A DNA stretch of 64,000 nucleotides. Source: Subsaximicrobium wynnwilliamsii (GTDB lineage Bacteria; Bacteroidota; Bacteroidia; Flavobacteriales; Flavobacteriaceae). Under the pieces are notes generated by a model. It saw only the letters and a list, made by a program, of their open reading frames with translations. It was not told the origin of the DNA and ran no database searches. Shown here one piece after another: positions 1 through 64,000 of the stretch; the stretch's first letter is position 1, and every line of letters starts with the position of its first letter. The position numbers were made by a program, and so were the translations under genes. The stretch covers positions 1-64,000 of the forward strand of contig NZ_VORM01000021.1 in the NCBI RefSeq assembly GCF_007997225.1, in the 5' to 3' direction.

Positions 1-717
1 ATGGGGCAGATGCTAAGGCGCTCCAAAACCATTTTAAGAACAAACAATCACACAGCACTATTTGATAAGGGATACCATACGGGAAGCGAATTGAAAACAG
101 CTTTCGACCTGAGAATTGACACACTTGTCGCCATCCCGGGAATTGGCAGGGCCTCACAAGCTCCAGATCCAGAATACAACTCCGAACATTTTGTGTATAA
201 TGAGCAAAACGACACATATACCTGTCCGCAGGGAAATCCACTGAAGAGCAACGGAAGCACATACAAAGGGCGTAATTACCGCTTCAAGCAGTATAAGACA
301 AATAAGTGCAAGAATTGCCCGGCAAGGGCGCTGTGCACTACTTCCAAAATAAATGGAAAGGTCATTCAACGAAGTGAGTTCACCCAATATATAGAACAGA
401 ATGCCAAACGGGTCCTAGAAAATCCCCAAGCTTATAAAAGACGGCAAGCAATTGTGGAACATCCTTATGGCACAATGAAAAGACAATGGGGCTGTGACCA
501 TATAATCACCAAACAAACCAAACTACGAGCTAGCGCAGATGTTGGCTTTATCTTTATAGCATATAATCTCACGAGAATTTGGAACATAATAAAACAAGAC
601 AATACGACGGGCTTTGACATGATTGAGACACTAGAAACCGCCATAAACCTATTTTTAGCCTGTATAGCAACATTTGCCAATCACAATAGGAAAATTAAAA
701 TGGCACTCGCGGTTTAA
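1..717 (+). CDS. IS1182-family transposase, C-terminal part (gene starts before the window)
   Basis: DDE transposase of an insertion sequence. The 238 visible residues match the C-terminal half of IS1182-type transposases, which are usually around 500 residues, so the ATG at base 1 is probably internal and the gene begins upstream of the window. FDKGYHTG near residue 22 carries a catalytic aspartate; the zinc-type cysteine cluster CKNCPARALC lies near residue 103; the catalytic glutamate is in VEHPYGTMKRQWG near residue 152. The frame is open to its TAA, so this part is intact. The element lies directly left of a cassette-like unit and inside the accessory region that ends at ssrA. The right terminal inverted repeat could not be defined because the left end is not in view. 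Confidence 0.9.
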   Translation: MGQMLRRSKTILRTNNHTALFDKGYHTGSELKTAFDLRIDTLVAIPGIGRASQAPDPEYNSEHFVYNEQNDTYTCPQGNPLKSNGSTYKGRNYRFKQYKTNKCKNCPARALCTTSKINGKVIQRSEFTQYIEQNAKRVLENPQAYKRRQAIVEHPYGTMKRQWGCDHIITKQTKLRASADVGFIFIAYNLTRIWNIIKQDNTTGFDMIETLETAINLFLACIATFANHNRKIKMALAV

Positions 718-922
718 AACAAAATCTGTAATTTGTTTCTACTAACAAAAATCAAGGCAGGTTATTAGACGGACTGACGTTAGCTGTAATGCGAAAACCG
801 AAAATTTGAGAAATCTATTTTTAATCATATTGACAATGAACATATTTAATCTTTTCGGACAAAATTAACTGCAAAATGACCCATATTGGGAATTTGACCA
901 ATCTAAACACTTTAGACCAAGC

Positions 923-2089
923 TTGGACAAAGGAGAGTTTTTCAAATTGACTGGATTTGACTTTGGTTGGTATGTTCTCGAACCGATTTCTGAGTATATA
1001 AAGGATAGAAAAGGTGAATTAAAAAAAGGAAAAACATTGTCTTATGGACAAAAAGCACTCTATTATTGGTGGTATGTAGATGCACAAGTTAATAATGGTG
1101 GATTTACGCAATTTTATTACAATGACTATGGAAAGTATGTACCGACAATCATAAAAGGATTAAAACATATTGGTGACGATAAAATGGCAGAACTTGTAAA
1201 CAGGTCTTACGAACTCTACCTCAAGGAAAACAAAAAAATTAAAGACGCAAGAAAAGGTGGATTACAAGCTTTTAGCAATCTATATAAAGAAATAGAAGAT
1301 TTTGATGAATTAGATGATGAATATTATGAACTCAATGAGCAGACTATGAAAATCATTGAGAAATATATTCGTAACAATTCAAATGAAATTTGCCGTGATG
1401 AAGATGGAAATGAATTTGACCTAAACTATTCGGGTGAGCTTAAAACTTACCACCCAAATAAAAGTATTAAGGAAATTATTCCACTTGAAAATGGAACTAT
1501 ATCAGGCACTTTTAGAAGTTACTTCGAAAATGGACAACTGAAAGACGAAATCCATTATTTAAATGGAGAGCAAACAGGCAAGAGAACAGAATATTATGAA
1601 AATGGGAGCAATAAATTTTCAATAACAAAATCTCAAAACCCAAAAGGAAACTTACACTCTCATTATTATGAAAACGGAAATCTAAAATCGACTGAAATTT
1701 ATGTTCCCCAGAATGATAGAGATGGTAAATGGATACAATATTATCCTAATGGTCAAATGAAAAGTGAAACTGAATTTATAAACAAAGAGTTTTTTGTGCA
1801 AAATTGCTGGAAAGAAGATGGAAGTCAAATAATGAAAGATGGAACAGGTCTTTATATTAATGAATACTCAATTTTTGATGGAGTAACTGACAGAAACGAA
1901 CAAGAGTATAAAAATCACAAGCGTCACGGAAAACAATATTCTTACAGTAATGATAGACTGACTTTATATCAAGAAATGTCGGAAGGAAAAGAGCACGGAG
2001 TTACTAAAACTTATGATGATGAAGGAAATCTCAAGGAAGAAATAATCTATGAGAATGGGATTGAAAAATCGAAAAAAAAATATAAATAA
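923..2089 (+). CDS. DMP19-like domain protein with C-terminal MORN/YwqK-type repeats
   Basis: Residues about 1-150 resemble the DMP19/DUF4375 domain (QVNNGGFTQFYYN motif near residue 56); residues about 175-385 are repeated YYENGxxK-type units as in MORN-variant/YwqK antitoxin-like proteins. The biological role is unknown. The listed start is a TTG. A better start is the in-frame ATG at 836, whose reading frame would encode MNIFNLFGQN, then a TAA at 866-868, then LQNDPYWEFDQSKHF running into the ORF without further interruption. The residues after the TAA read like normal coding sequence, so the gene probably suffered a nonsense mutation and may be inactive, or it re-initiates at a weak internal start. 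The composition is lysine- and asparagine-rich and the gene sits alone in a cassette-like unit, which suggests transfer. Confidence 0.75.
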   Translation: MDKGEFFKLTGFDFGWYVLEPISEYIKDRKGELKKGKTLSYGQKALYYWWYVDAQVNNGGFTQFYYNDYGKYVPTIIKGLKHIGDDKMAELVNRSYELYLKENKKIKDARKGGLQAFSNLYKEIEDFDELDDEYYELNEQTMKIIEKYIRNNSNEICRDEDGNEFDLNYSGELKTYHPNKSIKEIIPLENGTISGTFRSYFENGQLKDEIHYLNGEQTGKRTEYYENGSNKFSITKSQNPKGNLHSHYYENGNLKSTEIYVPQNDRDGKWIQYYPNGQMKSETEFINKEFFVQNCWKEDGSQIMKDGTGLYINEYSIFDGVTDRNEQEYKNHKRHGKQYSYSNDRLTLYQEMSEGKEHGVTKTYDDEGNLKEEIIYENGIEKSKKKYK

Positions 2090-2100
2090 GAATAAAACAC

Positions 2101-2160
2101 TACAGCTAATAACTAAGTATTCGGCTCGCCGATAGGCCAGAGCTGAATACTGTGTTGACG
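2101..2160 (+). repeat. attC-like half-site with strong stem-loop
   Basis: After TACAGCTAA (2101-2109) there is a 12-bp stem with one G.T pair, AGTATTCGGCTC (2116-2127) against GAGCTGAATACT (2140-2151), and a small inner stem GCC-GATA-GGC (2128-2137) with two unpaired bases (2138-2139) beside it. Imperfect stems with extra-helical bases are typical of the single-stranded fold of attC sites. The outer box pairs perfectly with TTAGCTGTA at 780-788 on the other side of the gene. A simple terminator is less likely because no T-run follows. Confidence 0.5.
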
Positions 2161-2376
2161 AATCCGGTTGATTTGCCGTCTATGGGTAAAACGATGAATT
2201 TAAAGAAGGATGGCTGGAGTTTGCGCTGTTATTGACAAGGTCAGAAGGTATGAAGCTCAATTATTTTCTAACGCCATGAGTGCTTTTTAGTGGTTTAAAT
2301 TTTCAATAGCTGGTTTTCATCGTTTAATTTTAAAGTTAAGGCATAGTAGAGCCAGTCCGCATGTGCAGAATAATTT

Positions 2377-2586
2377 TCAGTTGCTCCCATTCAATTTCCT
2401 GTCTTTCAGTAAAACCCGCCAATTCTCTGGAGGCCCACGATCGTTGAACAATAGTATCGTATGCAATCTCCCTTTTTTACAGACAGGACATCGGCGATGC
2501 AAGAGTGGTTCTTTTGTTCTGACAGGTTCCCTCTTTACAGTGGCCAGTTCAGCTTGTAGTTTTGGCAACTTAAAATAGGCAACCAA
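2377..2586 (-). pseudogene. Transposase-like remnant with CxxC motif (C-terminal end)
   Basis: A 69-codon minus-strand frame contains RRCPVCKKGRLHTILLF followed by RGPPENWRVLLKDRK. The CxxC knuckle followed by a basic, Arg-Gly-Pro-Pro tail resembles the C-terminal end of some Bacteroidota transposases, possibly of the IS91 type, but the catalytic region is absent and the family cannot be fixed. Its upstream edge coincides within a few bases with the point where the rhamnose isomerase gene is cut (about 2587). That supports reading it as the trace of the element that truncated that gene. Confidence 0.4.
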
Positions 2587-3363
2587 TTAGGATCCAAAAG
2601 CCTCACGGTTTGGTTGGCTGATGGGTCTAGTTTTCCTGGACAGAATAATTTTCAAACGGCATTGAGCCACACAGAAGACAGTCTCAAGAAAATTTATCAA
2701 GGACTTCCTGATGATTGGAAATTGCTGATTGAATACAAACCTTACGAACCTAATTTCTACAGTACTGTCATACAAGATTGGGGCACCTCGTTTATGTTGG
2801 CCAATGCTTGTGGAGAAAAAGCCTACTCTTTGGTTGATTTGGGCCATCATTTACCCAACAGCAATATTGAACAAATAGTTTCGGTTTTGATGCTAAAAGG
2901 AAAATTAGGAGGATTTCATTTCAACGATAGTAAATATGGCGATGACGATGTAACTGTAGGTAGTATCAAGCCTTATGCGTTATTTTTAATTTTCAATGAG
3001 TTGGTCTATGGCATGCAGAACAATCCGCAAAATCCAGATTTGGCCTGGATGATTGATGCCAGCCACAATATCAAAGATCCGCTTGAGGATTTGATTCAAT
3101 CACTGGAAGCCATTCAAGAAGCTTACGCCAAAGCCTTGCTCATTGATCAAACGGAGTTGAAAAATGCGCAACTTAACAATGATGTGGTCAAGTGCCAAGA
3201 AATTTTACAAGATGCCTTTAGAACAGATGTAAGACCTCTTTTAGAAAGTGCAAGATTAGCAAGTGGAGGGGCTTTGAGCCCAATACAATCCTATCGTAAA
3301 TTGAATGTTAGAAATGAATTGATAAAAGAAAGAGGCAAGCATAATGTTGCTACAGGTCTGTAA
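2587..3363 (+). pseudogene. rhaI: L-rhamnose isomerase (RhaI type), N-terminally truncated
   Basis: Homology begins at LGSKSLTVWLADGSSFPGQ, encoded from about 2587, and runs to a normal stop. About 255 residues remain where RhaI-type L-rhamnose isomerases have about 425, so the first 170 or so are gone. Metal and substrate motifs of the retained half are intact: EYKPYEPNFYS, LVDLGHH, GFHFNDSKYGDDD and MIDASHNIKDP. The enzyme normally converts L-rhamnose to L-rhamnulose. Without the N-terminal part of the barrel the product should be inactive, and the only in-frame start is an internal TTG (2614). It stands 12 bp before the kinase gene and was evidently the first or an early gene of this catabolic operon. 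Confidence 0.85.
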
Positions 3364-3375
3364 GAATTCTTAAAG

Positions 3376-4749
3376 ATGAAACAAAAAGTAACAGCAGTTT
3401 TCGATATCGGAAAAACAAATAAAAAATTCTTTCTTTTTGATGAAGCCTATCAACAGGTTCATAAAGAATATATAAAATTTGACGAAATATCTGATGAAGA
3501 CGGATATCCAACAGAAGATCTTGCTTCCTTACAAAAATGGTTAAAGCAGGTGTTTAATAGAATTCTTGCAACCGAGGCCTATGAAATTAAAGCCATCAAC
3601 TTTTCTACCTATGGCGCCAGTTTTGTTCATTTGGATGAAAACGGAAATCCGTTAACCCCACTCTACAATTACACCAAACAAATTGATCAACATATCATTG
3701 ATGGATTTTTAGAAAAATATGGTCCAAGGGAAGAATTTCTCAACACAACAGGGTGTGCAGATTTGAGTTTGTTGAATTCCGGTCTGCAATTGTATTGGAT
3801 CAAACACGGCAAACCTGAAATTTACAAGAATATCAAGTATTCATTGCATTTACCACAATATTTGAGTTATGTGTTTATTGGAATCCCTTTAAGTGAATAC
3901 ACAAGTATTGGATGCCATACAGGACTTTGGAATTACGAAATTAAGGACTATTACGACTGGGTTTATGAAGAAGGCATCCATAAAATTTTACCGCCCATTG
4001 TATCTACGGAAACCAGCGTGAATATGAATTACAATGGCAAACGCATTAAAATAGGCGTTGGCATTCATGATAGTTCTGCAGCATTGCTGTCTTATGTAAG
4101 AAGCGTCAAAAAGAAATTTGTATTGGTTTCTACGGGTACTTGGAGCATTGCTTTCAATCCGTTTGATGACGATGCCATATCCAAGGACCTAGAAGATAAG
4201 GAAGCCATAAATTATATGCGTATCAATGGAAAACCCGTAAAAGCAACCCGTTTGTTTTTAGGCAATGAATATAAAATCCAAGTACAGAAACTTGACAAGC
4301 ATTTTGATGTGAGTGAGGACTACCATCGCTCCATAAAATTTGATTATGATACCTATTTTGAAATCATAAAGGACTTTCAGCATTATTTCAAATGGGAAAG
4401 TATCACAGATCCAGATATGCCTTCAGAAACCAAAATTCCATTTGACGAATTTGAACATGCTTACCATCAATTAATGACAGAATTAGTGCTTTTGCAAATT
4501 AAAAGTATTAAAAAAGTCATTGGAGACGATGAGATAAAACGGCTTTATGTAGATGGTGGTTTTAGTGATAATGAAGTGTACATCAAATTGCTCTCGCATT
4601 ATTTTAGAGATAAGAAATTGAGAACTACAGACTCTTCCTTAGGCTCCGCTCTTGGAGCAGCCATCGCTATTTCTGATTCCAAATTGAATTCCAAATTCTT
4701 AAAGAATAATTATTCGCTCAAAAAACACGTTCCCTTCATCGTAAAATAA
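3376..4749 (+). CDS. rhaB: FGGY-family carbohydrate kinase, probable L-rhamnulokinase or L-fuculokinase-like
   Basis: A 457-residue sugar kinase that would phosphorylate the ketose made by the upstream isomerase. The N-terminal phosphate-binding segment VFDIGKTNKKFFLFD (residues 9-23) and the C-terminal ATP-domain motifs VSTGTWSIAFNP, YVDGGFSDNEVY and SSLGSALGAA fit the FGGY family, and GVGIHDSSAALLSY supplies the usual catalytic Asp segment. It is flanked by an RhaI remnant (12 bp upstream) and a lactate-dehydrogenase-type gene (9 bp downstream), so rhamnulokinase is the most economical reading; a related deoxyketose cannot be excluded. The frame is intact. Its promoter presumably lay upstream of the now deleted part of rhaI, so its present expression is uncertain. 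Confidence 0.8.
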   Translation: MKQKVTAVFDIGKTNKKFFLFDEAYQQVHKEYIKFDEISDEDGYPTEDLASLQKWLKQVFNRILATEAYEIKAINFSTYGASFVHLDENGNPLTPLYNYTKQIDQHIIDGFLEKYGPREEFLNTTGCADLSLLNSGLQLYWIKHGKPEIYKNIKYSLHLPQYLSYVFIGIPLSEYTSIGCHTGLWNYEIKDYYDWVYEEGIHKILPPIVSTETSVNMNYNGKRIKIGVGIHDSSAALLSYVRSVKKKFVLVSTGTWSIAFNPFDDDAISKDLEDKEAINYMRINGKPVKATRLFLGNEYKIQVQKLDKHFDVSEDYHRSIKFDYDTYFEIIKDFQHYFKWESITDPDMPSETKIPFDEFEHAYHQLMTELVLLQIKSIKKVIGDDEIKRLYVDGGFSDNEVYIKLLSHYFRDKKLRTTDSSLGSALGAAIAISDSKLNSKFLKNNYSLKKHVPFIVK

Positions 4750-4758
4750 AAGAAAAAA

Positions 4759-5910
4759 ATGGCATTAGATTTTAACACAAAATACCCTTCCATAGACGAC
4801 TTAAGAAACAGAGCCATGCAACGCATCCCAAGATTCGCCTTTGAATATTTAGATGGTGGCTGTAATGACGATGTCAATATTGTGCGAAACACTTCGGAAT
4901 TAAGAGACGTACAATTAAAGCCGAATTATTTGAGAAGTCATCATGGATCAAGTATGAAAACGAAGTTGTTCGGTATTGAATATGATGCGCCTGTTGGGGT
5001 TGCACCTGTGGGATTGCAAGGATTGATTTGGCCAAATGCAGCAGAAATACTGGCAAAATCGGCTTTTGAACACAATATTCCTTTTATTTTAAGTACCGTC
5101 ACAACAACCAATATTGAGCGCGCCAGTGAACTTACTGAAGGCAAGGCCTGGTTTCAACTGTATCATCCTACAGAAGACAGATTGCGAGATGATATTATTA
5201 ATAGGGCGGCAGCAGCACAATGTCCTGTATTGGTTATTTTGTGCGATGTGCCATCCTTCGGCTATCGCCCAAGAGACATTAGAAACGGCTTGGCTATGCC
5301 TCCAAAAATGTCTTTGAGCAACATTTTGCAAGTCATGGGGAAACCAAATTGGGCAATACAGACCTTAAAGCACGGTCAGCCAGGTTTTGCAAATTTATTG
5401 CCTTATATGCCCAAGGGGTTAGATTTGAAACAGTTGGGTAAATTCATGGACCAGACGTTTTCTGGTCGGTTAAATGCCGACAAGATAAAGCCTATTCGCG
5501 ATATGTGGAAAGGGAAGCTAGTGCTCAAAGGAGTCGCCAATGAGGTTGACGTGGAAGAAGCCATTAGATTAGGGATTGATGGCGTAATTGTCTCCAATCA
5601 TGGTGGCCGGCAATTAGATGCCGGTGAATCTAGCATCAGGCCATTAGAACGAATTGCAAAAAAATACGGCGACCAAATAGAGGTTATGATGGACAGTGGT
5701 TTGCGTTCAGGACCAGACATTGCCAGAGCCATGGCCAGTGGTGCTAAGTTTACATTTATGGGTCGTAGTTTTATGTATGGCGTTGCGGCTCTAGGAGCCA
5801 AAGGTGGAGACCACACCATTTCTATTATTAAGACACAACTGCAACAAGTAATGGATCAATTGTGTTGTGAACGAGTAGAAGATTTCCCAAATCATTTAAT
5901 AACCAAATAA
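4759..5910 (+). CDS. lldD: FMN-dependent alpha-hydroxy-acid dehydrogenase (L-lactate dehydrogenase-like)
   Basis: A 383-residue member of the LldD/glycolate-oxidase TIM-barrel family, usual length 350-400. FMN and catalytic motifs are visible: PVGVAPVGLQGL near residue 75, LVLKGV near residue 255 (flavin lysine), and the hallmark SNHGGRQLD with active-site His/Arg near residue 280, followed by MDSGLRSGPDIARAMASGA. The enzyme would oxidise L-lactate to pyruvate and pass electrons to the membrane. In a rhamnose or fucose pathway the aldolase yields L-lactaldehyde, oxidised to L-lactate, which explains the gene's place here. Spacing to its neighbours is 8-9 bp, indicating one operon. Confidence 0.88.
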   Translation: MALDFNTKYPSIDDLRNRAMQRIPRFAFEYLDGGCNDDVNIVRNTSELRDVQLKPNYLRSHHGSSMKTKLFGIEYDAPVGVAPVGLQGLIWPNAAEILAKSAFEHNIPFILSTVTTTNIERASELTEGKAWFQLYHPTEDRLRDDIINRAAAAQCPVLVILCDVPSFGYRPRDIRNGLAMPPKMSLSNILQVMGKPNWAIQTLKHGQPGFANLLPYMPKGLDLKQLGKFMDQTFSGRLNADKIKPIRDMWKGKLVLKGVANEVDVEEAIRLGIDGVIVSNHGGRQLDAGESSIRPLERIAKKYGDQIEVMMDSGLRSGPDIARAMASGAKFTFMGRSFMYGVAALGAKGGDHTISIIKTQLQQVMDQLCCERVEDFPNHLITK

Positions 5911-5918
5911 AGAACATA

Positions 5919-7334
5919 ATGAGCCAATACAATATTGAGGAAGAAATCGAAGAAATCGCAGGTGGTGAATTCGAAAGAATTCCTGTTCCCCAGTCAAAAT
6001 TGAAAAGCTGGAAAAGTTTTTTGGGTATGTACGCCGGAGAACATGCTGCTGGAACAGAGTTTATGATTGGTCCTTTGTTTTTAACGGCCGGTGTAAGTGC
6101 GTTCGATTTAATAATAGGATTGCTTCTGGGAAATTTATTGGCTGTATTAAGCTGGCGTTTTTTAACTGCTGAAATTGCCATCAAAAATAAACTGACCTTG
6201 TATTTTCAACTGGAAAAAATATGCGGCAAAAAATTAGTCACGTTTTATAACCTCGCAAATGGGGTTTTGTTCTGTTTTTTGGCAGGTGCGATGATTACGG
6301 TTTCTGCAACCGCTGTAGGAATTCCATTTGACATGGAAATGCCAAAACTTACAGATACTATGCCTAACGGCGCCACTTGGGAAATCATTGTGATTGTTAT
6401 TGGTGCCGTTATTTCTTTGATTGCTTCAAGAGGGTACGATACGGTTTCTAAAGCAGCCAACTGGATGTCGCCTGCAATTGTACTGGCCTTCTTAGCCTGT
6501 GGGATTGTTGCTTTGAATCAATTGGGCGTTGCCAGTTTTTCCGATTTTTGGAATATCTGGGGAGAAGGTTCAGAACCATTTCCTGGACAGATAAAGTTCA
6601 CATTTTGGCACGTGGTTATTTGGTCTTGGTTTGCCAATGCAGCAATGCACGTTGGGATGTCCGATTTATCGGTATTTCGTTTTGCCAAAAAAGCAAGTTC
6701 GGGATGGACCACAGCTGCGGGAATGTATGTTGGCCATTACATGGCTTGGATAGCTGCTGCTTTATTGTATGCTGTTTATTTGAAGTCACCAGAAGCTTTA
6801 AACTTTTTAGCAAATGGCGAAGCGCCTCCGGTGGCTCCAGGGCCTTTGGCAAATAATGCCATAGGTGTATTCGGGATCATAGCGGTGGTTTTAGCCGGTT
6901 GGACAACGGCTAATCCTACAATCTATAGAGCAGGATTGGCGTTTCAGGCCATCATTCCTAAGGCATCAACCTTTTGGGTGACGATTCTCGCAGGTTCCAT
7001 TGCAACTATTGCAGGATTATTTCCTGCCTTTGCAATGCAGCTTTTAGGCTTTGTCGCACTTTACGGATTCATATTAGCTCCTTTTGGTGCTATAATTGTT
7101 TTTGAGCATTTCTTCCACAAAAAATATGGAATCATTAAAAATTATGCCGAAGTAGCAAACATCAAATTCAACAAAGCAGTGATATTCGCTTGGGCAATTA
7201 GCTTTGGCTTATTTTACTTTATATCAATTCAATTTGATGTCTTTTTATCTTTTGTTACGCTTCCTTCTTGGTTGCTTTGCGGTGTATTGTTTTTGGTGTT
7301 TAGCAAGTATTTTCAGAATAAGAACAGCAAATAA
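5919..7334 (+). CDS. NCS1-family (purine-cytosine permease-like) membrane transporter
   Basis: A 471-residue integral membrane protein with about 12 hydrophobic segments beginning after a 35-residue acidic, soluble N-terminus. The general pattern (AGEHAAGTEFMIGPLFLTAG early, GWTTANPTIYRAGLAFQ in the second half) is that of CodB-like NCS1 permeases. The gene lies 8 bp after the lldD-like gene and is the last of the operon, which makes import of a sugar or organic acid of the pathway plausible, but NCS1 members usually carry nucleobases or vitamins and the substrate cannot be read from the sequence. Confidence 0.7.
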   Translation: MSQYNIEEEIEEIAGGEFERIPVPQSKLKSWKSFLGMYAGEHAAGTEFMIGPLFLTAGVSAFDLIIGLLLGNLLAVLSWRFLTAEIAIKNKLTLYFQLEKICGKKLVTFYNLANGVLFCFLAGAMITVSATAVGIPFDMEMPKLTDTMPNGATWEIIVIVIGAVISLIASRGYDTVSKAANWMSPAIVLAFLACGIVALNQLGVASFSDFWNIWGEGSEPFPGQIKFTFWHVVIWSWFANAAMHVGMSDLSVFRFAKKASSGWTTAAGMYVGHYMAWIAAALLYAVYLKSPEALNFLANGEAPPVAPGPLANNAIGVFGIIAVVLAGWTTANPTIYRAGLAFQAIIPKASTFWVTILAGSIATIAGLFPAFAMQLLGFVALYGFILAPFGAIIVFEHFFHKKYGIIKNYAEVANIKFNKAVIFAWAISFGLFYFISIQFDVFLSFVTLPSWLLCGVLFLVFSKYFQNKNSK

Positions 7335-8860
7335 CTTTAGATTTAATTGTACAAGAACTTAAAATCCTCTTAGACCTTGAGCTTGAGTGGTTATGTGTCT
7401 AGACGAATGGTTTTGTCCAATCACATTGAAATCAATAAGAATGCAGAATATAAACTTTGCTTATGCATTAGATGAATTTAAAAACAATTGCCTAATTGTT
7501 CTAAAACCTATTTTATTATAAGGGTACGTAGATGATTTTGAGGGTAGGAGTCTCCTAAAGCTTCTTATCGACTTTAAAATGATCACGATCATCATTTGAT
7601 GAATATTAAATCTGCTAGATTCCGATTTCTGATAAGATTTGAAAGTCATAAAACACCACTTGACAACTGTTCTCATCCCGTACCACCATTAACTTTCCTC
7701 CGTAAATATCTATGATTTAAAATTAGTGGACTGCATAACCGGTCGCCCACTCCCTTTTGTAAGTCCTTTCCTAATTTCAAATCATAGGATGACGATATCG
7801 GAAAGGTAACAGCGATGGCGCTATGGGAAGTAAATCAATAGAGTTGAGCGACCCATTCTTCGATTCCAGGATGCAAGACAAGTTTAAATGAGCATTTGTT
7901 TTCACTTTTTTATTTTTCGGAAAAGGAAAACGCTCAGGATATAATAAGTATATCAATGAAAAAAATAAATGTTCTCAATTTGATGAATTTTAGTGTTTAA
8001 AGTAAAATAACGTTATTCATTTTTCGGTTTTTGTTGATGAGAGTGAACTTCTTTTAAATAGATACGGGAAATTCGGTTCTTTGAAAATGGCAATGTGCTT
8101 TTAAGCAGATTGTATGAAATTTTTGTTCCGCTGGGCGGAACGAAAAGGAATAGCAAGAGGGTAACACGCTGCGCGATGTTGAGTATTCCTTTTCTTTTAT
8201 AAAATACTGACAATCAATTACTTGAAAAATTTACAGTTTTTTGTGTTTCAGCCATTTGCGACAAATGCCCTTGAAACGCCCAACTTTACGGATGGATTTG
8301 CGACAAATTAGCAAAACTATGGACTTGTTTACCGGAATTAGATTTAAAAAGGGAGCTGCAAAACGTTTCAGGAATTTTTTTGAAATATTTCAAGATACGT
8401 ACGGAATCGATGGATTCAATTATCGATTTTTTTCGAATAAAAAGATATATCCATAAAAGAAGGAGTGGGGCCACCAGAAAGACCAATTAGAACCAATTTA
8501 AGGAAACAAATGTATACGATCATAACAATTATCAAGACCATAGAGCAAACTCAGGCCATAGCTAAATTTGAGAGATTGTGATCAAAACATCAAATGAAAA
8601 CAAAATGTATCAATTGCTATGATAGCCGTTGTACTTGGTCCTTTGCGGGTTTTTAAGCATTTTTAATACTTAATAATTCGACCGAAACAAACTTATCAAT
8701 TAAACCTGTAAAAGTTCTGTGAGGAATCTCTGAAGTGCCTTAAAATAGATATATGAGTTTGTGTTCAAGTCATAAGAAGATTTAAATAAAAATAAAAAAA
8801 TGAAAAACAGGCCTGCCCTTTTTTTTAGTAATGTTTCTTTTGTTTGGTATTGTTTATTAA
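7335..8860. other. 1.5-kb stretch without recognisable genes, probably decayed DNA
   Basis: No frame longer than about 70 codons on either strand looks like a protein I know. The stretch holds a short hairpin (8125-8141) and two copies of ATTTGCGACAAAT (8254-8266 and 8296-8308), the first lengthened to a CATTTG/CAAATG inverted repeat. It lies between the permease operon and the repeat array next to the integrase, and its many stops in all frames fit eroded island DNA. Confidence 0.5.
8125..8141. repeat. Short GC-rich hairpin GTTCCGC-TGG-GCGGAAC
   Basis: Perfect 7-bp arms with a 3-base loop, preceded by a T-run and followed by an A-run, so it could end transcription on the minus strand. No gene is recognisable on either side. 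Confidence 0.5.
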
Positions 8861-8875
8861 TAGATACCAGTGCTT

Positions 8876-9007
8876 GTCCACTCATGGGATGGTAGTGGTA
8901 CAGTACTAGTCCATATTTGGGACGGTAGTGTCCCATAACATGTCCTATAATGGGATGGTATTTGTTCAATACTAGTCCATATTTGGGACTGTGATTTTAA
9001 TATAAAA
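8876..9007. repeat. Four phased 33-bp repeats (iteron-like array) beside the integrase gene
   Basis: The motif GTCCnnnnnnGGGA starts at 8876, 8909, 8942 and 8975, exactly 33 bp apart. Units 1 and 3 resemble each other (TCATGGGATGG, TAATGGGATGG) and units 2 and 4 share the exact 20-mer TACTAGTCCATATTTGGGAC (8904-8923 and 8970-8989), so the array is a doubled 66-bp pair. About three helical turns per unit would place all motifs on one DNA face. The array ends about 50 bp from the integrase stop codon. Iterons of a replication origin, recombinase arm sites or a relaxase/transfer origin are all possible. Confidence 0.75.
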
Positions 9008-9055
9008 CGATATTAAAACTAATCAAACAGGTTTAAATTTAATCGACGGCATAAC

Positions 9056-10306
9056 CTAATTTTTTTGTGTTAGATCCTTATTATTTTTCTTTTCAGTTGC
9101 CATTTTTTTCTGTAAAATCTTCATATCTTCATTAACCTTTCTATCGATAATCTTGGCATAATGTTGTGTGGTACGTAAGTTTTTATGTCCTAACAACTTC
9201 CCAACGGTTTCTATAGGCACGCCATTTGAGAGCGTGACTGTAGTTGCGAAGGTGTGTCGCGCCAAATGAGTGGTTAGGTTTTTCTTAATACCACAAACTT
9301 CTGCGATTTCTTTAAGATAGGCATTGGATTTCTGATTACTTAATACGGGTATCAAACAGTCGCCATTGATGACTTTAGGGTGCTTTTTATATTTTTCCAG
9401 AATAGCTAGCGCTGGTGGAAGTAGGGGAATACCCAATTTCGATTTGGTCTTGGTCCTGTTAGCTTGGATACGGAGTGCCCCATCAATTTCCATCACGATG
9501 TTATTATCAGTTAGCTTTTGGATGTCGATATAGGAAAGCCCTGTATAACAACAAAACACAAACATGTCCCTCACGACAGAAAGGCGTGATCCCTTGATTT
9601 CTTTATTGATTAGTTCGTCTATCTCCTCTTGTGAGAGATAGTCTCGTTCTACTGTTTTAAATTTGATTTTATAATTGTAAAACGGATCTTTGGTAATCCA
9701 CTCATTGCCCACTGCAATACGGATGATCTTTTTGAAATTATTGACATACTTAAGTGCAGAGTTGTGATTGCAAACTTTGATTTCTTTCAGGAAATACTCA
9801 AAACCGCGAATAAACTTGAGATTCACATCTCTTATAGGAATGTCCTGCATATTATAAGATGTTTTGAGGTACTCCGAAATATGATTTCTGGTGGTAAAAT
9901 ACCGCTTGTAAGTACCGAGTGCGAACTCAATATCGATAAGTTTTTTCATCTGCTTATTGTGCTCGTTAAATATCTCAAGCAGCATTTTCGGTTTGTCCTT
10001 TTTGCCGATGTACAGGTCTTTAATATCTTGTGCTGTAAAAGGATCACCTTTATCAAAAAGTTTGTTCTGAATGCGATAAACCTTATGCCTAACATTGGTC
10101 ATCAAATTGCTAATCTCACCTACTTCAGTACCTTTTCCTCTTAACTTATTCATTCGTGAATCCCATTTTTCGGGGTCAATCTTTCTGTGCATACTGATAG
10201 TTGTACGTCTGCCATTTGCTGTAATCCTTAGATATAGGCCAGCTTTTCCATTTTTATCTTTACGCTCATCTTTGAGGTAAAAAAGAGTTGAGAATGTGTT
10301 TTTCAT
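9056..10306 (-). CDS. Tyrosine-type site-specific integrase of a conjugative-transposon-like island
   Basis: A 416-residue recombinase with the arrangement usual in Bacteroidota elements: an N-terminal arm-binding segment (FSTLFYLKDERKDKNGKAGLY, residues 5-25), a SAM-like core-binding domain (about 110-215) and a catalytic domain (about 220-395). Visible catalytic residues are HLARH (His-x-x-Arg), LLGHK and the nucleophile region HYAKI near residue 387. The position of the first catalytic Arg reads TGLSYID, that is Ser, a replacement also known from IntDOT-class integrases. The gene is on the same strand as ssrA and begins 240 bp past the tmRNA 3' end, the usual place for an integrase that uses ssrA as attachment site. 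Confidence 0.9.
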   Translation of the reverse strand: MKNTFSTLFYLKDERKDKNGKAGLYLRITANGRRTTISMHRKIDPEKWDSRMNKLRGKGTEVGEISNLMTNVRHKVYRIQNKLFDKGDPFTAQDIKDLYIGKKDKPKMLLEIFNEHNKQMKKLIDIEFALGTYKRYFTTRNHISEYLKTSYNMQDIPIRDVNLKFIRGFEYFLKEIKVCNHNSALKYVNNFKKIIRIAVGNEWITKDPFYNYKIKFKTVERDYLSQEEIDELINKEIKGSRLSVVRDMFVFCCYTGLSYIDIQKLTDNNIVMEIDGALRIQANRTKTKSKLGIPLLPPALAILEKYKKHPKVINGDCLIPVLSNQKSNAYLKEIAEVCGIKKNLTTHLARHTFATTVTLSNGVPIETVGKLLGHKNLRTTQHYAKIIDRKVNEDMKILQKKMATEKKNNKDLTQKN

Positions 10307-10310
10307 AAAA

Positions 10311-10442
10311 TAGGTGTCGATTAATACCTGATAAAGTTGGGTAAAACCATCGAACGCAATTTTATATTTAACATAAAATCAAATAATTACAGCTAAATCG
10401 ACACCCATTTTTGGTTTCAAAAATAGGTGTCGAATAGGTGTC
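10311..10442. repeat. TAGGTGTC repeats and 15-bp hairpin upstream of the integrase gene
   Basis: TAGGTGTCGA lies at 10311-10320 directly before the integrase start, a hairpin with arms CGACACCCATTTTTG (10399-10413) and CAAAAATAGGTGTCG (10418-10432) pairs 14 of 15 bases around the loop GTTT, and another TAGGTGTC follows at 10435-10442. Repeated boxes on both sides of a tyrosine integrase gene are good candidates for arm-type binding sites or an autoregulatory operator. Confidence 0.6.
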
Positions 10443-10487
10443 TTTTAATCTCCTATTACTTGCTATCAAATAATCTCAATAAAAATG

Positions 10488-10522
10488 AAAAACCCTGTAA
10501 ATCATGTGTTTACAGGGTTTTT
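10488..10522 (-). terminator. Bidirectional intrinsic terminator after ssrA
   Basis: CCCTGTAAA (10493-10501) pairs with TTTACAGGG (10509-10517), flanked by an A-run and a T-run, so it works on both strands. On the minus strand it ends ssrA 23 bp past the mature 3' end and separates it from the integrase gene. Confidence 0.8.
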
Positions 10523-10545
10523 GTTGTCAATTAATAGTCATTCAG

Positions 10546-10937
10546 TGGAGTCGGAGGGATTCGAACCCTCGTCCAAACAAGCTATTGAAGAGCTTTCTTC
10601 ACGTTTAGTCTTTCATTGGGTTTTCGATTGCAGGCTGGCAAAAGACAACCTACCTGCAACTTAGCTCCTTGATCTCGACAGCACATCGAAGCGCTATGCT
10701 GCCTTAGTCAATTTTTTCGATGCCTCAAATAGAACGCCATTAACCAAGGCTTTCCGGAGACATTTAGCTTTCCTACCTAGTAGGAACTAGCTTAATCTTA
10801 CTGTAATTCAGATTATGCAGCTAAAGCGTAGTTATTCTCGCCGATTAAAAAGTTGACCTAGCCTTTTACGTGTCTCAAAGTCATTACACGACGTGCTTAC
10901 CATCCAATGAGTCTCGCTGTCAAAACCAGTCGACCCC
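10546..10937 (-). ncRNA. ssrA: tmRNA (transfer-messenger RNA)
   Basis: Read on the minus strand the gene begins GGGGTCGACTGGTTTTGACA and ends GGGTTCGAATCCCTCCGACTCCA. The first seven bases pair with the last stem bases (GGGGTCG with CGACTCC, one G.U), forming the alanyl-tRNA-like acceptor stem; GGTTCGAATCC is the T-arm. CCA is not encoded. Length is about 392 nt, normal for Bacteroidota. With SmpB it frees stalled ribosomes and tags the nascent chain for proteolysis. The tag frame is at 10813-10842. An island integrase lies at its 3' end. Confidence 0.96.
10813..10842 (-). CDS. ssrA: tmRNA proteolysis tag, GENNYALAA
   Basis: Within the tmRNA, the minus strand reads GGC GAG AAT AAC TAC GCT TTA GCT GCA TAA, giving GENNYALAA followed by stop, the flavobacterial form of the tag with the C-terminal LAA recognised by ClpXP-type proteases. 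The tmRNA supplies alanine before the resume codon. Confidence 0.93.
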   Translation of the reverse strand, partial: GENNYALAA

Positions 10938-10990
10938 ATATTCCTGCGATTGCAGAAACCTTATGATTTGAAAGATAATGTTCATTCTTT

Positions 10991-11034
10991 GGGCGTTACC
11001 AATCCCGATAACTATCGGGAGGTCGGGCTTTCGC
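10991..11034. repeat. GGGCGTTACC-hairpin-GGTCGGGCTTTCGC intergenic element
   Basis: GGGCGTTACC is followed by the hairpin CCCGATA-AC-TATCGGG (11004-11019) and GGTCGGGCTTTCGC. From memory, elements with the frame GGGCGTnCC-stem-GGTCGGGCT are scattered through Bacteroidota genomes; no function is known to me. It sits 55-100 bp upstream of the ssrA 5' end. The remaining DNA up to 11330 is AT-rich and ends in loose CAACTTCACAAC-type repeats without genes. Confidence 0.5.
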
Positions 11035-11330
11035 AACTCGCTTTTTTTTGATGAAATATCAAAAAAAGAGCTCAAACAAATTGCTCAATCCCTAACGCAA
11101 ATCCTCAAAACATCATATTTCAAATAACAAGAACAACAAATCTACTAAAAAGAACAGCGCAAAAGCCATCCCGAGATGATTTTATATTTTCATTAAGAAC
11201 GTTTTTTCAGTAATTAAAGGTAAATTTAGGCAGTCTCAGTCTCAATATGTATTATGATAGCGAACTACAACCCACGAACAATTGAACAACAAGCAACTCA
11301 ACAACTTCACAACAAACAACTTCACGATAT

Positions 11331-11543
11331 ATGATAAAAAAAGGAACAGAAGTCACCTGGAAATGGGGCAGTGGCACAGCCAAAGGCAAAGTTCAGCAAA
11401 CCTATACTGAAAAAGTGACCAAAACCATCAAGGGCACCGAGGTCACCAGAAATGGCGAAAAAAACGATAAAGCACTCTACATCCAACAGGAAGATGGCGA
11501 TTATGTGCTCAAGAGTGAAAGCGAGGTAAAACCTGCCGACTGA
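11331..11543 (+). CDS. DUF2945 (HVA1/TUDOR-like) small protein
   Basis: A 70-residue protein with the conserved core KGTEVTWKWGSGTAKGKV at the N-terminus and GTEVTRNGEKND...LKSESEV after it, full length for the DUF2945/hypervirulence-associated TUDOR-domain family. The biochemical role in bacteria is unknown. It is probably monocistronic, since the next gene starts 137 bp downstream after an AT-rich gap. Confidence 0.85.
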   Translation: MIKKGTEVTWKWGSGTAKGKVQQTYTEKVTKTIKGTEVTRNGEKNDKALYIQQEDGDYVLKSESEVKPAD

Positions 11544-11679
11544 TTTTTTGGGGCTAAAAAATTTAGCTTGTAAATCCGTTTTATTCAGCTTATTTTCGTA
11601 AAAAATTAGCTCCGTTTTCATTAAATAGTCTTCTGTAAAAGGTTAGAGATTCGTGAATTCGTGGCCAAAACCCCGTAAA

Positions 11680-12885
11680 ATGAAATTCGCCATCATCAAA
11701 GAACGTAAGAACCCACCCGACCGTCGTGTCGTATTTTCTCCTGAAAAATTGGCAGAGGCCCAGTTGCAATTCCCAAATGCGGTGTTTCAGGTCGAGGCTT
11801 CCAATATTCGCGTGTTTCCTGATGCTGCCTATGAGGAAAAGGGGTTTGAGGTGCTTGAGGATGTTTCAGATTGTGATGTAATGATTGGTGTGAAAGAAGT
11901 GCCCATTGAGGCGCTTGTTCCAAATAAAACATATTTTTTCTTTTCACATACCATTAAAAAACAACCCTATAATCGAGCGCTGCTAAAAGCCATTTTAGAA
12001 AAGAATATCGAATTGTACGACCATGAGACCATTGTTGCTAAAAACAATGCCAGACTCATAGGCTTCGGTCGCTATGCCGGTTTGGTAGGCGCTTACAACG
12101 GGTTTCGGGCTTTGGGACTGCGTGATGGTTTGTTCACACTGCCTAAAGTGGAAACGCTGGCCGATTTGAATGCGCTAAAGCAGGAACTCGATAAAATAAA
12201 GCTGCCCAACTTGAAAATCCTACTTTCTGGCACCGGCAAAGTGGCGCACGGTGCCAAGGAAATCCTCGACTACCTAAATATTATTGAAGTGAATGATGCC
12301 CTATATCTCACTTCAGAATTTACTGAACCTGTGTATTGCATGGTCGATGTGATGGAATACAACAAACGTAAGGATGGAACCGTGGGTGATAAGTACGAAT
12401 TCTACGCCGATCCTACAGGCTACGAAAGTAACTTTATGCCTTATGCCAAGGTTAGTGATTTTTTTATTGCTGGTCACTTTTTTGGCAATGCGGCTCCCTA
12501 TCTTTTTACACGGGATGATGCCAAACACCCCGATTTCAAAATCAATCTCATTGCCGATATTTCCTGCGATATCGATGGCCCGGTAGCCAGCACCATTAGA
12601 GCCTCAACCATTGCAGCTCCTTTTTACGGTTATGATCCTCAAAGTGAAAAAGAAGTGCCTTTTGATGCGAAAAATGCCATTACCGTCATGGCAGTGGATA
12701 ATTTGCCTTGCGAGTTGCCTAAGGACGCCAGTGAAGGTTTTGGAGATTCGTTTGTGGATGAAGTGCTTCCCGCATTTTTCAATAAGGATAATGATGGCAT
12801 TTTAAAACGCGCCAGAATCACCAAAAATGGCAAACTGACCAAGCGTTTCAAATATTTGCAGAACTTTGTGGATGGGAAGGAGTAG
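11680..12885 (+). CDS. NAD(P)-dependent lysine/saccharopine dehydrogenase-like oxidoreductase
   Basis: Start chosen at ATG 11680, encoding MKFAIIKERKNPPDRRVVFS; the upstream GTG (11653) adds residues not expected in the family. 401 residues. The N-terminal domain resembles alanine dehydrogenase/transhydrogenase N-domains (ERKNPPDRRV, then SHTIKKQPYNR), and a Rossmann core follows (ILLSGTGKVAHGAKEIL near residue 188), as in the NAD-dependent, L-lysine-forming saccharopine dehydrogenase type. ISCDIDGPVASTIRAST near residue 290 is a conserved active-site segment of that group. The physiological substrate is not certain. It converges with the acylase gene 46 bp away. Confidence 0.75.
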   Translation: MKFAIIKERKNPPDRRVVFSPEKLAEAQLQFPNAVFQVEASNIRVFPDAAYEEKGFEVLEDVSDCDVMIGVKEVPIEALVPNKTYFFFSHTIKKQPYNRALLKAILEKNIELYDHETIVAKNNARLIGFGRYAGLVGAYNGFRALGLRDGLFTLPKVETLADLNALKQELDKIKLPNLKILLSGTGKVAHGAKEILDYLNIIEVNDALYLTSEFTEPVYCMVDVMEYNKRKDGTVGDKYEFYADPTGYESNFMPYAKVSDFFIAGHFFGNAAPYLFTRDDAKHPDFKINLIADISCDIDGPVASTIRASTIAAPFYGYDPQSEKEVPFDAKNAITVMAVDNLPCELPKDASEGFGDSFVDEVLPAFFNKDNDGILKRARITKNGKLTKRFKYLQNFVDGKE

Positions 12886-12930
12886 TAAAATGATCAATGT
12901 CTAGGTCTTTGCATATAGCCACTGGATGTG

Positions 12931-15012
12931 TTATTCCTTAACAAACGTATTACCTGTCAAGACTTCTACATAATTTGTGTTAGCTTCAATTTCTGAATCT
13001 GTAAACCATGCCTCCCTCAATTCTTTTTTGGAGAAAAGTTCTAGTTGATCACCAAAGTGTGGAGAGTCTTTTTGGGTTGCATTACCATAACTTAGTAAGA
13101 CTTTTGCTCTAGGTGTTTCGCCAAATTCAATGACGCCTACCCAAGAATCCCCGCCCCCTACATATGCATGTGTAGCATCAACACGCCCTGGCCAAGCTAC
13201 TCTAAAGGTTCCTAGGGCACCATCCATTCCATTTGCTGGTAAATCCTTATCTCCATATGTGATGCGGTAATAATCGCCCCACGCAACATCGAGTTTGCCA
13301 AATCCAGCTTCAATTTCGTTCGCTGCATTTTCTAATGATGAGACAGCGTTTTTTGGGTCGGAAATACCATCTGGTGTGGTGCCTGGAGAATCAAAACTCC
13401 AAGCTTGAGCATAATTGCCGTCTTTCCTTAAATTAAATTTTCTTGCCCAATTATAAAAAAGCAAGGTTCCTCGACTATCATTATCTGCCTCCCTGTCCCA
13501 AGCATTCAATACCTTCATGGCCACTTTGGCTCTATCTGAATTAGAGTTTTCAACGGCAATTTGCAAATCGTCAAGAATTCTGTCAGCAAATTCCAAATGA
13601 GTGGAAAGCTTATAATCAACCAATTCATCAAAGGTTATGGAGTTGTCCTCCATCAGCATTCTGGCAGCCCTTTGCGATCTATAAGACATATAAATGGGCG
13701 CCATATAAGACGGAAAATCACTTGGTTTTAGAATCATTGGTAGCGTGCTGGTCCATGGAGGATCATTCGAATTTTGTAACCATCCCGTCTCTGGATTCTT
13801 CACTTTTGGTAAGTCAGAATAGGAGTGGACTTCGGTCCACAGATCGGCGGACTTTCCGCCAGGGATAAATCGGTTCCAATACTTCCAATCTCCAGAACTC
13901 CGTTTAGGAACCAGCCCGTTAAAAAGATAGAATATATTGCCCGCATCATCTGCGTACATCACATTCCAAAAAGGAATCTGAGCCATTTTAAGGGCTGTTT
14001 CAAATTCATCAAAAGTTGCAGCATTGATCATTTTCCACCATTGTAAGGCCATATCCGGTCTGTCCATTCCCACCATTCTTATGGCCAACACCTTGTCTTC
14101 CGATTTCTTAACCACAGGTCCATATCTTGTTTTCATAATAGGGATGTCCTGTTCGATCAATGTCCCATCTTCTTGTTTGATCTTAATGGTCTTGCTTGAC
14201 ACTTCAAAATCATTTCTTTCACCATCAATCAAATAGCCACCATCTTTCAAATCTAATTCATAGGTATCGGCATTATCAATGGTATTGTCTGTATGGCTCC
14301 AACCAAGATGGTCATTAAATCCGATCGCAATGCCCGGCAATCCCACAAGATTGGCGCCGTACATATTCTTTCCATTTAAATTGAAATGAGTTTCAAAGAA
14401 CAAAAATTCCCCAAACCATGGTAGATGAGGGTTTTGTACCAACATTGCATTGCCAGAGGCTGACTTGGATGGGCCTATGGCATAAGCGTTTGATCCCATG
14501 TCTGGCCATTCTTGAACACGACCCAAATCTCCACCCCCTATAAATCTTGTGAAAACGATGTACATGCTATGCATCTTGGCATCTTTGGATGTAAGGGGAA
14601 GTAATTTTTTATTTGCCTCCTCAATTGCCTCTGGGTGCGCATCTGCGTAGGCATTGAGCCCTCGCACGAAGGAATCGTAGATTTTTTTGGTAGTGGGGTC
14701 TTGGGTTTTTTCCCACGTATCGGCCAATTCCGAAAAGCCCAATGTATGAATCAACATGTCATCCATCAACTTGTCCTTGCCCCAATACTCTGCTCCTCGT
14801 CCTCTAGAAACGCCGAAAAGCTCTATGATGTGATTTGCATGATTATGCATTTCTGCCCAACCTTGTGCAAAAAACAAATCTTCCAAATTGTCCGATTTTA
14901 TGTGTGGTACACCCCAAGTATCCCAGATAATAGTCGTAGAGGGATTATTTTGGCTAAAACCATTTAAAATTAGGCTCAAAATAAGTAGCGAAGAAATGAA
15001 TAAATTTTTCAT
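12931..15012 (-). CDS. Secreted penicillin-acylase-family (Ntn hydrolase) protein
   Basis: 693 residues from the ATG at 15012, chosen because it starts directly with the signal peptide MKNLFISSLLILSLILNGFSQ. The family pattern is clear: WDTWGVPHIKSDN (residues about 29-41), FAQGWAEMHNH, a middle segment GSNAYAIGPSKSASGNAML with the candidate nucleophile Ser after autocleavage, then NPHLPW and GWSHTDNTIDNADTYE in the beta part. Such enzymes hydrolyse amides such as N-acyl amino acids, acyl-homoserine lactones or penicillins in the periplasm; the substrate is unknown here. It is monocistronic. Confidence 0.88.
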   Translation of the reverse strand: MKNLFISSLLILSLILNGFSQNNPSTTIIWDTWGVPHIKSDNLEDLFFAQGWAEMHNHANHIIELFGVSRGRGAEYWGKDKLMDDMLIHTLGFSELADTWEKTQDPTTKKIYDSFVRGLNAYADAHPEAIEEANKKLLPLTSKDAKMHSMYIVFTRFIGGGDLGRVQEWPDMGSNAYAIGPSKSASGNAMLVQNPHLPWFGEFLFFETHFNLNGKNMYGANLVGLPGIAIGFNDHLGWSHTDNTIDNADTYELDLKDGGYLIDGERNDFEVSSKTIKIKQEDGTLIEQDIPIMKTRYGPVVKKSEDKVLAIRMVGMDRPDMALQWWKMINAATFDEFETALKMAQIPFWNVMYADDAGNIFYLFNGLVPKRSSGDWKYWNRFIPGGKSADLWTEVHSYSDLPKVKNPETGWLQNSNDPPWTSTLPMILKPSDFPSYMAPIYMSYRSQRAARMLMEDNSITFDELVDYKLSTHLEFADRILDDLQIAVENSNSDRAKVAMKVLNAWDREADNDSRGTLLFYNWARKFNLRKDGNYAQAWSFDSPGTTPDGISDPKNAVSSLENAANEIEAGFGKLDVAWGDYYRITYGDKDLPANGMDGALGTFRVAWPGRVDATHAYVGGGDSWVGVIEFGETPRAKVLLSYGNATQKDSPHFGDQLELFSKKELREAWFTDSEIEANTNYVEVLTGNTFVKE

Positions 15013-15228
15013 ATGATATTGAATTACAGACCACTTAAAGGTAAGATAAATTTTCAATTGAAATCTATATAGAAATCGCTGTTTTCCTCGAATGATTTGA
15101 ATTTACCTTACGGGTTTTTCCCGTACCGATTTTTAGGATAGACTTATTGCTGAAAAGTGAATACAACTTTTAGATAAAAACTGCTTAATGAAAGGGTGAA
15201 TAACAGCGCTTTCTAGAAATATTAAGCC

Positions 15229-15900
15229 TTAGTCTTTTTCGTTGGAATCCTCGCTTATGGTAAAGGTTTTTAGCGTCCAATACAGCATTGCCAAAAAAGA
15301 AGCGAAAGTCAAGGTAAACATCCATGCTTCGATATTGGGCTGAAACAGGATATGACCAACATCCAAAAGTATATCGAAGGGATGATTCAAGATTTCCCAT
15401 GAGTTATAGCGCAAGAACCTACCTAAATAAATGCCGAAAGCAGTGAGGAGAATGATGAAAACCAGAATGACTTTAGTGAATTTAGGATTGAAGAAGCGTT
15501 TTAGGGATTGTTCCATATCATAAAGTGATAAAAAGTATAGTGCCAGCCCATTGGTTGCGAATGATAAGATCACAAGCACATCCAACCACATCAAATACCG
15601 ATCACTGTTTTGAAGGTGCAGTAAATCGGTAACGATGTAAGGTGCATTGGGTAAAAATAGCAACTAAACCAAAAACACCACTAAAAAGTAAAGTTTATAC
15701 GGTTTTTTGCCGCTGGCCAAGGCCGTGGTGATTGCAAAGGGAATGAGTGCCAAAAATAGATTCCAAACCAAAAACAAGAAATGGAACGATTGATTGAGTT
15801 TCATGCGAATCATAAGCAATAGCATGCTCAATGCCATCGCAGCAAAGAGTATGGAGAGGATTTTGAATCGGTTGAAAATAAGAATTTTGAGTGGTTCCAT
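15229..15900 (-). pseudogene. DUF1361 membrane protein split by an in-frame amber codon
   Basis: Two same-strand frames of 78 and 144 codons abut without a gap. Across the junction the frame reads VVFLV-TAG-LLFLPNAPYIVTD; the stop at 15664-15666 stands where DUF1361 proteins have a conserved Trp (WLLFxPNAPYI), so one change TGG to TAG explains it. With it restored the protein would be a normal ~223-residue DUF1361 protein with several membrane segments and no other lesion. The function of the family is unknown. The second half could only be made from a TTG directly after the stop. A sequencing error is possible. Confidence 0.85.
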
Positions 15901-15921
15901 GAGAAGTTAAATTGATCTAAA

Positions 15922-16353
15922 TTAGAGCTGATTTTTCCGAAGCTTCGCAGCTAAAGTCTTGTCGGTTTTATAATGAAGCTGCTTTTTGCAGTAACTCCTG
16001 TCTATTGAATAAATGCTTAGGACGCCCAAAGTATAGGCGATAAGATCCAATGCACTAAAGGTGCTTCCCGAAACGATTGCTGCGAATTTATTTTGTCTAA
16101 GTTGCAGCAGGTCCAAAAGCTTGAAAAGCTGTGAAACTTCCACTGTAAAAGCAAGTATCAAAACGAAAATGGCGAGATACATTGGGCGCAGCTGCATAAA
16201 GCTTCGGAAAAAACAATACAGCACAACAACCACCAAATAATCGCCAAACGAATGCCGTATAAATCCTGTTTTGAGAAATAAGGCAAGGCACACTTCCGTA
16301 GCAAATAATAGCAAGGTCGCAGTGAAATAGTAGGGATTGAATTTCAGTTTCAT
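15922..16353 (-). CDS. DUF2809 family membrane protein
   Basis: 143 residues from ATG 16353; a longer frame starts further up but inside a hexamer repeat tract. Four hydrophobic segments and the features FIRHSFGDYLVVVVLYCFFR and FTVEVSQLFKLLDL...ALDLIAYTLGV match DUF2809, VanZ-like small membrane proteins of unknown function. Together with the SanA-like gene upstream and the DUF1361 gene downstream it forms a same-strand group of small envelope genes. The short spacing of 21 bp to the DUF1361 frame suggests co-transcription. Confidence 0.8.
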   Translation of the reverse strand: MKLKFNPYYFTATLLLFATEVCLALFLKTGFIRHSFGDYLVVVVLYCFFRSFMQLRPMYLAIFVLILAFTVEVSQLFKLLDLLQLRQNKFAAIVSGSTFSALDLIAYTLGVLSIYSIDRSYCKKQLHYKTDKTLAAKLRKNQL

Positions 16354-16379
16354 TGTTTTTTCAAGTTCTTCTGCTGGCA

Positions 16380-16437
16380 ATCGGCATCAATTTCATCTTC
16401 AAGTTCAATTTCAAGTTCAAGTTCAAGTTCATCGTCA
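16380..16437. repeat. TTCAAG/TTCATC hexamer tract
   Basis: A run of imperfect 6-bp units (TTCAAG, TTCATC, TTCAAT) between two minus-strand genes; it reaches into the stop of the SanA-like gene. The same hexamer family, much longer, occurs at 33841-34041. Confidence 0.75.
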
Positions 16438-17064
16438 TTCAATCTCTACGTTCTCCCCCAAAAATTTGGGTTCCACATCAAATAAAATATCGATGGATGC
16501 TTTTGCGCGCGCCAAATATTCGCGAAGTTGTACTTTGAGACCACCTTTGCCACTAACATCCCTTGCATTAAAGCCAACGGCCTTGATGTTGTAATTTTGA
16601 GCCAGGTAGATGGCGCGCTGGTTATGGAATTTCTGTGAAATGATGGTCACTTCATCTTGACCAAATACCGCTTTGACTCTAACCACAGAATCCAAAGTTC
16701 TAAATCCAGCAAAATCGAGAAAGATCTTGGCTTCTGGGATGCCTTTTTCAATCAAATCCTTTTTGAAGGTGTTGGGCTCATCGTAATATTTACTGCCGTT
16801 GTCGCCGCTAATCAAAACGAATTCTATTTTGCCAGCCTGATACAATTTTACGGTGGCTTCAATGCGGTATGTGTAAAAAAGATTGATATTGCCACCAGAA
16901 ACATATTTTGAAGTGCCCAAAACCATCCCTACTTTATTGGTTGGGATCAAGTCCAGATCATCATACACATGGCCACTGGCTTTGAATGCCACCCAATAAT
17001 TGGTCGTTATCACACCCAATAGGACGAAAACCACTGCCAAAAGTAAAAGTTTGAGTTTTTTCAT
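16435..17064 (-). CDS. SanA/YdcF-family (DUF218) membrane-anchored protein
   Basis: 209 residues with one N-terminal membrane anchor (MKKLKLLLLAVVFVLLGVITT) and a DUF218-type domain. MVLGTSKYVSGG, a Tyr-Arg-rich helix TYRIEATVKLYQAGK, VLISGDNGSKYYDEP and IISQKFHNQRAIYLA are the family's signature stretches. Homologues such as SanA of E. coli affect the envelope barrier to vancomycin; the reaction is unknown. The gene ends inside a hexamer repeat tract. Confidence 0.87.
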   Translation of the reverse strand: MKKLKLLLLAVVFVLLGVITTNYWVAFKASGHVYDDLDLIPTNKVGMVLGTSKYVSGGNINLFYTYRIEATVKLYQAGKIEFVLISGDNGSKYYDEPNTFKKDLIEKGIPEAKIFLDFAGFRTLDSVVRVKAVFGQDEVTIISQKFHNQRAIYLAQNYNIKAVGFNARDVSGKGGLKVQLREYLARAKASIDILFDVEPKFLGENVEIE

Positions 17065-17166
17065 AAGCTGTATTGCAGGCGATTAATGTTTTAAAGTTGA
17101 ATACCCATAAAATATAGGCATTATTGCGACAGAAATTACAGTTTTCAGGATTCTTTAAGATTTCGA

Positions 17167-17721
17167 TCAGGTACTGTTTTCCATGCGCGGGGTTTGATTT
17201 GATTTTAAAATTGCTGAATGGGTTGTATGTTTAAGTTGGGTCAATTGAATTTGTTGCCGTTTTGAGAAAAAAGCAGCTCTCAAATCCTTCAGTTTTAACT
17301 GAAGCAGCTTTTTGTAATCCAGTTGATGAAATGGATTGGCGTTTTTGCCCAATTTATAAGATGCGATATAATAGGCCCAATAGTCGGGTAAAATCACAGT
17401 GCCCAAAATAATGGCACCATATAAGTAGGGGCTGCGTTTTCCGTTACCAAAACACAACCACTGCAAGGCAATTTCATCGGCTACCTGCGTGCCAAAACCA
17501 GTGAGCGTGTGGTAAGCGTCGTGACGTTCTACCTTGGCAATGAGCTCGAAATCGTGCTTATCTAAAAATAAACCAAGATGCCTTCCGAAGGAATCTTTAG
17601 GGTAGCGCAACAAATCGGTTCTGCTAATTCCCCACGAAGCGTGATGCTTGAATAAACCCGTATAGCCATTTTGGGAATGCTTAAACAGCCATTCAATGAA
17701 TTGTTCACGTAGGGCTTTCAT
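17167..17721 (-). CDS. Coq4-family protein
   Basis: 184 residues from ATG 17721, which overlaps the upstream gene's stop (ATGA). The Coq4 metal motif HDxxH-x11-E is intact: HDAYHTLTGFGTQVADE. Coq4 acts in ubiquinone synthesis in eukaryotes and proteobacteria, but Bacteroidota normally use menaquinone, so another isoprenoid-quinone or lipid-related task is likely. It is the third gene of an operon with DUF4173 and a small membrane protein. The last ~40 residues are basic and variable. Confidence 0.8.
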   Translation of the reverse strand: MKALREQFIEWLFKHSQNGYTGLFKHHASWGISRTDLLRYPKDSFGRHLGLFLDKHDFELIAKVERHDAYHTLTGFGTQVADEIALQWLCFGNGKRSPYLYGAIILGTVILPDYWAYYIASYKLGKNANPFHQLDYKKLLQLKLKDLRAAFFSKRQQIQLTQLKHTTHSAILKSNQTPRMENST

Positions 17722-18092
17722 GGTTGTTCTTCTTTTGCAAACCAAACCCAAGATTGGCAGGTGCTAATAAATGCTGAACTGAAAAAAGCAATTGCCAATA
17801 TACTGAAGGAGTTATCGATGATGGCAAGCACACAAATCCCAAAGACCACAATAGCGTAATAGGGGAAATAGGCCTTAAAAATGCGCTTCTTGTTGAAAGA
17901 CTCACGTTCCGTTAGCCAAAAAATAGGACAAATACTCACAATGACACTGCTGGCGACGCAAATGAATATCGGGATAAAAGACAGCAGTACAAAAGGCATG
18001 AAGGTTATTTGAAGCACTTTGCTGCCCAAGATGCCCCAAAACACAGCACTTGCCAAGAGCGTAGATTTACCCAGATTGCTTGATAGGTTCAT
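17718..18092 (-). CDS. Small membrane protein, unknown function
   Basis: 124 residues with four predicted membrane segments (for example VFWGILGSKVLQITFMPFVLL and IVVFGICVLAIIDNSFSILAI) and few charged residues. I do not recognise a family. It overlaps the upstream DUF4173 gene and the downstream Coq4 gene by 4 bp each, so all three are translationally coupled and presumably work together at the membrane. Confidence 0.75.
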   Translation of the reverse strand: MNLSSNLGKSTLLASAVFWGILGSKVLQITFMPFVLLSFIPIFICVASSVIVSICPIFWLTERESFNKKRIFKAYFPYYAIVVFGICVLAIIDNSFSILAIAFFSSAFISTCQSWVWFAKEEQP

Positions 18093-19501
18093 TTGAAAAC
18101 GGAATTTGACTCGGTTTTGAGTAGGTCTAAACTAAAATTATCATAATTAAGTTCCTGCCAGTTGCGTTGCTGCAACTCCTGGATGTAATACTGGTATTTT
18201 TTTTCGATGGCGCGTTTTTGGGTTTCAGAAATAGCAACACTATCCTTCAAGTCATAAAGTAAAATGGCGTTTCGATTGGATAATTTTATAAGATAGTCCA
18301 TATCAAAATCCTGAGCCTGGGTCAAGTTGTATTGGGTTATCCTGCGGTCCCAATTCACTCCACTCAGCAGCAATAGGGTCATAAAAGCGACTTGTGTATT
18401 GCTCCGAAATAAAAAGGCGAGATTTTTTAGGTTGAGAACTTTCAAAAACGTGGTCAACAGCCCGATCAAGGTCATAAAAATATAAACGTACACCCCAATG
18501 CGTTTATAGGTCAAACCAAAAGCGCCAATGTAATTCTGGTTTTTAATCGCGATCAATACAATGAGCGCCACATTGAGGGAAATCCAAAGAAAACTGAGGT
18601 TTTTAAGGATGCGATTGTGAGCATAAAAATTGAGATTGCCTCTAAAAAAATAGAGGATGATGATAATCGCAATGATGATGGATGCAATGAGCGTATTGAT
18701 GCCATTGTGTACTTGAATAGAGAGTTCTGAAGCTTTTGAGACAATCATCGCGTTTATGGAAATGATGTCGGTTAGGATGTAAACAAGGAGTAACAGGTTT
18801 AAAAGTCCCAATAAAGTCGTGCCCAATTGCTGTTCTTTTTTAAGGCTTGCTTCGGAAAAATTAGCAGTTTCCAAGAGGTTGTTCGATACGCTCAAATCGG
18901 CTGAAGTTGCTGGCTCCACTAAAACAGGTTGGGCGATGTTGCTGAAGAGATAATAGCCCATGAGCGTGAATAGCAACCATTGCAAATTGATAAAATCGAA
19001 GTTGATGCGGGCGATAAGCCCCTCAAACACGGGATTGCCCTGTCGGTAGAGCAGCACAAATAAGATGATAAACACAATAGGAATACCTATCAATTTGGCA
19101 AGTTGAGGCAGGTCTGCCTTCTGTTTCCAATTTGAGGCTTTGGAGGCTTCTTGGCGGTCGATATTTCTATGGAAAAACCCGGCGATGCTTGTGTAAAGTC
19201 CGTTGAGCCATTTGAGGTAAATGGAAGATTGGGATTCTGAAACCGCGCCAACCAAGCTCACGAACATGAGCAGATTGGCCATGACAGATAGCGATGAACG
19301 ATGAACAAATACCAAAACAGCACTGAGCAGATAGGCAACACTGTGGAGCAAAACACCTCTGTCGCGAAATTTTTTGAGGTTGTAAAATAGCAGAAGCACG
19401 AGCGCCAACACTGCAAATAACGCAAGGTTGAGCCCAACGGACTGCCCGTAAAATAGAAGGCTGAATAGGACAGCGGCGATAAGAATGACAATTTGTTTCA
19501 T
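18089..19501 (-). CDS. DUF4173/DUF4153-type polytopic membrane protein
   Basis: 470 residues with about ten to twelve membrane segments and a soluble C-terminal tail (about 80 residues, rich in Gln/Lys, IEKKYQYYIQELQQRNWQELN). NRAILLYDLKDSV-like and VNWDRRITQYN segments near the end are typical of DUF4173. Function unknown. It is the first gene of the three-gene operon; a 19-bp palindrome lies 17 bp upstream of its start and is probably its operator. Confidence 0.8.
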   Translation of the reverse strand: MKQIVILIAAVLFSLLFYGQSVGLNLALFAVLALVLLLFYNLKKFRDRGVLLHSVAYLLSAVLVFVHRSSLSVMANLLMFVSLVGAVSESQSSIYLKWLNGLYTSIAGFFHRNIDRQEASKASNWKQKADLPQLAKLIGIPIVFIILFVLLYRQGNPVFEGLIARINFDFINLQWLLFTLMGYYLFSNIAQPVLVEPATSADLSVSNNLLETANFSEASLKKEQQLGTTLLGLLNLLLLVYILTDIISINAMIVSKASELSIQVHNGINTLIASIIIAIIIILYFFRGNLNFYAHNRILKNLSFLWISLNVALIVLIAIKNQNYIGAFGLTYKRIGVYVYIFMTLIGLLTTFLKVLNLKNLAFLFRSNTQVAFMTLLLLSGVNWDRRITQYNLTQAQDFDMDYLIKLSNRNAILLYDLKDSVAISETQKRAIEKKYQYYIQELQQRNWQELNYDNFSLDLLKTESNSVFK

Positions 19502-19517
19502 AGTGTAAAGTTTAAAG

Positions 19518-19536
19518 TACTTTGAAATTCAAAGTA
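19518..19536. promoter_or_regulatory. Palindromic operator TACTTTGAAATTCAAAGTA
   Basis: A perfect 19-bp inverted repeat 17 bp before the DUF4173 start codon. A nearly identical site (TACTTTGAATTACAAAGTA) lies before the membrane gene at 20907. Sites shared by two operons that flank a winged-helix regulator gene are probably bound by that regulator. Confidence 0.65.
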
Positions 19537-19758
19537 AAATGATAAAAAAAAAGTGTATTAAATTGGATGCCGATTTTTGAGAGTAAAGGGTTCAAGATGT
19601 TGTTCGTTTGATACTTAATGCTGTCTGCATGTTTTAGCTAGTTTTTAGTTCTATCAATAAATTATTACAGCCTCTCAGCGAGTTGATGCGCGTCTTGGTT
19701 CTTGATTCCTTCAGCGCATCGCCTGCCGGTTTGCAGGGCTTTGATTCTATATCATGCA

Positions 19759-20052
19759 TTATTGATTATTGATTAATTTTTCAAGGGCTTCAATGTGTTT
19801 GTTGAATTCTGCTCTTCCCAATGTTGTGGTGGCGTAGCGGGTGTTGGGTTTTCTACCTATAAATTGTTTCTCCACCCAAATGTAGTCTGCTTTTTCCAAA
19901 GCTTTGGTATGGCTGGCCAAATTCCCATCGGTCGCAGCCAAAAGTTCCTTGAGCATGTTGAAATCGGCATATTCATTGACCATCAACACAGACATGATGC
20001 CCAATCGAATGCGATGGTCAAAGACTTTATTGATGTTATTGATGATGCTCAT
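19759..20052 (-). CDS. Winged-helix transcriptional regulator (MarR/ArsR-like, HTH_27 type)
   Basis: 97 residues, almost only the DNA-binding domain: HRIRLGIMSVLMVNEYADFNMLKELL leads into helices 2-3 (TDGNLASHTKALEKADYIWV) and a wing (GRKPNTRYATTTLGRAEF). The length is typical of the small ArsR/MarR-like regulators with a transcriptional-regulator PF13601 domain. Its neighbours on both sides are membrane-protein operons with matching palindromic sites. A TTCAAAG tandem repeat at 20076-20102 lies just upstream and includes a half-site-like sequence. Confidence 0.88.
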   Translation of the reverse strand: MSIINNINKVFDHRIRLGIMSVLMVNEYADFNMLKELLAATDGNLASHTKALEKADYIWVEKQFIGRKPNTRYATTTLGRAEFNKHIEALEKLINNQ

Positions 20053-20075
20053 GCTGAGAGTTTAAGGTTTTTTGG

Positions 20076-20102
20076 TTCAAAGTTCAAAGTTCAAAGTTCA
20101 AG
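20076..20102. repeat. TTCAAAG heptamer tandem repeat
   Basis: Nearly four consecutive 7-bp units TTCAAAG upstream of the regulator gene. Each unit resembles one arm of the 19-bp palindromic operators nearby (TTCAAAGTA), so the repeat may both bind the regulator and belong to the heptamer repeats common in this window's intergenic DNA. Confidence 0.6.
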
Positions 20103-20219
20103 ATTCCAAATTCTAGAGTCCAGAACCATGACTGGCAGGCGGGACGCTAATATTTTTTTAATTTTTCAATATTTCCGTTTTTGGCATTTGCTGCTTTGCT
20201 TTTGGATTTTTAATTTTCC

Positions 20220-20277
20220 TACTTCCTACTTCCTACTTCCTACTTCCTACTTCCTACTTCCTACTTCCTACTTCCTA
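20220..20277. repeat. TACTTCC heptamer tandem repeat (about 8 copies)
   Basis: Uninterrupted 7-bp repeats that end at the stop codon of the membrane gene on the minus strand. Copy number changes by slippage would move or change the stop region. Confidence 0.9.
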
Positions 20278-20907
20278 TTTCCTAATTCGGTCATACTTAA
20301 AATGCATAATCGTCCCGTAAACAATATGGCAAACGCCAAAGCCCAGCGCCCAAAAGAACAAACCGTAGCCCAGAAAGTAAACGGATAGAAGTCCGATGAC
20401 AATCATCGTAATGCCCAAATAACGAATATAGCCCAAAGTATATTTGCTGGCATTCACGCAAGCGAGCCCGTAAAACACCAAGGTCATTGGTGCCACAAAG
20501 GCAAAGATGTTCTTTTCCAATAAAAACATTATAAAAAATCCGCCTGTTGCCAAAGGTATGAGGAAATTGATCAATAAACGTTTGGAAGTCGCGTCCCAAA
20601 GGGATTCATTTTGCTTTTTAGCTTTGGCATAACTTAGAACGATACCTGTAATGAGAGATAGGAGTACCACAGCAAATGCTACGACAATAATCTCAATCAT
20701 GTGTTTCTGAGTAAGTATTATGGTTCTGTACCCGTCTGCACTTATGATATTGTTTGCATAGATGATATGATATCCTAAAAACGCCCCAATAAGTGCGTAA
20801 ATGCCTGCCATGATTCCTGAAAGTCCACTCAGGGACAAAAACCGTGACGATTTGTGCATCATGCTTTTGATGTCGCTGATGTCCTGAAGATAGTTTTTAG
20901 ATTCCAT
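20275..20907 (-). CDS. Polytopic membrane protein, unknown function, co-regulated with the wHTH gene
   Basis: 210 residues from ATG 20907 (MESKNYLQDISDIKSMMHKS), preferred over an upstream TTG-type start because the palindromic operator lies 8 bp before it. After a 28-residue soluble N-terminus there are six hydrophobic segments in three pairs. I do not recognise a named family. In gene order it precedes the small winged-helix regulator on the same strand. Confidence 0.75.
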   Translation of the reverse strand: MESKNYLQDISDIKSMMHKSSRFLSLSGLSGIMAGIYALIGAFLGYHIIYANNIISADGYRTIILTQKHMIEIIVVAFAVVLLSLITGIVLSYAKAKKQNESLWDATSKRLLINFLIPLATGGFFIMFLLEKNIFAFVAPMTLVFYGLACVNASKYTLGYIRYLGITMIVIGLLSVYFLGYGLFFWALGFGVCHIVYGTIMHFKYDRIRK

Positions 20908-20914
20908 ATTAAAG

Positions 20915-20933
20915 TACTTTGAATTACAAAGTA
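20915..20933. promoter_or_regulatory. Palindromic operator TACTTTGAATTACAAAGTA
   Basis: Inverted repeat with 7-bp arms TACTTTG/CAAAGTA, directly upstream of the membrane gene start and nearly the same as the site at 19518-19536 (differences only in the centre). Confidence 0.65.
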
Positions 20934-20984
20934 AAATCATTTTTTGCAGACGTGCAAGTGAATTTTGATTTATTTGAAAAAAAG

Positions 20985-21785
20985 AGAAAAGAAGATAGAG
21001 AAGAGAGAAATGAGAGGGTAGAGGGTAGAGGGTAGAGGGTGGTTTCAGTCGCAGTCGTGACTATTTTTGAATTAACGATTAACGATTAACGATTGACGAT
21101 TGAAGATTTTTGATTTTCTAAAATAGCGAACATCGAACATCGAACATCGAACATTGAATATCGAATGACGAATGTTGAATAATGAAGTTGGCTTCAGAGA
21201 TTGAATCGTATTTTCACTTAACAACTTAACAACTTAACAAACTTCTAATATCGAACACCGAATGACGAATGTTGAATAATAAAGTTGGCTTTTGAGATTG
21301 AATTGTATTTTCACTTAACAACTTAACAACTTAACAACTTAACAACTTAACAACTTAACAACTTAACAAACTTCTAACTTCTAACTTCTAATATCGAATA
21401 TCTAATATCAAACACCGAATGACCAATGTTGAATAATGAAGTTGGCTTCAGAGATTGAATCGTATTTTCACTTAACAACTTAACAAACTTCTAACTTCTA
21501 ACTTCTAACTTCTAATATCGAATATCTAATATCAAACACCGAATGACGAATGTTGAATAATGAAGTTGGCTTCAGAGATTGAATCGTATTTTCACTTAAC
21601 AACTTAACAAACTTCTAATATCTAATATCGAACACCGAATGACCAATGTTGAATAATAAAGTTGGCTTTTGAGATTGAATCGTATTTTTTACTACCCACT
21701 ACCCACTACCCACTACCAACTACCTACAACCCACAACTCCACAAAAACCTACAACCCACTACCCACTACCTACAACTCCACAACA
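20985..21785. repeat. Composite repeat block: long direct repeats built of nested 7-8-bp tandem repeats
   Basis: No gene in 850 bp. A core of about 45 bp containing AAGTTGGCTTCAGAGATTGA recurs five times (near 21185, 21283, 21439, 21564, 21660), each followed by runs of CTTAACAA and then CTTCTAA/TATCTAA units and ATCGAACACCGAATGACGAA. Around them are further tandem words: GGTAGAG (about 21015), AACGATT (about 21075), CATCGAA (about 21130), CTACCCA (about 21690). This resembles short tandemly repeated repetitive DNA rather than CRISPR, because there are no unique spacers. Confidence 0.9.
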
Positions 21786-21790
21786 ACCAA

Positions 21791-22156
21791 CTAATCCGCC
21801 AAATACATCCCCAAAAACACGGCTAGAAAACCGAGCACAAAGCTGGCGATGGTGTAAATGGCAAAACTCATAAAATCGCCAGATTTCAAAAACACGTGAT
21901 TCTCGTAAGCAAAGGTTGAGAAAGTGGTAAAACCACCACAAAAGCCAGTGGCCAAAAGTAAGGTTTGATTGGAGCTGAGCGCATCATTCTTTGCAGCCAT
22001 ACCCAAAATGATCCCAATTAACAAACTCCCCAAAATGTTGGCGGCAAAAGTGCCATAGGGAATTCCGGTATTGGGATTGTTGAGAAATTTCCCGATAAGG
22101 AAACGCAACACGCTGCCAATACCACCACCTACAAAAACGAGTAGTAGCTGTTTCAT
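21791..22156 (-). CDS. crcB: Fluoride channel Fluc/CrcB
   Basis: 121 residues with four membrane helices, full length for the family. GGGIGSVLRFLIG at the N-terminus and the signature GFCGGFTTFSTFAYE (Phe-box and central Na+ site region) identify a CrcB/Fluc fluoride exporter, a dual-topology homodimer that removes cytoplasmic fluoride. No fluoride riboswitch can be seen: only 31 bp separate it from the next gene upstream, with which it may be co-transcribed. Confidence 0.95.
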   Translation of the reverse strand: MKQLLLVFVGGGIGSVLRFLIGKFLNNPNTGIPYGTFAANILGSLLIGIILGMAAKNDALSSNQTLLLATGFCGGFTTFSTFAYENHVFLKSGDFMSFAIYTIASFVLGFLAVFLGMYLAD

Positions 22157-22187
22157 TGGTGTATTTTAATTGGTTTTGAAAAACGCA

Positions 22188-23129
22188 TTATTCTATAGCA
22201 ATATAAATTTCTGTAAGCCATGCTGCTGGGTTGGGCACACTTTTCGAATCGTTGATAAACACATCAAGCTGTGGCCCATCAGGTAATGGCACCAATTCGT
22301 TTTTCTCGATGTAGTTGAAGGTTTTCAGGCGTGCTTCCTCTAAATATTGATAATCGCCTTTTAGCGTCGTCTTAACGGCCTTGAAGGGTTCTAATTGTCC
22401 GGTGAGAATGTCACTTTCAGAAGACATCACTTGGGAAGTGGTTGGCACACAGGCTGAAAAGATGACGGCATCATTCAGCTCGTCTTTTTTGAGATACATC
22501 ACAAATGCTGGTCCAGCCATGCTTACGGCATTGGCAATGGCATAATCCTTTATCTTGGCAATCATGGTTTCGCGCTTGTTCGTAAAATCGTCCATCTTAA
22601 CCGAGCCTGTAGTGTATAGATAAAATCCGCCACTGTGTTGCGTGATGCCATCAATGCTGATGCTGTATTTTTTCATTTCGGCGCGTACGATGCGGTCCAA
22701 ACGATCAAGGCCTTCCTCTAAATCTGGCGCAATGGCATCTTCCAGCTTTCCAGACATGGCGATGTTGAGCTTATTGGCAAAATCGTATTTGCCTTCCACT
22801 TGCCAAGTGATTTGGGTGCCTTCAGGAACGGGCTCAAAGCTGTAACGCATCGTGGCCTTATTTTCTAAAGGAGAACTCAGCTGGAATTGTTGGGTAATTG
22901 ATTGATTTTCTTCGGAAGCAATTGTTTCAATGGCTGCAATTCTCAAATGCTTGCCTTCCCAAGTGGTCCAATCTTCATAATCGGAAACTTTTTCAAAAAC
23001 CACAGGTAAGGGTGCTTTGATGATCTTGCTTCGGCTAAAATTGTATTCGTTGGGTTGCACCGCGATATAAATGGCAAAACCAATCACAAAAATAAGTAGT
23101 AGAAAAAATAAGTATTTGAATGCTTTCAT
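22188..23129 (-). CDS. SRPBCC domain fused to GyrI-like effector-binding domain, membrane-anchored
   Basis: 313 residues: an N-terminal membrane anchor (FKYLFFLLLIFVIGFAIYIAV), an SRPBCC/polyketide-cyclase-like domain (about 30-165; IKAPLPVVFEKVSDYEDWTTW) and a GyrI/effector-binding domain (about 170-313; ending LPDGPQLDVFIND...WLTEIYIAIE). The combination is common in Bacteroidota; it probably binds small hydrophobic ligands at the membrane, with no known reaction. It is divergent from the dipeptidyl peptidase gene. Confidence 0.8.
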   Translation of the reverse strand: MKAFKYLFFLLLIFVIGFAIYIAVQPNEYNFSRSKIIKAPLPVVFEKVSDYEDWTTWEGKHLRIAAIETIASEENQSITQQFQLSSPLENKATMRYSFEPVPEGTQITWQVEGKYDFANKLNIAMSGKLEDAIAPDLEEGLDRLDRIVRAEMKKYSISIDGITQHSGGFYLYTTGSVKMDDFTNKRETMIAKIKDYAIANAVSMAGPAFVMYLKKDELNDAVIFSACVPTTSQVMSSESDILTGQLEPFKAVKTTLKGDYQYLEEARLKTFNYIEKNELVPLPDGPQLDVFINDSKSVPNPAAWLTEIYIAIE

Positions 23130-23203
23130 AATGATAATGACGATGATTGTTGGTTAGTTGGCAAGCCAAAGGTAATCAATTTTAACAGATGTCTATAAAT
23201 GAT

Positions 23204-23211
23204 TACATTTG
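23204..23211 (+). promoter_or_regulatory. Candidate -7 element TACATTTG
   Basis: Fits the Bacteroidota -7 consensus TAnnTTTG and lies 26 bp before the ATG of the peptidase gene; a T-rich segment at about 20 bp upstream is the only candidate -33 element. Confidence 0.5.
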
Positions 23212-23236
23212 TGAAACAACACTTAAATCACATCTA

Positions 23237-25276
23237 ATGAAATTAAAATGGATAATGGGTCTTGCTGTCATCGCAGGATTAATGAACGCTTGTAAGGCAG
23301 AGAAGAATGACCTCAAGCCCGCAACGGTTCAAACAGAACAAACCGATGCGTTTGATTATAATGTGGAGCAGTTTGCCGACATAAAAATCCTGCGCTATCA
23401 AATTCCGGGATGGGAAAACCTGAGCTTGAAGGAGAAAAAGTTGGTCTATTTTTTAACCCAAGCCGGTCTTTCGGGACGTGACATGATTTGGGATCAAAAC
23501 TACCGTTATAATTTGACCATTAGAAAAGCTTTGGAGAATGTGTACGCTAATTATGCTGGTGACAAATCTTCAGCAGATTGGTCTGCTTTTGAAACCTACA
23601 TGAAACGGGTTTGGTTTTCAAACGGCATTCATCACCATTATTCCAACGAGAAAATGAAGCCAGAATTCTCTTCAGAATATTTGAAGCAACTTTTGGCAGA
23701 TACCAATACCACCTTAGAAGGAGAGGCCTTTGAAGTGCTCTTCAACGACCAAGATTCCAAAAAAGTGGATTTGACAAAAGGAGGAGATAACGTGAAGCTT
23801 TCCGCAGTAAATTTCTACGGGCCAAATGTGGTAAATGCTGATGTTGAAGCTTTTTATAAAACGAAAACTTCGCCAAACCCAGAGAAACCCTTGTCTTTTG
23901 GCTTGAACTCAAAATTGGTCAAGGAGAACGGAACCCTAAAGGAATTGACCTATAAGTCTGGCGGTTTGTATGGAACAGCCATCGATGAGGTTGTAAAATG
24001 GTTGGAAAAAGCCAAGGAAGTGGCCGAGAATCCTGAACAAGGCAAAGCTTTAGGCCTTTTGATCGACTATTATAAATCTGGCGATTTGCAAACTTGGGAC
24101 GATTATAATGTTGCTTGGACTGCTGCTACGGAAGGCAATATCGATTACATCAACAGCTTTATTGAAGTTTATAATGACCCCTTGGGTTACACAGGGTCTT
24201 ATGAAACGATCGTACAGATCAAGGACTTTGACATGTCTCAAAAAATGGAAGTTTTGTCTGAAAATGCACAGTGGTTTGAAGACAATGCGCCCTTGATGGA
24301 GGCCCATAAAAAGGAAAACGTGGTGGGCGTCACTTATAAGGTCGTGAACGTTGCGGGAGAGGCTGGAGATGCTTCCCCGAGCACACCCATTGGCGTTAAT
24401 TTGCCAAATGCCAACTGGATTCGTGCGGCTGTAGGAAGCAAATCGGTGTCCTTGGGAAACATCATCAATGCCTATAACAATGCAGGTAGTTCTGGTCGTT
24501 TGAAGGAATTTGTAAACGATGATGAAGAATTTGAATTGGAAGAAAAATACGGTCAGCTGGCCGATAAATTGCACACCGCTTTGCATGAAGTGATTGGTCA
24601 CGCCTCTGGGCAATTGAACCCTGGCGTGGGTGAAACCAAGGAAACGCTCAAGAGTTATGCGTCTACCCTAGAAGAAGGGCGTGCCGATTTGGTGGGACTT
24701 TACTATTTGTACAGCCCAAAATTACAGGAACTCGGTTTGGTGGATGATTGGAAATCGGTAGGAAAAGCTGCCTACGATGGTTACATTAGAAACGGTTTGA
24801 TGACGCAATTGATTCGCTTGAAAATTGGCGACAACATTGAGGAGGCACACATGAGAAACAGGCAGTGGGTTGCAGCTTGGGCTTATGAAAAAGGAATGAA
24901 GGATAACGTTATTGAAAAGATCACTAGAGATGGTAAGACGTATTTCAATATCAACGATTATGAAAAATTGCACGCCATCTTTGGAGAATTGTTGCGTGAA
25001 ACACAGCGCATAAAATCGGAAGGCGATTATAAAGCGGTTGAAGATTTGGTGGAAGGTTATGGCGTGAAAGTGGATCAAGACATCCATAACGAGGTTTTGG
25101 AACGCAACAAACAATTTACAGCTGCGCCTTACAGCGGTTTTGTGAATCCTGTTTTAGTCCCAGAATTGGATAAAAATGGTGAGATCTACGATATCAAAGT
25201 GACCCAGCCAGACCATTTTGACCAGCAAATGTTGGAGTATAGTAAAACATTCGGCTTTCTTCCTGAAATGAATTAA
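23237..25276 (+). CDS. Dipeptidyl peptidase III-like (M49) lipoprotein
   Basis: 679 residues from ATG 23237, preferred because it begins a lipoprotein signal (KWIMGLAVIAGLMNAC; lipobox Cys about 19). The zinc motif HEVIGH (about residue 450, M49 form HExxGH) and the second motif EEGRAD (about 480) identify a dipeptidyl peptidase III-type metallopeptidase, which removes dipeptides from N-termini. Length fits bacterial M49 enzymes. The last ~160 codons are copied at 27207-27691. A strong terminator follows at 25299. Confidence 0.9.
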   Translation: MKLKWIMGLAVIAGLMNACKAEKNDLKPATVQTEQTDAFDYNVEQFADIKILRYQIPGWENLSLKEKKLVYFLTQAGLSGRDMIWDQNYRYNLTIRKALENVYANYAGDKSSADWSAFETYMKRVWFSNGIHHHYSNEKMKPEFSSEYLKQLLADTNTTLEGEAFEVLFNDQDSKKVDLTKGGDNVKLSAVNFYGPNVVNADVEAFYKTKTSPNPEKPLSFGLNSKLVKENGTLKELTYKSGGLYGTAIDEVVKWLEKAKEVAENPEQGKALGLLIDYYKSGDLQTWDDYNVAWTAATEGNIDYINSFIEVYNDPLGYTGSYETIVQIKDFDMSQKMEVLSENAQWFEDNAPLMEAHKKENVVGVTYKVVNVAGEAGDASPSTPIGVNLPNANWIRAAVGSKSVSLGNIINAYNNAGSSGRLKEFVNDDEEFELEEKYGQLADKLHTALHEVIGHASGQLNPGVGETKETLKSYASTLEEGRADLVGLYYLYSPKLQELGLVDDWKSVGKAAYDGYIRNGLMTQLIRLKIGDNIEEAHMRNRQWVAAWAYEKGMKDNVIEKITRDGKTYFNINDYEKLHAIFGELLRETQRIKSEGDYKAVEDLVEGYGVKVDQDIHNEVLERNKQFTAAPYSGFVNPVLVPELDKNGEIYDIKVTQPDHFDQQMLEYSKTFGFLPEMN

Positions 25277-25298
25277 GCAAAGGTTTTAGCTGAAAATG

Positions 25299-25332
25299 AA
25301 AAGGAATGTAATTGGTTTTACATTCCTTTTTT
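25299..25332 (+). terminator. Intrinsic terminator after the M49 peptidase gene
   Basis: AAAAGGAATGTAA (25299-25311) pairs perfectly with TTACATTCCTTTT (25318-25330). A variant of it is present in the duplicated segment near 27714-27746. The rest of the gap to 25604 holds no gene. Confidence 0.85.
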
Positions 25333-25604
25333 ATTGATGCTGATTTTGAGCAGAATGAAATTCAAAAGGATCAATGCGGAAACGGAAAGGAAGATGCTCA
25401 TAAGTGTCTGGTTTTAATGACATCGCATTAGTTGCGATATGTCGTCAATGCTAAGAGAAATAGTCTTAATCTGAAGGATTCAATTGCATACAAACAACAG
25501 GTTTTGCCAGGTCTTTTTGAATGCGAAAATTTATGGCGTAACAACGCAAATCTGTCATTGGTTGAATGGATGCTACACTACCATCTGAGTCAAGGTCATC
25601 AACG

Positions 25605-25633
25605 AAAAAAATCCCCAGTAGTGGGGATTTTTT
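25605..25633 (-). terminator. Intrinsic terminator after the DUF5723 gene (works both ways)
   Basis: AAAATCCCC pairs with GGGGATTTT around AGTAGT. The minus-strand DUF5723 gene ends 30 bp away. The same element occurs in the duplicate at about 28020-28047. Confidence 0.8.
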
Positions 25634-25662
25634 AATAAAGTGTTTTGGAAATTCTTTGGTGT

Positions 25663-26988
25663 TTATTTTCTGTAAATAGGGATGTTGAGACCAACGAACA
25701 CATCTGTGGTTTTTGAGCTATCAGATAATAAGTTGCTAAAAACCGATGCCGATCCTACAGTCAATGGGCCAAGTCTAATACCAGTTCCAAATGCGAAATC
25801 CCCATATTGTCTAAGGCTCAACGGGGCATACAAACTAAACCATTTGGTTTCCAATCGCGGCGCCAAAGTAAAAGTGTTGATCACATTGTTGGTGAGCTCA
25901 TTGTCTTGTTTTACCAGTGACATATCCGCTTGAGCACTTACCAAGAATTTTTTAGTCAGACGATAATCCACTAAAACGTGTAAAGCTGTTGGCAATTGAA
26001 ATTTAGCGCTTTGGCCAATAGACGTGTTGTTGTAATTATTATCTAAAAAGGCCTCTAAATCGTCCTCTAATGTTAATGTGCTTACCGAAGCATTCAGGTC
26101 ATAACTGGTAGTTTCAGCATCCTCATAATTGATACTGCCAATATCGGTAATAGATAACCCAACTTTTAATTTATAGGGATCCTGAAAATAGCGAACATCA
26201 TCATTTTCCCTATTGGGATGCCATTGATAGGTAAAGCCCAGATCCATACCAAATCCTGAGCTCAGGTTCCCAAAATCAATATCATTATTGTCAAAGCCTT
26301 GAGTGCTTCCGTAGTTTAAAAAACCTCGGGTGGTCAAATTCTTACTGGCAGCAGTGTATTGACCTTGCAGTCCTGGGCTATTGATGTAAACACCGCCAGC
26401 GCCCATGAGGTACTTTAGGGTTACACCGGCTTTAAGCATTTGGTTTTGTTTGGCCAATAAAATACGACCGTAGGATAATCCTATTTCACTCCAAGCATGT
26501 ATGGTGCCGCTGAGGTTTTCAGAATTGAAATTGAAATCGTCGTTGGTATCGAATTCATCAATAATGTTCTCATAAAGTTGCCCATTGATATTGTTGAGGT
26601 TTAATATACCACGGCCTCTCGTGATGATTCCGATACTGCTCTTTTTATTGAGATTGAACATAAAGGAAGGTCCTACAATATCGGTATTGATGAAAAAATT
26701 GTTTGCTTCGGAAGGAAAGCGATTGGAATCCTCTTCAAAGTCAAAACCGCCATCAGATTTTATCAGGTCACTCACATTGATTCCGAAGTAATCACTGCCG
26801 CCAAATACACTGGCACTGGCAAGGTTAATATCGGCTTTAAAGTTAGAGCCCACAATGCTTGAAGGGTTGTAGACAACGCCATGAATGCCGGCATAATTAT
26901 CAACCGTGTGGCCGATGTAACTTTGGCTATGGCTGAATTGGAAAGAAAGCAAAAAGCAGAAGCCTAAGGCTAAAGAAAAATTTTTCAT
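25663..26988 (-). CDS. DUF5723 outer-membrane beta-barrel protein
   Basis: 441 residues with signal peptide MKNFSLALGFCFLLSFQFSHS, alternating beta-strand pattern and a barrel-like last strand ending in ...VFVGLNIPIYRK. VYNPSSIVGSNFKADINLAS near residue 40 and the tail match DUF5723, a Bacteroidota family of secreted barrels of unknown role. The C-terminal ~127 codons are duplicated at 28076-28457 on the same strand. Confidence 0.85.
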   Translation of the reverse strand: MKNFSLALGFCFLLSFQFSHSQSYIGHTVDNYAGIHGVVYNPSSIVGSNFKADINLASASVFGGSDYFGINVSDLIKSDGGFDFEEDSNRFPSEANNFFINTDIVGPSFMFNLNKKSSIGIITRGRGILNLNNINGQLYENIIDEFDTNDDFNFNSENLSGTIHAWSEIGLSYGRILLAKQNQMLKAGVTLKYLMGAGGVYINSPGLQGQYTAASKNLTTRGFLNYGSTQGFDNNDIDFGNLSSGFGMDLGFTYQWHPNRENDDVRYFQDPYKLKVGLSITDIGSINYEDAETTSYDLNASVSTLTLEDDLEAFLDNNYNNTSIGQSAKFQLPTALHVLVDYRLTKKFLVSAQADMSLVKQDNELTNNVINTFTLAPRLETKWFSLYAPLSLRQYGDFAFGTGIRLGPLTVGSASVFSNLLSDSSKTTDVFVGLNIPIYRK

Positions 26989-27071
26989 GTAAATTTAGTT
27001 TAGGTTAAGTAGTGGTAAAAAAAAGAAATTTAATTTAAGTATGCAATCTATTTTAAAAAATGTCACAAAAA

Positions 27072-27096
27072 CATCCCCATTAATGGGTATTTTTTA
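27072..27096. terminator. Hairpin CCCATTAATGGG with T-run
   Basis: A self-complementary CCCATTAATGGG flanked by A and T runs, 17 bp past the stop of the regulator fragment at 27113, so it was probably that gene's terminator. Confidence 0.6.
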
Positions 27097-27112
27097 AAAC
27101 GGAAGCAATCGC

Positions 27113-27209
27113 TTAGAACCGATATTTCCGTTCTAAGGCATAGCGCATCAATTCGCCCTTACCACTCAAACCCAAGATTCGGGTCCTGTTTTTGCGATGG
27201 GTATCTACG
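27113..27209 (-). pseudogene. C-terminal tail of a NarL/LuxR-type response regulator
   Basis: The minus strand encodes TVDTHRKNRTRILGLSGK followed by GELMRYALERKYRF and stop, the recognition helix and last helix of a LuxR-type HTH domain as in NarL-family regulators. Everything before it is missing: at about 27207 the sequence switches into the copy of the M49 peptidase gene, with ACGGTTTGAT shared at the junction. Confidence 0.85.
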
Positions 27210-27691
27210 GTTTGATTACGCAATTGATTCGCTTGAACATTGGCGACAACATTGAGGAGGCACACATGAGAAACAGGCAGTGGGTTGCGGCTTGGGCTTA
27301 TGAAAAAGGAATGAAGGATAACGTTATTGAAAAGATCACTAGAGATGGTAAGACGTATTTCAATATCAACGATTATGAAAAATTGCACGCCATCTTTGGA
27401 GAATTGTTGCGTGAAACACAGCGCATAAAATCGGAAGGCGATTATAAAGCGGTTGAAGATTTGGTGGAAGGTTATGGCGTGAAAGTGGATCAAGACATCC
27501 ATAACGAGGTTTTGGAACGCAACAAACAATTTACAGCTGCGCCTTACAACGGTTTTGTGAATCCTGTTTTAGTCCCAGAATTGGATAAAAATGGTGAGAT
27601 CTACGATATCAAAGTGACCCAGCCAGACCATTTTGACCAGCAAATGTTGGAGTATAGTAAAACATTCGGCTTTCTTCCTGAAATGAATTAA
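27207..27691 (+). pseudogene. Duplicated 3' fragment of the dipeptidyl peptidase III gene
   Basis: Encodes the last ~160 residues (from LITQLIRLNIGDNIEEAHMR to FGFLPEMN) with only a few changes (for example Ser to Asn in AAPYNGF). It lacks the zinc motifs and a start region, so it cannot be an active peptidase. Confidence 0.92.
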
Positions 27692-28075
27692 GCAAAGGTT
27701 TTAGCTGAAAATGAAAAGGGATGTAATTGGTTTTACATTCCTTTTTATTGATGCTGATTTTGAGCAGAATGAAATTCAAAAGGATCAATGCGGAAACGGA
27801 AAAGGAAGATGCTCATAAGTGTCTGATTTTAATGACATCGCATTAGTTGCGATATGTCGTCATTGGCAAGCGAAATAGTCTTAATCTGAAGGTTTCAATT
27901 GCCTACAAACAACAGGTTTTGCCAGGTCTTTTGGACCGTGAAAAGTAATTGGGCAATAGGCATAGCTGTCATTGGTTGAATTGCTGCCACACTACAATTT
28001 GAGTCATCTTCATCAACGAAAAAAATCCCCAGTAGTGGGGATTTTTAAAAAAGTAACTTGGTGTTTCCGTCCAGT

Positions 28076-28457
28076 CTATTTTCTGTAAATAGGGATGTTG
28101 AGACCAACAAACACATCTGTGGTTTTTGAGCTATCAGATAATAAATTGCTAAAAACCGATGCCGATCCTACAGTCAATGGGCCAAGTCTAATACCAGTTC
28201 CAAATGCGAAATCCCCATATTGTCTAAGGCTCAACGGGGCATACAAACTAAACCATTTGGTTTCCAATCGCGGCGCCAAAGTAAAAGTATTGATCACATT
28301 ATTGGAGAGCTCATTGTCTTGTTTTACCATGGATATATCCGCTTGAGCACTTACCAAGAATTTTTTAGTCAGACGATAATCCACTAAAACGTGTAAAGCT
28401 GTTGGCAATTGAAATTTAGCGCTTTGGCCAATAGACGTGTTGTTGTAATTGTTGTCT
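28076..28457 (-). pseudogene. Duplicated 3' fragment of the DUF5723 gene
   Basis: Encodes the last ~127 residues, from DNNYNNTSIGQSAKF to PIYRK. Upstream it is joined in frame to the start of a flavoprotein gene (REVANGSTS|DNNYNN), giving a chimeric frame of 147 codons. No signal peptide, so it is not expected to reach the outer membrane. Confidence 0.92.
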
Positions 28458-28651
28458 GAAGTGCTTCCATTGGCAACTTCGCGTCGGTCTATCACAACCG
28501 TTTTATAACCTTCTTCCATGCATTAGTGAGCCATCAAGCTTCCTGTGATGCCGCCTCCGACGATGAGAATTTCGGTTTCGATATTTTTCCTCAATGAAGG
28601 ATAAGATTCCAATAAACCGTTTTTTTACCAACCAAAATGGTTCATTAGATG
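28458..28651 (-). pseudogene. N-terminal fragment of a FAD-dependent oxidoreductase (DAO family)
   Basis: The minus strand encodes NGLLESYPSLRKN, then IETEILIVGGGITGSLMAH with the Rossmann GGGITG motif, an in-frame TAA where a Gln is usual, then CMEEGYKTVVIDRREVANGS. Further upstream NEPFWLVK is in another frame, one extra A in a run of seven. So there are a frameshift, a nonsense codon and a truncation at the duplication border. It is a dead remnant. Confidence 0.85.
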
Positions 28652-28682
28652 TTAAGTCTATAATGAGTTAATATAATTAGAA

Positions 28683-29748
28683 TTATTTTTCTTGAAGTTT
28701 TTTAATCTGTTTTGCTGCCTTTTCCAACTGTTCTTCCGTAGCTTTTTTGGGCATTTGCTCTTTTGCGCCTTGAGGTTCGAAACTCAATTCCACGTAAAAA
28801 GGAAAGTGGTCAGAGTCTATCGATTGGCAACTTTTCATCTCGGCTAAACGAAATTCAGGCGAAACAAAAAATATGGTCCAAAGGCCAACGTAATAAATAC
28901 TTTTTAGCATTAAACGTATTGTAAAAGCCGCGTCCAACTCTAATATCTAATAATTCGCTCGTTTTTTGAAATAATCGAGTGGTTGAAGACCAAGGAATAT
29001 CGTTGAAATCGCCAATGACAATGACTGGAATTTCAGACGCTCTTGACAATTTGGAAGTCATCATCAATTCTGCATCTCTATCAGTCGATAAGGGGTTTTC
29101 CTGTGGCATTGGTGGCGTGGGATGGACTGCATATAATTGTGCAATTTCTCCAGATGGCAAGCGGAATTTAGTGTGAATTGAAGGAATGCTGTCAGTAACC
29201 ATAAATTTCAATTGTGGGTCAATGAGTTCCAATTTCGAATACAGCAAGATTCCATATGTGTTTTCAAGAGGCAATTCAACCTTGTACTTATATTCTGAAG
29301 ATAGATTTTTTACGATGGCATCTTTCCATTGGTTATTCGCCTCTGTGAAAATCATAATATCCGAATCGAGTTCTCTAATGACATCCATTAAAATATCATT
29401 GTTCTCATTTTTTTGCAACACATTGGCAGTAAGAAGTTTTATTTTAAATTTGTCGTCGGTTTTTGTAGCATCCATCACTTCTTTCTTGAAAAAAGGCGTA
29501 TAAGGCGCAATTTTAAAAAATTGAAAAACAAAACATAAAACAAGTAGTATTATGAATAGAAAATCTTTTTTATTCCAAAAATCAAATTTTATACAGAAAG
29601 CAAGAATGGCGAGAAACGTAAGCGTCGTAAGTTGAATATGTGGGAAGTCGAACATTCGAATCCACCAATAATCTGCTGGTATCAATGGAAGCAAAGTTAA
29701 AACCATAGCTACAAAGCCAAAACCGAATAAAAACTTCTTTAAAGTCAT
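28683..29748 (-). pseudogene. Endonuclease/exonuclease/phosphatase family protein with a C-terminal frameshift
   Basis: The first frame (29748-28855) gives three N-terminal membrane segments and an EEP domain: TANVLQKNENN, FTEANNQW, AVHPTPP, VIGDFNDIPWS, then PLDHIF. After that it runs off into CFA and stop, while an overlapping frame continues VSPEFRLAEMKSCQSIDSDH (the catalytic SDHFP) and ends in a Lys-rich tail. Removing one T from the six at about 28863-28868 restores one ORF of ~354 codons. It could be a real frameshift, ribosomal slippage at the T-run, or a base-calling error. Confidence 0.85.
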
Positions 29749-30319
29749 GGGTGTTTATTTTTTTTGAAAGATATGTAAAATTATGTCAGTTGATAGATTG
29801 AAATTCATTGTTGTCCGATTGAACTTTTACGAACAATGATTTTGTTAACAGCAGCAAACATTAAGGCAAATTTTAAATACAATAGCTTGCTTAAGCTCTA
29901 AAAGACATTTTAAGTTTTGAAATTAAAAATGAAAGTCAGATGGGCTTAATTCTCAAATGTTTACGAATCAAGTCTTATGCCTGCATGCCGGATATGAAGG
30001 TCTTATGTCTTGCAGCGCAGCGCCTGCCGGCAGGGTCTTAAGTCTTTGTATGACAATATTGATTTAAAATAGTTGTTTTATAAGGTTCGCTATCATTCCA
30101 AATGGCAAGAAGGCATGCGCAAAGCACTTCCTGTGTCAATAAACTTAGGCGATTGTGAAATGTTAAGTCGCTAAAATTGAATCCTACTCAATACCCATTA
30201 CAAAGATGCAATGTAGAACAACATCATAACATAGCTAATACATGGGATATTGAGCGGGTAAGATACTTAAAAGTAAAAAATAAGGGAAGGAGTGCTTGAT
30301 AGCTGCCAAAGAAAGCTTT
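29749..30319. other. Intergenic, no gene seen; contains CCTGCCGGCAGG palindrome
   Basis: 570 bp with stops in all frames. The palindrome CCTGCCGGCAGG (30023-30034) lies in the phrase GCAGCGCAGCGCCTGCCGGCA; related GC-rich words occur near 19710-19735 (GCGCATCGCCTGCCGG). The element recurs in AT-rich gaps, so it looks like a small dispersed repeat. Confidence 0.5.
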
Positions 30320-30505
30320 TTAAATAAAAATGAATTTAATGGCAGCAATCATAAGCAAAAATGAAATAAAGGCAATAAGGATCCAAACGCTTCCTTTGTA
30401 ATATTTTCTGTGGAGTTTTGAGTCCTTCCGATAGGCATAAATGAGAGCGATAATGAAGACAATCGCAAATAAAATACCGAAAACCAATTGACCCGTACTG
30501 AACAT
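30320..30505 (-). CDS. Small two-helix membrane protein, unknown
   Basis: 61 residues from ATG 30505 (MFSTGQLVFGILFAIVFIIA). Two hydrophobic helices separated by a very basic loop (YRKDSKLHRKYYKG), a layout seen in many Flavobacteriaceae small hypothetical proteins. No known function. The longer frame upstream would need a non-ATG start. Confidence 0.65.
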   Translation of the reverse strand: MFSTGQLVFGILFAIVFIIALIYAYRKDSKLHRKYYKGSVWILIAFISFLLMIAAIKFIFI

Positions 30506-30653
30506 ATTGCTATTTTTATGCAAAAGTAATTATTAAACATTGAATTTGCTATCTACAAAACATAAATACCACTATAAACTTACAATCATAAACCGAAGCA
30601 GCTTCAATTTTTAGGAGCCTGAATCAAGAAATTTTAACCAACAGCAATACCTT

Positions 30654-31040
30654 ATGAAACAAAAAATAGAAGCTGTCAAGGCTTTTCACAGCGCATTTAA
30701 AATCGGCCATCGCGAAACTCCCAAGGCCCATTTAGGACTGGAGAAAAACATGCTGCGCTATAAATTGATGCGCGAGGAAAACGAGGAATATCTTGAAGCT
30801 GCCAATGCAGATGATTTGGTGGAAGTGGCAGATGCGCTTGGCGATATGCTCTACATTCTCTGCGGTACCATCATCGAGCATGGTCTCCAACATAAAATAG
30901 AGGAGGTTTTTGACGAAATCCAACGCAGTAACATGAGCAAATTGGGAGCAAATGGCGAGCCCATTTACCGTGAGGATGGGAAAGTGCTTAAAGGGCCAAA
31001 TTACTTCAAGCCCAATATTTCTGAAATCCTTGAGAAATAA
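30654..31040 (+). CDS. MazG-like / phosphoribosyl-ATP pyrophosphohydrolase-like NTP pyrophosphohydrolase
   Basis: 128 residues, all-alpha. The metal-binding signature ExxE-(12-28)-ExxD is visible as REENEEYLEA followed by DLVEVADALGDMLYILCG. Such single-domain MazG-fold enzymes hydrolyse (deoxy)nucleoside triphosphates to monophosphate and pyrophosphate; the nucleotide is not predictable. The C-terminal part EPIYREDGKVLKGPNYFKP is typical of this subgroup. It appears monocistronic. Confidence 0.85.
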   Translation: MKQKIEAVKAFHSAFKIGHRETPKAHLGLEKNMLRYKLMREENEEYLEAANADDLVEVADALGDMLYILCGTIIEHGLQHKIEEVFDEIQRSNMSKLGANGEPIYREDGKVLKGPNYFKPNISEILEK

Positions 31041-31050
31041 ATCTCTCAAT

Positions 31051-31130
31051 AGGGTTTTATGCCTCGAGGTTTGCCCTGAACTACAAAGAACTTCGTTCAA
31101 TTCGTACCACGTGGACTTGCCACGGGCTTA
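31051..31130. repeat. Dispersed 80-bp repeat, copy A
   Basis: Aligns without gaps to 44961-45040 (copy B). Shared words include AGGGTTTTA, TACAAAGAA, TTCAATTC and GGGC/GGACTTGCC. Both copies lie just after a gene end. The sense translation of the reverse strand (RGKxTxYELxE) is a shadow peptide, not a protein. Confidence 0.75.
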
Positions 31131-31140
31131 TTGATTAAAA

Positions 31141-31198
31141 AAAAAATTCCAAATTCCAAAGCTTCGGCAGTTTTGGAATTTGGAATTTGGAATTTTTT
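31141..31198. terminator. Long hairpin terminator of TTTGGAA repeats
   Basis: AAAAAATTCCAAATTCCAAA pairs with TTTGGAATTTGGAATTTTTT across GCTTCGGCAG. It lies between the convergent MazG-like and ilvE genes and can end transcription from both. It is followed by ATTTAA hexamers up to about 31230. Confidence 0.85.
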
Positions 31199-31226
31199 AG
31201 TATGGAATTTAAATTTAAATTTAAAT

Positions 31227-32297
31227 TTAAATTTCCATTCTCCAGCCATTCTTGTCTTCCGCAAGATTATGCTGAATATTGAGCATTTTAGATTTCAATC
31301 GGCTGGAGTAGGAGTGCTCGTTAACCTCTGGCAATTCATAAACCTGCTCTTGAAATTCAAAAGCTGAGATTGGACTGATTACCGCCGCAGTGCCAGCTCC
31401 AAAGATCTCTTTCAAGCTACCATCTTTGGAAGCTTCAACGATTTCTGATACTTTGATGGGTCTAACCTCGCAAGGGATGTCATTATCGGCTGCCAATTGA
31501 ATCAAACTCTTTCTAGTCACACCATCTAAAATACGGTCACTTATTGGTGCCGTGATTAGAGTATCATTGATTCTGAAAAACACATTCATCGTACCAGCTT
31601 CCTCTAAATAAGTATGGGTATCGGCATCGGTCCAGATTACTTGTTGGTACCCGCGATCTTGTGCCAATTTGGTTGGGTAAAACTGTGCGGCATAATTTCC
31701 TGCTGCTTTTGCAAAACCCACACCTCCACTGGCCGAACGGCTAAATTTCTCAGCAATCAATACCCTCACGGTGCCTTTGTAATAGGCTTTTGCTGGTGCG
31801 CAAATGATCATGAAACGGTAGCTTTCTGAAGGAGCAGCTGCAATGGCTGAATCTATCGCAATCACAAAGGGTCTCAAATATAAGGAGTTGCCTACACCTG
31901 GTTGGATCCAAGCTTTGTCCATATTTACCAAGGTTTTTAGGCCTTCAAAAAAGTAATTCTCAGGAAATTCTGGGATGGCCAAACGGGCAGCAGACTTGTT
32001 AATGCGCTTAAAGTTTTGGTCTGGTCTAAAGAGAAAAACCTTTCCGTTGTCGTCCTTATAGGCTTTCATGCCTTCAAAAACTGCTTGTCCGTAATGAAAC
32101 ACACGTGCCGAAGGATCTATAGTCATCGGTTGGTAAGGGACAATCTTAGGCTCTTGCCAGGCTCCATTTTTATAGTCACAATAAAACATGTGATCTGTAA
32201 AGGTTTTTCCGAAGGCTAAGTCGCTAAAATCTATCGAACTTACCCGAGATTCCTTAACTTTTTCTATCTGTAGTTTGGCGTTTGCAGTATTTGACAT
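31227..32297 (-). CDS. ilvE: Branched-chain amino acid aminotransferase
   Basis: 356 residues from ATG 32297; the longer frame upstream runs through the divergent promoter and is not credible. Type II BCAT signature: GQAVFEGMKAY near residue 58, GGVGFAKAAGNYAAQ with the PLP lysine near residue 188, and EEAGTMNVFF near 227. The enzyme transfers amino groups between glutamate and the branched-chain 2-oxo acids, the last step of Leu, Ile and Val synthesis. It is divergent from the DUF4920 gene. Confidence 0.95.
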   Translation of the reverse strand: MSNTANAKLQIEKVKESRVSSIDFSDLAFGKTFTDHMFYCDYKNGAWQEPKIVPYQPMTIDPSARVFHYGQAVFEGMKAYKDDNGKVFLFRPDQNFKRINKSAARLAIPEFPENYFFEGLKTLVNMDKAWIQPGVGNSLYLRPFVIAIDSAIAAAPSESYRFMIICAPAKAYYKGTVRVLIAEKFSRSASGGVGFAKAAGNYAAQFYPTKLAQDRGYQQVIWTDADTHTYLEEAGTMNVFFRINDTLITAPISDRILDGVTRKSLIQLAADNDIPCEVRPIKVSEIVEASKDGSLKEIFGAGTAAVISPISAFEFQEQVYELPEVNEHSYSSRLKSKMLNIQHNLAEDKNGWRMEI

Positions 32298-32372
32298 GAT
32301 GCTAGTTTTTAGTCTTGCAAAACTAGACATTTTAGGTCGGTTAAAAAAGTGAATGTTTTCTAAAAAAAAGTG

Positions 32373-32380
32373 TACTTTTG
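32373..32380 (+). promoter_or_regulatory. Candidate -7 element TACTTTTG
   Basis: TAnnTTTG match 29 bp before the DUF4920 start codon, with T-rich sequence about 20 bp upstream. It lies in the divergent gap between ilvE and the DUF4920-mnmD pair. Confidence 0.5.
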
Positions 32381-32408
32381 AAGACCTAAACCCTAAAAAG
32401 ACAAAGCA

Positions 32409-32927
32409 ATGAAACACATAATCGTCTTAGTATTAGTAGTGAGTAGTTTGTTGGCTTGTAAGCAGGAAAGCAAAACGGCCGATGTTGCTGCTACTGAAGA
32501 TTCCCAAATGGAACAGGAAATCGCTTATAAATCATTTGGTAAGGAGATCGACGCAAACAACGCGATGAATACCAAAAAAATGACCGAGGCTTATCAAAAC
32601 ATGACTGTGGGAGACTCTATGGATGCCAAGGTCATGGCGAAGGTTGACGAGGTTTGCCAAGCCAAAGGATGTTGGATGAAACTGGATTTGGAAAATGGTG
32701 AGCAAGCAATGGTTAAGTTTAAGGATTACGGCTTTTTCATGCCTAAAGACATTGCTGGTAAAGAGGTAATCATCAACGGTAAGGCCTATGTAAATGAGGT
32801 GCCTGTTGATGAGCAACGTCATTATGCCGAAGATGGTGGTGCCAGCAAAGAGGAAATCGCCTTGATCACAGCGCCTAAAAAAACATTTTCCTTTGAGGCC
32901 GACGGTGTGCTTTTGAAATCCATTTAA
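32409..32927 (+). CDS. DUF4920 lipoprotein
   Basis: 172 residues with lipobox SLLAC (Cys 17). The DUF4920 core begins at YKSFGKEID and contains VDEVCQAKGCWMKLDLENG with two Cys near residue 85, then FMPKDIAGKEVIINGKAYV. Distantly OB-fold-like; function unknown. Its stop codon is followed after one base by the GTG start of mnmD, so the two genes are coupled. Confidence 0.88.
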   Translation: MKHIIVLVLVVSSLLACKQESKTADVAATEDSQMEQEIAYKSFGKEIDANNAMNTKKMTEAYQNMTVGDSMDAKVMAKVDEVCQAKGCWMKLDLENGEQAMVKFKDYGFFMPKDIAGKEVIINGKAYVNEVPVDEQRHYAEDGGASKEEIALITAPKKTFSFEADGVLLKSI

Positions 32928-32928
32928 A

Positions 32929-33615
32929 GTGCAACGAAAAATAATTATTACTGAAGACGGGTCAGCCACCATCCAAATCGAAGATTGGAACGAGCAATAC
33001 CATTCCGTTCACGGTGCCATACAAGAAGCAAACCATGTCTACATCAAACACGGTTTGCTTTTTTGTTCTGAAGCACTTTCTGCAGAAAAAAAAGGCATCT
33101 CGCTTTTGGAAATAGGTTTCGGTACCGGTCTCAATGCCATACTTAGCTTGTTGACTGCGGAAGCATTGAAGCTTCATATCAACTATGTAGGCGTTGAAGG
33201 ATTTCCTGTTTCTTCGGAAGAATTACAGCAACTCAATTATGTGGAGCAACTTCAAATGGATAAGCATCGATTTGATCGCTTGCACAACTGCTCTTGGGAA
33301 GAGCCGCATGCCATTTCCGAAGCATTCACACTAACCAAAAAGCAACTTTTTTTCAAGGACATCGCTGAAGTGAACGCTTATGATCTCATCTATTTTGATG
33401 CCTTTGGCGCAAGAGTTCAACCCGAATTGTGGACTGAAGACATCTTCAAACTCATGTTCGATGCTTTGAGACCCAACGGTGTATTAACCACTTACTCAGC
33501 AAAAGGCAGTGTGCGTCGTGCCATGCAAGCTGTGGGTTTTGAGGTGGAGCGATTAGCAGGCCCTCCCGGGAAACGGGAAATGTTGCGGGCGGTTAAGAAA
33601 GGTAGTGGGCAGTAG
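32929..33615 (+). CDS. mnmD: tRNA 5-methylaminomethyl-2-thiouridine methyltransferase MnmD
   Basis: 228 residues from a GTG start placed one base after the previous stop, the only start that keeps the N-terminal MQRKIIITEDGSATI. The SAM-binding motif LLEIGFGTGLNAIL (near residue 55) and DAFGARVQPELWTEDIF (near 160) identify MnmD, the methyltransferase domain that in gammaproteobacteria is fused in MnmC. It methylates the wobble uridine of tRNAs. The standalone form is usual in Bacteroidota. Confidence 0.92.
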   Translation: MQRKIIITEDGSATIQIEDWNEQYHSVHGAIQEANHVYIKHGLLFCSEALSAEKKGISLLEIGFGTGLNAILSLLTAEALKLHINYVGVEGFPVSSEELQQLNYVEQLQMDKHRFDRLHNCSWEEPHAISEAFTLTKKQLFFKDIAEVNAYDLIYFDAFGARVQPELWTEDIFKLMFDALRPNGVLTTYSAKGSVRRAMQAVGFEVERLAGPPGKREMLRAVKKGSGQ

Positions 33616-34110
33616 GGATTAGGCATTAGGGATGAGGTTGCAGGTTGTAGGTTGTAGGTTGTGGGGTGTAGGTAAGGGGTTTGTAAAATCGAAACCTAAG
33701 ATTTCATTTGTTTATAAATCTTTTTGATTTTAAGTTTCCAACACGAATTGGCTTAGTAACGATCTCATAGCGCCTTCCCTTTTGAACATTAGGTTTGTGG
33801 TTTAGGTTTCAAGTTCTCCCGATAGCTATCGGGATCATCTTCATCTTCGTCTTCGTCTTCAATTTCAAGTTCAAGTTCAATTTCATCTTCGTCTTCATCT
33901 TCGTCTTCAATTTCAAGTTCAAGTTCAATTTCAATTTCAACTTCAACTTCATCTTCGTCTTCAATTTCAAGTTCAAGTTCAAGTTCAACTTCATCTTCAA
34001 CTTCATCTTCATCTTCGTCTTCATCTTCATCTTCATCTTCGGAAAGAAGACAATCTTAAAATCAATAAAGTTAAACCCTTACTAAAGTAGATGTGTTAAG
34101 GCTGCATTTT
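33616..34110. repeat. Intergenic repeat block: GTAGGTT heptamers, CCCGATAGCTATCGGG and TTCATC/TTCAAG hexamers
   Basis: Heptamers of the type GTAGGTT/GCAGGTT lie at about 33635-33670. A perfect 16-bp palindrome CCCGATAGCTATCGGG is at 33818-33833. From 33841 to about 34041 there are some 33 hexamers mixing TTCATC, TTCGTC, TTCAAG and TTCAAT, open in several frames and giving meaningless KMK/FKF peptides. No gene. Confidence 0.9.
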
Positions 34111-34126
34111 CATTACATTTAAAACT

Positions 34127-35044
34127 ATGAAAAAAGTTTTGATTACGGGAGCAACAGGAATGATTGGCAGCGAAATTGTAAAAGTTTGCCATAATAAAGG
34201 CATTGCTGTAAATTATCTCACGACTTCTAAAGACAAGTTGTCTTCAAAGGAGAATTACCAAGGTTTTTACTGGAACCCCAACGAAAACGAAATTGACCCA
34301 AAATGTCTTGAGGGCGTGGATGCCATCATCAATATGGTGGGTGCCACCATTGCCGAACGCTGGACCAGCGATTATAAAAAGGAAATCATTTCAAGCCGCA
34401 CCGAAACTGCCGAACTTTTAAAGAATACCATAAAAAAACATAATTTTCCCGTAAAGCAAATGGTCAGCGCTAGTGCGATTGGCCTGTATCCAGATTCCTT
34501 GACCAATTACTATGAAGAGGATTTCACAAAAGTTTCCGATTCATTTTTGGGCCAGGTGGTAGAAAAATGGGAAGCAGCTGTAGATGAGTTTAAGGAGCTT
34601 GGCATAAGTGTCGCAAAAATTAGAATTGGCTTGGTGCTTTCTAATAAAGGAGGCGCCTTGCCCGAAATGGCTAAACCCATTAGATTAGGCGCTGGAGCAG
34701 CATTTGGCAGTGGCGACCAATGGCAATCTTGGATTCATGTCAAAGACTTGGCGCGCTTATTTGTGTATGCGGTGCAAAATGATCTTGAAGGAATCTACAA
34801 TGCGGTATCACCAAATCCCGTGACCAATACAGAGGTCACCAAAACCGTGGCTCAGGTGTTGGATAAACCTTTGTTGCTTCCTAATATTCCAAAATTTGTA
34901 ATGAAATTAGCGCTTGGCGAGATGCATATTCTATTATTTGAAAGTCAACGGGTAAGTTCCAATAAAATCCAGTCGGAAGGCTTTGAATTTAGATGGGTAC
35001 ATCTGGAGCCAGCGATTCAGGATTTGTTGGGCAGTGAATCTTAA
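34127..35044 (+). CDS. TIGR01777 family NAD(P)-binding epimerase-like oxidoreductase
   Basis: 305 residues, an extended SDR protein. The Rossmann motif ITGATGMIGSEIV is at residues 5-17, NMVGATIAERWT and SASAIGLYPD follow in the family order, and the C-terminal DUF1731 part (GVxLPNIPKFVMKLALGEM) closes it. YfcH of E. coli and plant SulA-like proteins belong here; the substrate is not known. It is followed by a strong terminator. Confidence 0.9.
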   Translation: MKKVLITGATGMIGSEIVKVCHNKGIAVNYLTTSKDKLSSKENYQGFYWNPNENEIDPKCLEGVDAIINMVGATIAERWTSDYKKEIISSRTETAELLKNTIKKHNFPVKQMVSASAIGLYPDSLTNYYEEDFTKVSDSFLGQVVEKWEAAVDEFKELGISVAKIRIGLVLSNKGGALPEMAKPIRLGAGAAFGSGDQWQSWIHVKDLARLFVYAVQNDLEGIYNAVSPNPVTNTEVTKTVAQVLDKPLLLPNIPKFVMKLALGEMHILLFESQRVSSNKIQSEGFEFRWVHLEPAIQDLLGSES

Positions 35045-35071
35045 GCGCATAGTGTTAAAGTAGTACCTCAT

Positions 35072-35102
35072 AAAAAAAGCCATTCAAATTGAATGGCTTT
35101 TT
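35072..35102 (+). terminator. Intrinsic terminator
   Basis: AAAAAGCCATTCAA pairs with TTGAATGGCTTTTT around a single base; it can serve the gene on the left and the convergent YceI gene on the right. Confidence 0.85.
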
Positions 35103-35113
35103 AATTGACTTTT

Positions 35114-35794
35114 TTATTCTGCTGAAACTTTCTTGGCCTTGACGGTAAACTTCAATTCAATTTCATCATTGATGAATTTATCGCCCAAGTTGTCAAAAAC
35201 AGATTTAGACCCATAATTTATACCCCATTGAGTACGATCAATAGTAAAAGCCTTGCTTTCAATGGTCATCATATCTTCAGAGTTGGTAATGTTTACAGGG
35301 AAGGTAATATTGTGTTTTTGACCTAGCATCTCAAGGTTTCCAGAGAGTGTGGTCTTTCCGGCTGCTAAAGACTCGGTGGATGTGATTTCAAAAATTGCTT
35401 TAGGAAACTCGGTGGTATTAAAAAAGTCGCCTTTCTTGCCTGCGACCGTTCCCTTGAGATGTGCTTCTAAATCGGCCTTGTCATCACCTTCTAAATCGGT
35501 CACATTAATGGAGGACATATCAATTACAATGGTACCACTTTGTAATTTCCCACCATCGGTGGCTAAATCCCCTTTCTCTAGGGCGATGGTACCGGTGTGG
35601 GTACCAGTAGGTTTAAAGCCTTTCCAATCAACTTTAGATTCCTCAATAATCAACTCGAATTGAGAATGGTTGCTTGCGCTCATAGCTGCAGCCTGAGCAT
35701 CACTGGTATTTGATTTCTTAGCTTTGTCTTGGCAGCTCAGTGCAGTAAATATTACGGCGAAAAGCATAAGCCTGATGTACGGTCTGTTTTTCAT
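35114..35794 (-). CDS. YceI family lipoprotein
   Basis: 226 residues with a lipoprotein signal ending FTALSCQ (Cys 21), then a low-complexity linker and the YceI lipocalin-like barrel from about residue 48 (SKVDWKGFKPTGTHTGTI, later TFPVNIT and DRTQWGINYGSK). YceI-fold proteins bind polyisoprenoid or other apolar ligands in the periplasm. It is probably monocistronic. Confidence 0.92.
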   Translation of the reverse strand: MKNRPYIRLMLFAVIFTALSCQDKAKKSNTSDAQAAAMSASNHSQFELIIEESKVDWKGFKPTGTHTGTIALEKGDLATDGGKLQSGTIVIDMSSINVTDLEGDDKADLEAHLKGTVAGKKGDFFNTTEFPKAIFEITSTESLAAGKTTLSGNLEMLGQKHNITFPVNITNSEDMMTIESKAFTIDRTQWGINYGSKSVFDNLGDKFINDEIELKFTVKAKKVSAE

Positions 35795-35893
35795 GGATAA
35801 TGATTTATAATTATACTATTGAAAACAAAAGTAAGGAATGTATTCCGAATGGTCAAAACACTTCAAATACCGGCTTAAGAATTTTGATGACAT

Positions 35894-35926
35894 TTTGACA
35901 TCTTAGCATTATTGGCAGTACTTTTG
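35894..35926 (+). promoter_or_regulatory. Bacteroidota-type promoter of grpE-dnaJ
   Basis: TTTG(ACA) at 35894 and TACTTTTG at 35919-35926 with a 21-bp gap fit the -33/-7 consensus TTTG and TAnnTTTG. The leader to the grpE ATG would be about 75 nt. No CIRCE element is visible. Confidence 0.55.
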
Positions 35927-36005
35927 CCAGTCTTAAAACCGATTGCAGACCATCGTTTGCTTTCATTGAATGGAACATAATAGAAGTTTATAAAAGAACA
36001 ATTTT

Positions 36006-36548
36006 ATGAGTACTAAAGATAACGAAGAAACTCTTGAAGAATCACAACTGCAAGAAGAAACCAATACAGCAGATACCACCGAACAGGACGAGCTAACCAC
36101 CGAGGAGCAGCTGCACGCCGATTTGGCAAAAGAAAAAGACAAATTCATGCGCTTGTTCGCAGAATTTGAAAATTATAAAAAAAGAACTTCTAAAGAGCGC
36201 ATGGATTTCTTTAAAACGGCAAGTCAAGATACAATGACGGCGCTACTCCCCATTTTAGACGATTTTGAGCGTGCCATGTTGCACAGTCAAGACGATAAGG
36301 AGGCGGAAGCCATGAGACAAGGGGTGCTATTGATTTACAATAAGTTGGTCAATACCCTAAATCAAAAAGGAATGGAGCTCATACAAGTTGAGGCAGGAGA
36401 CGTTTTTGATGCCGATATGCATGAAGCAATCACTCAAGTTGAGGCGCCAAGTGATGATTTAAAAGGCAAGATCGTTGAGGTGGTAGAGAAGGGTTACAAA
36501 CTGGGCGAGCGCATTATACGTTTTCCTAAAGTTGTAATAGGAAGGTAA
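36006..36548 (+). CDS. grpE: Nucleotide exchange factor GrpE
   Basis: 180 residues. The acidic N-terminus (about 1-45) is followed by the long dimerisation coiled coil and the conserved core LRLFAEFENYKKRTSKER (near residue 55), LLPILDDFERAM and the beta domain ending IVEVVEKGYKLGERIIRFPKVVIG. It speeds ADP release from DnaK. It precedes dnaJ by 54 bp, with no dnaK here, which is a usual flavobacterial arrangement. Confidence 0.97.
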   Translation: MSTKDNEETLEESQLQEETNTADTTEQDELTTEEQLHADLAKEKDKFMRLFAEFENYKKRTSKERMDFFKTASQDTMTALLPILDDFERAMLHSQDDKEAEAMRQGVLLIYNKLVNTLNQKGMELIQVEAGDVFDADMHEAITQVEAPSDDLKGKIVEVVEKGYKLGERIIRFPKVVIGR

Positions 36549-36602
36549 AATTGAATAACGAATGATTATTTTTCTTACCCTAGAAGAATAAAAGAAAGAG
36601 AT

Positions 36603-37739
36603 ATGGCAAAAAGAGATTATTACGAAGTATTAGGTTTACAAAAAAACGCAACTGCGGCCGAAATTAAGAAGGCTTACCGCAAAATGGCCATCAAGTTCCA
36701 TCCAGATAAAAATCCAGATGATCATGAGGCTGAAACTAAGTTTAAGGAAGCAGCCGAAGCTTATGAAGTGTTGAGCAATGCCGATAAAAAAGCACGTTAT
36801 GACCAATTTGGTCACCAAGCTTTTGACGGTGCTGGTGGCTTTAATGGCGGTGGCATGAACATGGACGACATCTTCAGCCAATTTGGCGATATTTTTGGAG
36901 GTGGTTTCGGCGGCGGCGGCGGTGGCGGCGGTTTCTCCGGCTTTGGCGGCGGTTTCGGCGGTGGCCAAAGACGCGTAAAAGGCAGCAATCTAAGAATTCG
37001 GGTAACGCTCACACTTGAGGAAATAGCCAATGGCGTAGAGAAAAATATAAAAGTAAAACGTAAGGTACAGGCGCCTGGCACAACTTACAAAACCTGCCAA
37101 ACTTGCAATGGTGCAGGCCAAGTGACGCGAGTTACCAATACTATTTTGGGACGTATGCAAACGGCTTCTGCTTGCCCCACCTGCGGCGGTGCAGGCCAAA
37201 GTATTGACAGTAAATCCAGTGATGCCGATGCACAGGGACTTATTGTAAATGAGGAAACTGTTTCAGTGAAAATACCAGCTGGTGTGGTAGATACCATGCA
37301 GTTAAAGGTAACAGGTAAGGGTAACGAAGCCCCTGGTAATGGTATTCCTGGAGATTTGTTGGTTGTCATCGAGGAGCAAGAACACGTGTCACTCAAACGG
37401 GAAGGCGATAACCTGCATTACGACATGTATATTAGTTTGCCAGATGCAGTTTTAGGCACTTCAAAAGAAATCGATACCGTTACCGGTAAAGTGAGAATCA
37501 AAGTAGAGCCTGGTGTGCAATCTGGTAAAATTTTGCGCTTACGCGGTAAAGGAATTCCAAGCATCAACGGTTATGGCAGTGGGGACTTATTGGTTCATGT
37601 TAATGTTTGGACACCAAAAACCCTTAACAAAGACCAAAAAGCGTTCTTTGAAGCCATGAAAGATGATGAGCATTTTGAACCAAAACCAGAAAGCAGCGAC
37701 AAGTCCTTTTTTGAAAAAGTTAAGGATATGTTTTCATAA
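36603..37739 (+). CDS. dnaJ: Chaperone DnaJ with reduced zinc finger
   Basis: 378 residues: J domain (1-70) with HPD in [10 protein letters not shown], a Gly/Phe-rich region with long Gly runs (about 75-120), a zinc region and the C-terminal substrate-binding domains. Only two CxxCxGxG-type motifs are present (CQTCNGAG and CPTCGGAG) instead of the four of E. coli DnaJ, so at most one Zn site can form; this seems to be the common flavobacterial form rather than damage. It stimulates DnaK ATPase. It is co-transcribed with grpE. Confidence 0.96.
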
Positions 37740-37773
37740 GTTTACTTTAGTTTAATAAAAAACACTATATTTG

Positions 37774-37801
37774 ATTATCACTAATCTAGATTAGTGATAA
37801 T
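37774..37801. terminator. 28-bp perfect palindrome after dnaJ
   Basis: ATTATCACTAATCT followed by its exact reverse complement, centred on TCTAGA, then a T-rich run. Position 34 bp after dnaJ and the T-run suggest a terminator hairpin, but a perfect palindrome without a loop would also suit a dimeric regulator. Confidence 0.6.
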
Positions 37802-37997
37802 TTTTCTTTTTCATAGCAATTTTTTCCCATCCTTAATTCATTAAGGGTGGGTTTTGTTTTTTGACCTTTTACTACTTGCCGCTATAAAGCCACATTTGTC
37901 TTGACGTTTGAAATTTTAAGGGCTATAGTGCTTATTACAGGCTTATCCTTTATATATTTGCACGCTAATTTTTTTTAGCATAAAATCTTTTTTGATA

Positions 37998-38927
37998 ATG
38001 ACCACCGATCTTTTAGTTGCAGATTCCGTATCGAAGAGTTACGGAGATTTCAAAGCATTAAACAATGTATCTATTAGCGTTCCCAAAGGAAGTATCTTTG
38101 GTCTTCTTGGGCCTAACGGTGCTGGAAAAACGACGCTCATTAGGATTATCAACCAAATTACCATGCCAGATCAAGGCAGGATTCTATTGGACGGTAAGCC
38201 TCTTACGCCCAATGATATTCAAAACATAGGTTACCTGCCAGAAGAGCGTGGGCTTTATAAATCGATGAAAGTTGGTGAGCAAGTACTTTATTTGGCGCAA
38301 CTCAAAGGCATGACCAAACAAGAGGCCAAGGACCGCCTTAAATACTGGTTTGATAAATTGGATATTGGCGATTGGTGGAACAAAAAGATCCAAGAACTCA
38401 GTAAAGGCCAGGCACAAAAAATACAGTTCATCGTTACGGTGTTGCATCAGCCCAAATTATTGATCTTTGATGAACCCTTTTCAGGCTTTGATCCCATCAA
38501 TGCCAATTTGATCAAGGATGAGATCCTTCAGCTAAGAGATGAAGGTGCTACGGTCATTTTCTCTACCCACCGCATGGAATCTGTTGAAGAACTCTGCGAC
38601 CATATCGCCTTGATTCATAAATCTAACAAGGTTCTCGACGGAAAGCTTACCGATATAAAGCGGCAGTTCAAAACCAACACCTTTGAGGTTGGCTTACAAA
38701 CAGATCAAGTGCAAACAGTGACTGAAGCCATAAAGACTCGGTTTGAGGTGCTTCCAGCGACTTTCAAGAATTTGAATGATGACCTTAAGATGAACGTCAA
38801 GTTGAACGCCAACAACTCATCCAACGATTTGTTGCATTTCTTGACCTCCAATGCTGAAGTGCACCATTTTGTGGAAGTGATTCCCAGTGCCAGTGATATT
38901 TTTATCCATACTGTAAAAAATAATTAA
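37998..38927 (+). CDS. ABC transporter ATP-binding protein (NatA-like)
   Basis: 309 residues from ATG 37998; a TTG six bases earlier is less likely. Walker A GLLGPNGAGKTT (near 37), Q-loop region YLPEERGLYKSM, signature ELSKGQAQKIQF, Walker B LLIFDEPFSGFDP and H-loop STHRMES are all present. The C-terminal ~85 residues are the accessory domain of DUF4162-type exporters. A TATATTTG -7 element lies at 37953-37960. It is one base from the permease gene. Confidence 0.93.
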   Translation: MTTDLLVADSVSKSYGDFKALNNVSISVPKGSIFGLLGPNGAGKTTLIRIINQITMPDQGRILLDGKPLTPNDIQNIGYLPEERGLYKSMKVGEQVLYLAQLKGMTKQEAKDRLKYWFDKLDIGDWWNKKIQELSKGQAQKIQFIVTVLHQPKLLIFDEPFSGFDPINANLIKDEILQLRDEGATVIFSTHRMESVEELCDHIALIHKSNKVLDGKLTDIKRQFKTNTFEVGLQTDQVQTVTEAIKTRFEVLPATFKNLNDDLKMNVKLNANNSSNDLLHFLTSNAEVHHFVEVIPSASDIFIHTVKNN

Positions 38928-38928
38928 G

Positions 38929-40242
38929 ATGAATCACCTACCACTCATTATAAAGCGGGAATATTTGACCAAAGTTAGAAACAAGTCCTTTATCGTCATG
39001 ACCTTTGTGAGCCCCTTGGTGGGGGTGGCACTCATTGCAGTGGTTGCCTATCTTTCACAGCTAAATAACGATAAACTGCGCAGCATAGCCATTTTGGACG
39101 ATACCGGATTGGTAAGCGGCCTTTTTGAAAATACAGAGTACACTTCATATAAAGTCTTAGATGGAATTACCCTAGAGAGCGCTAAGGAGCTGGTTGAAAC
39201 GGATGGCGATTTTGGCTTGTTGTACATTTCCAAAAGTAAAGACAGTCTAAATGTGGTGGATAGGGTGCGTTTCTTTTCAGATGAATCACCTTCCTTGTCC
39301 ATAATATCTGGACTTGAGCGGAAAATTGAGAAAAAACTTTCAGAAACCAAACTGCAGTTGGATGGTATGGATCTTGACAAGATAAAAGCCTCAATAACCT
39401 CTGTGAACATTGCTCAAGAAACCTTCTCGGGCCAAAAGACTTCAAAATTGGACAGTTACCTAAAATTGGGGTTTGGTGGCGCAGCCGGTTATTTGCTCTT
39501 CATGTTTATCATCATCTACGGAAACATGATCATGCGCAGCGTGATTGAGGAAAAAACCAGCAGAATCATTGAAATCATCATTTCTTCAGTCAAGCCCATA
39601 CAGCTTATGATGGGGAAAATCATAGGCACCTCACTTGCGGGAATCACCCAATTTGCGATCTGGCTGGTTTTAGGTGGTATCTTGGTATTTGCATTGACCG
39701 CCATTTTAGGAATTAGTATAGCCGATCTACAAACACCGCAACAACAAATGATGCAGGATGCGATGGCAAATCCTACAGTATCCAACGAAGTGCAGTTGGC
39801 CATTCAATCGTTTTTCAATTTGCCACTGGCCAATCTTATGATTGCCTTTCTCTTATTCTTTATTGGAGGGTACTTGTTGTACAGCTCACTTTATGCAGCA
39901 GTTGGGGCAGCGGTTGACAACGAGACCGATACTCAGCAATTTATGTTGCCTATCATTATGCCATTGATCTTGTCGGTTTATGTGGGTTTATTCACAGTTA
40001 TCGAAGATCCGCATGGCACAGTTTCCACTGTATTTTCATTCATTCCCTTTACATCGCCTGTAGTCATGTTGATGCGCATTCCGTTTGGGGTGCCCATTTG
40101 GCAACAAGTGCTTTCTCTGGCAATTTTGTTGAGCACTTTTGCGTTTACCGTATGGTTTGCAGCAAAAATCTATCGTGTGGGTATTTTGATGTACGGTAAG
40201 AAACCGAGCTACAAAGAGCTATTTAAATGGTTGAGGTATTAA
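38929..40242 (+). CDS. ABC-2 type permease (NatB-like)
   Basis: 437 residues. One N-terminal membrane helix (FVSPLVGVALIAVVAYLS), a ~130-residue extracytoplasmic domain, then five to six helices with VIEEKTSRIIEIIISSVKP, the ABC-2 coupling segment. It pairs with the preceding ATPase as an exporter related to the NatAB sodium efflux type; the substrate is unknown. Four bases separate it from the MscS gene, suggesting a joint operon. Confidence 0.92.
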   Translation: MNHLPLIIKREYLTKVRNKSFIVMTFVSPLVGVALIAVVAYLSQLNNDKLRSIAILDDTGLVSGLFENTEYTSYKVLDGITLESAKELVETDGDFGLLYISKSKDSLNVVDRVRFFSDESPSLSIISGLERKIEKKLSETKLQLDGMDLDKIKASITSVNIAQETFSGQKTSKLDSYLKLGFGGAAGYLLFMFIIIYGNMIMRSVIEEKTSRIIEIIISSVKPIQLMMGKIIGTSLAGITQFAIWLVLGGILVFALTAILGISIADLQTPQQQMMQDAMANPTVSNEVQLAIQSFFNLPLANLMIAFLLFFIGGYLLYSSLYAAVGAAVDNETDTQQFMLPIIMPLILSVYVGLFTVIEDPHGTVSTVFSFIPFTSPVVMLMRIPFGVPIWQQVLSLAILLSTFAFTVWFAAKIYRVGILMYGKKPSYKELFKWLRY

Positions 40243-40246
40243 TATA

Positions 40247-41167
40247 ATGCAGGATCTAAAAAAAATCGAGGATAAGATTTCAGAGAGCGGCGCTTGGGAA
40301 GGCCTAAAAACCTTTTTTGGGCAATATATTGATGTTACAGAAAATATAACTATTTCTATTTTTGATATGCTCTTGCTGGTTGTGGTTATTTTTCTGACTA
40401 CTATCATTTTGAGACTCGTATTTAGATTGTTGACGCGAAAACTTCCGAAGGAAGAAAAGGATAAATTCAAGGTCGTTTTTGGTTATTTTAGATGGTTGAT
40501 CTATCTCGTGATCTTTTTTGTGACCTTAAATTCATTAGGTGTTAACATCACGGCGGTTTTTGCAGCTTCAGCAGCCTTATTGATAGGTGTTGGTTTAGCG
40601 ATGCAAACCTTGTTTCAGGATATCATTTCTGGAGTGCTTATTCTGGTAGATCAAACAGTGCATGTTGGCGACGTCATTGAGATAGAAGGTAAAGTGGGCA
40701 GGGTCGTAGAGATTAAATTGCGCAGTACTCGAGCCATGACCATTGAAAATAAAGTGTTGGTCATACCCAACCATTTGTACTTGACCAATAGCCTGTATAA
40801 TTGGACCCAAAATGGGGTCTTGACCCGAGAAAGCGTTGAGGTTGGCGTGGCCTATGGTAGCGATGTGCAATTGGTCAAAAAACTGCTTTTGGAAGCGGCA
40901 ACCTCACATGAAGAGGTGGTTAGTGAACCTAAGCCCACGGTGGTTTTTACAGATTTTGGAGAGAGTTCCTTGAACTTTAAGGTTGTGTTCACGCTGGGTG
41001 ACAGTTTTAGGGCACAGTTTCCTAAGAGTGACATTCGTTTTGAGATAGATCGCTTATTTAGGGAACATCAAGTTGTTATACCATTTCCGCAAAGGGACCT
41101 TCACATCATTCAGGCAAAAGACCAAACGTTGGGTTTACACGTAAATACTTCCAAAGTAAAAGAATAG
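40247..41167 (+). CDS. Small-conductance mechanosensitive channel (MscS family)
   Basis: 306 residues. Three hydrophobic segments, of which the third (VFAASAALLIGVGLAMQTLFQDIISG) is the pore-lining TM3 with regular Ala/Gly spacing; then the beta domain (VGDVIEIEGKVGRVVEIKLRST, PNHLYLTNSLYNWT) and a C-terminal alpha/beta domain. It releases solutes after osmotic downshock. The ABC exporter genes lie directly upstream. Confidence 0.94.
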   Translation: MQDLKKIEDKISESGAWEGLKTFFGQYIDVTENITISIFDMLLLVVVIFLTTIILRLVFRLLTRKLPKEEKDKFKVVFGYFRWLIYLVIFFVTLNSLGVNITAVFAASAALLIGVGLAMQTLFQDIISGVLILVDQTVHVGDVIEIEGKVGRVVEIKLRSTRAMTIENKVLVIPNHLYLTNSLYNWTQNGVLTRESVEVGVAYGSDVQLVKKLLLEAATSHEEVVSEPKPTVVFTDFGESSLNFKVVFTLGDSFRAQFPKSDIRFEIDRLFREHQVVIPFPQRDLHIIQAKDQTLGLHVNTSKVKE

Positions 41168-41251
41168 TGTACCCATATCTCAAAATCAAGAGAACAGCCC
41201 CAATGCCAATTGTTTAATTCAACACAAACCCAACAAAGGACTATAGCTCAC

Positions 41252-42133
41252 GTGATATCAAAAACATTAAAATTTGTGATTATTGGGCTTATGCTTGGTT
41301 TTTCACAACAACTAATGGCACAAACCTCAGATTTATTCCGTGCGGAATATCTCAACGTGCCAAACAACAATACGGGCAACAGTGTGAGCCGCTTTAGAAC
41401 GCTTTTTCAGTTACCCTTAGAATTCAAAAAAGACAATTTTATCATTATTGGCGGCGAGTACAGATATACCAAGCTCGACCTTCAGGACGATCTGCCATTT
41501 TCAATTGATGATCTCAATGCTGTACAGCGTATTGAAGGCTCCTTGGGTTATCTTCATAAAACACAGGGCGATTGGTATTATGCGGCTAAAGCTGCGGTAA
41601 GACTGCAGTCTAATTTTGAGACCAAGTTGCGGTCAGACGATTATATCTACGCTGCTAACGTATTCTTTATTAGAGATCGTACCAAAAGGAAAGATGGCAT
41701 ACCAGACCGCTTGATTATGGGTTTGGAATACACCACCACCCCGGGTCGAAATTTCCCTTTGCCTATCTTGAACTATTATCGCGAGTTCCATCCAGATTGG
41801 ACCTACACCCTGGGCGTGCCAAAAACCAACTTACGCTATAAATTTGACAAGACAAACCATGTTCAGGCATTTCTTACCTTAGATAACTTCTTTGCCAACA
41901 TTCAAGGTAATAAGGAGGTCAATGGTAAAATCGCCGAAAACATTTCCATGACCACGGTCTTGGCAGGTTTAGGGTATGAGCACTATTTTACAGACCATAT
42001 CATGTATTACGGTTATGCAGCCTACACCATCTCCAACGATTTTAGATTGCGCAATAACAAACGTGATGATATCTATACCATAGAAGAAAAAAATACCTTA
42101 TATTTTAGAACAGGAATTAAATTCAAAATATAA
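41252..42133 (+). CDS. DUF6268 outer-membrane beta-barrel protein
   Basis: Start proposed at GTG 41252, giving a 293-residue precursor with a signal peptide (FVIIGLMLGFSQQLMAQ); a TTG at 41210 would only add a charged extension. The mature part has the alternating pattern and terminal strand (TLYFRTGIKFKI) of a barrel, and RFRTLFQLPLEFKKDNFIIIGGEYRY fits DUF6268. Function unknown. The next gene starts one base after the stop. Confidence 0.75.
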   Translation: MISKTLKFVIIGLMLGFSQQLMAQTSDLFRAEYLNVPNNNTGNSVSRFRTLFQLPLEFKKDNFIIIGGEYRYTKLDLQDDLPFSIDDLNAVQRIEGSLGYLHKTQGDWYYAAKAAVRLQSNFETKLRSDDYIYAANVFFIRDRTKRKDGIPDRLIMGLEYTTTPGRNFPLPILNYYREFHPDWTYTLGVPKTNLRYKFDKTNHVQAFLTLDNFFANIQGNKEVNGKIAENISMTTVLAGLGYEHYFTDHIMYYGYAAYTISNDFRLRNNKRDDIYTIEEKNTLYFRTGIKFKI

Positions 42134-42134
42134 T

Positions 42135-43298
42135 ATGGCTAAAATTTTAGTGATAGAAGATGAAGCTTCTATAAGGCGCGTACTGGTAAAAATTCTTTCA
42201 GAAGAGAATGACGCCTACAAAGTTGACGAAGCTGAAGATGGCCTTGCTGGCATTGAAAAAATCAAGAAAGAAGATTACGATCTCGTGCTTTGCGATATCA
42301 AAATGCCAAAAATGGATGGTGTTGAGGTCTTAGAGGCAGTCAAGAAAATAAAGCCCGAGACACCAATGGTCATGATATCTGGTCACGGTGATCTCGATAC
42401 CGCCGTCAATACCATGCGATTGGGCGCGTTTGATTACATCTCAAAACCACCAGACCTCAACCGACTGCTCAATACGGTAAGAATAGCGTTGGATACAAAA
42501 GTGCTCAAAGTTGAAAATACCATGCTCAAGAAAAAAGTGAGCAAAAAGTATGAAATGATCGGTAACAGCGACGCCATTGGCCACATCAAGGACATGATTG
42601 AAAAGGTGGCTGCCACAGATGCACGGGTATTGATCACGGGACCCAATGGGACCGGTAAAGAACTGGTTGCCCATTGGTTGCATCAAAAAAGTGACCGCTC
42701 CAAAGGGCCTTTGGTTGAAGTGAATTGTGCAGCAATACCATCAGAATTAATTGAAAGTGAGTTGTTTGGCCACATCAAAGGCGCATTTACCAGTGCGGTA
42801 AAAGACCGTGCCGGCAAATTTGAGACGGCCAATGGCGGTACCTTGTTTTTAGATGAAATTGGCGATATGAGCCTTTCTGCTCAAGCTAAGGTTTTGCGTG
42901 CCTTACAGGAAAACAGAATCCAACGGGTGGGTCATGATAAGGATATCAAGGTGGATGTACGCGTCGTTGCTGCAACCAATAAAGACCTGAATAAGGAAAT
43001 TGCCGAAGGTCGATTTCGTGAAGATCTCTACCATAGATTGGCAGTCATCCTTATTCAAGTGCCCGCATTGAACGATAGGAGAGCTGACATCCCTATGCTC
43101 ATCGCGCATTTTTCAGCAAAGATTGCTGAAGAACAAGGCAACACTAAAAAAGAATTTACAGACGAGGCCATAAAGTTATTGCAAGAATACGATTGGACCG
43201 GAAACATCAGGGAACTTCGTAATGTGGTGGAGCGTTTGATCATCTTGGGAGAAGCCAAAGTGAGCGAGAGTGACGTGAGGATGTTTGCGTCGAAATAA
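42135..43298 (+). CDS. NtrC-family sigma-54 response regulator lacking a DNA-binding domain
   Basis: 387 residues: receiver domain (1-120; phospho-Asp in [14 protein letters not shown]) and AAA+ sigma-54 activator domain (about 140-365) with Walker A GPNGTGKE, the sigma-54 contact loop GAFTSA (GAFTGA in most activators), [11 protein letters not shown] and the arginine region [11 protein letters not shown]. It stops 15 residues after [15 protein letters not shown], so the usual Fis-type HTH is missing. It must act from solution or through a partner. It is coupled to the barrel gene upstream. Confidence 0.92.
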
Positions 43299-43585
43299 GC
43301 CTGGGCTCTTTAAGCAGCGCAACAAAGTGCTGGCGCTTCACTCGCAGACTTTAATTTTTAATCGAACTAGCGCTTTTGTAGTTTACTATCTGTAAAAGCC
43401 AAAGGCACTAGTTTTACTTCGGAAGGCAGGTCGCAAACGATCAGGATTGAAACGAGTCTCAACCATTTGTACTTTCTGTTTTTCGTTTCAGAATACACAA
43501 GACTCAGACCCAATACGTCTATTTCGTTTTATTTTCTTAATTTTAGAACTCTAACCTTCTTCAAAGCGCTAATTTCAACACTCAT

Positions 43586-44464
43586 ATGAAAAAGATTGAC
43601 ATCAAAGATTTTAAGATTACGGAACAATTCCAACTTAAAAACGTATCTACATCCTTTGATCTGGATGCCGATAAAAAGAAAATTGAAAAGGAATTGGAAG
43701 AGGTAAGGGAAGATCTTGGTGATTTTCAAAATAAAATCTACGCGCACGGTAAATATGCGGTTTTAGTGTGCATTCAAGGGATGGATACCGCTGGAAAGGA
43801 CAGTTTGATACGTGAGGTGTTTAAGGATTTCAACAGTAGAGGCGTGGTGGTGCACAGTTTTAAGGTACCTACCGATCTCGAGAAAAAACACGACTACCTT
43901 TGGCGTCATTACATCGCCTTACCTGCTCGCGGGAAGTTTGGCGTCTTCAATAGAACCCATTACGAAAATGTTTTGGTAACCCGCGTGCATCCTGAATTCA
44001 TTTTAGGGGAAAACCTGCCCGATGTCAATACGCTGGAAGATATCAATGAAGCTTTTTGGGAAAAGCGCTTTGAGGAAATCAATAACTTTGAAAAGCACAT
44101 CGCCGAAAACGGAACCATCATCTTTAAATTTTTTCTCCACCTTTCTAAAGATGAACAGAAAAACCGACTGCTAAGACGTTTGGACAAACCCGAAAAAAAC
44201 TGGAAGTTCTCTCCAAGTGATCTTGAAGAGCGTAAACTTTGGGATACCTATCAAGCCTGCTATGAGGATGCCATAAATAAAACCTCAAAATTCCATGCGC
44301 CTTGGTATATCGTGCCAGCCGATGACAAGCCAACTGCACGCTACATTGTTGCTAGAACTTTATACGATACCTTGATTACTTACACCGATATCAAAGAACC
44401 TAGATTGGACCCTGAGATTGAGGCCAATCTGGACGATTACCGTGAGCAGCTCAACAATGATTAG
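43586..44464 (+). CDS. ppk2: Polyphosphate kinase 2 family protein
   Basis: 292 residues, usual for one-domain PPK2. Walker A is GMDTAGKDS (near residue 69), the catalytic segment FNRTHYENVLVTRVHPE lies near 130 and the lid region with RLDKPEKNWKFSPSDLEERKLWD near 210. PPK2 enzymes use polyphosphate to phosphorylate nucleoside mono- or diphosphates. A 290-bp gap without genes lies upstream. Confidence 0.93.
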   Translation: MKKIDIKDFKITEQFQLKNVSTSFDLDADKKKIEKELEEVREDLGDFQNKIYAHGKYAVLVCIQGMDTAGKDSLIREVFKDFNSRGVVVHSFKVPTDLEKKHDYLWRHYIALPARGKFGVFNRTHYENVLVTRVHPEFILGENLPDVNTLEDINEAFWEKRFEEINNFEKHIAENGTIIFKFFLHLSKDEQKNRLLRRLDKPEKNWKFSPSDLEERKLWDTYQACYEDAINKTSKFHAPWYIVPADDKPTARYIVARTLYDTLITYTDIKEPRLDPEIEANLDDYREQLNND

Positions 44465-44526
44465 TCCGTAGGCTTCGGTAATGTTAGGGTTTTTGGCCTT
44501 AAGAGAAGCTCACTATTGAAAAATTC

Positions 44527-44862
44527 TCAATAAAGTATGTTGTCCATAATCCGATCCAGATTGCGCTCTAACATCTTAAAATCGCAATCGGAGTAGAAAA
44601 TTTCGTGCATCTCGCGTCGCATCTGTGCAAGTTCCTTATTTTCAAAATCGTGTATTTGAATATTGTCATCGATTTTTTCAAAACGCTCGTCTTCCGTGTC
44701 GGCTTTGAATTCCATGTAAATACGCTCGAAAGTTGGAGCATCCACTTTTGATTTGATGAACTTTAGCTCTTCTTCGGTTTCTTTAGTATCTGCGTTGGCA
44801 CAGAGCAACAGCATATAGATCTTTAATTCGGTCTTAGTCCAGTTGTTTGATTTTGTTGTCAT
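44527..44862 (-). CDS. Hypothetical acidic helical protein
   Basis: 111 residues, mostly helical, rich in Glu, Asp and Lys, with WTKTELKIYMLLLCANADTKET at the N-terminus. The start resembles helical TerB-like folds, but I cannot assign a family. A truncated paralogue (45046-45162) lies 180 bp upstream on the same strand, so the locus was once a tandem pair. Confidence 0.7.
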   Translation of the reverse strand: MTTKSNNWTKTELKIYMLLLCANADTKETEEELKFIKSKVDAPTFERIYMEFKADTEDERFEKIDDNIQIHDFENKELAQMRREMHEIFYSDCDFKMLERNLDRIMDNILY

Positions 44863-44960
44863 TTTGTTTTTGTTTTACATTGTGGTTCGATGAATCTATG
44901 GGGCAGGTTAAAACATTTGTTTTTAAAAAGACTTTCTGAAGTATTATTTAGTCGCTCCAG

Positions 44961-45040
44961 AGGGTTTTACTCCCCAAGGCTTGCCTCGAAATACAAAGAA
45001 AATCTTTCAATTCATACCTTGTGGGCTTGCCTCGGGGTAG
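44961..45040. repeat. Dispersed 80-bp repeat, copy B
   Basis: Gap-free match to 31051-31130. This copy has near-perfect terminal inverted repeats CCCCAAGGC (44972-44980) and GCCTCGGGG (45027-45035) and an inner repeat of GGCTTGCCTCG. It lies directly after the stop of a truncated gene. The ends suggest a small hairpin-forming (MITE- or REP-like) element. Confidence 0.75.
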
Positions 45041-45045
45041 TTCAT

Positions 45046-45162
45046 TTATGACCTTCTTTTTTCTGAGTCTTGGGACACGCTGCTTAATTCTACCTTTGCA
45101 CAGAACATGAGGATATAGAGCTTCAGTTCTTTTTTGGACCAATGGTTTTTGACGTCTTTCAT
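45046..45162 (-). pseudogene. Truncated paralogue of the 44527-44862 gene
   Basis: 38 codons from ATG 45162. MKDVKNHWSKKELKLYILM aligns with MTTKSNNWTKTELKIYMLL of the neighbour, then homology is lost after FCAKVEL and the frame stops. The 80-bp repeat copy begins 6 bp past the stop, so the truncation may be linked to that element. Confidence 0.75.
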
Positions 45163-45174
45163 GATGTTTTGATT

Positions 45175-46113
45175 TCAATTAGAATATTGATTTAAAGTGT
45201 CCATTACAGATTGAAATGACTGGCCCAACTCCCGTTCTGCCTTCTGGTTTTGATAAATGATCTTTGCGGGATGTTTTGGTGGTTTTCCGTTTAGCATTAA
45301 GCTCACATCCGAAATTGTATAGGTTTCACTACTCAGCAAATAATTTCTACCGTGTAACCCAGAGATTGTTGCAGCTTTGTATATGGCAGTTGCCACGTCC
45401 TGCACATTCACAATTGCCATTTCAACATCTGTATCGTAAAACATTTGGATGTATGGGTTGGGCGCAAGATTATTTTTGATTAAATATTGTAAACCTGTTG
45501 AAACTGAATCTTCTCTTTGCGACAAGGACTTCCCGAAAACACCAACAGGGGAGACACTTGTAATCTCAAAATCGAGGTCTGGATGGGTTTTGATATAGTC
45601 ATTGACTGTTTGATTGGCAATGAATTTTGCCTGGGCATAAGGGTGGCTTTCGTCGCTCATAAAAGCGGTGTTCTTTTCACTAAATGTATCGCTTGATATT
45701 CTCCCGCCTGCAGGAAATGGGAAATTGGTGTTCCAAGCTGCAACCGAAGCGATGAGTACTACTTTATCTACCGTTGGCGTTTCGTTGATGACTTCCAAAA
45801 AGTTTTCGGTGCCTTTAATGGTTGGGTCAAACAACTCGCTTTTGGCATCCTTTACGTCTAATTGAAATGGTGTGCCGCCATGCACAACGATATCACAATC
45901 TTTTACAAATTCTTTTAATTGTGCCTTATTTTCAACATTGAGTTCACTGATGTAAAGATGATCAGAATGATTCAACTCCATCAAATGCTCATATTTTTCC
46001 TGTTTTGTAATGTCGGTTGCAGAGACTTTAACTTCAAATCCGTTTTCTAAAAACCGTTGTGTGATGTGGCTTCCTATAAAACCTGAACCTCCTATGATTC
46101 CTACTTTTTTCAT
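45175..46113 (-). CDS. NAD-dependent epimerase/dehydratase (extended SDR)
   Basis: 312 residues. The N-terminal IIGGSGFIGSHITQRFLENG is the Rossmann GxxGxxG motif, VVHGGTPFQL follows, and the YxxxK catalytic pair is in HPYAQAKFIAN (near residue 167). Similar to dihydroflavonol-reductase-like SDRs; the substrate is unknown. The gene stands alone, its stop 13 bp from the truncated paralogue start. Confidence 0.85.
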   Translation of the reverse strand: MKKVGIIGGSGFIGSHITQRFLENGFEVKVSATDITKQEKYEHLMELNHSDHLYISELNVENKAQLKEFVKDCDIVVHGGTPFQLDVKDAKSELFDPTIKGTENFLEVINETPTVDKVVLIASVAAWNTNFPFPAGGRISSDTFSEKNTAFMSDESHPYAQAKFIANQTVNDYIKTHPDLDFEITSVSPVGVFGKSLSQREDSVSTGLQYLIKNNLAPNPYIQMFYDTDVEMAIVNVQDVATAIYKAATISGLHGRNYLLSSETYTISDVSLMLNGKPPKHPAKIIYQNQKAERELGQSFQSVMDTLNQYSN

Positions 46114-46305
46114 GTCTATAGTGATTTTTGGTATTTAAAAAACCTCACAGTCCTTTCCCTTTAGGATTGAAATAAGTGAGGTCTATGCTTTAAAAAAAAA
46201 GGCAGAATGGCAATCGGTTTTGGTGAATTAATTAAGACTAAACTCTAATCGGTTCATTACGATTGCCATATTTCTCTCCACGATACATCTGCCTGTTTTA
46301 ATAGC

Positions 46306-47229
46306 TTATTTGGGAGGTGCAGGATCTGAATATCCTAATTGTTGAAGCATCGCTAAATTATCCGTATATGCATGTTCTTCAACAGCTTTACCATCGCCAT
46401 TAAATGTCCAAACGCTAAAACCTGGAAGACTTAATTCTTTGTTTGTAGCAGGGTTTCCCATATAAGTTGATGTATTTTTTCCAGAAATTGTCCAACTGAT
46501 ATAGGCCTTATTGTTTTTGATGTCTATGTTATTCATAGTGACCGTAAAACCGGTAAAGGCACTATGAAATGAATCCATCATTTCCCCATATTCCTTTGTG
46601 CCGCTTTGAGTTTTAACACCATCGGTAAGTCTTGAGATGTCTGGAGTCATAAAACTAGACATGAGCTCTTTGTCATTGGTGTTCCAAGCTTTGATTGCGG
46701 TGTTGGCGGCAGCTAGTATTGTTTTTTCATCGACAGACATATTTTTTTCTGCTTCAATCGCTTGAACTTCCAAAACAATTTTTGAAGGATCAAACATGGC
46801 AACTTCCCTTACAATTTTACCATCGACAAATCGGTAAGTCAAATGCACTGGCATTTCAAATTCCTTGTTGTTGGCGGCAAGAGTGCCTTTCCAGTCCAAC
46901 CAACAGTTGACCCAAGTCTCACCATCATCTGTTACGACCATTTCATATTCAGGATCTTCATTGGTAAAGCCTCTTTTAGAATATAATTCATCATTTTGTT
47001 TGTGCATGGCAACGGTTTCGCTTGGTGACATAAATTCATCCTTTGATGCATTAAAAAAGGATTTCGAGCTGTCAGCATAGATTGATGTGTCATAGACTTT
47101 ATTGTTATAATCGTCAAGGAATTTTTTTACCGTTTCAATCTCTGGAGATTGTTGTGTGTAGCGTTTGTCTTGTTTATCGCAAGCTGTGAATAGGACTATT
47201 GCAAGACCCAATAAGATTAGTTTTTTCAT
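46306..47229 (-). CDS. Lipoprotein with two NTF2/SnoaL-like domains
   Basis: 307 residues from ATG 47229 (MKKLILLGLAIVLFTACDKQD, lipobox Cys 17). Two ~120-residue SnoaL-like domains follow: the first around KKFLDDYNNKVYDTSIY...YEMVVTDDGETWVNCWLDW, the second around TAIKAWNTNDKELMSSF...VTMNNIDIKNNKAYISW. Such cone-shaped domains bind small ligands or act as isomerases; no active site can be assigned. A decayed copy lies upstream. Confidence 0.8.
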   Translation of the reverse strand: MKKLILLGLAIVLFTACDKQDKRYTQQSPEIETVKKFLDDYNNKVYDTSIYADSSKSFFNASKDEFMSPSETVAMHKQNDELYSKRGFTNEDPEYEMVVTDDGETWVNCWLDWKGTLAANNKEFEMPVHLTYRFVDGKIVREVAMFDPSKIVLEVQAIEAEKNMSVDEKTILAAANTAIKAWNTNDKELMSSFMTPDISRLTDGVKTQSGTKEYGEMMDSFHSAFTGFTVTMNNIDIKNNKAYISWTISGKNTSTYMGNPATNKELSLPGFSVWTFNGDGKAVEEHAYTDNLAMLQQLGYSDPAPPK

Positions 47230-47516
47230 GTTAACTCCCCGCGAAAGTGGGTATCTATTAAATAAAACTTCGATTGTTTTAAAACCTACAAGGTTTTGTG
47301 TAATTAAAACAGGCAGCTGCAATGGTGTTATATTGATTAACTTTTAAAACACTAAATCTGAAAAACACAATTGCTAACACATCGTCCCCACAAATTTGTT
47401 CTGCCTGTTAAATTGATTCTTATAATTTATTTTGAAGCGCTTTGTTATTTGAGATCCAAGTCTTAGCACTATTTTCTATACCTGTTCTTTGGCTCTTTTC
47501 TTTAACTGGCAATTTT

Positions 47517-47881
47517 TTATTTGCCATTTTCAGCCTTCTTGGCTTTTCAATCCAACCAACTATTCATCCGTGTCTCAGCGTCATCGGTTACTTCCATTTC
47601 AAATTCTTCAACGTCACTATCAAACCCTCTACTTTAGAAGTTGGCAACACATGCTTAGTTATTCGTACCATTTTCATTTGCCGTTTTGTTATGTCATTCC
47701 TTAGTAAATAGTTTTCTGAAGTGTCAACGTAAACATTGGTATTGTAACTTTTGGTATTGTAATTTTTTAAGCTTGTTTTGGTGGTTCTAAACGAATCATC
47801 TTCTTGTTTGATGCTGCTTTCTAAATTTTCGCAAGCTGCGAATAAGACCAATGCAAGTACTATTAGAGCTATAGTTTTCAT
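47517..47881 (-). pseudogene. Decayed paralogue of the NTF2-like lipoprotein gene
   Basis: Starts with MKTIALIVLALVLFAACEN and follows the neighbour through TTKTSLKNYNTKSYNTNVYVDTS (cf. VKKFLDDYNNKVYDTSIYADSS). After an internal gap and frameshift another frame continues EFEMEVTDDAETRMNSWLD-stop-KAKKAENGK, matching YEMVVTDDGETWVNCWLDWKG. TGA replaces the Trp codon. So the gene has lost its reading frame and everything after the first domain. Confidence 0.85.
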
Positions 47882-47949
47882 TTTTCAAATGATTTTTATA
47901 TGCCATATGTTTAAAGACTTGTGGGGCTTAAAGCATTCGTGTTCAGTAG

Positions 47950-48687
47950 TTATTGCATACTTATCTCTTTGTCAAGCGTATAAGTATAGTCCCAAATATT
48001 ATCCACCGATGCTCTTAGTTTTGTACGAGTCTCTTTTGTTTTTGCCTTACCATGTACACTTTCGTAGATCTTCCATACACCATCACTTTCGACGTCTAGA
48101 GCAGCAAAGTCTTTAAAGGGAGTTGATACAAAATAATCGCTATCTTCTCCGCCCATCACACTGTACCAGTAGGATTTACTCTCACCTTCTTTTGAACTCA
48201 TAGTAGACATAACGTCCTTTATAACTTCATTAAAGGCTGCATCATTTTGTACTTTAAAGCTTGTTACCCAAACAATAGACATGTCTCCCAAAGGCGCTTT
48301 TCGGCTTATTTCGGGCATAGGCCTTGCCATATTGAATGCTGTGCTTTCTATGTGCGGTGTAATATATTCTAGACCAACGGCACGACATGCTTTTCCTGCT
48401 GCATCTTCTTTATCCATTTCGGCCCAATTCGCCATGTTTCCGGAAAGCACATACACATTTCCTTTGCCTTGCAAACGATGCCATACATTCCATGTGTCTG
48501 TTCCGTTATTGTCCTTATAACATTTGTTCCATTTTTTCACACCCTCTTTAAAATTACCGTCATGGCCATATTTTATGGTGAATTCGGTTAGATTCATAAT
48601 AAAACTTTCTTGTTCTTGGGATTGTGAAATCATTGGCAGCATCAATAGCAGTGAAAGTGCAAAAAAGCTTGTTTTTAAAGTTTTCAT
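47950..48687 (-). CDS. Secreted protein of unknown function
   Basis: 245 residues with signal peptide MKTLKTSFFALSLLLMLPMISQSQ. The mature part has Trp-rich segments (WNVWHRLQGKGNVYVLSGNMANWAEMDKED begins near residue 60) that recall dimeric alpha/beta-barrel (ABM-like) proteins in two copies, but this is only an impression. A short low-homology gap separates it from the decayed lipoprotein gene. Confidence 0.65.
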   Translation of the reverse strand: MKTLKTSFFALSLLLMLPMISQSQEQESFIMNLTEFTIKYGHDGNFKEGVKKWNKCYKDNNGTDTWNVWHRLQGKGNVYVLSGNMANWAEMDKEDAAGKACRAVGLEYITPHIESTAFNMARPMPEISRKAPLGDMSIVWVTSFKVQNDAAFNEVIKDVMSTMSSKEGESKSYWYSVMGGEDSDYFVSTPFKDFAALDVESDGVWKIYESVHGKAKTKETRTKLRASVDNIWDYTYTLDKEISMQ

Positions 48688-48836
48688 GATTAATAAATTT
48701 TATGGTTATTATTAACCTAAACTACTGTATATCAATATAAGATGAAAGCAATCTAGGACGAACAGTGGCAAAACCTGTCCGAAACAACCGTTTTATTTAT
48801 CGGAAGCTATTCAAGTAGAAAAAAGTGGGAAGAAAA

Positions 48837-49580
48837 TTAAATGGTATGCAGTCTATTGAGCAATTCCTCTTTTAAGGTTTTGCTCACAGGAATGGCCTTT
48901 CTTGCAATCACGATATGGCTAGTTGCCACTTCATCAATTTGGGAGATATTGACGATAAAAGAGCGATGCACTCTTATAAAGTGTTTTTGTGGCAATTTTT
49001 CATCCATTTCCTTGAGTGTCATGACCAGGAGATATTCTCTGTCTTTGGAATAAATGCGGCAATAATTGCGTTCGGCTTCAATATAGAGAATATCTTTAAT
49101 ATCCACTTTGACCATTTTTTCGTGATGGCGAACGAAAATACAATCGCTCAATATGAATGACGAATTGTTGGTCATGGTTGCACTGCTTTCAGAATCCTTG
49201 CGACAATGTATTTGATTGATGGTTAATTCAATGGCTCTTTGGAGATCCAGTTTTTTGAAGGGTTTGGATATAAAAGCATAAGGATTGGTGGCTTTTGCTC
49301 TATTGAAATTACTGTCATCGGCATTTGCTGTCAGGTAGATGACAGGAATATCATGATCGTTTTGCATAATTTGAACCGTTTCTATGCCATCGAGTTCACC
49401 TTTTAGGGCAATATCCATCAATACAATGTCCGGCTGGTCTTGCTTGATATTGATGAGTGCTTCTTCGCCACGAGGAATGATGCCTGTGACTTCATAACCT
49501 AAAGTTGACAGTTGCAACGAAATATTGGCAGCGATGATCATTTCGTCCTCTACAATCAATATTTTTACAGGTGTTGCCAT
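48837..49580 (-). CDS. LytTR-family response regulator
   Basis: 247 residues. Receiver domain (about 5-120; phospho-Asp in DIVLMDIALKGELDG, Lys in FISKPF) and C-terminal LytTR DNA-binding domain (about 150-245; VKVDIKDILYIEAERNYCRIY, FIRVHRSFIVNISQID). Its ATG overlaps the stop of the upstream kinase in TAATG, so kinase and regulator are made together. It is the output of the two TPR kinases. Confidence 0.93.
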   Translation of the reverse strand: MATPVKILIVEDEMIIAANISLQLSTLGYEVTGIIPRGEEALINIKQDQPDIVLMDIALKGELDGIETVQIMQNDHDIPVIYLTANADDSNFNRAKATNPYAFISKPFKKLDLQRAIELTINQIHCRKDSESSATMTNNSSFILSDCIFVRHHEKMVKVDIKDILYIEAERNYCRIYSKDREYLLVMTLKEMDEKLPQKHFIRVHRSFIVNISQIDEVATSHIVIARKAIPVSKTLKEELLNRLHTI

Positions 49581-51865
49581 TATGCTGCTGGTTTGGTTTT
49601 AAATTGAAATGAAACAGAAGTGCCATTGTCGTGTTCTTCTAACATTTTACCGTCCAATTGTTGCGTCAAAAGTTGGATGAGTTGTGTGCCAAAACCAGTT
49701 CCTTTTGGAGGCAGCCCAATGACTTTTCCAACGCCATTATCGGCAACTTTGAGGGTCAAGGTTTCTGGCGTTGATTGCGATAAACTTATTAGAATATTTC
49801 CCTTCCCATCGTTTGGGAAAGCATATTTTAAGGCATTGGTTACCAATTCATTTACGATCAGACCGATGGGAACGGCGGTGTCCACATCCAATTCGAGATT
49901 TTCCATTGCACATTCTATTTTTACTTTGTCTTCCGCATCAAACGTATCCAAAATCCCTTCCCCAAGATTCAAGAAATAGTCTTTCATCTCGATGCTGCCC
50001 AAGTTTTCACCTTGATACAATTTCTGATGGATAATTCCCATGGATTGCACTCGATTTTGACTGGCTATCATCGCATCTTTTGTGGTGGAATCTTCCATTT
50101 GGGCGGATTGTAAAGCGAGCAGACTTTTTACCAATTCGAGATTGTTTTTCACACGATGGTGGATTTCTTTGAGGAGCAATTCGTTTTCCGCATTGCGTTT
50201 ATCAAGCAAAACATGCTTATCTGCTAACTCTCCATTCAATGCTTTCAGTTTCTGATTACCCCTTTGTTTAAGTCTGTAATTACGATATAATAATGCGAGC
50301 AGTAAAGCACCAATAACTAAGGCAACAATATAAATAATTTGTCGTTGCTGATTAGCAGCAAGCTCTTGATCTTTTTTGAGAACATTCACCTGCAATTCGC
50401 TTTCACGAAGGCTTCTTTCGTTTCTTTCTACTTCGATAATTTGATTGGCCTCTGCCCACTCAATATGATATTCAAGAGCGGTCTTGTAGTCGCCCTTGAG
50501 CTCATAAATACTGAATAATTTCTTGATAAAATATGCGGTATTTGCTTTGGTATTAATTGCCATTGAGGAATTCTTGGCTTTTTCATAATAGGCAATGGCT
50601 TCACCATAGCTGCCTTCTGCCTTGGCTATGTCTCCTATCCGCGAATGTGCAAATTGATAAGTATCAATCGTAGTGAGATCATATTCCTCTAAGAGTTGTA
50701 TGGTTTTAATCAGGTAAGATTTTGCTTCCTCATAATTTTCTCTTTTAATTAGGTTATTGCCCATTGAGTAGTAGTACCAAGTATGATGAAAGGGATTGGT
50801 GAGTTGGGGCAATAGCTGTTGAAATTGATTCATATAATAGTCAGTTGAATCGGGATTTGAATCTCCAAAATGGTAAGTCAATAGCTTGTAGGCCATGACA
50901 AGGGACTCTTTCTTTTCCGGGTAATCTGATTTTTGATAGCCAATCATACTCTCCTTTAAATATTGAATTGCTATTTCTTCTTCTTCAGGCAAACCATATT
51001 GATAATAGAACCTAGCCTTATCTTTCATTATCTTAAGCTGAATTTCAGGTCGGGAATCATCTTTCAACAAATCCAAAGCTTTTTCAAAAAGCTCGAGTCC
51101 CGGTTTTGGTTCTCCTCTTATAATTTTTATCAAAGCCCAATTAATCAATAAGTCATAACCCAAAACCTTATCTTTTTTGCTTTCCGGTATTTTTTCGTAA
51201 TAAGCCCAACCTATGGGTGCGAGTGAATCCACTATATTAAAGTTATGAGACCTATTCGCTCTATCTGTTATATCACGATACAATTCAGCCAAACCATCAT
51301 ATTGTAGGGGCTGGCTATTTTGGAGTAGTAGCGCAGCCATATCAAAATAGAAAACAGTACTGTCCCGGTTAAAATGGGGCATTTCTTTAAACCACAAGGC
51401 CTTGTCCTGATAGGCTTTGCTCAAAGCAGCAACTTGCTCAGATGAAAGGTTTTGCTCAATATTCTTTTTTTTAAACTGCAAACCATAAGGTTTTGATTGA
51501 TGAAGGGGTTCCCCGGATTCTAATACCTTAAGCGCTTTATGTGCATAAAAAAGAGAGCTGTTCGTGTTAAACTGCAGCATATTGGTAAACCAAGAAGCTT
51601 TTTTGGAATAATTGTCGCTCAATGCCAGGGCATTTTTTGGTGTGTTATTTTCAATATGGGAACTTTGTGAGAATCCGTTCGAATAAAAGAGTATAACAGC
51701 ACAGAGTATTATGGATTTGATACAGGTGCAGGGAATTGTTTTACGAGTTCCATTTATTTGAACATTGATTATTTTTACGATAAAGTCTCTAAATAAGAGC
51801 CTATTGGTTCTTAAGTTTTTAAGGGTTGTAACATTAAACCGATTAAGATTTTGAATTCTATGCAT
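49580..51865 (-). CDS. TPR-containing sensor histidine kinase (HisKA_2)
   Basis: 761 residues. After an unusually long N-terminal extension with a hydrophobic segment (SIILCAVILFYSNGFSQ near residue 50) there are several TPR-like helices (about 150-500), a membrane helix (IIYIVALVIGALLLALLY near 515), the HisKA_2 motif EIHHRVKNNLELV and an HATPase domain ending in GTGFGTQLIQLLTQQLDG. The start overlaps the upstream kinase stop (TAATG), which supports it despite the odd N-terminus. It probably phosphorylates the LytTR regulator that follows. Confidence 0.9.
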   Translation of the reverse strand: MHRIQNLNRFNVTTLKNLRTNRLLFRDFIVKIINVQINGTRKTIPCTCIKSIILCAVILFYSNGFSQSSHIENNTPKNALALSDNYSKKASWFTNMLQFNTNSSLFYAHKALKVLESGEPLHQSKPYGLQFKKKNIEQNLSSEQVAALSKAYQDKALWFKEMPHFNRDSTVFYFDMAALLLQNSQPLQYDGLAELYRDITDRANRSHNFNIVDSLAPIGWAYYEKIPESKKDKVLGYDLLINWALIKIIRGEPKPGLELFEKALDLLKDDSRPEIQLKIMKDKARFYYQYGLPEEEEIAIQYLKESMIGYQKSDYPEKKESLVMAYKLLTYHFGDSNPDSTDYYMNQFQQLLPQLTNPFHHTWYYYSMGNNLIKRENYEEAKSYLIKTIQLLEEYDLTTIDTYQFAHSRIGDIAKAEGSYGEAIAYYEKAKNSSMAINTKANTAYFIKKLFSIYELKGDYKTALEYHIEWAEANQIIEVERNERSLRESELQVNVLKKDQELAANQQRQIIYIVALVIGALLLALLYRNYRLKQRGNQKLKALNGELADKHVLLDKRNAENELLLKEIHHRVKNNLELVKSLLALQSAQMEDSTTKDAMIASQNRVQSMGIIHQKLYQGENLGSIEMKDYFLNLGEGILDTFDAEDKVKIECAMENLELDVDTAVPIGLIVNELVTNALKYAFPNDGKGNILISLSQSTPETLTLKVADNGVGKVIGLPPKGTGFGTQLIQLLTQQLDGKMLEEHDNGTSVSFQFKTKPAA

Positions 51866-53748
51866 TATGCTGCTGGTTTGGTTTTAAATTGAAATGAAAC
51901 AGAAGTGCCATTGTCGTGTTCTTCTAACATTTTACCGTCCAATTGTTGCGTCAATAGTTGGATGAGTTGTGTGCCAAAACCAGTTCCTTTAGGAGCCAAT
52001 CCAAACACTTTTCCAACACCATTATCGGCAACTTTTAAGGTTAAGGTTTCTAGAGTGGATTGAGATATACTGATTAGGATATTGCCTTTGCCGTCCTCCG
52101 GGAAGGCGTATTTCAAAGTATTAGTAAGCAGTTCATTCACGATCAGGCCAATAGGCACAGCGGTGTTCACATCCAATTCCAAATTTTCCATGGCACATTC
52201 TATTTTTACTTTGTCTTCCGCATTGAAGGTATCTAAACTCCCCTTACCTAGATTTAAAAAGTAATCTTTCAGCTCGATGCTGCCCAAGTTTTCTCCTTGA
52301 TACAATTTCTGATGGATAATTCCCATGGATTGCACCCGATTTTGACTGGCTATCATCGCATCTTTTGTGGTGGAATCTTCCAGTTTGGCGGATTGTAAAG
52401 CGAGCAGACTTTTTACCAATTCGAGATTATTTTTCACAGGGTGGTGGATTTCTTTCAGAAGTAATTCGTTCTGTTTGTTTTTGGTATCCAATTGCGAGTT
52501 CAACACTCTTAATTCATTATTTTTATGTTGACGTTTTTTATAATAATAAAACAGTCCGAATACTATAATTGCCAATAAACTAGCTAACACGATGTACAAT
52601 ACTTTTGCCCTCTGTTGTTGTGCTATTTTTTCATCCTGAAAATAAATTGTTGCATTTTTTTGACCCGTTTCATGCTTTGCCTGTGCTTCCGTTTCCAGCC
52701 CATGGATGGTATTGTCCTTAAACTCTTCAAAGGCTTGTGCATATAAATGGTGATAGAATAATGCTAATGCGTAATCTTCAAGAGATTCATAACTATTAGA
52801 AACATGCATGTAGTTTTCCCAAAGGTTTTTCTCCCTTCCAGTCTTTTTCATGATGTCAATTGCTTGAAGGTTATAGGGAAGTGCCTCTTTATATTTTCCT
52901 TGTAATGAATACACATCGCCAATATTTCCCAATGAAGGAATTAAATAGCGTTCCAAACCCATTTTGGTGGAATTGTCAAAATTGGCTTCGTAAGCGGCAA
53001 TGGCTTCATCATAGCGATCCATGTACTTATAAATATTACCTCTCCAATTAATGGATGCCATCATAGGAATGCCATATTCTCCTAGTTCGGCATACAAATC
53101 GATTGACTTATTAATGGATGCGAATGCCTGTTCAAGGTTAGTTGTGGAAAATAATTGGTCATTAGCCTTTATGCGATAGGCATTCGCTAGCTCTTCTTTG
53201 GCATCCAATCTTTCTAATATGGCGGTTGCCTTATCTGCCCATCTGACGCCTTCGGCATAGCTTCGTTCATAATATTTTAAATCACCGATAGCTGTATAGC
53301 ATTCAGCAATTCCTTTTTGGTTATTGGTTTTTTCAAATAGATCAAGTGCCTTATATACGGTTTGTGTGGCTTCCGCATAATCTGCCTTTACCATCAAAAG
53401 ATCTTTCCATTTTAGATAAGTAAAGACAAGTTGGTCGTCATTATTCTGTTCTAAATGGATGTCTCTTAATTTTTCAACATAATAAAATGCCAAATCAAGT
53501 TTTGAATAGTCCTTATGGTAGGTGGCCAAATAACCAAAGGTTTTGGCAAGCGCGTCCTGATTATTGATTTTTTTGGAAAGTGAAATGGCGCGATATGAAT
53601 GGTTCGCAATTGCTGCGGAATCGGTTGGAATTTTGATATGCGAGTCCAACCAAATCAATAAAGAATCCAACTTTACCGTATCAGAGTTTTGAGCATGAAA
53701 AAAAGTTGTAAAATAAAGTAAAAATACAGCGGTTAGAGAATGTTTCAT
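51865..53748 (-). CDS. TPR-containing sensor histidine kinase with altered H-box
   Basis: 627 residues: signal peptide (MKHSLTAVFLLYFTTFFHA), TPR repeats (about 60-340), a membrane helix (VLYIVLASLLAIIVFGLFYYY near 385), HisKA_2 and HATPase. In the phospho-acceptor motif the Arg of HHRVKNN is replaced: EIHHPVKNNLELV (CCT for CGT). The His residues remain. The C-terminal ~200 residues are almost the same as in the downstream kinase, whereas the TPR halves are unrelated. It is the first gene of the three-gene operon. Confidence 0.9.
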   Translation of the reverse strand: MKHSLTAVFLLYFTTFFHAQNSDTVKLDSLLIWLDSHIKIPTDSAAIANHSYRAISLSKKINNQDALAKTFGYLATYHKDYSKLDLAFYYVEKLRDIHLEQNNDDQLVFTYLKWKDLLMVKADYAEATQTVYKALDLFEKTNNQKGIAECYTAIGDLKYYERSYAEGVRWADKATAILERLDAKEELANAYRIKANDQLFSTTNLEQAFASINKSIDLYAELGEYGIPMMASINWRGNIYKYMDRYDEAIAAYEANFDNSTKMGLERYLIPSLGNIGDVYSLQGKYKEALPYNLQAIDIMKKTGREKNLWENYMHVSNSYESLEDYALALFYHHLYAQAFEEFKDNTIHGLETEAQAKHETGQKNATIYFQDEKIAQQQRAKVLYIVLASLLAIIVFGLFYYYKKRQHKNNELRVLNSQLDTKNKQNELLLKEIHHPVKNNLELVKSLLALQSAKLEDSTTKDAMIASQNRVQSMGIIHQKLYQGENLGSIELKDYFLNLGKGSLDTFNAEDKVKIECAMENLELDVNTAVPIGLIVNELLTNTLKYAFPEDGKGNILISISQSTLETLTLKVADNGVGKVFGLAPKGTGFGTQLIQLLTQQLDGKMLEEHDNGTSVSFQFKTKPAA

Positions 53749-53927
53749 AAGTCTTAATTACTACTACTAACAAGACTTGAGGGGGGTTAAATATACTAAT
53801 TTTTTGTTAAATAATTAGAAATTAGATAGTTCGATGGCTTTATTTTTTATTACTAAATAGGGTTGCCGCATAGCTTGTTTTATTTTGTATTTATATTCAC
53901 ATCTTATTCATAGTCATTAATTCGCCT

Positions 53928-54932
53928 TTAGTTTTTCAATACGATTCGGAAACGCGCTTTTCCTGATTCTAAATGTGCTATGGCTTCATTTACCTTTGAC
54001 ATGGGAAATTCTTCGGTAATTGGGTAGATGTCATGGCGAACGCAGAATTCCAGCATGGTTCGGGTCAGCGCCGGACTTCCAAGTGGACTGCCTGCAACCG
54101 ATTTTTCTCCAGTAAGTAGGGTAAATGCCGGAATAGCCATAGGTTCCAAGACCGCACCGACATTGTGAAATTTTCCTTTAGGAGCCAGCGCCACCAAATA
54201 GGAGTTCCAATCCAGAGTTACGTTGGTGGTGTTCAGGATAAAATTCAAGGTGCCGGCGATTTTAGCCAATGCTTCAGGATTGGTGGAATCCACAACTTTG
54301 GTGGCTCCCATTGCCAAAATGGATTCCTTTTTACTTGGATTGGAGCTGAAGGCAACCACTTCGCAGCCCCATTTATTAAGGAACTTGAGTGCCATGTGAC
54401 CCAGACCTCCGATTCCGATGACGCCTACCTTGTCTGTCGCTTTTACATCTGCTATTAGTATTGGATTAAAGACAGTGATCCCTCCGCAAAGCAGCGGGCC
54501 TGCTTTTGCCAAATTGATTCCTTCGGGTAATAAAATGGCCCATGACCAATGACTTCGCACATAATTCGCAAAGCCACCATGTCGGCCGCCTATGGTATAT
54601 TCTGCAGAGGAACAGAGGTGATGAGACCCGTCCATGCACTCATGGCAGGACATGCAGGATGCGGAGTACCAGCCCACACCCACTTTATCTCCAACTTTTA
54701 TACTTTTAACCGCATTGCCGGCGGCTACTACTTCGCCTATAATCTCGTGGCCGGGGACAATGGGGTAGGAGGTCATTCCCCACTCATCGTTCATCATGCT
54801 GAGATCTGAATGACAGACTCCACAATTGAGGATTTTGACATCGACTTGTTCTGGTCCAAGTGCTCCCATTTCGTAGGAGAACGCTTCCAATTTTTGGTTC
54901 GGTCCTTTGGCCGCAAATGCTGAAACTTTCAT
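53928..54932 (-). CDS. Zinc-dependent NAD(P) alcohol dehydrogenase (cinnamyl-alcohol-dehydrogenase-like, YahK type)
   Basis: 334 residues of the medium-chain dehydrogenase family. Catalytic zinc motif GVCHSDL (near residue 36) and PGHEIIGEVV, structural-zinc cysteines in SCMSCHECMDGSHHLC (near 92-107), and coenzyme motif GIGGLGHMALKFLNKWG (near 172). Such enzymes reduce aldehydes to alcohols with NADPH. It is monocistronic. Confidence 0.93.
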   Translation of the reverse strand: MKVSAFAAKGPNQKLEAFSYEMGALGPEQVDVKILNCGVCHSDLSMMNDEWGMTSYPIVPGHEIIGEVVAAGNAVKSIKVGDKVGVGWYSASCMSCHECMDGSHHLCSSAEYTIGGRHGGFANYVRSHWSWAILLPEGINLAKAGPLLCGGITVFNPILIADVKATDKVGVIGIGGLGHMALKFLNKWGCEVVAFSSNPSKKESILAMGATKVVDSTNPEALAKIAGTLNFILNTTNVTLDWNSYLVALAPKGKFHNVGAVLEPMAIPAFTLLTGEKSVAGSPLGSPALTRTMLEFCVRHDIYPITEEFPMSKVNEAIAHLESGKARFRIVLKN

Positions 54933-55139
54933 AAAATTTTGATTTAGAATTTTTAAATTTTAGTTCAAAAAAAGAACTGATGCATCGGGTATATAGGAAG
55001 GGTATTGCAATGTTACTTTTTTTGGCAAATGCTGTTGAAATGCTTAATAAAGCAATGGCTAATCATAGTTTCGTTGTTAACATTTTTTGGTCTCTCGATT
55101 TATTTGCTAAATGTTTATTAGGTAAAATATAACTAGAAA

Positions 55140-55478
55140 TTATCGTGTTTCAACCTCAATACCGTCGTAGGACAGTTCAATACTTTCGAAACTTGGTCCC
55201 GCTCCATCAATGGAGTCGCCGGTTGAAAATTTCGTGGCCTTTGCGTTGCTTAATTTCCAAGTTTTCAAGGATTCGCCGGCTTCATTTTTTTCCTCAATAA
55301 GCACGGTGCCTTCATTGTCTAAAGGCGTTCCATATCCGGCCCAAAGATTTGTTTGCGGCTGGAAAACCACATTTTTTAGAATTACACTTCCGCTTTTTTT
55401 GGCATGGTCATCCAGCCCAGAAATTGCACTGAATTTCCCGCTAGCTCCTGAGATTAGGATTGTATGTATTGTTTTCAT
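55140..55478 (-). CDS. Small protein, possible tail-tube/Hcp-like beta barrel
   Basis: 112 residues without a signal peptide, mostly beta. The C-terminal pattern (NEAGESLKTWKLSNAKATKF, then SFESIELSYDGIEVE) recalls the end of gp19/Hcp-type tube proteins, where a Trp-containing strand and an ESLEL-type strand close the barrel. No other tail genes are nearby, so this may be a chance likeness. I assign no function. Confidence 0.5.
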   Translation of the reverse strand: MKTIHTILISGASGKFSAISGLDDHAKKSGSVILKNVVFQPQTNLWAGYGTPLDNEGTVLIEEKNEAGESLKTWKLSNAKATKFSTGDSIDGAGPSFESIELSYDGIEVETR

Positions 55479-55512
55479 TGTGATAAAATATTTTATGGTT
55501 ATTTAATTGTTT

Positions 55513-55656
55513 TAGAGCAATTGCTGCACTGGTTGGTGCTGTCAATGGCATATGGTACATTTTAGAAAATCCTACGTCATCACATAACTCATTAAAATCT
55601 GAAAACGAAAAATCATAAGCTTCAGATGTTTCTATGCGCATGTTTAATGACATTAG
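55513..55656 (-). pseudogene. C-terminal fragment of a class I SAM-dependent methyltransferase
   Basis: Encodes MSLNMRIETSEAYDFSFSD, FNELCDDVGFSKMYHMPL and TAPTSAAIALK, the end of an O-methyltransferase-like domain (helix with GF, then MPLxGPTSAAIAYK). A stop precedes it and the SAM-binding part is missing. It overlaps the end of the peptidase fragment at 55653. Confidence 0.7.
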
Positions 55657-55811
55657 CAATAAGACATGGTTTTATTTGCCCATTCTGCGGCTGTGTAACA
55701 TTGATTTATGCCTGTTAACCGAGGGCCAAAAACATCTGATAAGTCTGAATTTAGCCTCATGACTTCCGACTTCTGAAAGCCTTCTGTGTTAATTTTAGAT
55801 ACGGTTTTCAT
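55653..55811 (-). pseudogene. N-terminal fragment of an M28-type peptidase
   Basis: 52 codons from ATG 55811. SKINTEGFQKSEVMRLNSD followed by LSDVFGPRLTG and AAEWANKTM matches the segment of M28 peptidases that precedes the catalytic domain (TDVxGPRLTGSPNLxxAAEW). The signal peptide and all zinc ligands are absent. It is joined to a methyltransferase fragment. Confidence 0.7.
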
Positions 55812-55832
55812 GGTATTTATTTATTGCGATTT

Positions 55833-56738
55833 TTAATCTTTCAGTTTTAAAAACGTTGCAGCATTATTATAGAAAATAGCTTCCTTTTCTTGCGCTGTTA
55901 AAAAGTCAATACTGTTCAGAAAATCAATTGATTTTCCTACGGCATAAGGCCACATCATCTGATCAGAACCAAACATGACCCTGTTTAAATAGCCAGCTTC
56001 CTTTATATTCTTTAGAAACTCTTTGATATACCGCTGTGTGTTCGGTTCAACCCACAGCATTACTGCAATGTCTGTATAAAGTTGAGGATAATAGGCCATA
56101 AGCCGAATGGCACGTTCTGGCCAATCCTCACCACCTGCATGCATCATGTAGATTCTTAATTTGGGATAATTGACTAAAACATCTTCAATGAGATAAGGAT
56201 CACCTAATGAAAGTCGTGATTTTGGTGCCCAAGTATAAGTGCCTCCTGGATCGCCACCACCCGTATGCACAGCCACAGGGATATCATATTTTTCACAGAT
56301 TTTCAAATAGGGTTGCCATACAGCATCGCTTAATGTCGTACCGGAATAATAAGGTCCCAACTCACCCAAAACTTTTACTTTACCACTTTTGATCAATGTT
56401 TCAAATTCAGTAATATTCATTTTTAATTCATCAGGATGCATAAAATGAAGCCCTTGTATTAAGCGATTATCAGTATCATTTGACATCCAATATTCCACGG
56501 TACCGGGCATTCCATTCACAACAGCTTTAACGATGTTGTATTTTTTCATGGCGGCATAGGTTTCCTGGAAGTGGGTCTCTAGATCTTGCTCACCTTTGAC
56601 TCCATAGTGATCATATCGCTCTTCTGCTAAAACTTCTGGCGAATAACAATGCAGGTGCATGTCGATAATTCTCGTCTGGGATTGTACAGACAAAAACTGA
56701 TGCACCAAAATGAGTAAAACAATAATGCTTCTGTTCAT
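55833..56738 (-). CDS. Secreted amidohydrolase (PF04909-type TIM barrel)
   Basis: 301 residues with a signal peptide (MNRSIIVLLILVHQFLSVQS). Metal-site motifs follow family order: DMHLHC (near residue 26), VAVHTGGG (near 157), MMHAGGEDWPE (near 200) and FGSDQMMW (near 258). Related enzymes hydrolyse or decarboxylate small carboxylic substrates; the substrate cannot be read off. The 254-bp gap upstream has no gene. Confidence 0.88.
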   Translation of the reverse strand: MNRSIIVLLILVHQFLSVQSQTRIIDMHLHCYSPEVLAEERYDHYGVKGEQDLETHFQETYAAMKKYNIVKAVVNGMPGTVEYWMSNDTDNRLIQGLHFMHPDELKMNITEFETLIKSGKVKVLGELGPYYSGTTLSDAVWQPYLKICEKYDIPVAVHTGGGDPGGTYTWAPKSRLSLGDPYLIEDVLVNYPKLRIYMMHAGGEDWPERAIRLMAYYPQLYTDIAVMLWVEPNTQRYIKEFLKNIKEAGYLNRVMFGSDQMMWPYAVGKSIDFLNSIDFLTAQEKEAIFYNNAATFLKLKD

Positions 56739-56992
56739 GATTTATTTTTTTATTAGCTCATTTATCTCATGAGGTACTAGTTGTGTTTTTCAATACTAAA
56801 CTTTGCGAGCTCGCCTATAGAAAGGTGCAGGCCAAACGGAAAATTCAATAGGAATTTAAAGAGCTGGCGAGAATAAGCAATTATACATGGCATTCTTGTA
56901 CTTTCGTTATTAAAGGTTTAATCATTAATTTGTTTTTATGTCATCGGCTTGCTGTCATGAAAGCCTACGGTTGGTGTAATTAACTTTATGGT

Positions 56993-57655
56993 TTATTTTT
57001 TATCCTTCCATATTAAATGAGACGCAACGGTTTCTTTATTGTAGGGTTTTGTGGATGCTTCAAATTCATCTCGAAACTCTTTTCCAATGCTATCACATGC
57101 AATGGCTACCCTATCGATATAACATTGACTCAAAACGCTGTTAGTTTCTTTTTTTCCATCATAGGTGTATTCTTGTTTTGCTTGATAAGCATATACGGGA
57201 CCACCTTCAATTTCAAGACCTGCGATTTTATCTGTAACATCCACTTTTGTGTAACCAAATTCACGCCTATCGATTTCAGCTAATTCTTCAGGTGTTATTA
57301 AAAACAGCAAAGCATTAATCTTGTCATTTTCAGATGCCGTGATATTCAATGCACGTATATAATTTACGGGAACAGTATCGGTTCCACGCAAATAAAACCA
57401 TGCTCCAGAGGGGCTATTCATTGAAGTGTGCCAATTCCAATCTCTTTTGTAGCCTTGGAGATGAACACGGTAAACTGAATCTTCGTAGCTGCGTTTTAAT
57501 CTTTTTTCCATACTATTTTTAGACATCAAAGATCCATATTCAATCATGCCTATTTTACCATCTTCGATAGTTATGGTTCTTGTGGTTTGATTTTCGCTAC
57601 AGCCAAATAAAAGGGCTGTTAGAACTATTATGCTAATGGCTAGAGTTGTTTTCAT
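56993..57655 (-). CDS. Lipoprotein with gamma-glutamylcyclotransferase-like fold
   Basis: 220 residues, lipobox LFGC (Cys 19). The GGCT signature YGSLM is at about residue 40, and EELAEIDRREFGYTKVDVT near 125 contains the Glu/Arg segment typical of the family, so the cyclotransferase-like fold is likely. A lipoprotein location is unusual for this fold. Reaction unknown. Confidence 0.75.
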   Translation of the reverse strand: MKTTLAISIIVLTALLFGCSENQTTRTITIEDGKIGMIEYGSLMSKNSMEKRLKRSYEDSVYRVHLQGYKRDWNWHTSMNSPSGAWFYLRGTDTVPVNYIRALNITASENDKINALLFLITPEELAEIDRREFGYTKVDVTDKIAGLEIEGGPVYAYQAKQEYTYDGKKETNSVLSQCYIDRVAIACDSIGKEFRDEFEASTKPYNKETVASHLIWKDKK

Positions 57656-57776
57656 AATGTTTTATTTAATTTACTAATACTAAAAAGAACTTCAAATACT
57701 ATAAAGCCCATGTAGTAGAACGATTTTGGATTTACACGCAAATTAGAGAATCACAGACCAAAATGCAGATACGTTA

Positions 57777-58265
57777 AGTGTGATAGAGGTGAAGCATCCA
57801 GGCCAATTGTGTTTCTTACAGCTTCATACCAATTGTCATCCTTGGAGGCATTTCAATCCCCCCCATTCTTCATCGGTCTTGGAAGCTCTCCAATCGATAA
57901 GGCTTGCGCATCAGGACTCACAGGGTTTCTCAATTTCTAAGTATTGCTTTCTGCGATTTCTAAAATCTGGTCAGCCACAAGTGTTGCTGCTGTTGACGTT
58001 TGAAGCGATGCTGAATACAGGACGCCCAAACGTTTGGAATGTGGATGAAAGGATTTTTGATCAACTGAAAAAGCACTGGCCAGTTGTGTGTTGATAATTC
58101 CCGGTTCTGCAATGGCAACCCGCATATAAAGGGTTATACTTCCTGAGCTAAACGTTCATTAATAGCTTCTAGAGGGTGTTTGCTTGATGCGTAAGCACGC
58201 AACAGATTATTAGGAACATCATTTTAAATAGAAGCGCTATTAACGAGACAACCCTCGCGATCCCT
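57777..58265 (-). pseudogene. Short-chain dehydrogenase (SDR) remnant
   Basis: Reading on the minus strand: RAYASSKHPLEAINERLAQE (Tyr-Lys catalytic pair), a stop, then in another frame MRVAIAEPGIINTQLA and PHSKRLGVLYSASLQTSTAA, a stop, then KLRNPVSPDAQA and, after a further shift, DNWYEAVRNTIGLD. At least three stops or frameshifts and the loss of the Rossmann part show a dead gene. Confidence 0.85.
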
Positions 58266-58334
58266 AATAAGTAAAAAGACGATGCTGCTAAATCTTTGAT
58301 AGCGTTTTGGCATTGTCCCCTCTATTTTATCTCA

Positions 58335-58853
58335 TTAGTTCTGCTTGGCTGTCAACTCGTAACCCATTGCGGTGCTAACGGCTAATCTATTGTAATATAT
58401 AACGGATTGCACTATTTTTCCATTGTCAACCATTGCGGTATATTGGTAAGGTAAATTTACGGTAACATCATTTTCCGTGAAGGTGTATGTGCCCCACACA
58501 GAGACCCAATCGCCTTTTAAGTCGCCATCAATAACCCTAAAAGTCTGGCTTATATAATCATTTTTTTCATTTTTTCGCGACTTATGCGCTTCTTTCCAAC
58601 CTGCAATGTGTTCTGCTTTGGTTTCGGTTTCTTGGTAATCAGGCCCAGTACCTACATAGCTGTCTGCAATGAAGCTTGCAGCCTTGTCCATGTTGTTGTT
58701 GATTAGAGCGTCTAAATAATCACCAACTACTTTTAGGTCTTCTTCGGCAGTAGGATTTTCGGTCACTGTTTCCTTGTAACTTTTCGCTTGGGCAAAAGTG
58801 ATTTGCCCAATGATTAGAAATAATACAATGGCACTTGTTTTTAAGGTTTTCAT
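58335..58853 (-). CDS. Secreted SnoaL/NTF2-like protein
   Basis: 172 residues from ATG 58853 with signal peptide MKTLKTSAIVLFLIIGQITFA. The NTF2-like domain runs from about residue 38 (LKVVGDYLDALINNNMDKAASFIAD) to YNRLAV. Possible ligand-binding or isomerase fold, function unknown. Distantly similar to the double-domain lipoprotein at 46306. Confidence 0.78.
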   Translation of the reverse strand: MKTLKTSAIVLFLIIGQITFAQAKSYKETVTENPTAEEDLKVVGDYLDALINNNMDKAASFIADSYVGTGPDYQETETKAEHIAGWKEAHKSRKNEKNDYISQTFRVIDGDLKGDWVSVWGTYTFTENDVTVNLPYQYTAMVDNGKIVQSVIYYNRLAVSTAMGYELTAKQN

Positions 58854-58932
58854 AATGTTTTGTTTTTGATTAATAGTTTTCAATATTGAATATCAACATG
58901 AAGTAAAATTAATATTTTCATAACCTTTTGTC

Positions 58933-58952
58933 AATCACATGTTCATGTGATT
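58933..58952. promoter_or_regulatory. Inverted repeat AATCACATGTTCATGTGATT
   Basis: 9-bp arms around TT, placed over the expected -33 region of a promoter whose -7 element TATATTTG is at 58972-58979. It is likely an operator for the sensor-kinase gene; a terminator of the left gene is less likely because that gene reads away. Confidence 0.55.
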
Positions 58953-59015
58953 TTTAGCTACTATCTTTTTGTATATTTGGGAAACAATTAATCTTGCAGT
59001 TCGCAAAACACCATT

Positions 59016-62000
59016 TTGAGCCTTTTTCGAAAAATAGTACCCGTCGCTTGTTTTTATTTCGCATTCCTAAATGCGCTTATTGCTCAAAATCCTTCACAAA
59101 TTGATGTTTTTACAACCGAACAAGGTTTGCCTTATAGAGACATCAAATCCATTACCCAAGACAAGAATGAATTTATATGGATGGGCACAGCGCTTGGTTT
59201 GCTGCGTTATGATGGATATAATATCAAAACCTATAATTCAAATAAAAGTAATTCCCTTTTTATAGAAGAAGAATATATAATGGCTGGGTTGGATTTTGAT
59301 GATGCTACCAATGACCTTTGGTATATAGCCAATGGGGAACTTTTTACGCTCAATCCATTGACTGACAAATCGATAGCTTACGATAAAACTCATAACATCA
59401 TGGGTTCAGTTTTATTCTTGCTAAAAAATAAAGATGGTAGTTTTTGGATTATAAGTGATGATTTCAAGACCGCCAAAAAAGGAAAGGCAAAACAATATCT
59501 TCAAAAATTTAATGGTGACCGGTTCGAAATTAAACATGCTATTTTAAGAGGTAAAGTAGATTACATCCGATTAATTTCAGATTATCGTGGTCATATTTTA
59601 TGGAGTACCCCTAATGGAAGTTTAAAATTTGATCCCGACGGAAATTTAGAAGCCAATTTTGATTTGTCAAGTTTTAAGTGGCTTGGAACCGATTTAAAAT
59701 TTAATGTATCCTTTTATGATTCTTGCAATAATCACTATTTTTTTCCACAACAGGAACGCGGTATTTATATTTTTGATGAAGACAACCTAACTCATAAACG
59801 CATCCTTGATAAACCCATTCAGTTTTATAATGCTATAGAAGATTATCAAAAACATGTCTGGTTTGCCGGATTAGATGAACTTTACCGCATGAGTCCGGAA
59901 GGTGAGTTTACAGACTATACAGCCCAGCTTAAAGCTCGATTTGAGTATTCAATAATTAGAGATCTGTTTATAGATGCCAACAAATTACTTTGGGTAGCAA
60001 CAGATAATGGTTCTTTTAAAATACGAATAGGCGATGAACTTTTTAAACCATTATTTAAGTCCAATACTGAAGGTTGGGGAAATACCATGCGCGGTATTTT
60101 TGAAGATAAAAACGGGACAATTTTTGCGAAATGCGAAAATAGCAACACCCTGCTGTACAAAACCCTAAATGGTGAAGTGGATACATTGCAAATTCAATTG
60201 GATAAAGTGGACTTAGAGGCCATGCAACACACGGCTAATTTTTTTGTTGTAGACAACAAAAAAGAACATGTTTTTACCTTGGGTGAGACCTTAATGAAAA
60301 TAAACCTAAAGGATGGCAGCGTAAAAAGTTACGATGAGTTTCGAAACTACGTTACTTTTAAAGGCCAAAACCCGTTGATTAAATTGAGAGACGGGAAACT
60401 GCTTTTTGGTCAAAGTTTATCACAGTTGGTACTTTTTGATATAGAAAACGAAACAAGCACGCTACTATTTAAGGATTCTGAAATAGAGGATGATATTTCA
60501 AACTTCATGTATTTTGAAGAAAGTAAAACAGACAGTCTTATTTGGATAGGAACTCAAAACGATGGATTACTTAAAGTACATCTAAATGGTCGCTTAGAGA
60601 AGCAGTTTACAATAAAAACGACTCCAAATATTTCACGAAATTGTATTCGAGCGCTTGAAGAAGATACCGACGGAAGCCTTTGGGTTGGGACTTATGGTGG
60701 TGGTCTCAATCATATTTCAGCAGATGGCAATACTGTAAAAACCTTTACCAAATCTCAACAACTACCAAATAACAATGTGGTTGGTTTGTTATCAGACCAT
60801 GCTAATGGCTTATGGATAAGTACGTACAATGGCTTATCTCATTTTGATAAAACCACCGAAATATTTCAGAATTATTACACCGAAGATGGCTTAACACATT
60901 TCGAGTTTAACTATGCCTCTTTTTTTAAAGATAGTAGAGGTAATTTCTATTTCGGCGGAATGAATGGCTTAAATAGGTTTGAGCCCAAAGAAATAGTTAG
61001 GGAATCCAATCCACCAAAACTGAGTCTTCTAAGTGCATCGGGATATAACAACCAAAATAAATCTAGTTTTATAGCGGATTATAACAAAACTAAATTTTCA
61101 GCTTTAGAATTATCTCCCTACGATCAGTATTTTGAAATCAAATGGACGATGACAAGCTATTTTCAGAATCAAAAAAACACCTTTAGCACAAAACTTGAAG
61201 GTCTTGAAGACCGTTGGTTTTACCAAGGCAACTCGGCATCAATTCGCTATAACCAATTGCCGGCTGGCAACTATACTCTAAAAATAAAAGGAAAAGATTC
61301 CCGAGGAATTGATAGTGCTTCTGTTTTATCAATTCCAATTACTGTACGGCAAATATTTTATAAAGAATGGTGGTTTATTTTACTTGTGTTATTGACGGTT
61401 ATAGGTCTAATGTATGCTGTTTTTAGATACAGATTGCAACAAGTGCTTGCTATGGAAAGACTTCGCACCAAAATCTCAAGCGACTTACATGATGACGTCG
61501 GATCATTACTTTCTGGTCTCGCCATGCAAACCGAACTCATGGAAATCAACGCCAATCAAGCCGATAAATTCAAGCTTCAAAAAATCGCAGAAATTAGTAG
61601 AAACGCCGTATCCAGATTGCGCGATTTGGTATGGAGTATTGACAGTAGGCGCGAAACCGTGGGCGATTTGATTGAGCGCATGCAGGAGTTGGCGGAAGAA
61701 GTCCTGCTACCGGCACAAATTAGCTTCCAAATTGACAGTACAAGCGTGAAAAATCCCAGCAGGAAATTACTTGCCCAGACCAAACAGCATTTGTTCTTGA
61801 TCTATAAGGAGGCGATTACCAATATTTTAAGGCATTCAAACGCGACCGAAGTCCATATAAAATTTGTGAATTACACCAACAGCTGTGATCTTGTTATTTT
61901 AGATAATGGCTGTAAAAAAGAGACTTACAAATCGACTGGATTGGGATTGGACAATATGAGAATGCGCGCTGAAAGTATCAAGGGGTGTGTGGATTTTAAA

Positions 62001-62048
62001 CAGGACGATGGGTTTTCGGTGGTTCTTCATTTGCCTTTTAGCATGTAA
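59016..62048 (+). CDS. Two-component regulator propeller sensor histidine kinase (Y_Y_Y, HisKA_3)
   Basis: 1010 residues from a TTG start, the only start that includes the signal peptide (FRKIVPVACFYFAFLNALIAQ). A periplasmic pair of seven-bladed propellers (Reg_prop repeats such as TTEQGLPYRDIKSITQD and GGLNHISADG) fills about residues 25-680, then a Y_Y_Y domain (to ~785), one membrane helix (~790-810), HisKA_3 with phospho-His 825 in SSDLHDDVGSLLSG, and an HATPase domain with LIYKEAITNILRHSNA and STGLGLDNMRMRAE. It probably signals to the NarL-type regulator 72 bp downstream. Confidence 0.93.
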   Translation: MSLFRKIVPVACFYFAFLNALIAQNPSQIDVFTTEQGLPYRDIKSITQDKNEFIWMGTALGLLRYDGYNIKTYNSNKSNSLFIEEEYIMAGLDFDDATNDLWYIANGELFTLNPLTDKSIAYDKTHNIMGSVLFLLKNKDGSFWIISDDFKTAKKGKAKQYLQKFNGDRFEIKHAILRGKVDYIRLISDYRGHILWSTPNGSLKFDPDGNLEANFDLSSFKWLGTDLKFNVSFYDSCNNHYFFPQQERGIYIFDEDNLTHKRILDKPIQFYNAIEDYQKHVWFAGLDELYRMSPEGEFTDYTAQLKARFEYSIIRDLFIDANKLLWVATDNGSFKIRIGDELFKPLFKSNTEGWGNTMRGIFEDKNGTIFAKCENSNTLLYKTLNGEVDTLQIQLDKVDLEAMQHTANFFVVDNKKEHVFTLGETLMKINLKDGSVKSYDEFRNYVTFKGQNPLIKLRDGKLLFGQSLSQLVLFDIENETSTLLFKDSEIEDDISNFMYFEESKTDSLIWIGTQNDGLLKVHLNGRLEKQFTIKTTPNISRNCIRALEEDTDGSLWVGTYGGGLNHISADGNTVKTFTKSQQLPNNNVVGLLSDHANGLWISTYNGLSHFDKTTEIFQNYYTEDGLTHFEFNYASFFKDSRGNFYFGGMNGLNRFEPKEIVRESNPPKLSLLSASGYNNQNKSSFIADYNKTKFSALELSPYDQYFEIKWTMTSYFQNQKNTFSTKLEGLEDRWFYQGNSASIRYNQLPAGNYTLKIKGKDSRGIDSASVLSIPITVRQIFYKEWWFILLVLLTVIGLMYAVFRYRLQQVLAMERLRTKISSDLHDDVGSLLSGLAMQTELMEINANQADKFKLQKIAEISRNAVSRLRDLVWSIDSRRETVGDLIERMQELAEEVLLPAQISFQIDSTSVKNPSRKLLAQTKQHLFLIYKEAITNILRHSNATEVHIKFVNYTNSCDLVILDNGCKKETYKSTGLGLDNMRMRAESIKGCVDFKQDDGFSVVLHLPFSM

Positions 62049-62050
62049 TA

Positions 62051-62068
62051 CCACATCATGATGTGGTT
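62051..62068. promoter_or_regulatory. Perfect palindrome ACCACATCATGATGTGGT
   Basis: An 18-bp palindrome between the kinase stop and the regulator gene. No T-run follows, so an operator or an mRNA processing hairpin fits better than a terminator. Confidence 0.5.
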
Positions 62069-62120
62069 GCAGAATTGAGTAATTGTTATAAATTTACAAT
62101 TCAAGCGCAACTATAAAAAC

Positions 62121-62753
62121 ATGAACACCATCAAGCTTGCCATAATAGAAGATGATACTTTGGTTCAAGAAAGCCTTAAGGAGTTTTTTGAAGCCCAGCC
62201 CAATGTGGAATTTTTGCAGGTAGCTCCTTCGGTGGAAGACTTTCTCAAAACCTTTGACGCGTTTGAAAAACTGCCAGAAGTATTGCTTTTGGACATCAAT
62301 TTATTGGGCATGTCTGGAATTGACGGGATACCGTTGATTATGGAGCAGCTGCCAAAGTTGGACATCATCATGCTCACAACCTTCGAGGATAACGACAGTA
62401 TTTTCAAAGCCTTATGTGCCGGCGCTTGTTCCTATTTGTCTAAAAAAACACCCTTGAAAAAAATATTGGAAGCGGTTGAGGTGGTTTATGATGGCGGGTC
62501 TTACATGTCGCCTTCCATCGCCAGAAAAATTGTTAACCATTATGCCCCTCAACGTACCAAATTAAAGGTCTTGACCAAGAGGCAGCAAGATATTGTGTGC
62601 GGTATTGTGGATGGTAAGAGCTACAAAATGATTGCCGATGATCTTTGTGTGTCACTTGACACGGTAAGAAGTCATATCAAGAATATCTACAAAGCGCTCG
62701 AGATTAATTCTAAGGCCGAATTGATCAGGAAATCCTATGATAATGAAATTTAA
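62121..62753 (+). CDS. NarL/FixJ-family response regulator
   Basis: 210 residues. Receiver domain (1-120) with acidic pair IEDD near residue 10, phospho-Asp in VLLLDINLLGMSGIDG and Lys in YLSKKTPL; LuxR-type HTH (about 147-205) with LTKRQQDIVCGIVDG and VSLDTVRSHIKNIYKAL. It presumably takes phosphate from the propeller kinase upstream and activates transcription. Confidence 0.94.
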   Translation: MNTIKLAIIEDDTLVQESLKEFFEAQPNVEFLQVAPSVEDFLKTFDAFEKLPEVLLLDINLLGMSGIDGIPLIMEQLPKLDIIMLTTFEDNDSIFKALCAGACSYLSKKTPLKKILEAVEVVYDGGSYMSPSIARKIVNHYAPQRTKLKVLTKRQQDIVCGIVDGKSYKMIADDLCVSLDTVRSHIKNIYKALEINSKAELIRKSYDNEI

Positions 62754-62812
62754 TGACCGCCAAGTGTCGCTTTAAGACGAGTACTATTCGGCTAAAAAGT
62801 GGACTCAACAAT

Positions 62813-63280
62813 CTAACAGCAGCCACTTCCAGGCTCACAACTTGAGGCAGATTGCAAGGTAGATAGCCTTGTTTTGGGTTTTTCTTCAGGGATCCCACAG
62901 TTGTCTTTTGCCAAACAATCGGTTTGTTTGCTGGTCAATAGAAAGGTAGTGCCATCAAAATCCAATCCGAATTTCCCAATGGTCTCCGCCTGATATTCCA
63001 CTTCAATTTCTAAATCTTCGAGATCCAGTAGTTGCTCAGATAGTGTTATGATGTCAACTAGTTTTTCTGGATGCAAGCGATGGTCATAATCATTCGCATT
63101 CCACAGCTGAAAATTCACACGGTCTTCATGGCGTTTTGTCCCGCCACAGTCTATAAAGGTTTTCGAGACTTTTCCAATCTCGGTCACGTGAAAATGATTG
63201 GGTACCAAGCTACCGTTTGGCAATTGAAAGGAAATATGCTCTAAGTTGTTTAATGCGGTCTTGATTTCTGAAAGTTTCAT
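62813..63280 (-). CDS. DUF6428 family protein
   Basis: 155 residues. The family core (PNHFHVTEIGKVSKTFIDCGG, VNFQLWNANDYDHRL) is complete, and the tail ends in a Cys-rich SCEPGSGCC. DUF6428 genes usually stand beside arsenic-resistance regulators, as here, so a role in metal(loid) response is likely; the reaction is unknown. It follows the ArsR gene by 36 bp in the same direction. Confidence 0.88.
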   Translation of the reverse strand: MKLSEIKTALNNLEHISFQLPNGSLVPNHFHVTEIGKVSKTFIDCGGTKRHEDRVNFQLWNANDYDHRLHPEKLVDIITLSEQLLDLEDLEIEVEYQAETIGKFGLDFDGTTFLLTSKQTDCLAKDNCGIPEEKPKTRLSTLQSASSCEPGSGCC

Positions 63281-63316
63281 ATTTAAAATGGTTTAAAGAT
63301 GTTTGGTTTGAAATAG

Positions 63317-63646
63317 TTAACAGCAACTGTCTTCGCTGAGGTCTTGATCTAAAAATTGAGTCATTACTTTTTTCATCTTCGTCCAATTTTCGCGATGAAT
63401 GCAATAACAAACACTGGTGCCCTCTATCGTGCCTTTGATGAGTCCCATTTGCTTCAATTCTCTTAGATGTTGGGAGATGGTTGCTTGCGCAAGTCCGATT
63501 TCACTAACAAAATCGCCGCAAATACAAGAGTCTATTTTGAAAAGTTGCTCGAGTATGGCAACCCGCGCCGGATGACCAATCACTTTGGCAAATACAGATA
63601 TCTCGTTTTGAGTGTCACTAAAAATGGCAGTTTTGGTAAGCCCCAT
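63317..63646 (-). CDS. ArsR-family metalloregulator
   Basis: 109 residues, winged helix. FAKVIGHPARVAILEQL opens the domain, DSCICGDFVSEIGLAQATISQHLRELK holds the Cys-x-Cys metal site next to the recognition helix, and the protein ends in DSCC. As in other ArsR/SmtB proteins, metal(loid) binding would release it from its own promoter. It heads an operon with the DUF6428 gene. Confidence 0.92.
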   Translation of the reverse strand: MGLTKTAIFSDTQNEISVFAKVIGHPARVAILEQLFKIDSCICGDFVSEIGLAQATISQHLRELKQMGLIKGTIEGTSVCYCIHRENWTKMKKVMTQFLDQDLSEDSCC

Positions 63647-63668
63647 GTCGTTGGATTTATTTATTGCA

Positions 63669-63684
63669 ATATTACGATTAATAT
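63669..63684 (-). promoter_or_regulatory. Candidate ArsR operator ATATTA-CGAT-TAATAT
   Basis: A 6-bp inverted repeat with 4-base spacer 23 bp upstream of the regulator's ATG, in the position and style of ArsR-type operators in AT-rich genomes. Confidence 0.5.
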
Positions 63685-63888
63685 CTTAAAGCCGATTAAT
63701 TTTCATACTGTTATTTTAATTTTTTCTAATGCGTAACCTGGATTTGATTTTAAAATACCTGTGGCATGTAATGTCTTATAAGTAAGAGACCTCGTTTTGA
63801 GGGCGCTGAGGTATGTTTTTTATCCGTTCATGGAGACTGAACATCGCAATTAATGGTATATTTAACCCTTATCAAAAATTGCCTTAAA

Positions 63889-64000
63889 ATGAAACAACTG
63901 CTTTACACCGCGCTACTCTTATTTGGTCTTACGACTTTTGCCCAAACCGATGCCGACAACCTCAAAAAAATCTATACTACCTCCTTGACCAATGGCATGA
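63889..64000 (+). CDS. Secreted peptidase, probably M28 family (5' end only)
   Basis: 37 codons up to the window edge: a signal peptide (MKQLLYTALLLFGLTTFAQ) followed by TDADNLKKIYTTSLTNG, which resembles the segment before the catalytic part of secreted M28 metallopeptidases. The assignment rests on a short stretch; the gene continues outside the window. Confidence 0.6.
   Translation, partial: MKQLLYTALLLFGLTTFAQTDADNLKKIYTTSLTNGM

Follow-up and report, generated by a model that had tools for sequence, protein, structure and literature searches.

Insertion sequences that target attC are known from the IS1111-attC group, which uses a DEDD transposase. Members of the IS91 family usually insert at the tetranucleotide GAAC/CAAG, and pairs of a recombinase and a transposase are already known in the IS91/ISCR family. 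Group IIC-attC introns, as presented in the available part of one account, target R'' on the bottom strand of attC, beside the hairpin, at TTGT/T, and the same part of that source records ISHahl1 (IS200/IS605) next to the last attC of a CALIN in Halorhodospira, a single observation (PMC7923331).

The available portion of the IntegronFinder 2.0 survey reports one complete integron in Bacteroidetes proper, that of Salinibacter ruber, CALIN counts aside, and states that only cassette-less integrases had been seen in Bacteroidetes before (PMC9024848). Bacteroidota are named among the integron-bearing phyla in the available parts of three further papers (PMC8618304, PMC9668308, PMC2426708). The presence of integrons in this phylum is not new; the scale reported here would be.

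Here, we describe a locus in a 64,000-nucleotide stretch of DNA (the window; positions 1–64000 of contig C47 of the Subsaximicrobium wynnwilliamsii genome) at which, very probably, the R'' box of a stranded cassette has been split from its attC by an attC-preferring IS91-type element that combines a recombinase with an HUH transposase.

Results

A stranded single-gene cassette

The box TTAGCTGTA at 780–788 is matched by its exact reverse complement, TACAGCTAA, at 2101–2109 over 9 nt, and the two enclose one gene (Table 1), as the sequence-only reading of this DNA had noted. Counting this pair, the window has three copies of the 9-mer where 0.43 would be expected. The start box follows a G|TT boundary and is complementary to the terminal R'' box over its whole length, the ..CG|TT context at the crossover matches eight of the nine right-end copies found in the same genome (see below), and joining the ends of the unit head to tail gives an attC-like fold (z −6.0). 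The stretch 780–2109 is a real integron-type single-gene cassette, which is stranded: in place of a complete attC with an L''/L' stem it has the end of an insertion sequence, for which the attC model gave no match, and it does not lie in an array next to an integrase. No attC was recognised in the 64-kb window, the four model matches all having E above 2 and none E below 1; the bases 760–779 gave no model match either, and Rfam at gathering scores found only tmRNA in the whole window.

Table 1. Features of the cassette locus, with positions in the window
Feature	Position	Strand	Basis or remark
DDE_Tnp_1_6 transposase, C-terminal part	1–717	+	PF13751, 61.4 bits over 25.1 cut-off
Probable last bases of preceding attC, ending ..GACG before crossover	760–779	+	sequence context
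Start box TTAGCTGTA (R' half)	780–788	+	sequence; crossover between 779 and 780
Integron-type gene cassette, one gene	780–2109	+	box rule as in 34/37 own and 147/158 other cassettes
DMP19-MORN gene	836–2089	+	in-frame stop near codon 11; open part 887–2089
R'' box TACAGCTAA, exact complement of 780–788	2101–2109	+	sequence
Truncated element copy, right end at 2110, transposase C-terminus	2110–2571	-	98% identical to C72 copy
Terminal stem-loop of element right end	2116–2151	-	kept among element copies
GTTGACGAATCCGG, attC-like R'' arm of element	2154–2167	-	imperfect inverted match to left end TTGAACGAATCC
Gene fragment joined to broken element	2572–3363	+	no Pfam match

The cassette gene encodes DMP19 (PF14300, 102.3 bits) and MORN_2 (PF07661) domains, and by the PF14300 domain its product is a candidate member of the DMP19 DNA mimics. 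Intact homologues of 416–418 aa start upstream of the in-frame stop in the window copy, and this stop makes it probable that the gene is inactive, or else that it begins later. Homologues of up to 93% exist, and upstream of one of them lies a cassette start like that of the window. A role of this cargo in defence, as had been suggested, found no support: no PADLOC family was matched, and the frame is interrupted near its start. Defence genes of the SpbK-like TIR and PD-T4-2-like types do occur in cassettes near other copies of the element, with matches to the PD-T4-2_A and SpbK-like TIR models in or near cassettes at 2201–3310 and 5340–6185 of locus L014 and at 5257–6504 of L016; such genes in those cassettes are no argument that the DMP19-MORN gene acts in defence. 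Similar reverse-strand open reading frames, presumably SSB-like, also recur near cassettes (1578–1913 and 4749–5114 of L014 and 5023–5652 of L015, all on the reverse strand).

On its left, the contig starts inside a transposase gene, which we take to be IS1182-like and which has probably deleted or shifted the DNA that preceded the cassette. On its right, the truncated element is fused to a gene fragment that is presumably sugar-isomerase-like, and the cassette, left without a complete attC, is probably not mobile any more. The third copy of TTAGCTGTA lies on the reverse strand at 10388–10396, between reverse-strand features at 9056–10306 and 10543–10937. The former is a frame of 416 aa that matches a tyrosine recombinase family (TIGR02249, 46 bits); it stands beside the tmRNA gene, a usual seat for integrated elements. 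When the cassette was sought in 57 relatives, the own genome included, the best match outside the own genome was 1.2e-17, and among 395 Bacteroidota genomes one further genome had a match at E ≤ 1e-90, with 56% identity; neither set revealed a presence or absence of exactly 780–2109 between strains.

The sequence beyond 2109 is the end of an IS91-type element

The stem-loop and TTGACG to the right of 2109 had been read as the attC of the cassette, with the border of the unit at 2160. They are instead the right end of an element of about 2.4 kb, inserted in the R'' box, and since 2110 to about 2571 belongs to this element, the cassette ends at 2109. More complete copies contain a tyrosine recombinase gene and an IS91-type HUH (Y2) transposase gene. 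In contig C72 of the same genome, the convergent gene matches PF04986 (Y2_Tnp), PF14319 (Zn_Tnp_IS91) and NF033538 over its cut-off, identifying an IS91-family transposase; the Y2 HUH transposase with its zinc-binding domain is present both in this copy and in that of locus L084, the two transposases being 53% identical, and in C61 a broken tyrosine recombinase gene lies upstream of the transposase. A search of named genomes found 78 loci, and in those inspected the unit consists of recombinase, transposase and hairpin end; carriers include Gelidibacter, Gillisia, Formosa, Mariniflexile, Sphingobacterium and Kaistella, among others. The terminal stem-loop folds at −13.1 kcal/mol (z −4.3), with none of 200 shuffled sequences folding as well.

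The left end was located with the copies in Formosa sp. L2A11. Upstream of the transposase these are about 98–99% alike for some 1,010 bp, beyond which the similarity breaks off abruptly, placing the left end of the element at TTGAACGAATCC; the exception is two copies with a group II intron in common farther out. The element can thus be described by a right end of GTTCAAC (or GTCAAC), hairpin and CTTAGTTA^TT, and by a left end of ^TTGAAC. When the two ends were joined as in a circle, the arms paired around the hairpin in three of the four elements tested.

We considered whether the 60-bp right end could be a short but genuine attC of the cassette, with the IS91-type gene a mere neighbour. The exactness of the boxes and the good fold of the reconstituted site would fit such a site, but the same 60 bp are common to copies with different boxes, and in seven of the eight copies aligned the common sequence continues downstream, only C64 diverging soon past GTTGACGAAT. 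Moreover, many genomes have these 60 bp as the end of a transposase element, the attC sites modelled for the own genome measure about 140 bp and have another stem, TTGACG is followed by AAT in eight copies and not by a TTRRRY box, and the attC part that is absent here is present at the opposite end of the element in many copies. We therefore regard a genuine short attC as very improbable.

The element recombinase is related to a XerC-like protein (4a8e, 116 bits) and to IntI4 (110 bits), and it is 43% identical to the integron integrase over 196 aligned residues; in a tree, a branch supported at 99/96 groups 15 element recombinases on one side. A recombinase-plus-IS91 element is also found on a Sphingobacterium faecium plasmid with erm(F) (L197, NZ_CP094932.1), its recombinase being 99.7% identical to that of L084. 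Pairs of a recombinase and an IS91-type gene occur on alphaproteobacterial plasmids as well (L199, L200), with recombinases that group apart, and inspection by eye of the alphaproteobacterial elements did not find ends of the Bacteroidota type. GTTCAAC and, after it, a possible hairpin were also seen by eye downstream of the transposase in three loci of still more distant relatives, from candidate division KSB1 and Lachnospiraceae (L106, L114, L115).

Many right junctions lie at the R'' box

Searching the same genome with 2095–2165 gave nine copies with E below 1e-13 (contigs C47, C72, C98, C81, C75, C86, C64, C43 and C61); a tenth match, of 16 nt, was set aside as a chance match. The nine copies adjoin different genes, and the 9 nt before ..TAACTAAG are of six kinds. 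All nine have the exact complement of the box 0.5–2.3 kb upstream, where the neighbouring gene starts, after ..CG in eight copies and after ..TG in C61, the R'/R'' pattern that marks integron cassettes. The main intuition of the sequence-only reading, a single-gene integron-type cassette with a G|TT boundary, was thus right, and the check that it had proposed, a search for the 60-bp right end next to other genes, succeeded in these nine copies as well as in the loci of the named genomes.

From those, 67 of the 78 loci were examined with CTTAGTTATT as the right-end anchor, up to two changes being allowed; 61 gave a right end, 59 of them with a flank of at least 11 nt. TT stands at the junction in all 59, which is not independent because the anchor contains TT. 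The bases TT[AG] were found in 56, G at position 10 in 54 and the exact 9-nt complement followed by C in 32. Complements with one mismatch account for 10 of the other 27, among which some contigs end early. In a control on 44 right ends from the own genome and the named loci, a set that retains one false anchor, one tandem copy and one end with a 2-nt flank, a complement was found for 26 of the 44 true boxes versus 13 of 440 shifted boxes. The rule also covers distant relatives of the element. Insertion next to GAAC/CAAG, as in the IS91 family, was not what we found at these junctions, where a TT[AG].. box adjoins the element in 56 of 59 cases. Two successive elements on a Tenacibaculum plasmid are separated by one annotated gene, and a complement exists for the first right box only; in an unrelated stretch, L172, the left end abuts an attC-model match exactly and the right box has no exact complement upstream.

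Left junctions often abut the remainder of an attC

The left boundary of the element is sharp and often abuts the rest of an attC. Among 31 left ends, 16 continue into an attC minus its R'' box by a rule of energy and length that is weak when taken alone, three more do so by a model match and one by eye. Nine have no recognisable attC (L041, L042, L048, L053, L054, L086, L088, L089 and L099), and the remaining two, both Formosa copies, abut the 3' end of a group II intron as judged by eye (L058 at about 6986, L100 at about 6992). At L048, in Gelidibacter, the element appears by eye to interrupt a gene for a group II intron protein (about 591 and about 3016).

The match of the first 16 sites to our attC model is no test, since they went into it. 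We therefore turned to 48 other element loci that were not in the model. Eighteen of them gave 35 attC matches, every one on the same strand with respect to the element. Comparison of 23 of these matches (14 loci) with the left ends gave nine loci with a match ending exactly at the left end (offset 0), and in the 14 loci no attC match was found at any other offset within 60 nt of it. In most of the distant relatives, such as those in Sphingobacterium and Kaistella, no model attC was found at the left end. The preferred target would be the R'' box, 5'-TG^TTRNNNNNNG on the attC bottom strand, that is, AA^C on the top strand.

Such specificity might arise from selection, if the element inserted widely and survived mainly in dispensable cassette arrays, and it is true that the arrays are large and that some copies sit elsewhere. 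Where an attC is recognised, though, the junctions agree to the base on a single position of a single box, and neutral survival would spread insertions across cassettes, so we give selection very little credence and retain a preference of the element itself for attC.

attC sites, and probably integrons, are common in the Flavobacteriaceae

For the covariance model, which we built ourselves in place of IntegronFinder's, 23 attC sites were used, with compensatory changes in 8 of 11 pairs. It gave 150 matches in the own genome, 141 of them at E ≤ 1e-5, and the count of at least 141 sites is a lower bound, as only 150 of 3637 candidates were scored. These sites are about 140 bp long with a stem unlike that of the 60-bp right end. 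Arrays in the Flavobacteriaceae are large, such as one of 37 sites in 40 kb. An attC covariance model had been proposed as a check on the locus, which had been described as lying outside any visible integron. In the window this description holds, no match having E below 1; across the genome it fails, because of the 141 matches elsewhere, and so it is true only locally.

One contig of the same genome (C121; locus L158) appears to carry a complete integron, with a tyrosine recombinase beside an attI and cassettes. Its first cassette begins 28 nt past the integrase stop, and attC sites lie at 10604, 11573 and 12021 of L158. Among proteins of solved structure, this integrase scores best against XerA (158 bits), followed by a XerC-like protein (147) and IntI4 (123), and it falls outside the IntI family TIGR02249, with 122 bits against a cut-off of 265. 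The second cassette encodes a membrane protein (10756–11586 of L158), presumably a prolipoprotein diacylglyceryl transferase.

In a survey of 149 Flavobacteriaceae genomes, about one per genus, 121 had attC matches (E ≤ 1e-8) and 28 had none, with 23 of the hundreds to thousands of candidates scored per genome. No IntI over the curated TIGR02249 cut-off was found in the 149, and 67 had a sub-threshold match (E ≤ 1e-30). All 18 integrases that we aligned with IntI1 lack one segment of the alignment, which we take to be the one called IntI-specific. The element transposase (E ≤ 1e-40) occurs in only seven of the 149 genomes, so the arrays cannot be put down to the element.

We then examined 14 stretches of 13 genomes that had been picked for their matches. 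In each stretch all attC sites, 176 in total, share one strand, and the rule that start and R'' boxes are complementary (at least 8 of 9 nt) holds for 147 of 158 cassettes; nine match the next cassette, and random pairing gives 3.5%. In the own genome, 34 of 37 cassettes keep the rule and eight match the next cassette, with random pairing at a high 19.9% because boxes repeat there. For 150 of the 176 sites, 98.0% of pairs are standard and covariation is 0.649 versus 0.126 in shuffles (0 of 500 as high), on an alignment fitted to the model; two of five covariation measures were not clearly above shuffles, namely pair changes on both sides (20 of 500) and further pair types (481 of 500).

Going down the list of sub-threshold IntI matches, apart from genomes already included, we inspected 20 further integrase loci. 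Eleven contain attC sites, downstream and co-directional in ten and divergent in one (L195); three contain none, and in six the sequence ends within 0.7 kb of the integrase match. Overall, a first cassette starts 27–108 nt after the integrase in 16 of the 18 attC-bearing integrase loci, with one mismatch allowed, the exceptions being L186 and L191.

Which enzyme could join the element to attC

The HUH transposase could make single-stranded element DNA that would be joined to a folded attC. The right end of the element (a GTTCAAC-like arm, the hairpin and TTAGTTA^TT) together with the left end (TTGAAC) would reproduce the layout of attC, and attC may be recognised because it resembles the element's own end. 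The tyrosine recombinase may perform or resolve the joining step. A target G^TTRRRY would become [attC]G^TTGAAC...TTAGTTA^TTRRRY, a layout in which what is left of the attC receives a new R''-like box (GTTCAAC) from the element. The copy in the window would later have been truncated and fused to another gene.

The site-specific exchange might instead be the work of the tyrosine recombinase and not of the HUH transposase, the element being a self-mobile cassette whose attC-like end recombines with attC. We rate this a real possibility, somewhat below even: the G^TT crossover is that of cassettes, the element ends were complementary in three of four cases, and the kinship to 4a8e and IntI4 and the identity to an integron integrase point in the same direction. 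Insertion, however, takes place at R'', the 3' arm of the folded bottom strand, and not at the R' position that cassette integration uses, and the recombinase–IS91 pairs in Alphaproteobacteria go without such ends, as far as can be seen by eye. Going by the order of elements in the sequence, a hairpin and then the cut site, we lean slightly towards the HUH enzyme for the cutting.

Discussion

As read from the sequences, the boundaries of the cassette, the element, its base-exact junctions in many genomes, the attC arrays and the integrase–attI–cassette platforms are all demonstrated here. Taking them together, we think it more likely than not that the Flavobacteriaceae commonly carry little-noticed integrons, with a XerA-like integrase that has no IntI segment, an attI and arrays, and that a Bacteroidota-wide lineage of recombinase-plus-HUH elements prefers attC by way of evolved attC-like ends and acts like a cassette able to move itself, splitting and marking the arrays and possibly mobilising them. 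Among the matches listed in a search of the open-access literature, titles and the openings of abstracts mentioned no attC-specific IS91 elements and no widespread integrons of Flavobacteriaceae. If our reading is confirmed, a large number of integrons have gone unnoticed, perhaps because the IntI-specific segment is what searches look for, and how an HUH or a tyrosine enzyme reads a folded attC becomes testable.

The arrays resemble integron cassettes with their attC sites (R'', L'', L', R') in the G|TT start and in an R'' box complementary to the start of its own cassette, and they resemble integrons in their tandem arrangement on one strand and in having attI next to the integrase. Unlike known integrons, the 18 aligned integrases are without the IntI segment, and no integrase of the 149 genomes scores up to the TIGR02249 cut-off; the integrase also reads in the direction of the array in 10 of 11 attC-bearing loci, and attC is about 140 bp long. 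The window itself differs from an integron cassette in that its attC is split by the element.

The element shares with IS91/ISCR (HUH Y2) the matches to PF04986, PF14319 and NF033538 over the cut-off and a hairpin at the end downstream of the transposase, and it departs from them in its extra tyrosine recombinase gene, its preference for attC as a target and its attC-like ends. As the available part of PMC7923331 describes group IIC-attC introns, the element is like them in targeting R'' on the bottom strand of attC, beside the hairpin, and unlike these retroelements, which use another enzyme, it is a DNA transposon that cuts one base away (G^TT). ISHahl1, in the same part of that source, is likewise an HUH element beside an attC, but of another family and without an attC-specific series. 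The IS1111-attC group also targets attC; our element has an HUH transposase and a tyrosine recombinase, and not the DEDD (IS110/IS1111) transposase of that group. Beside group IIC-attC introns and IS1111-attC elements, it would, if confirmed, represent a DNA-transposon solution to the recognition of attC.
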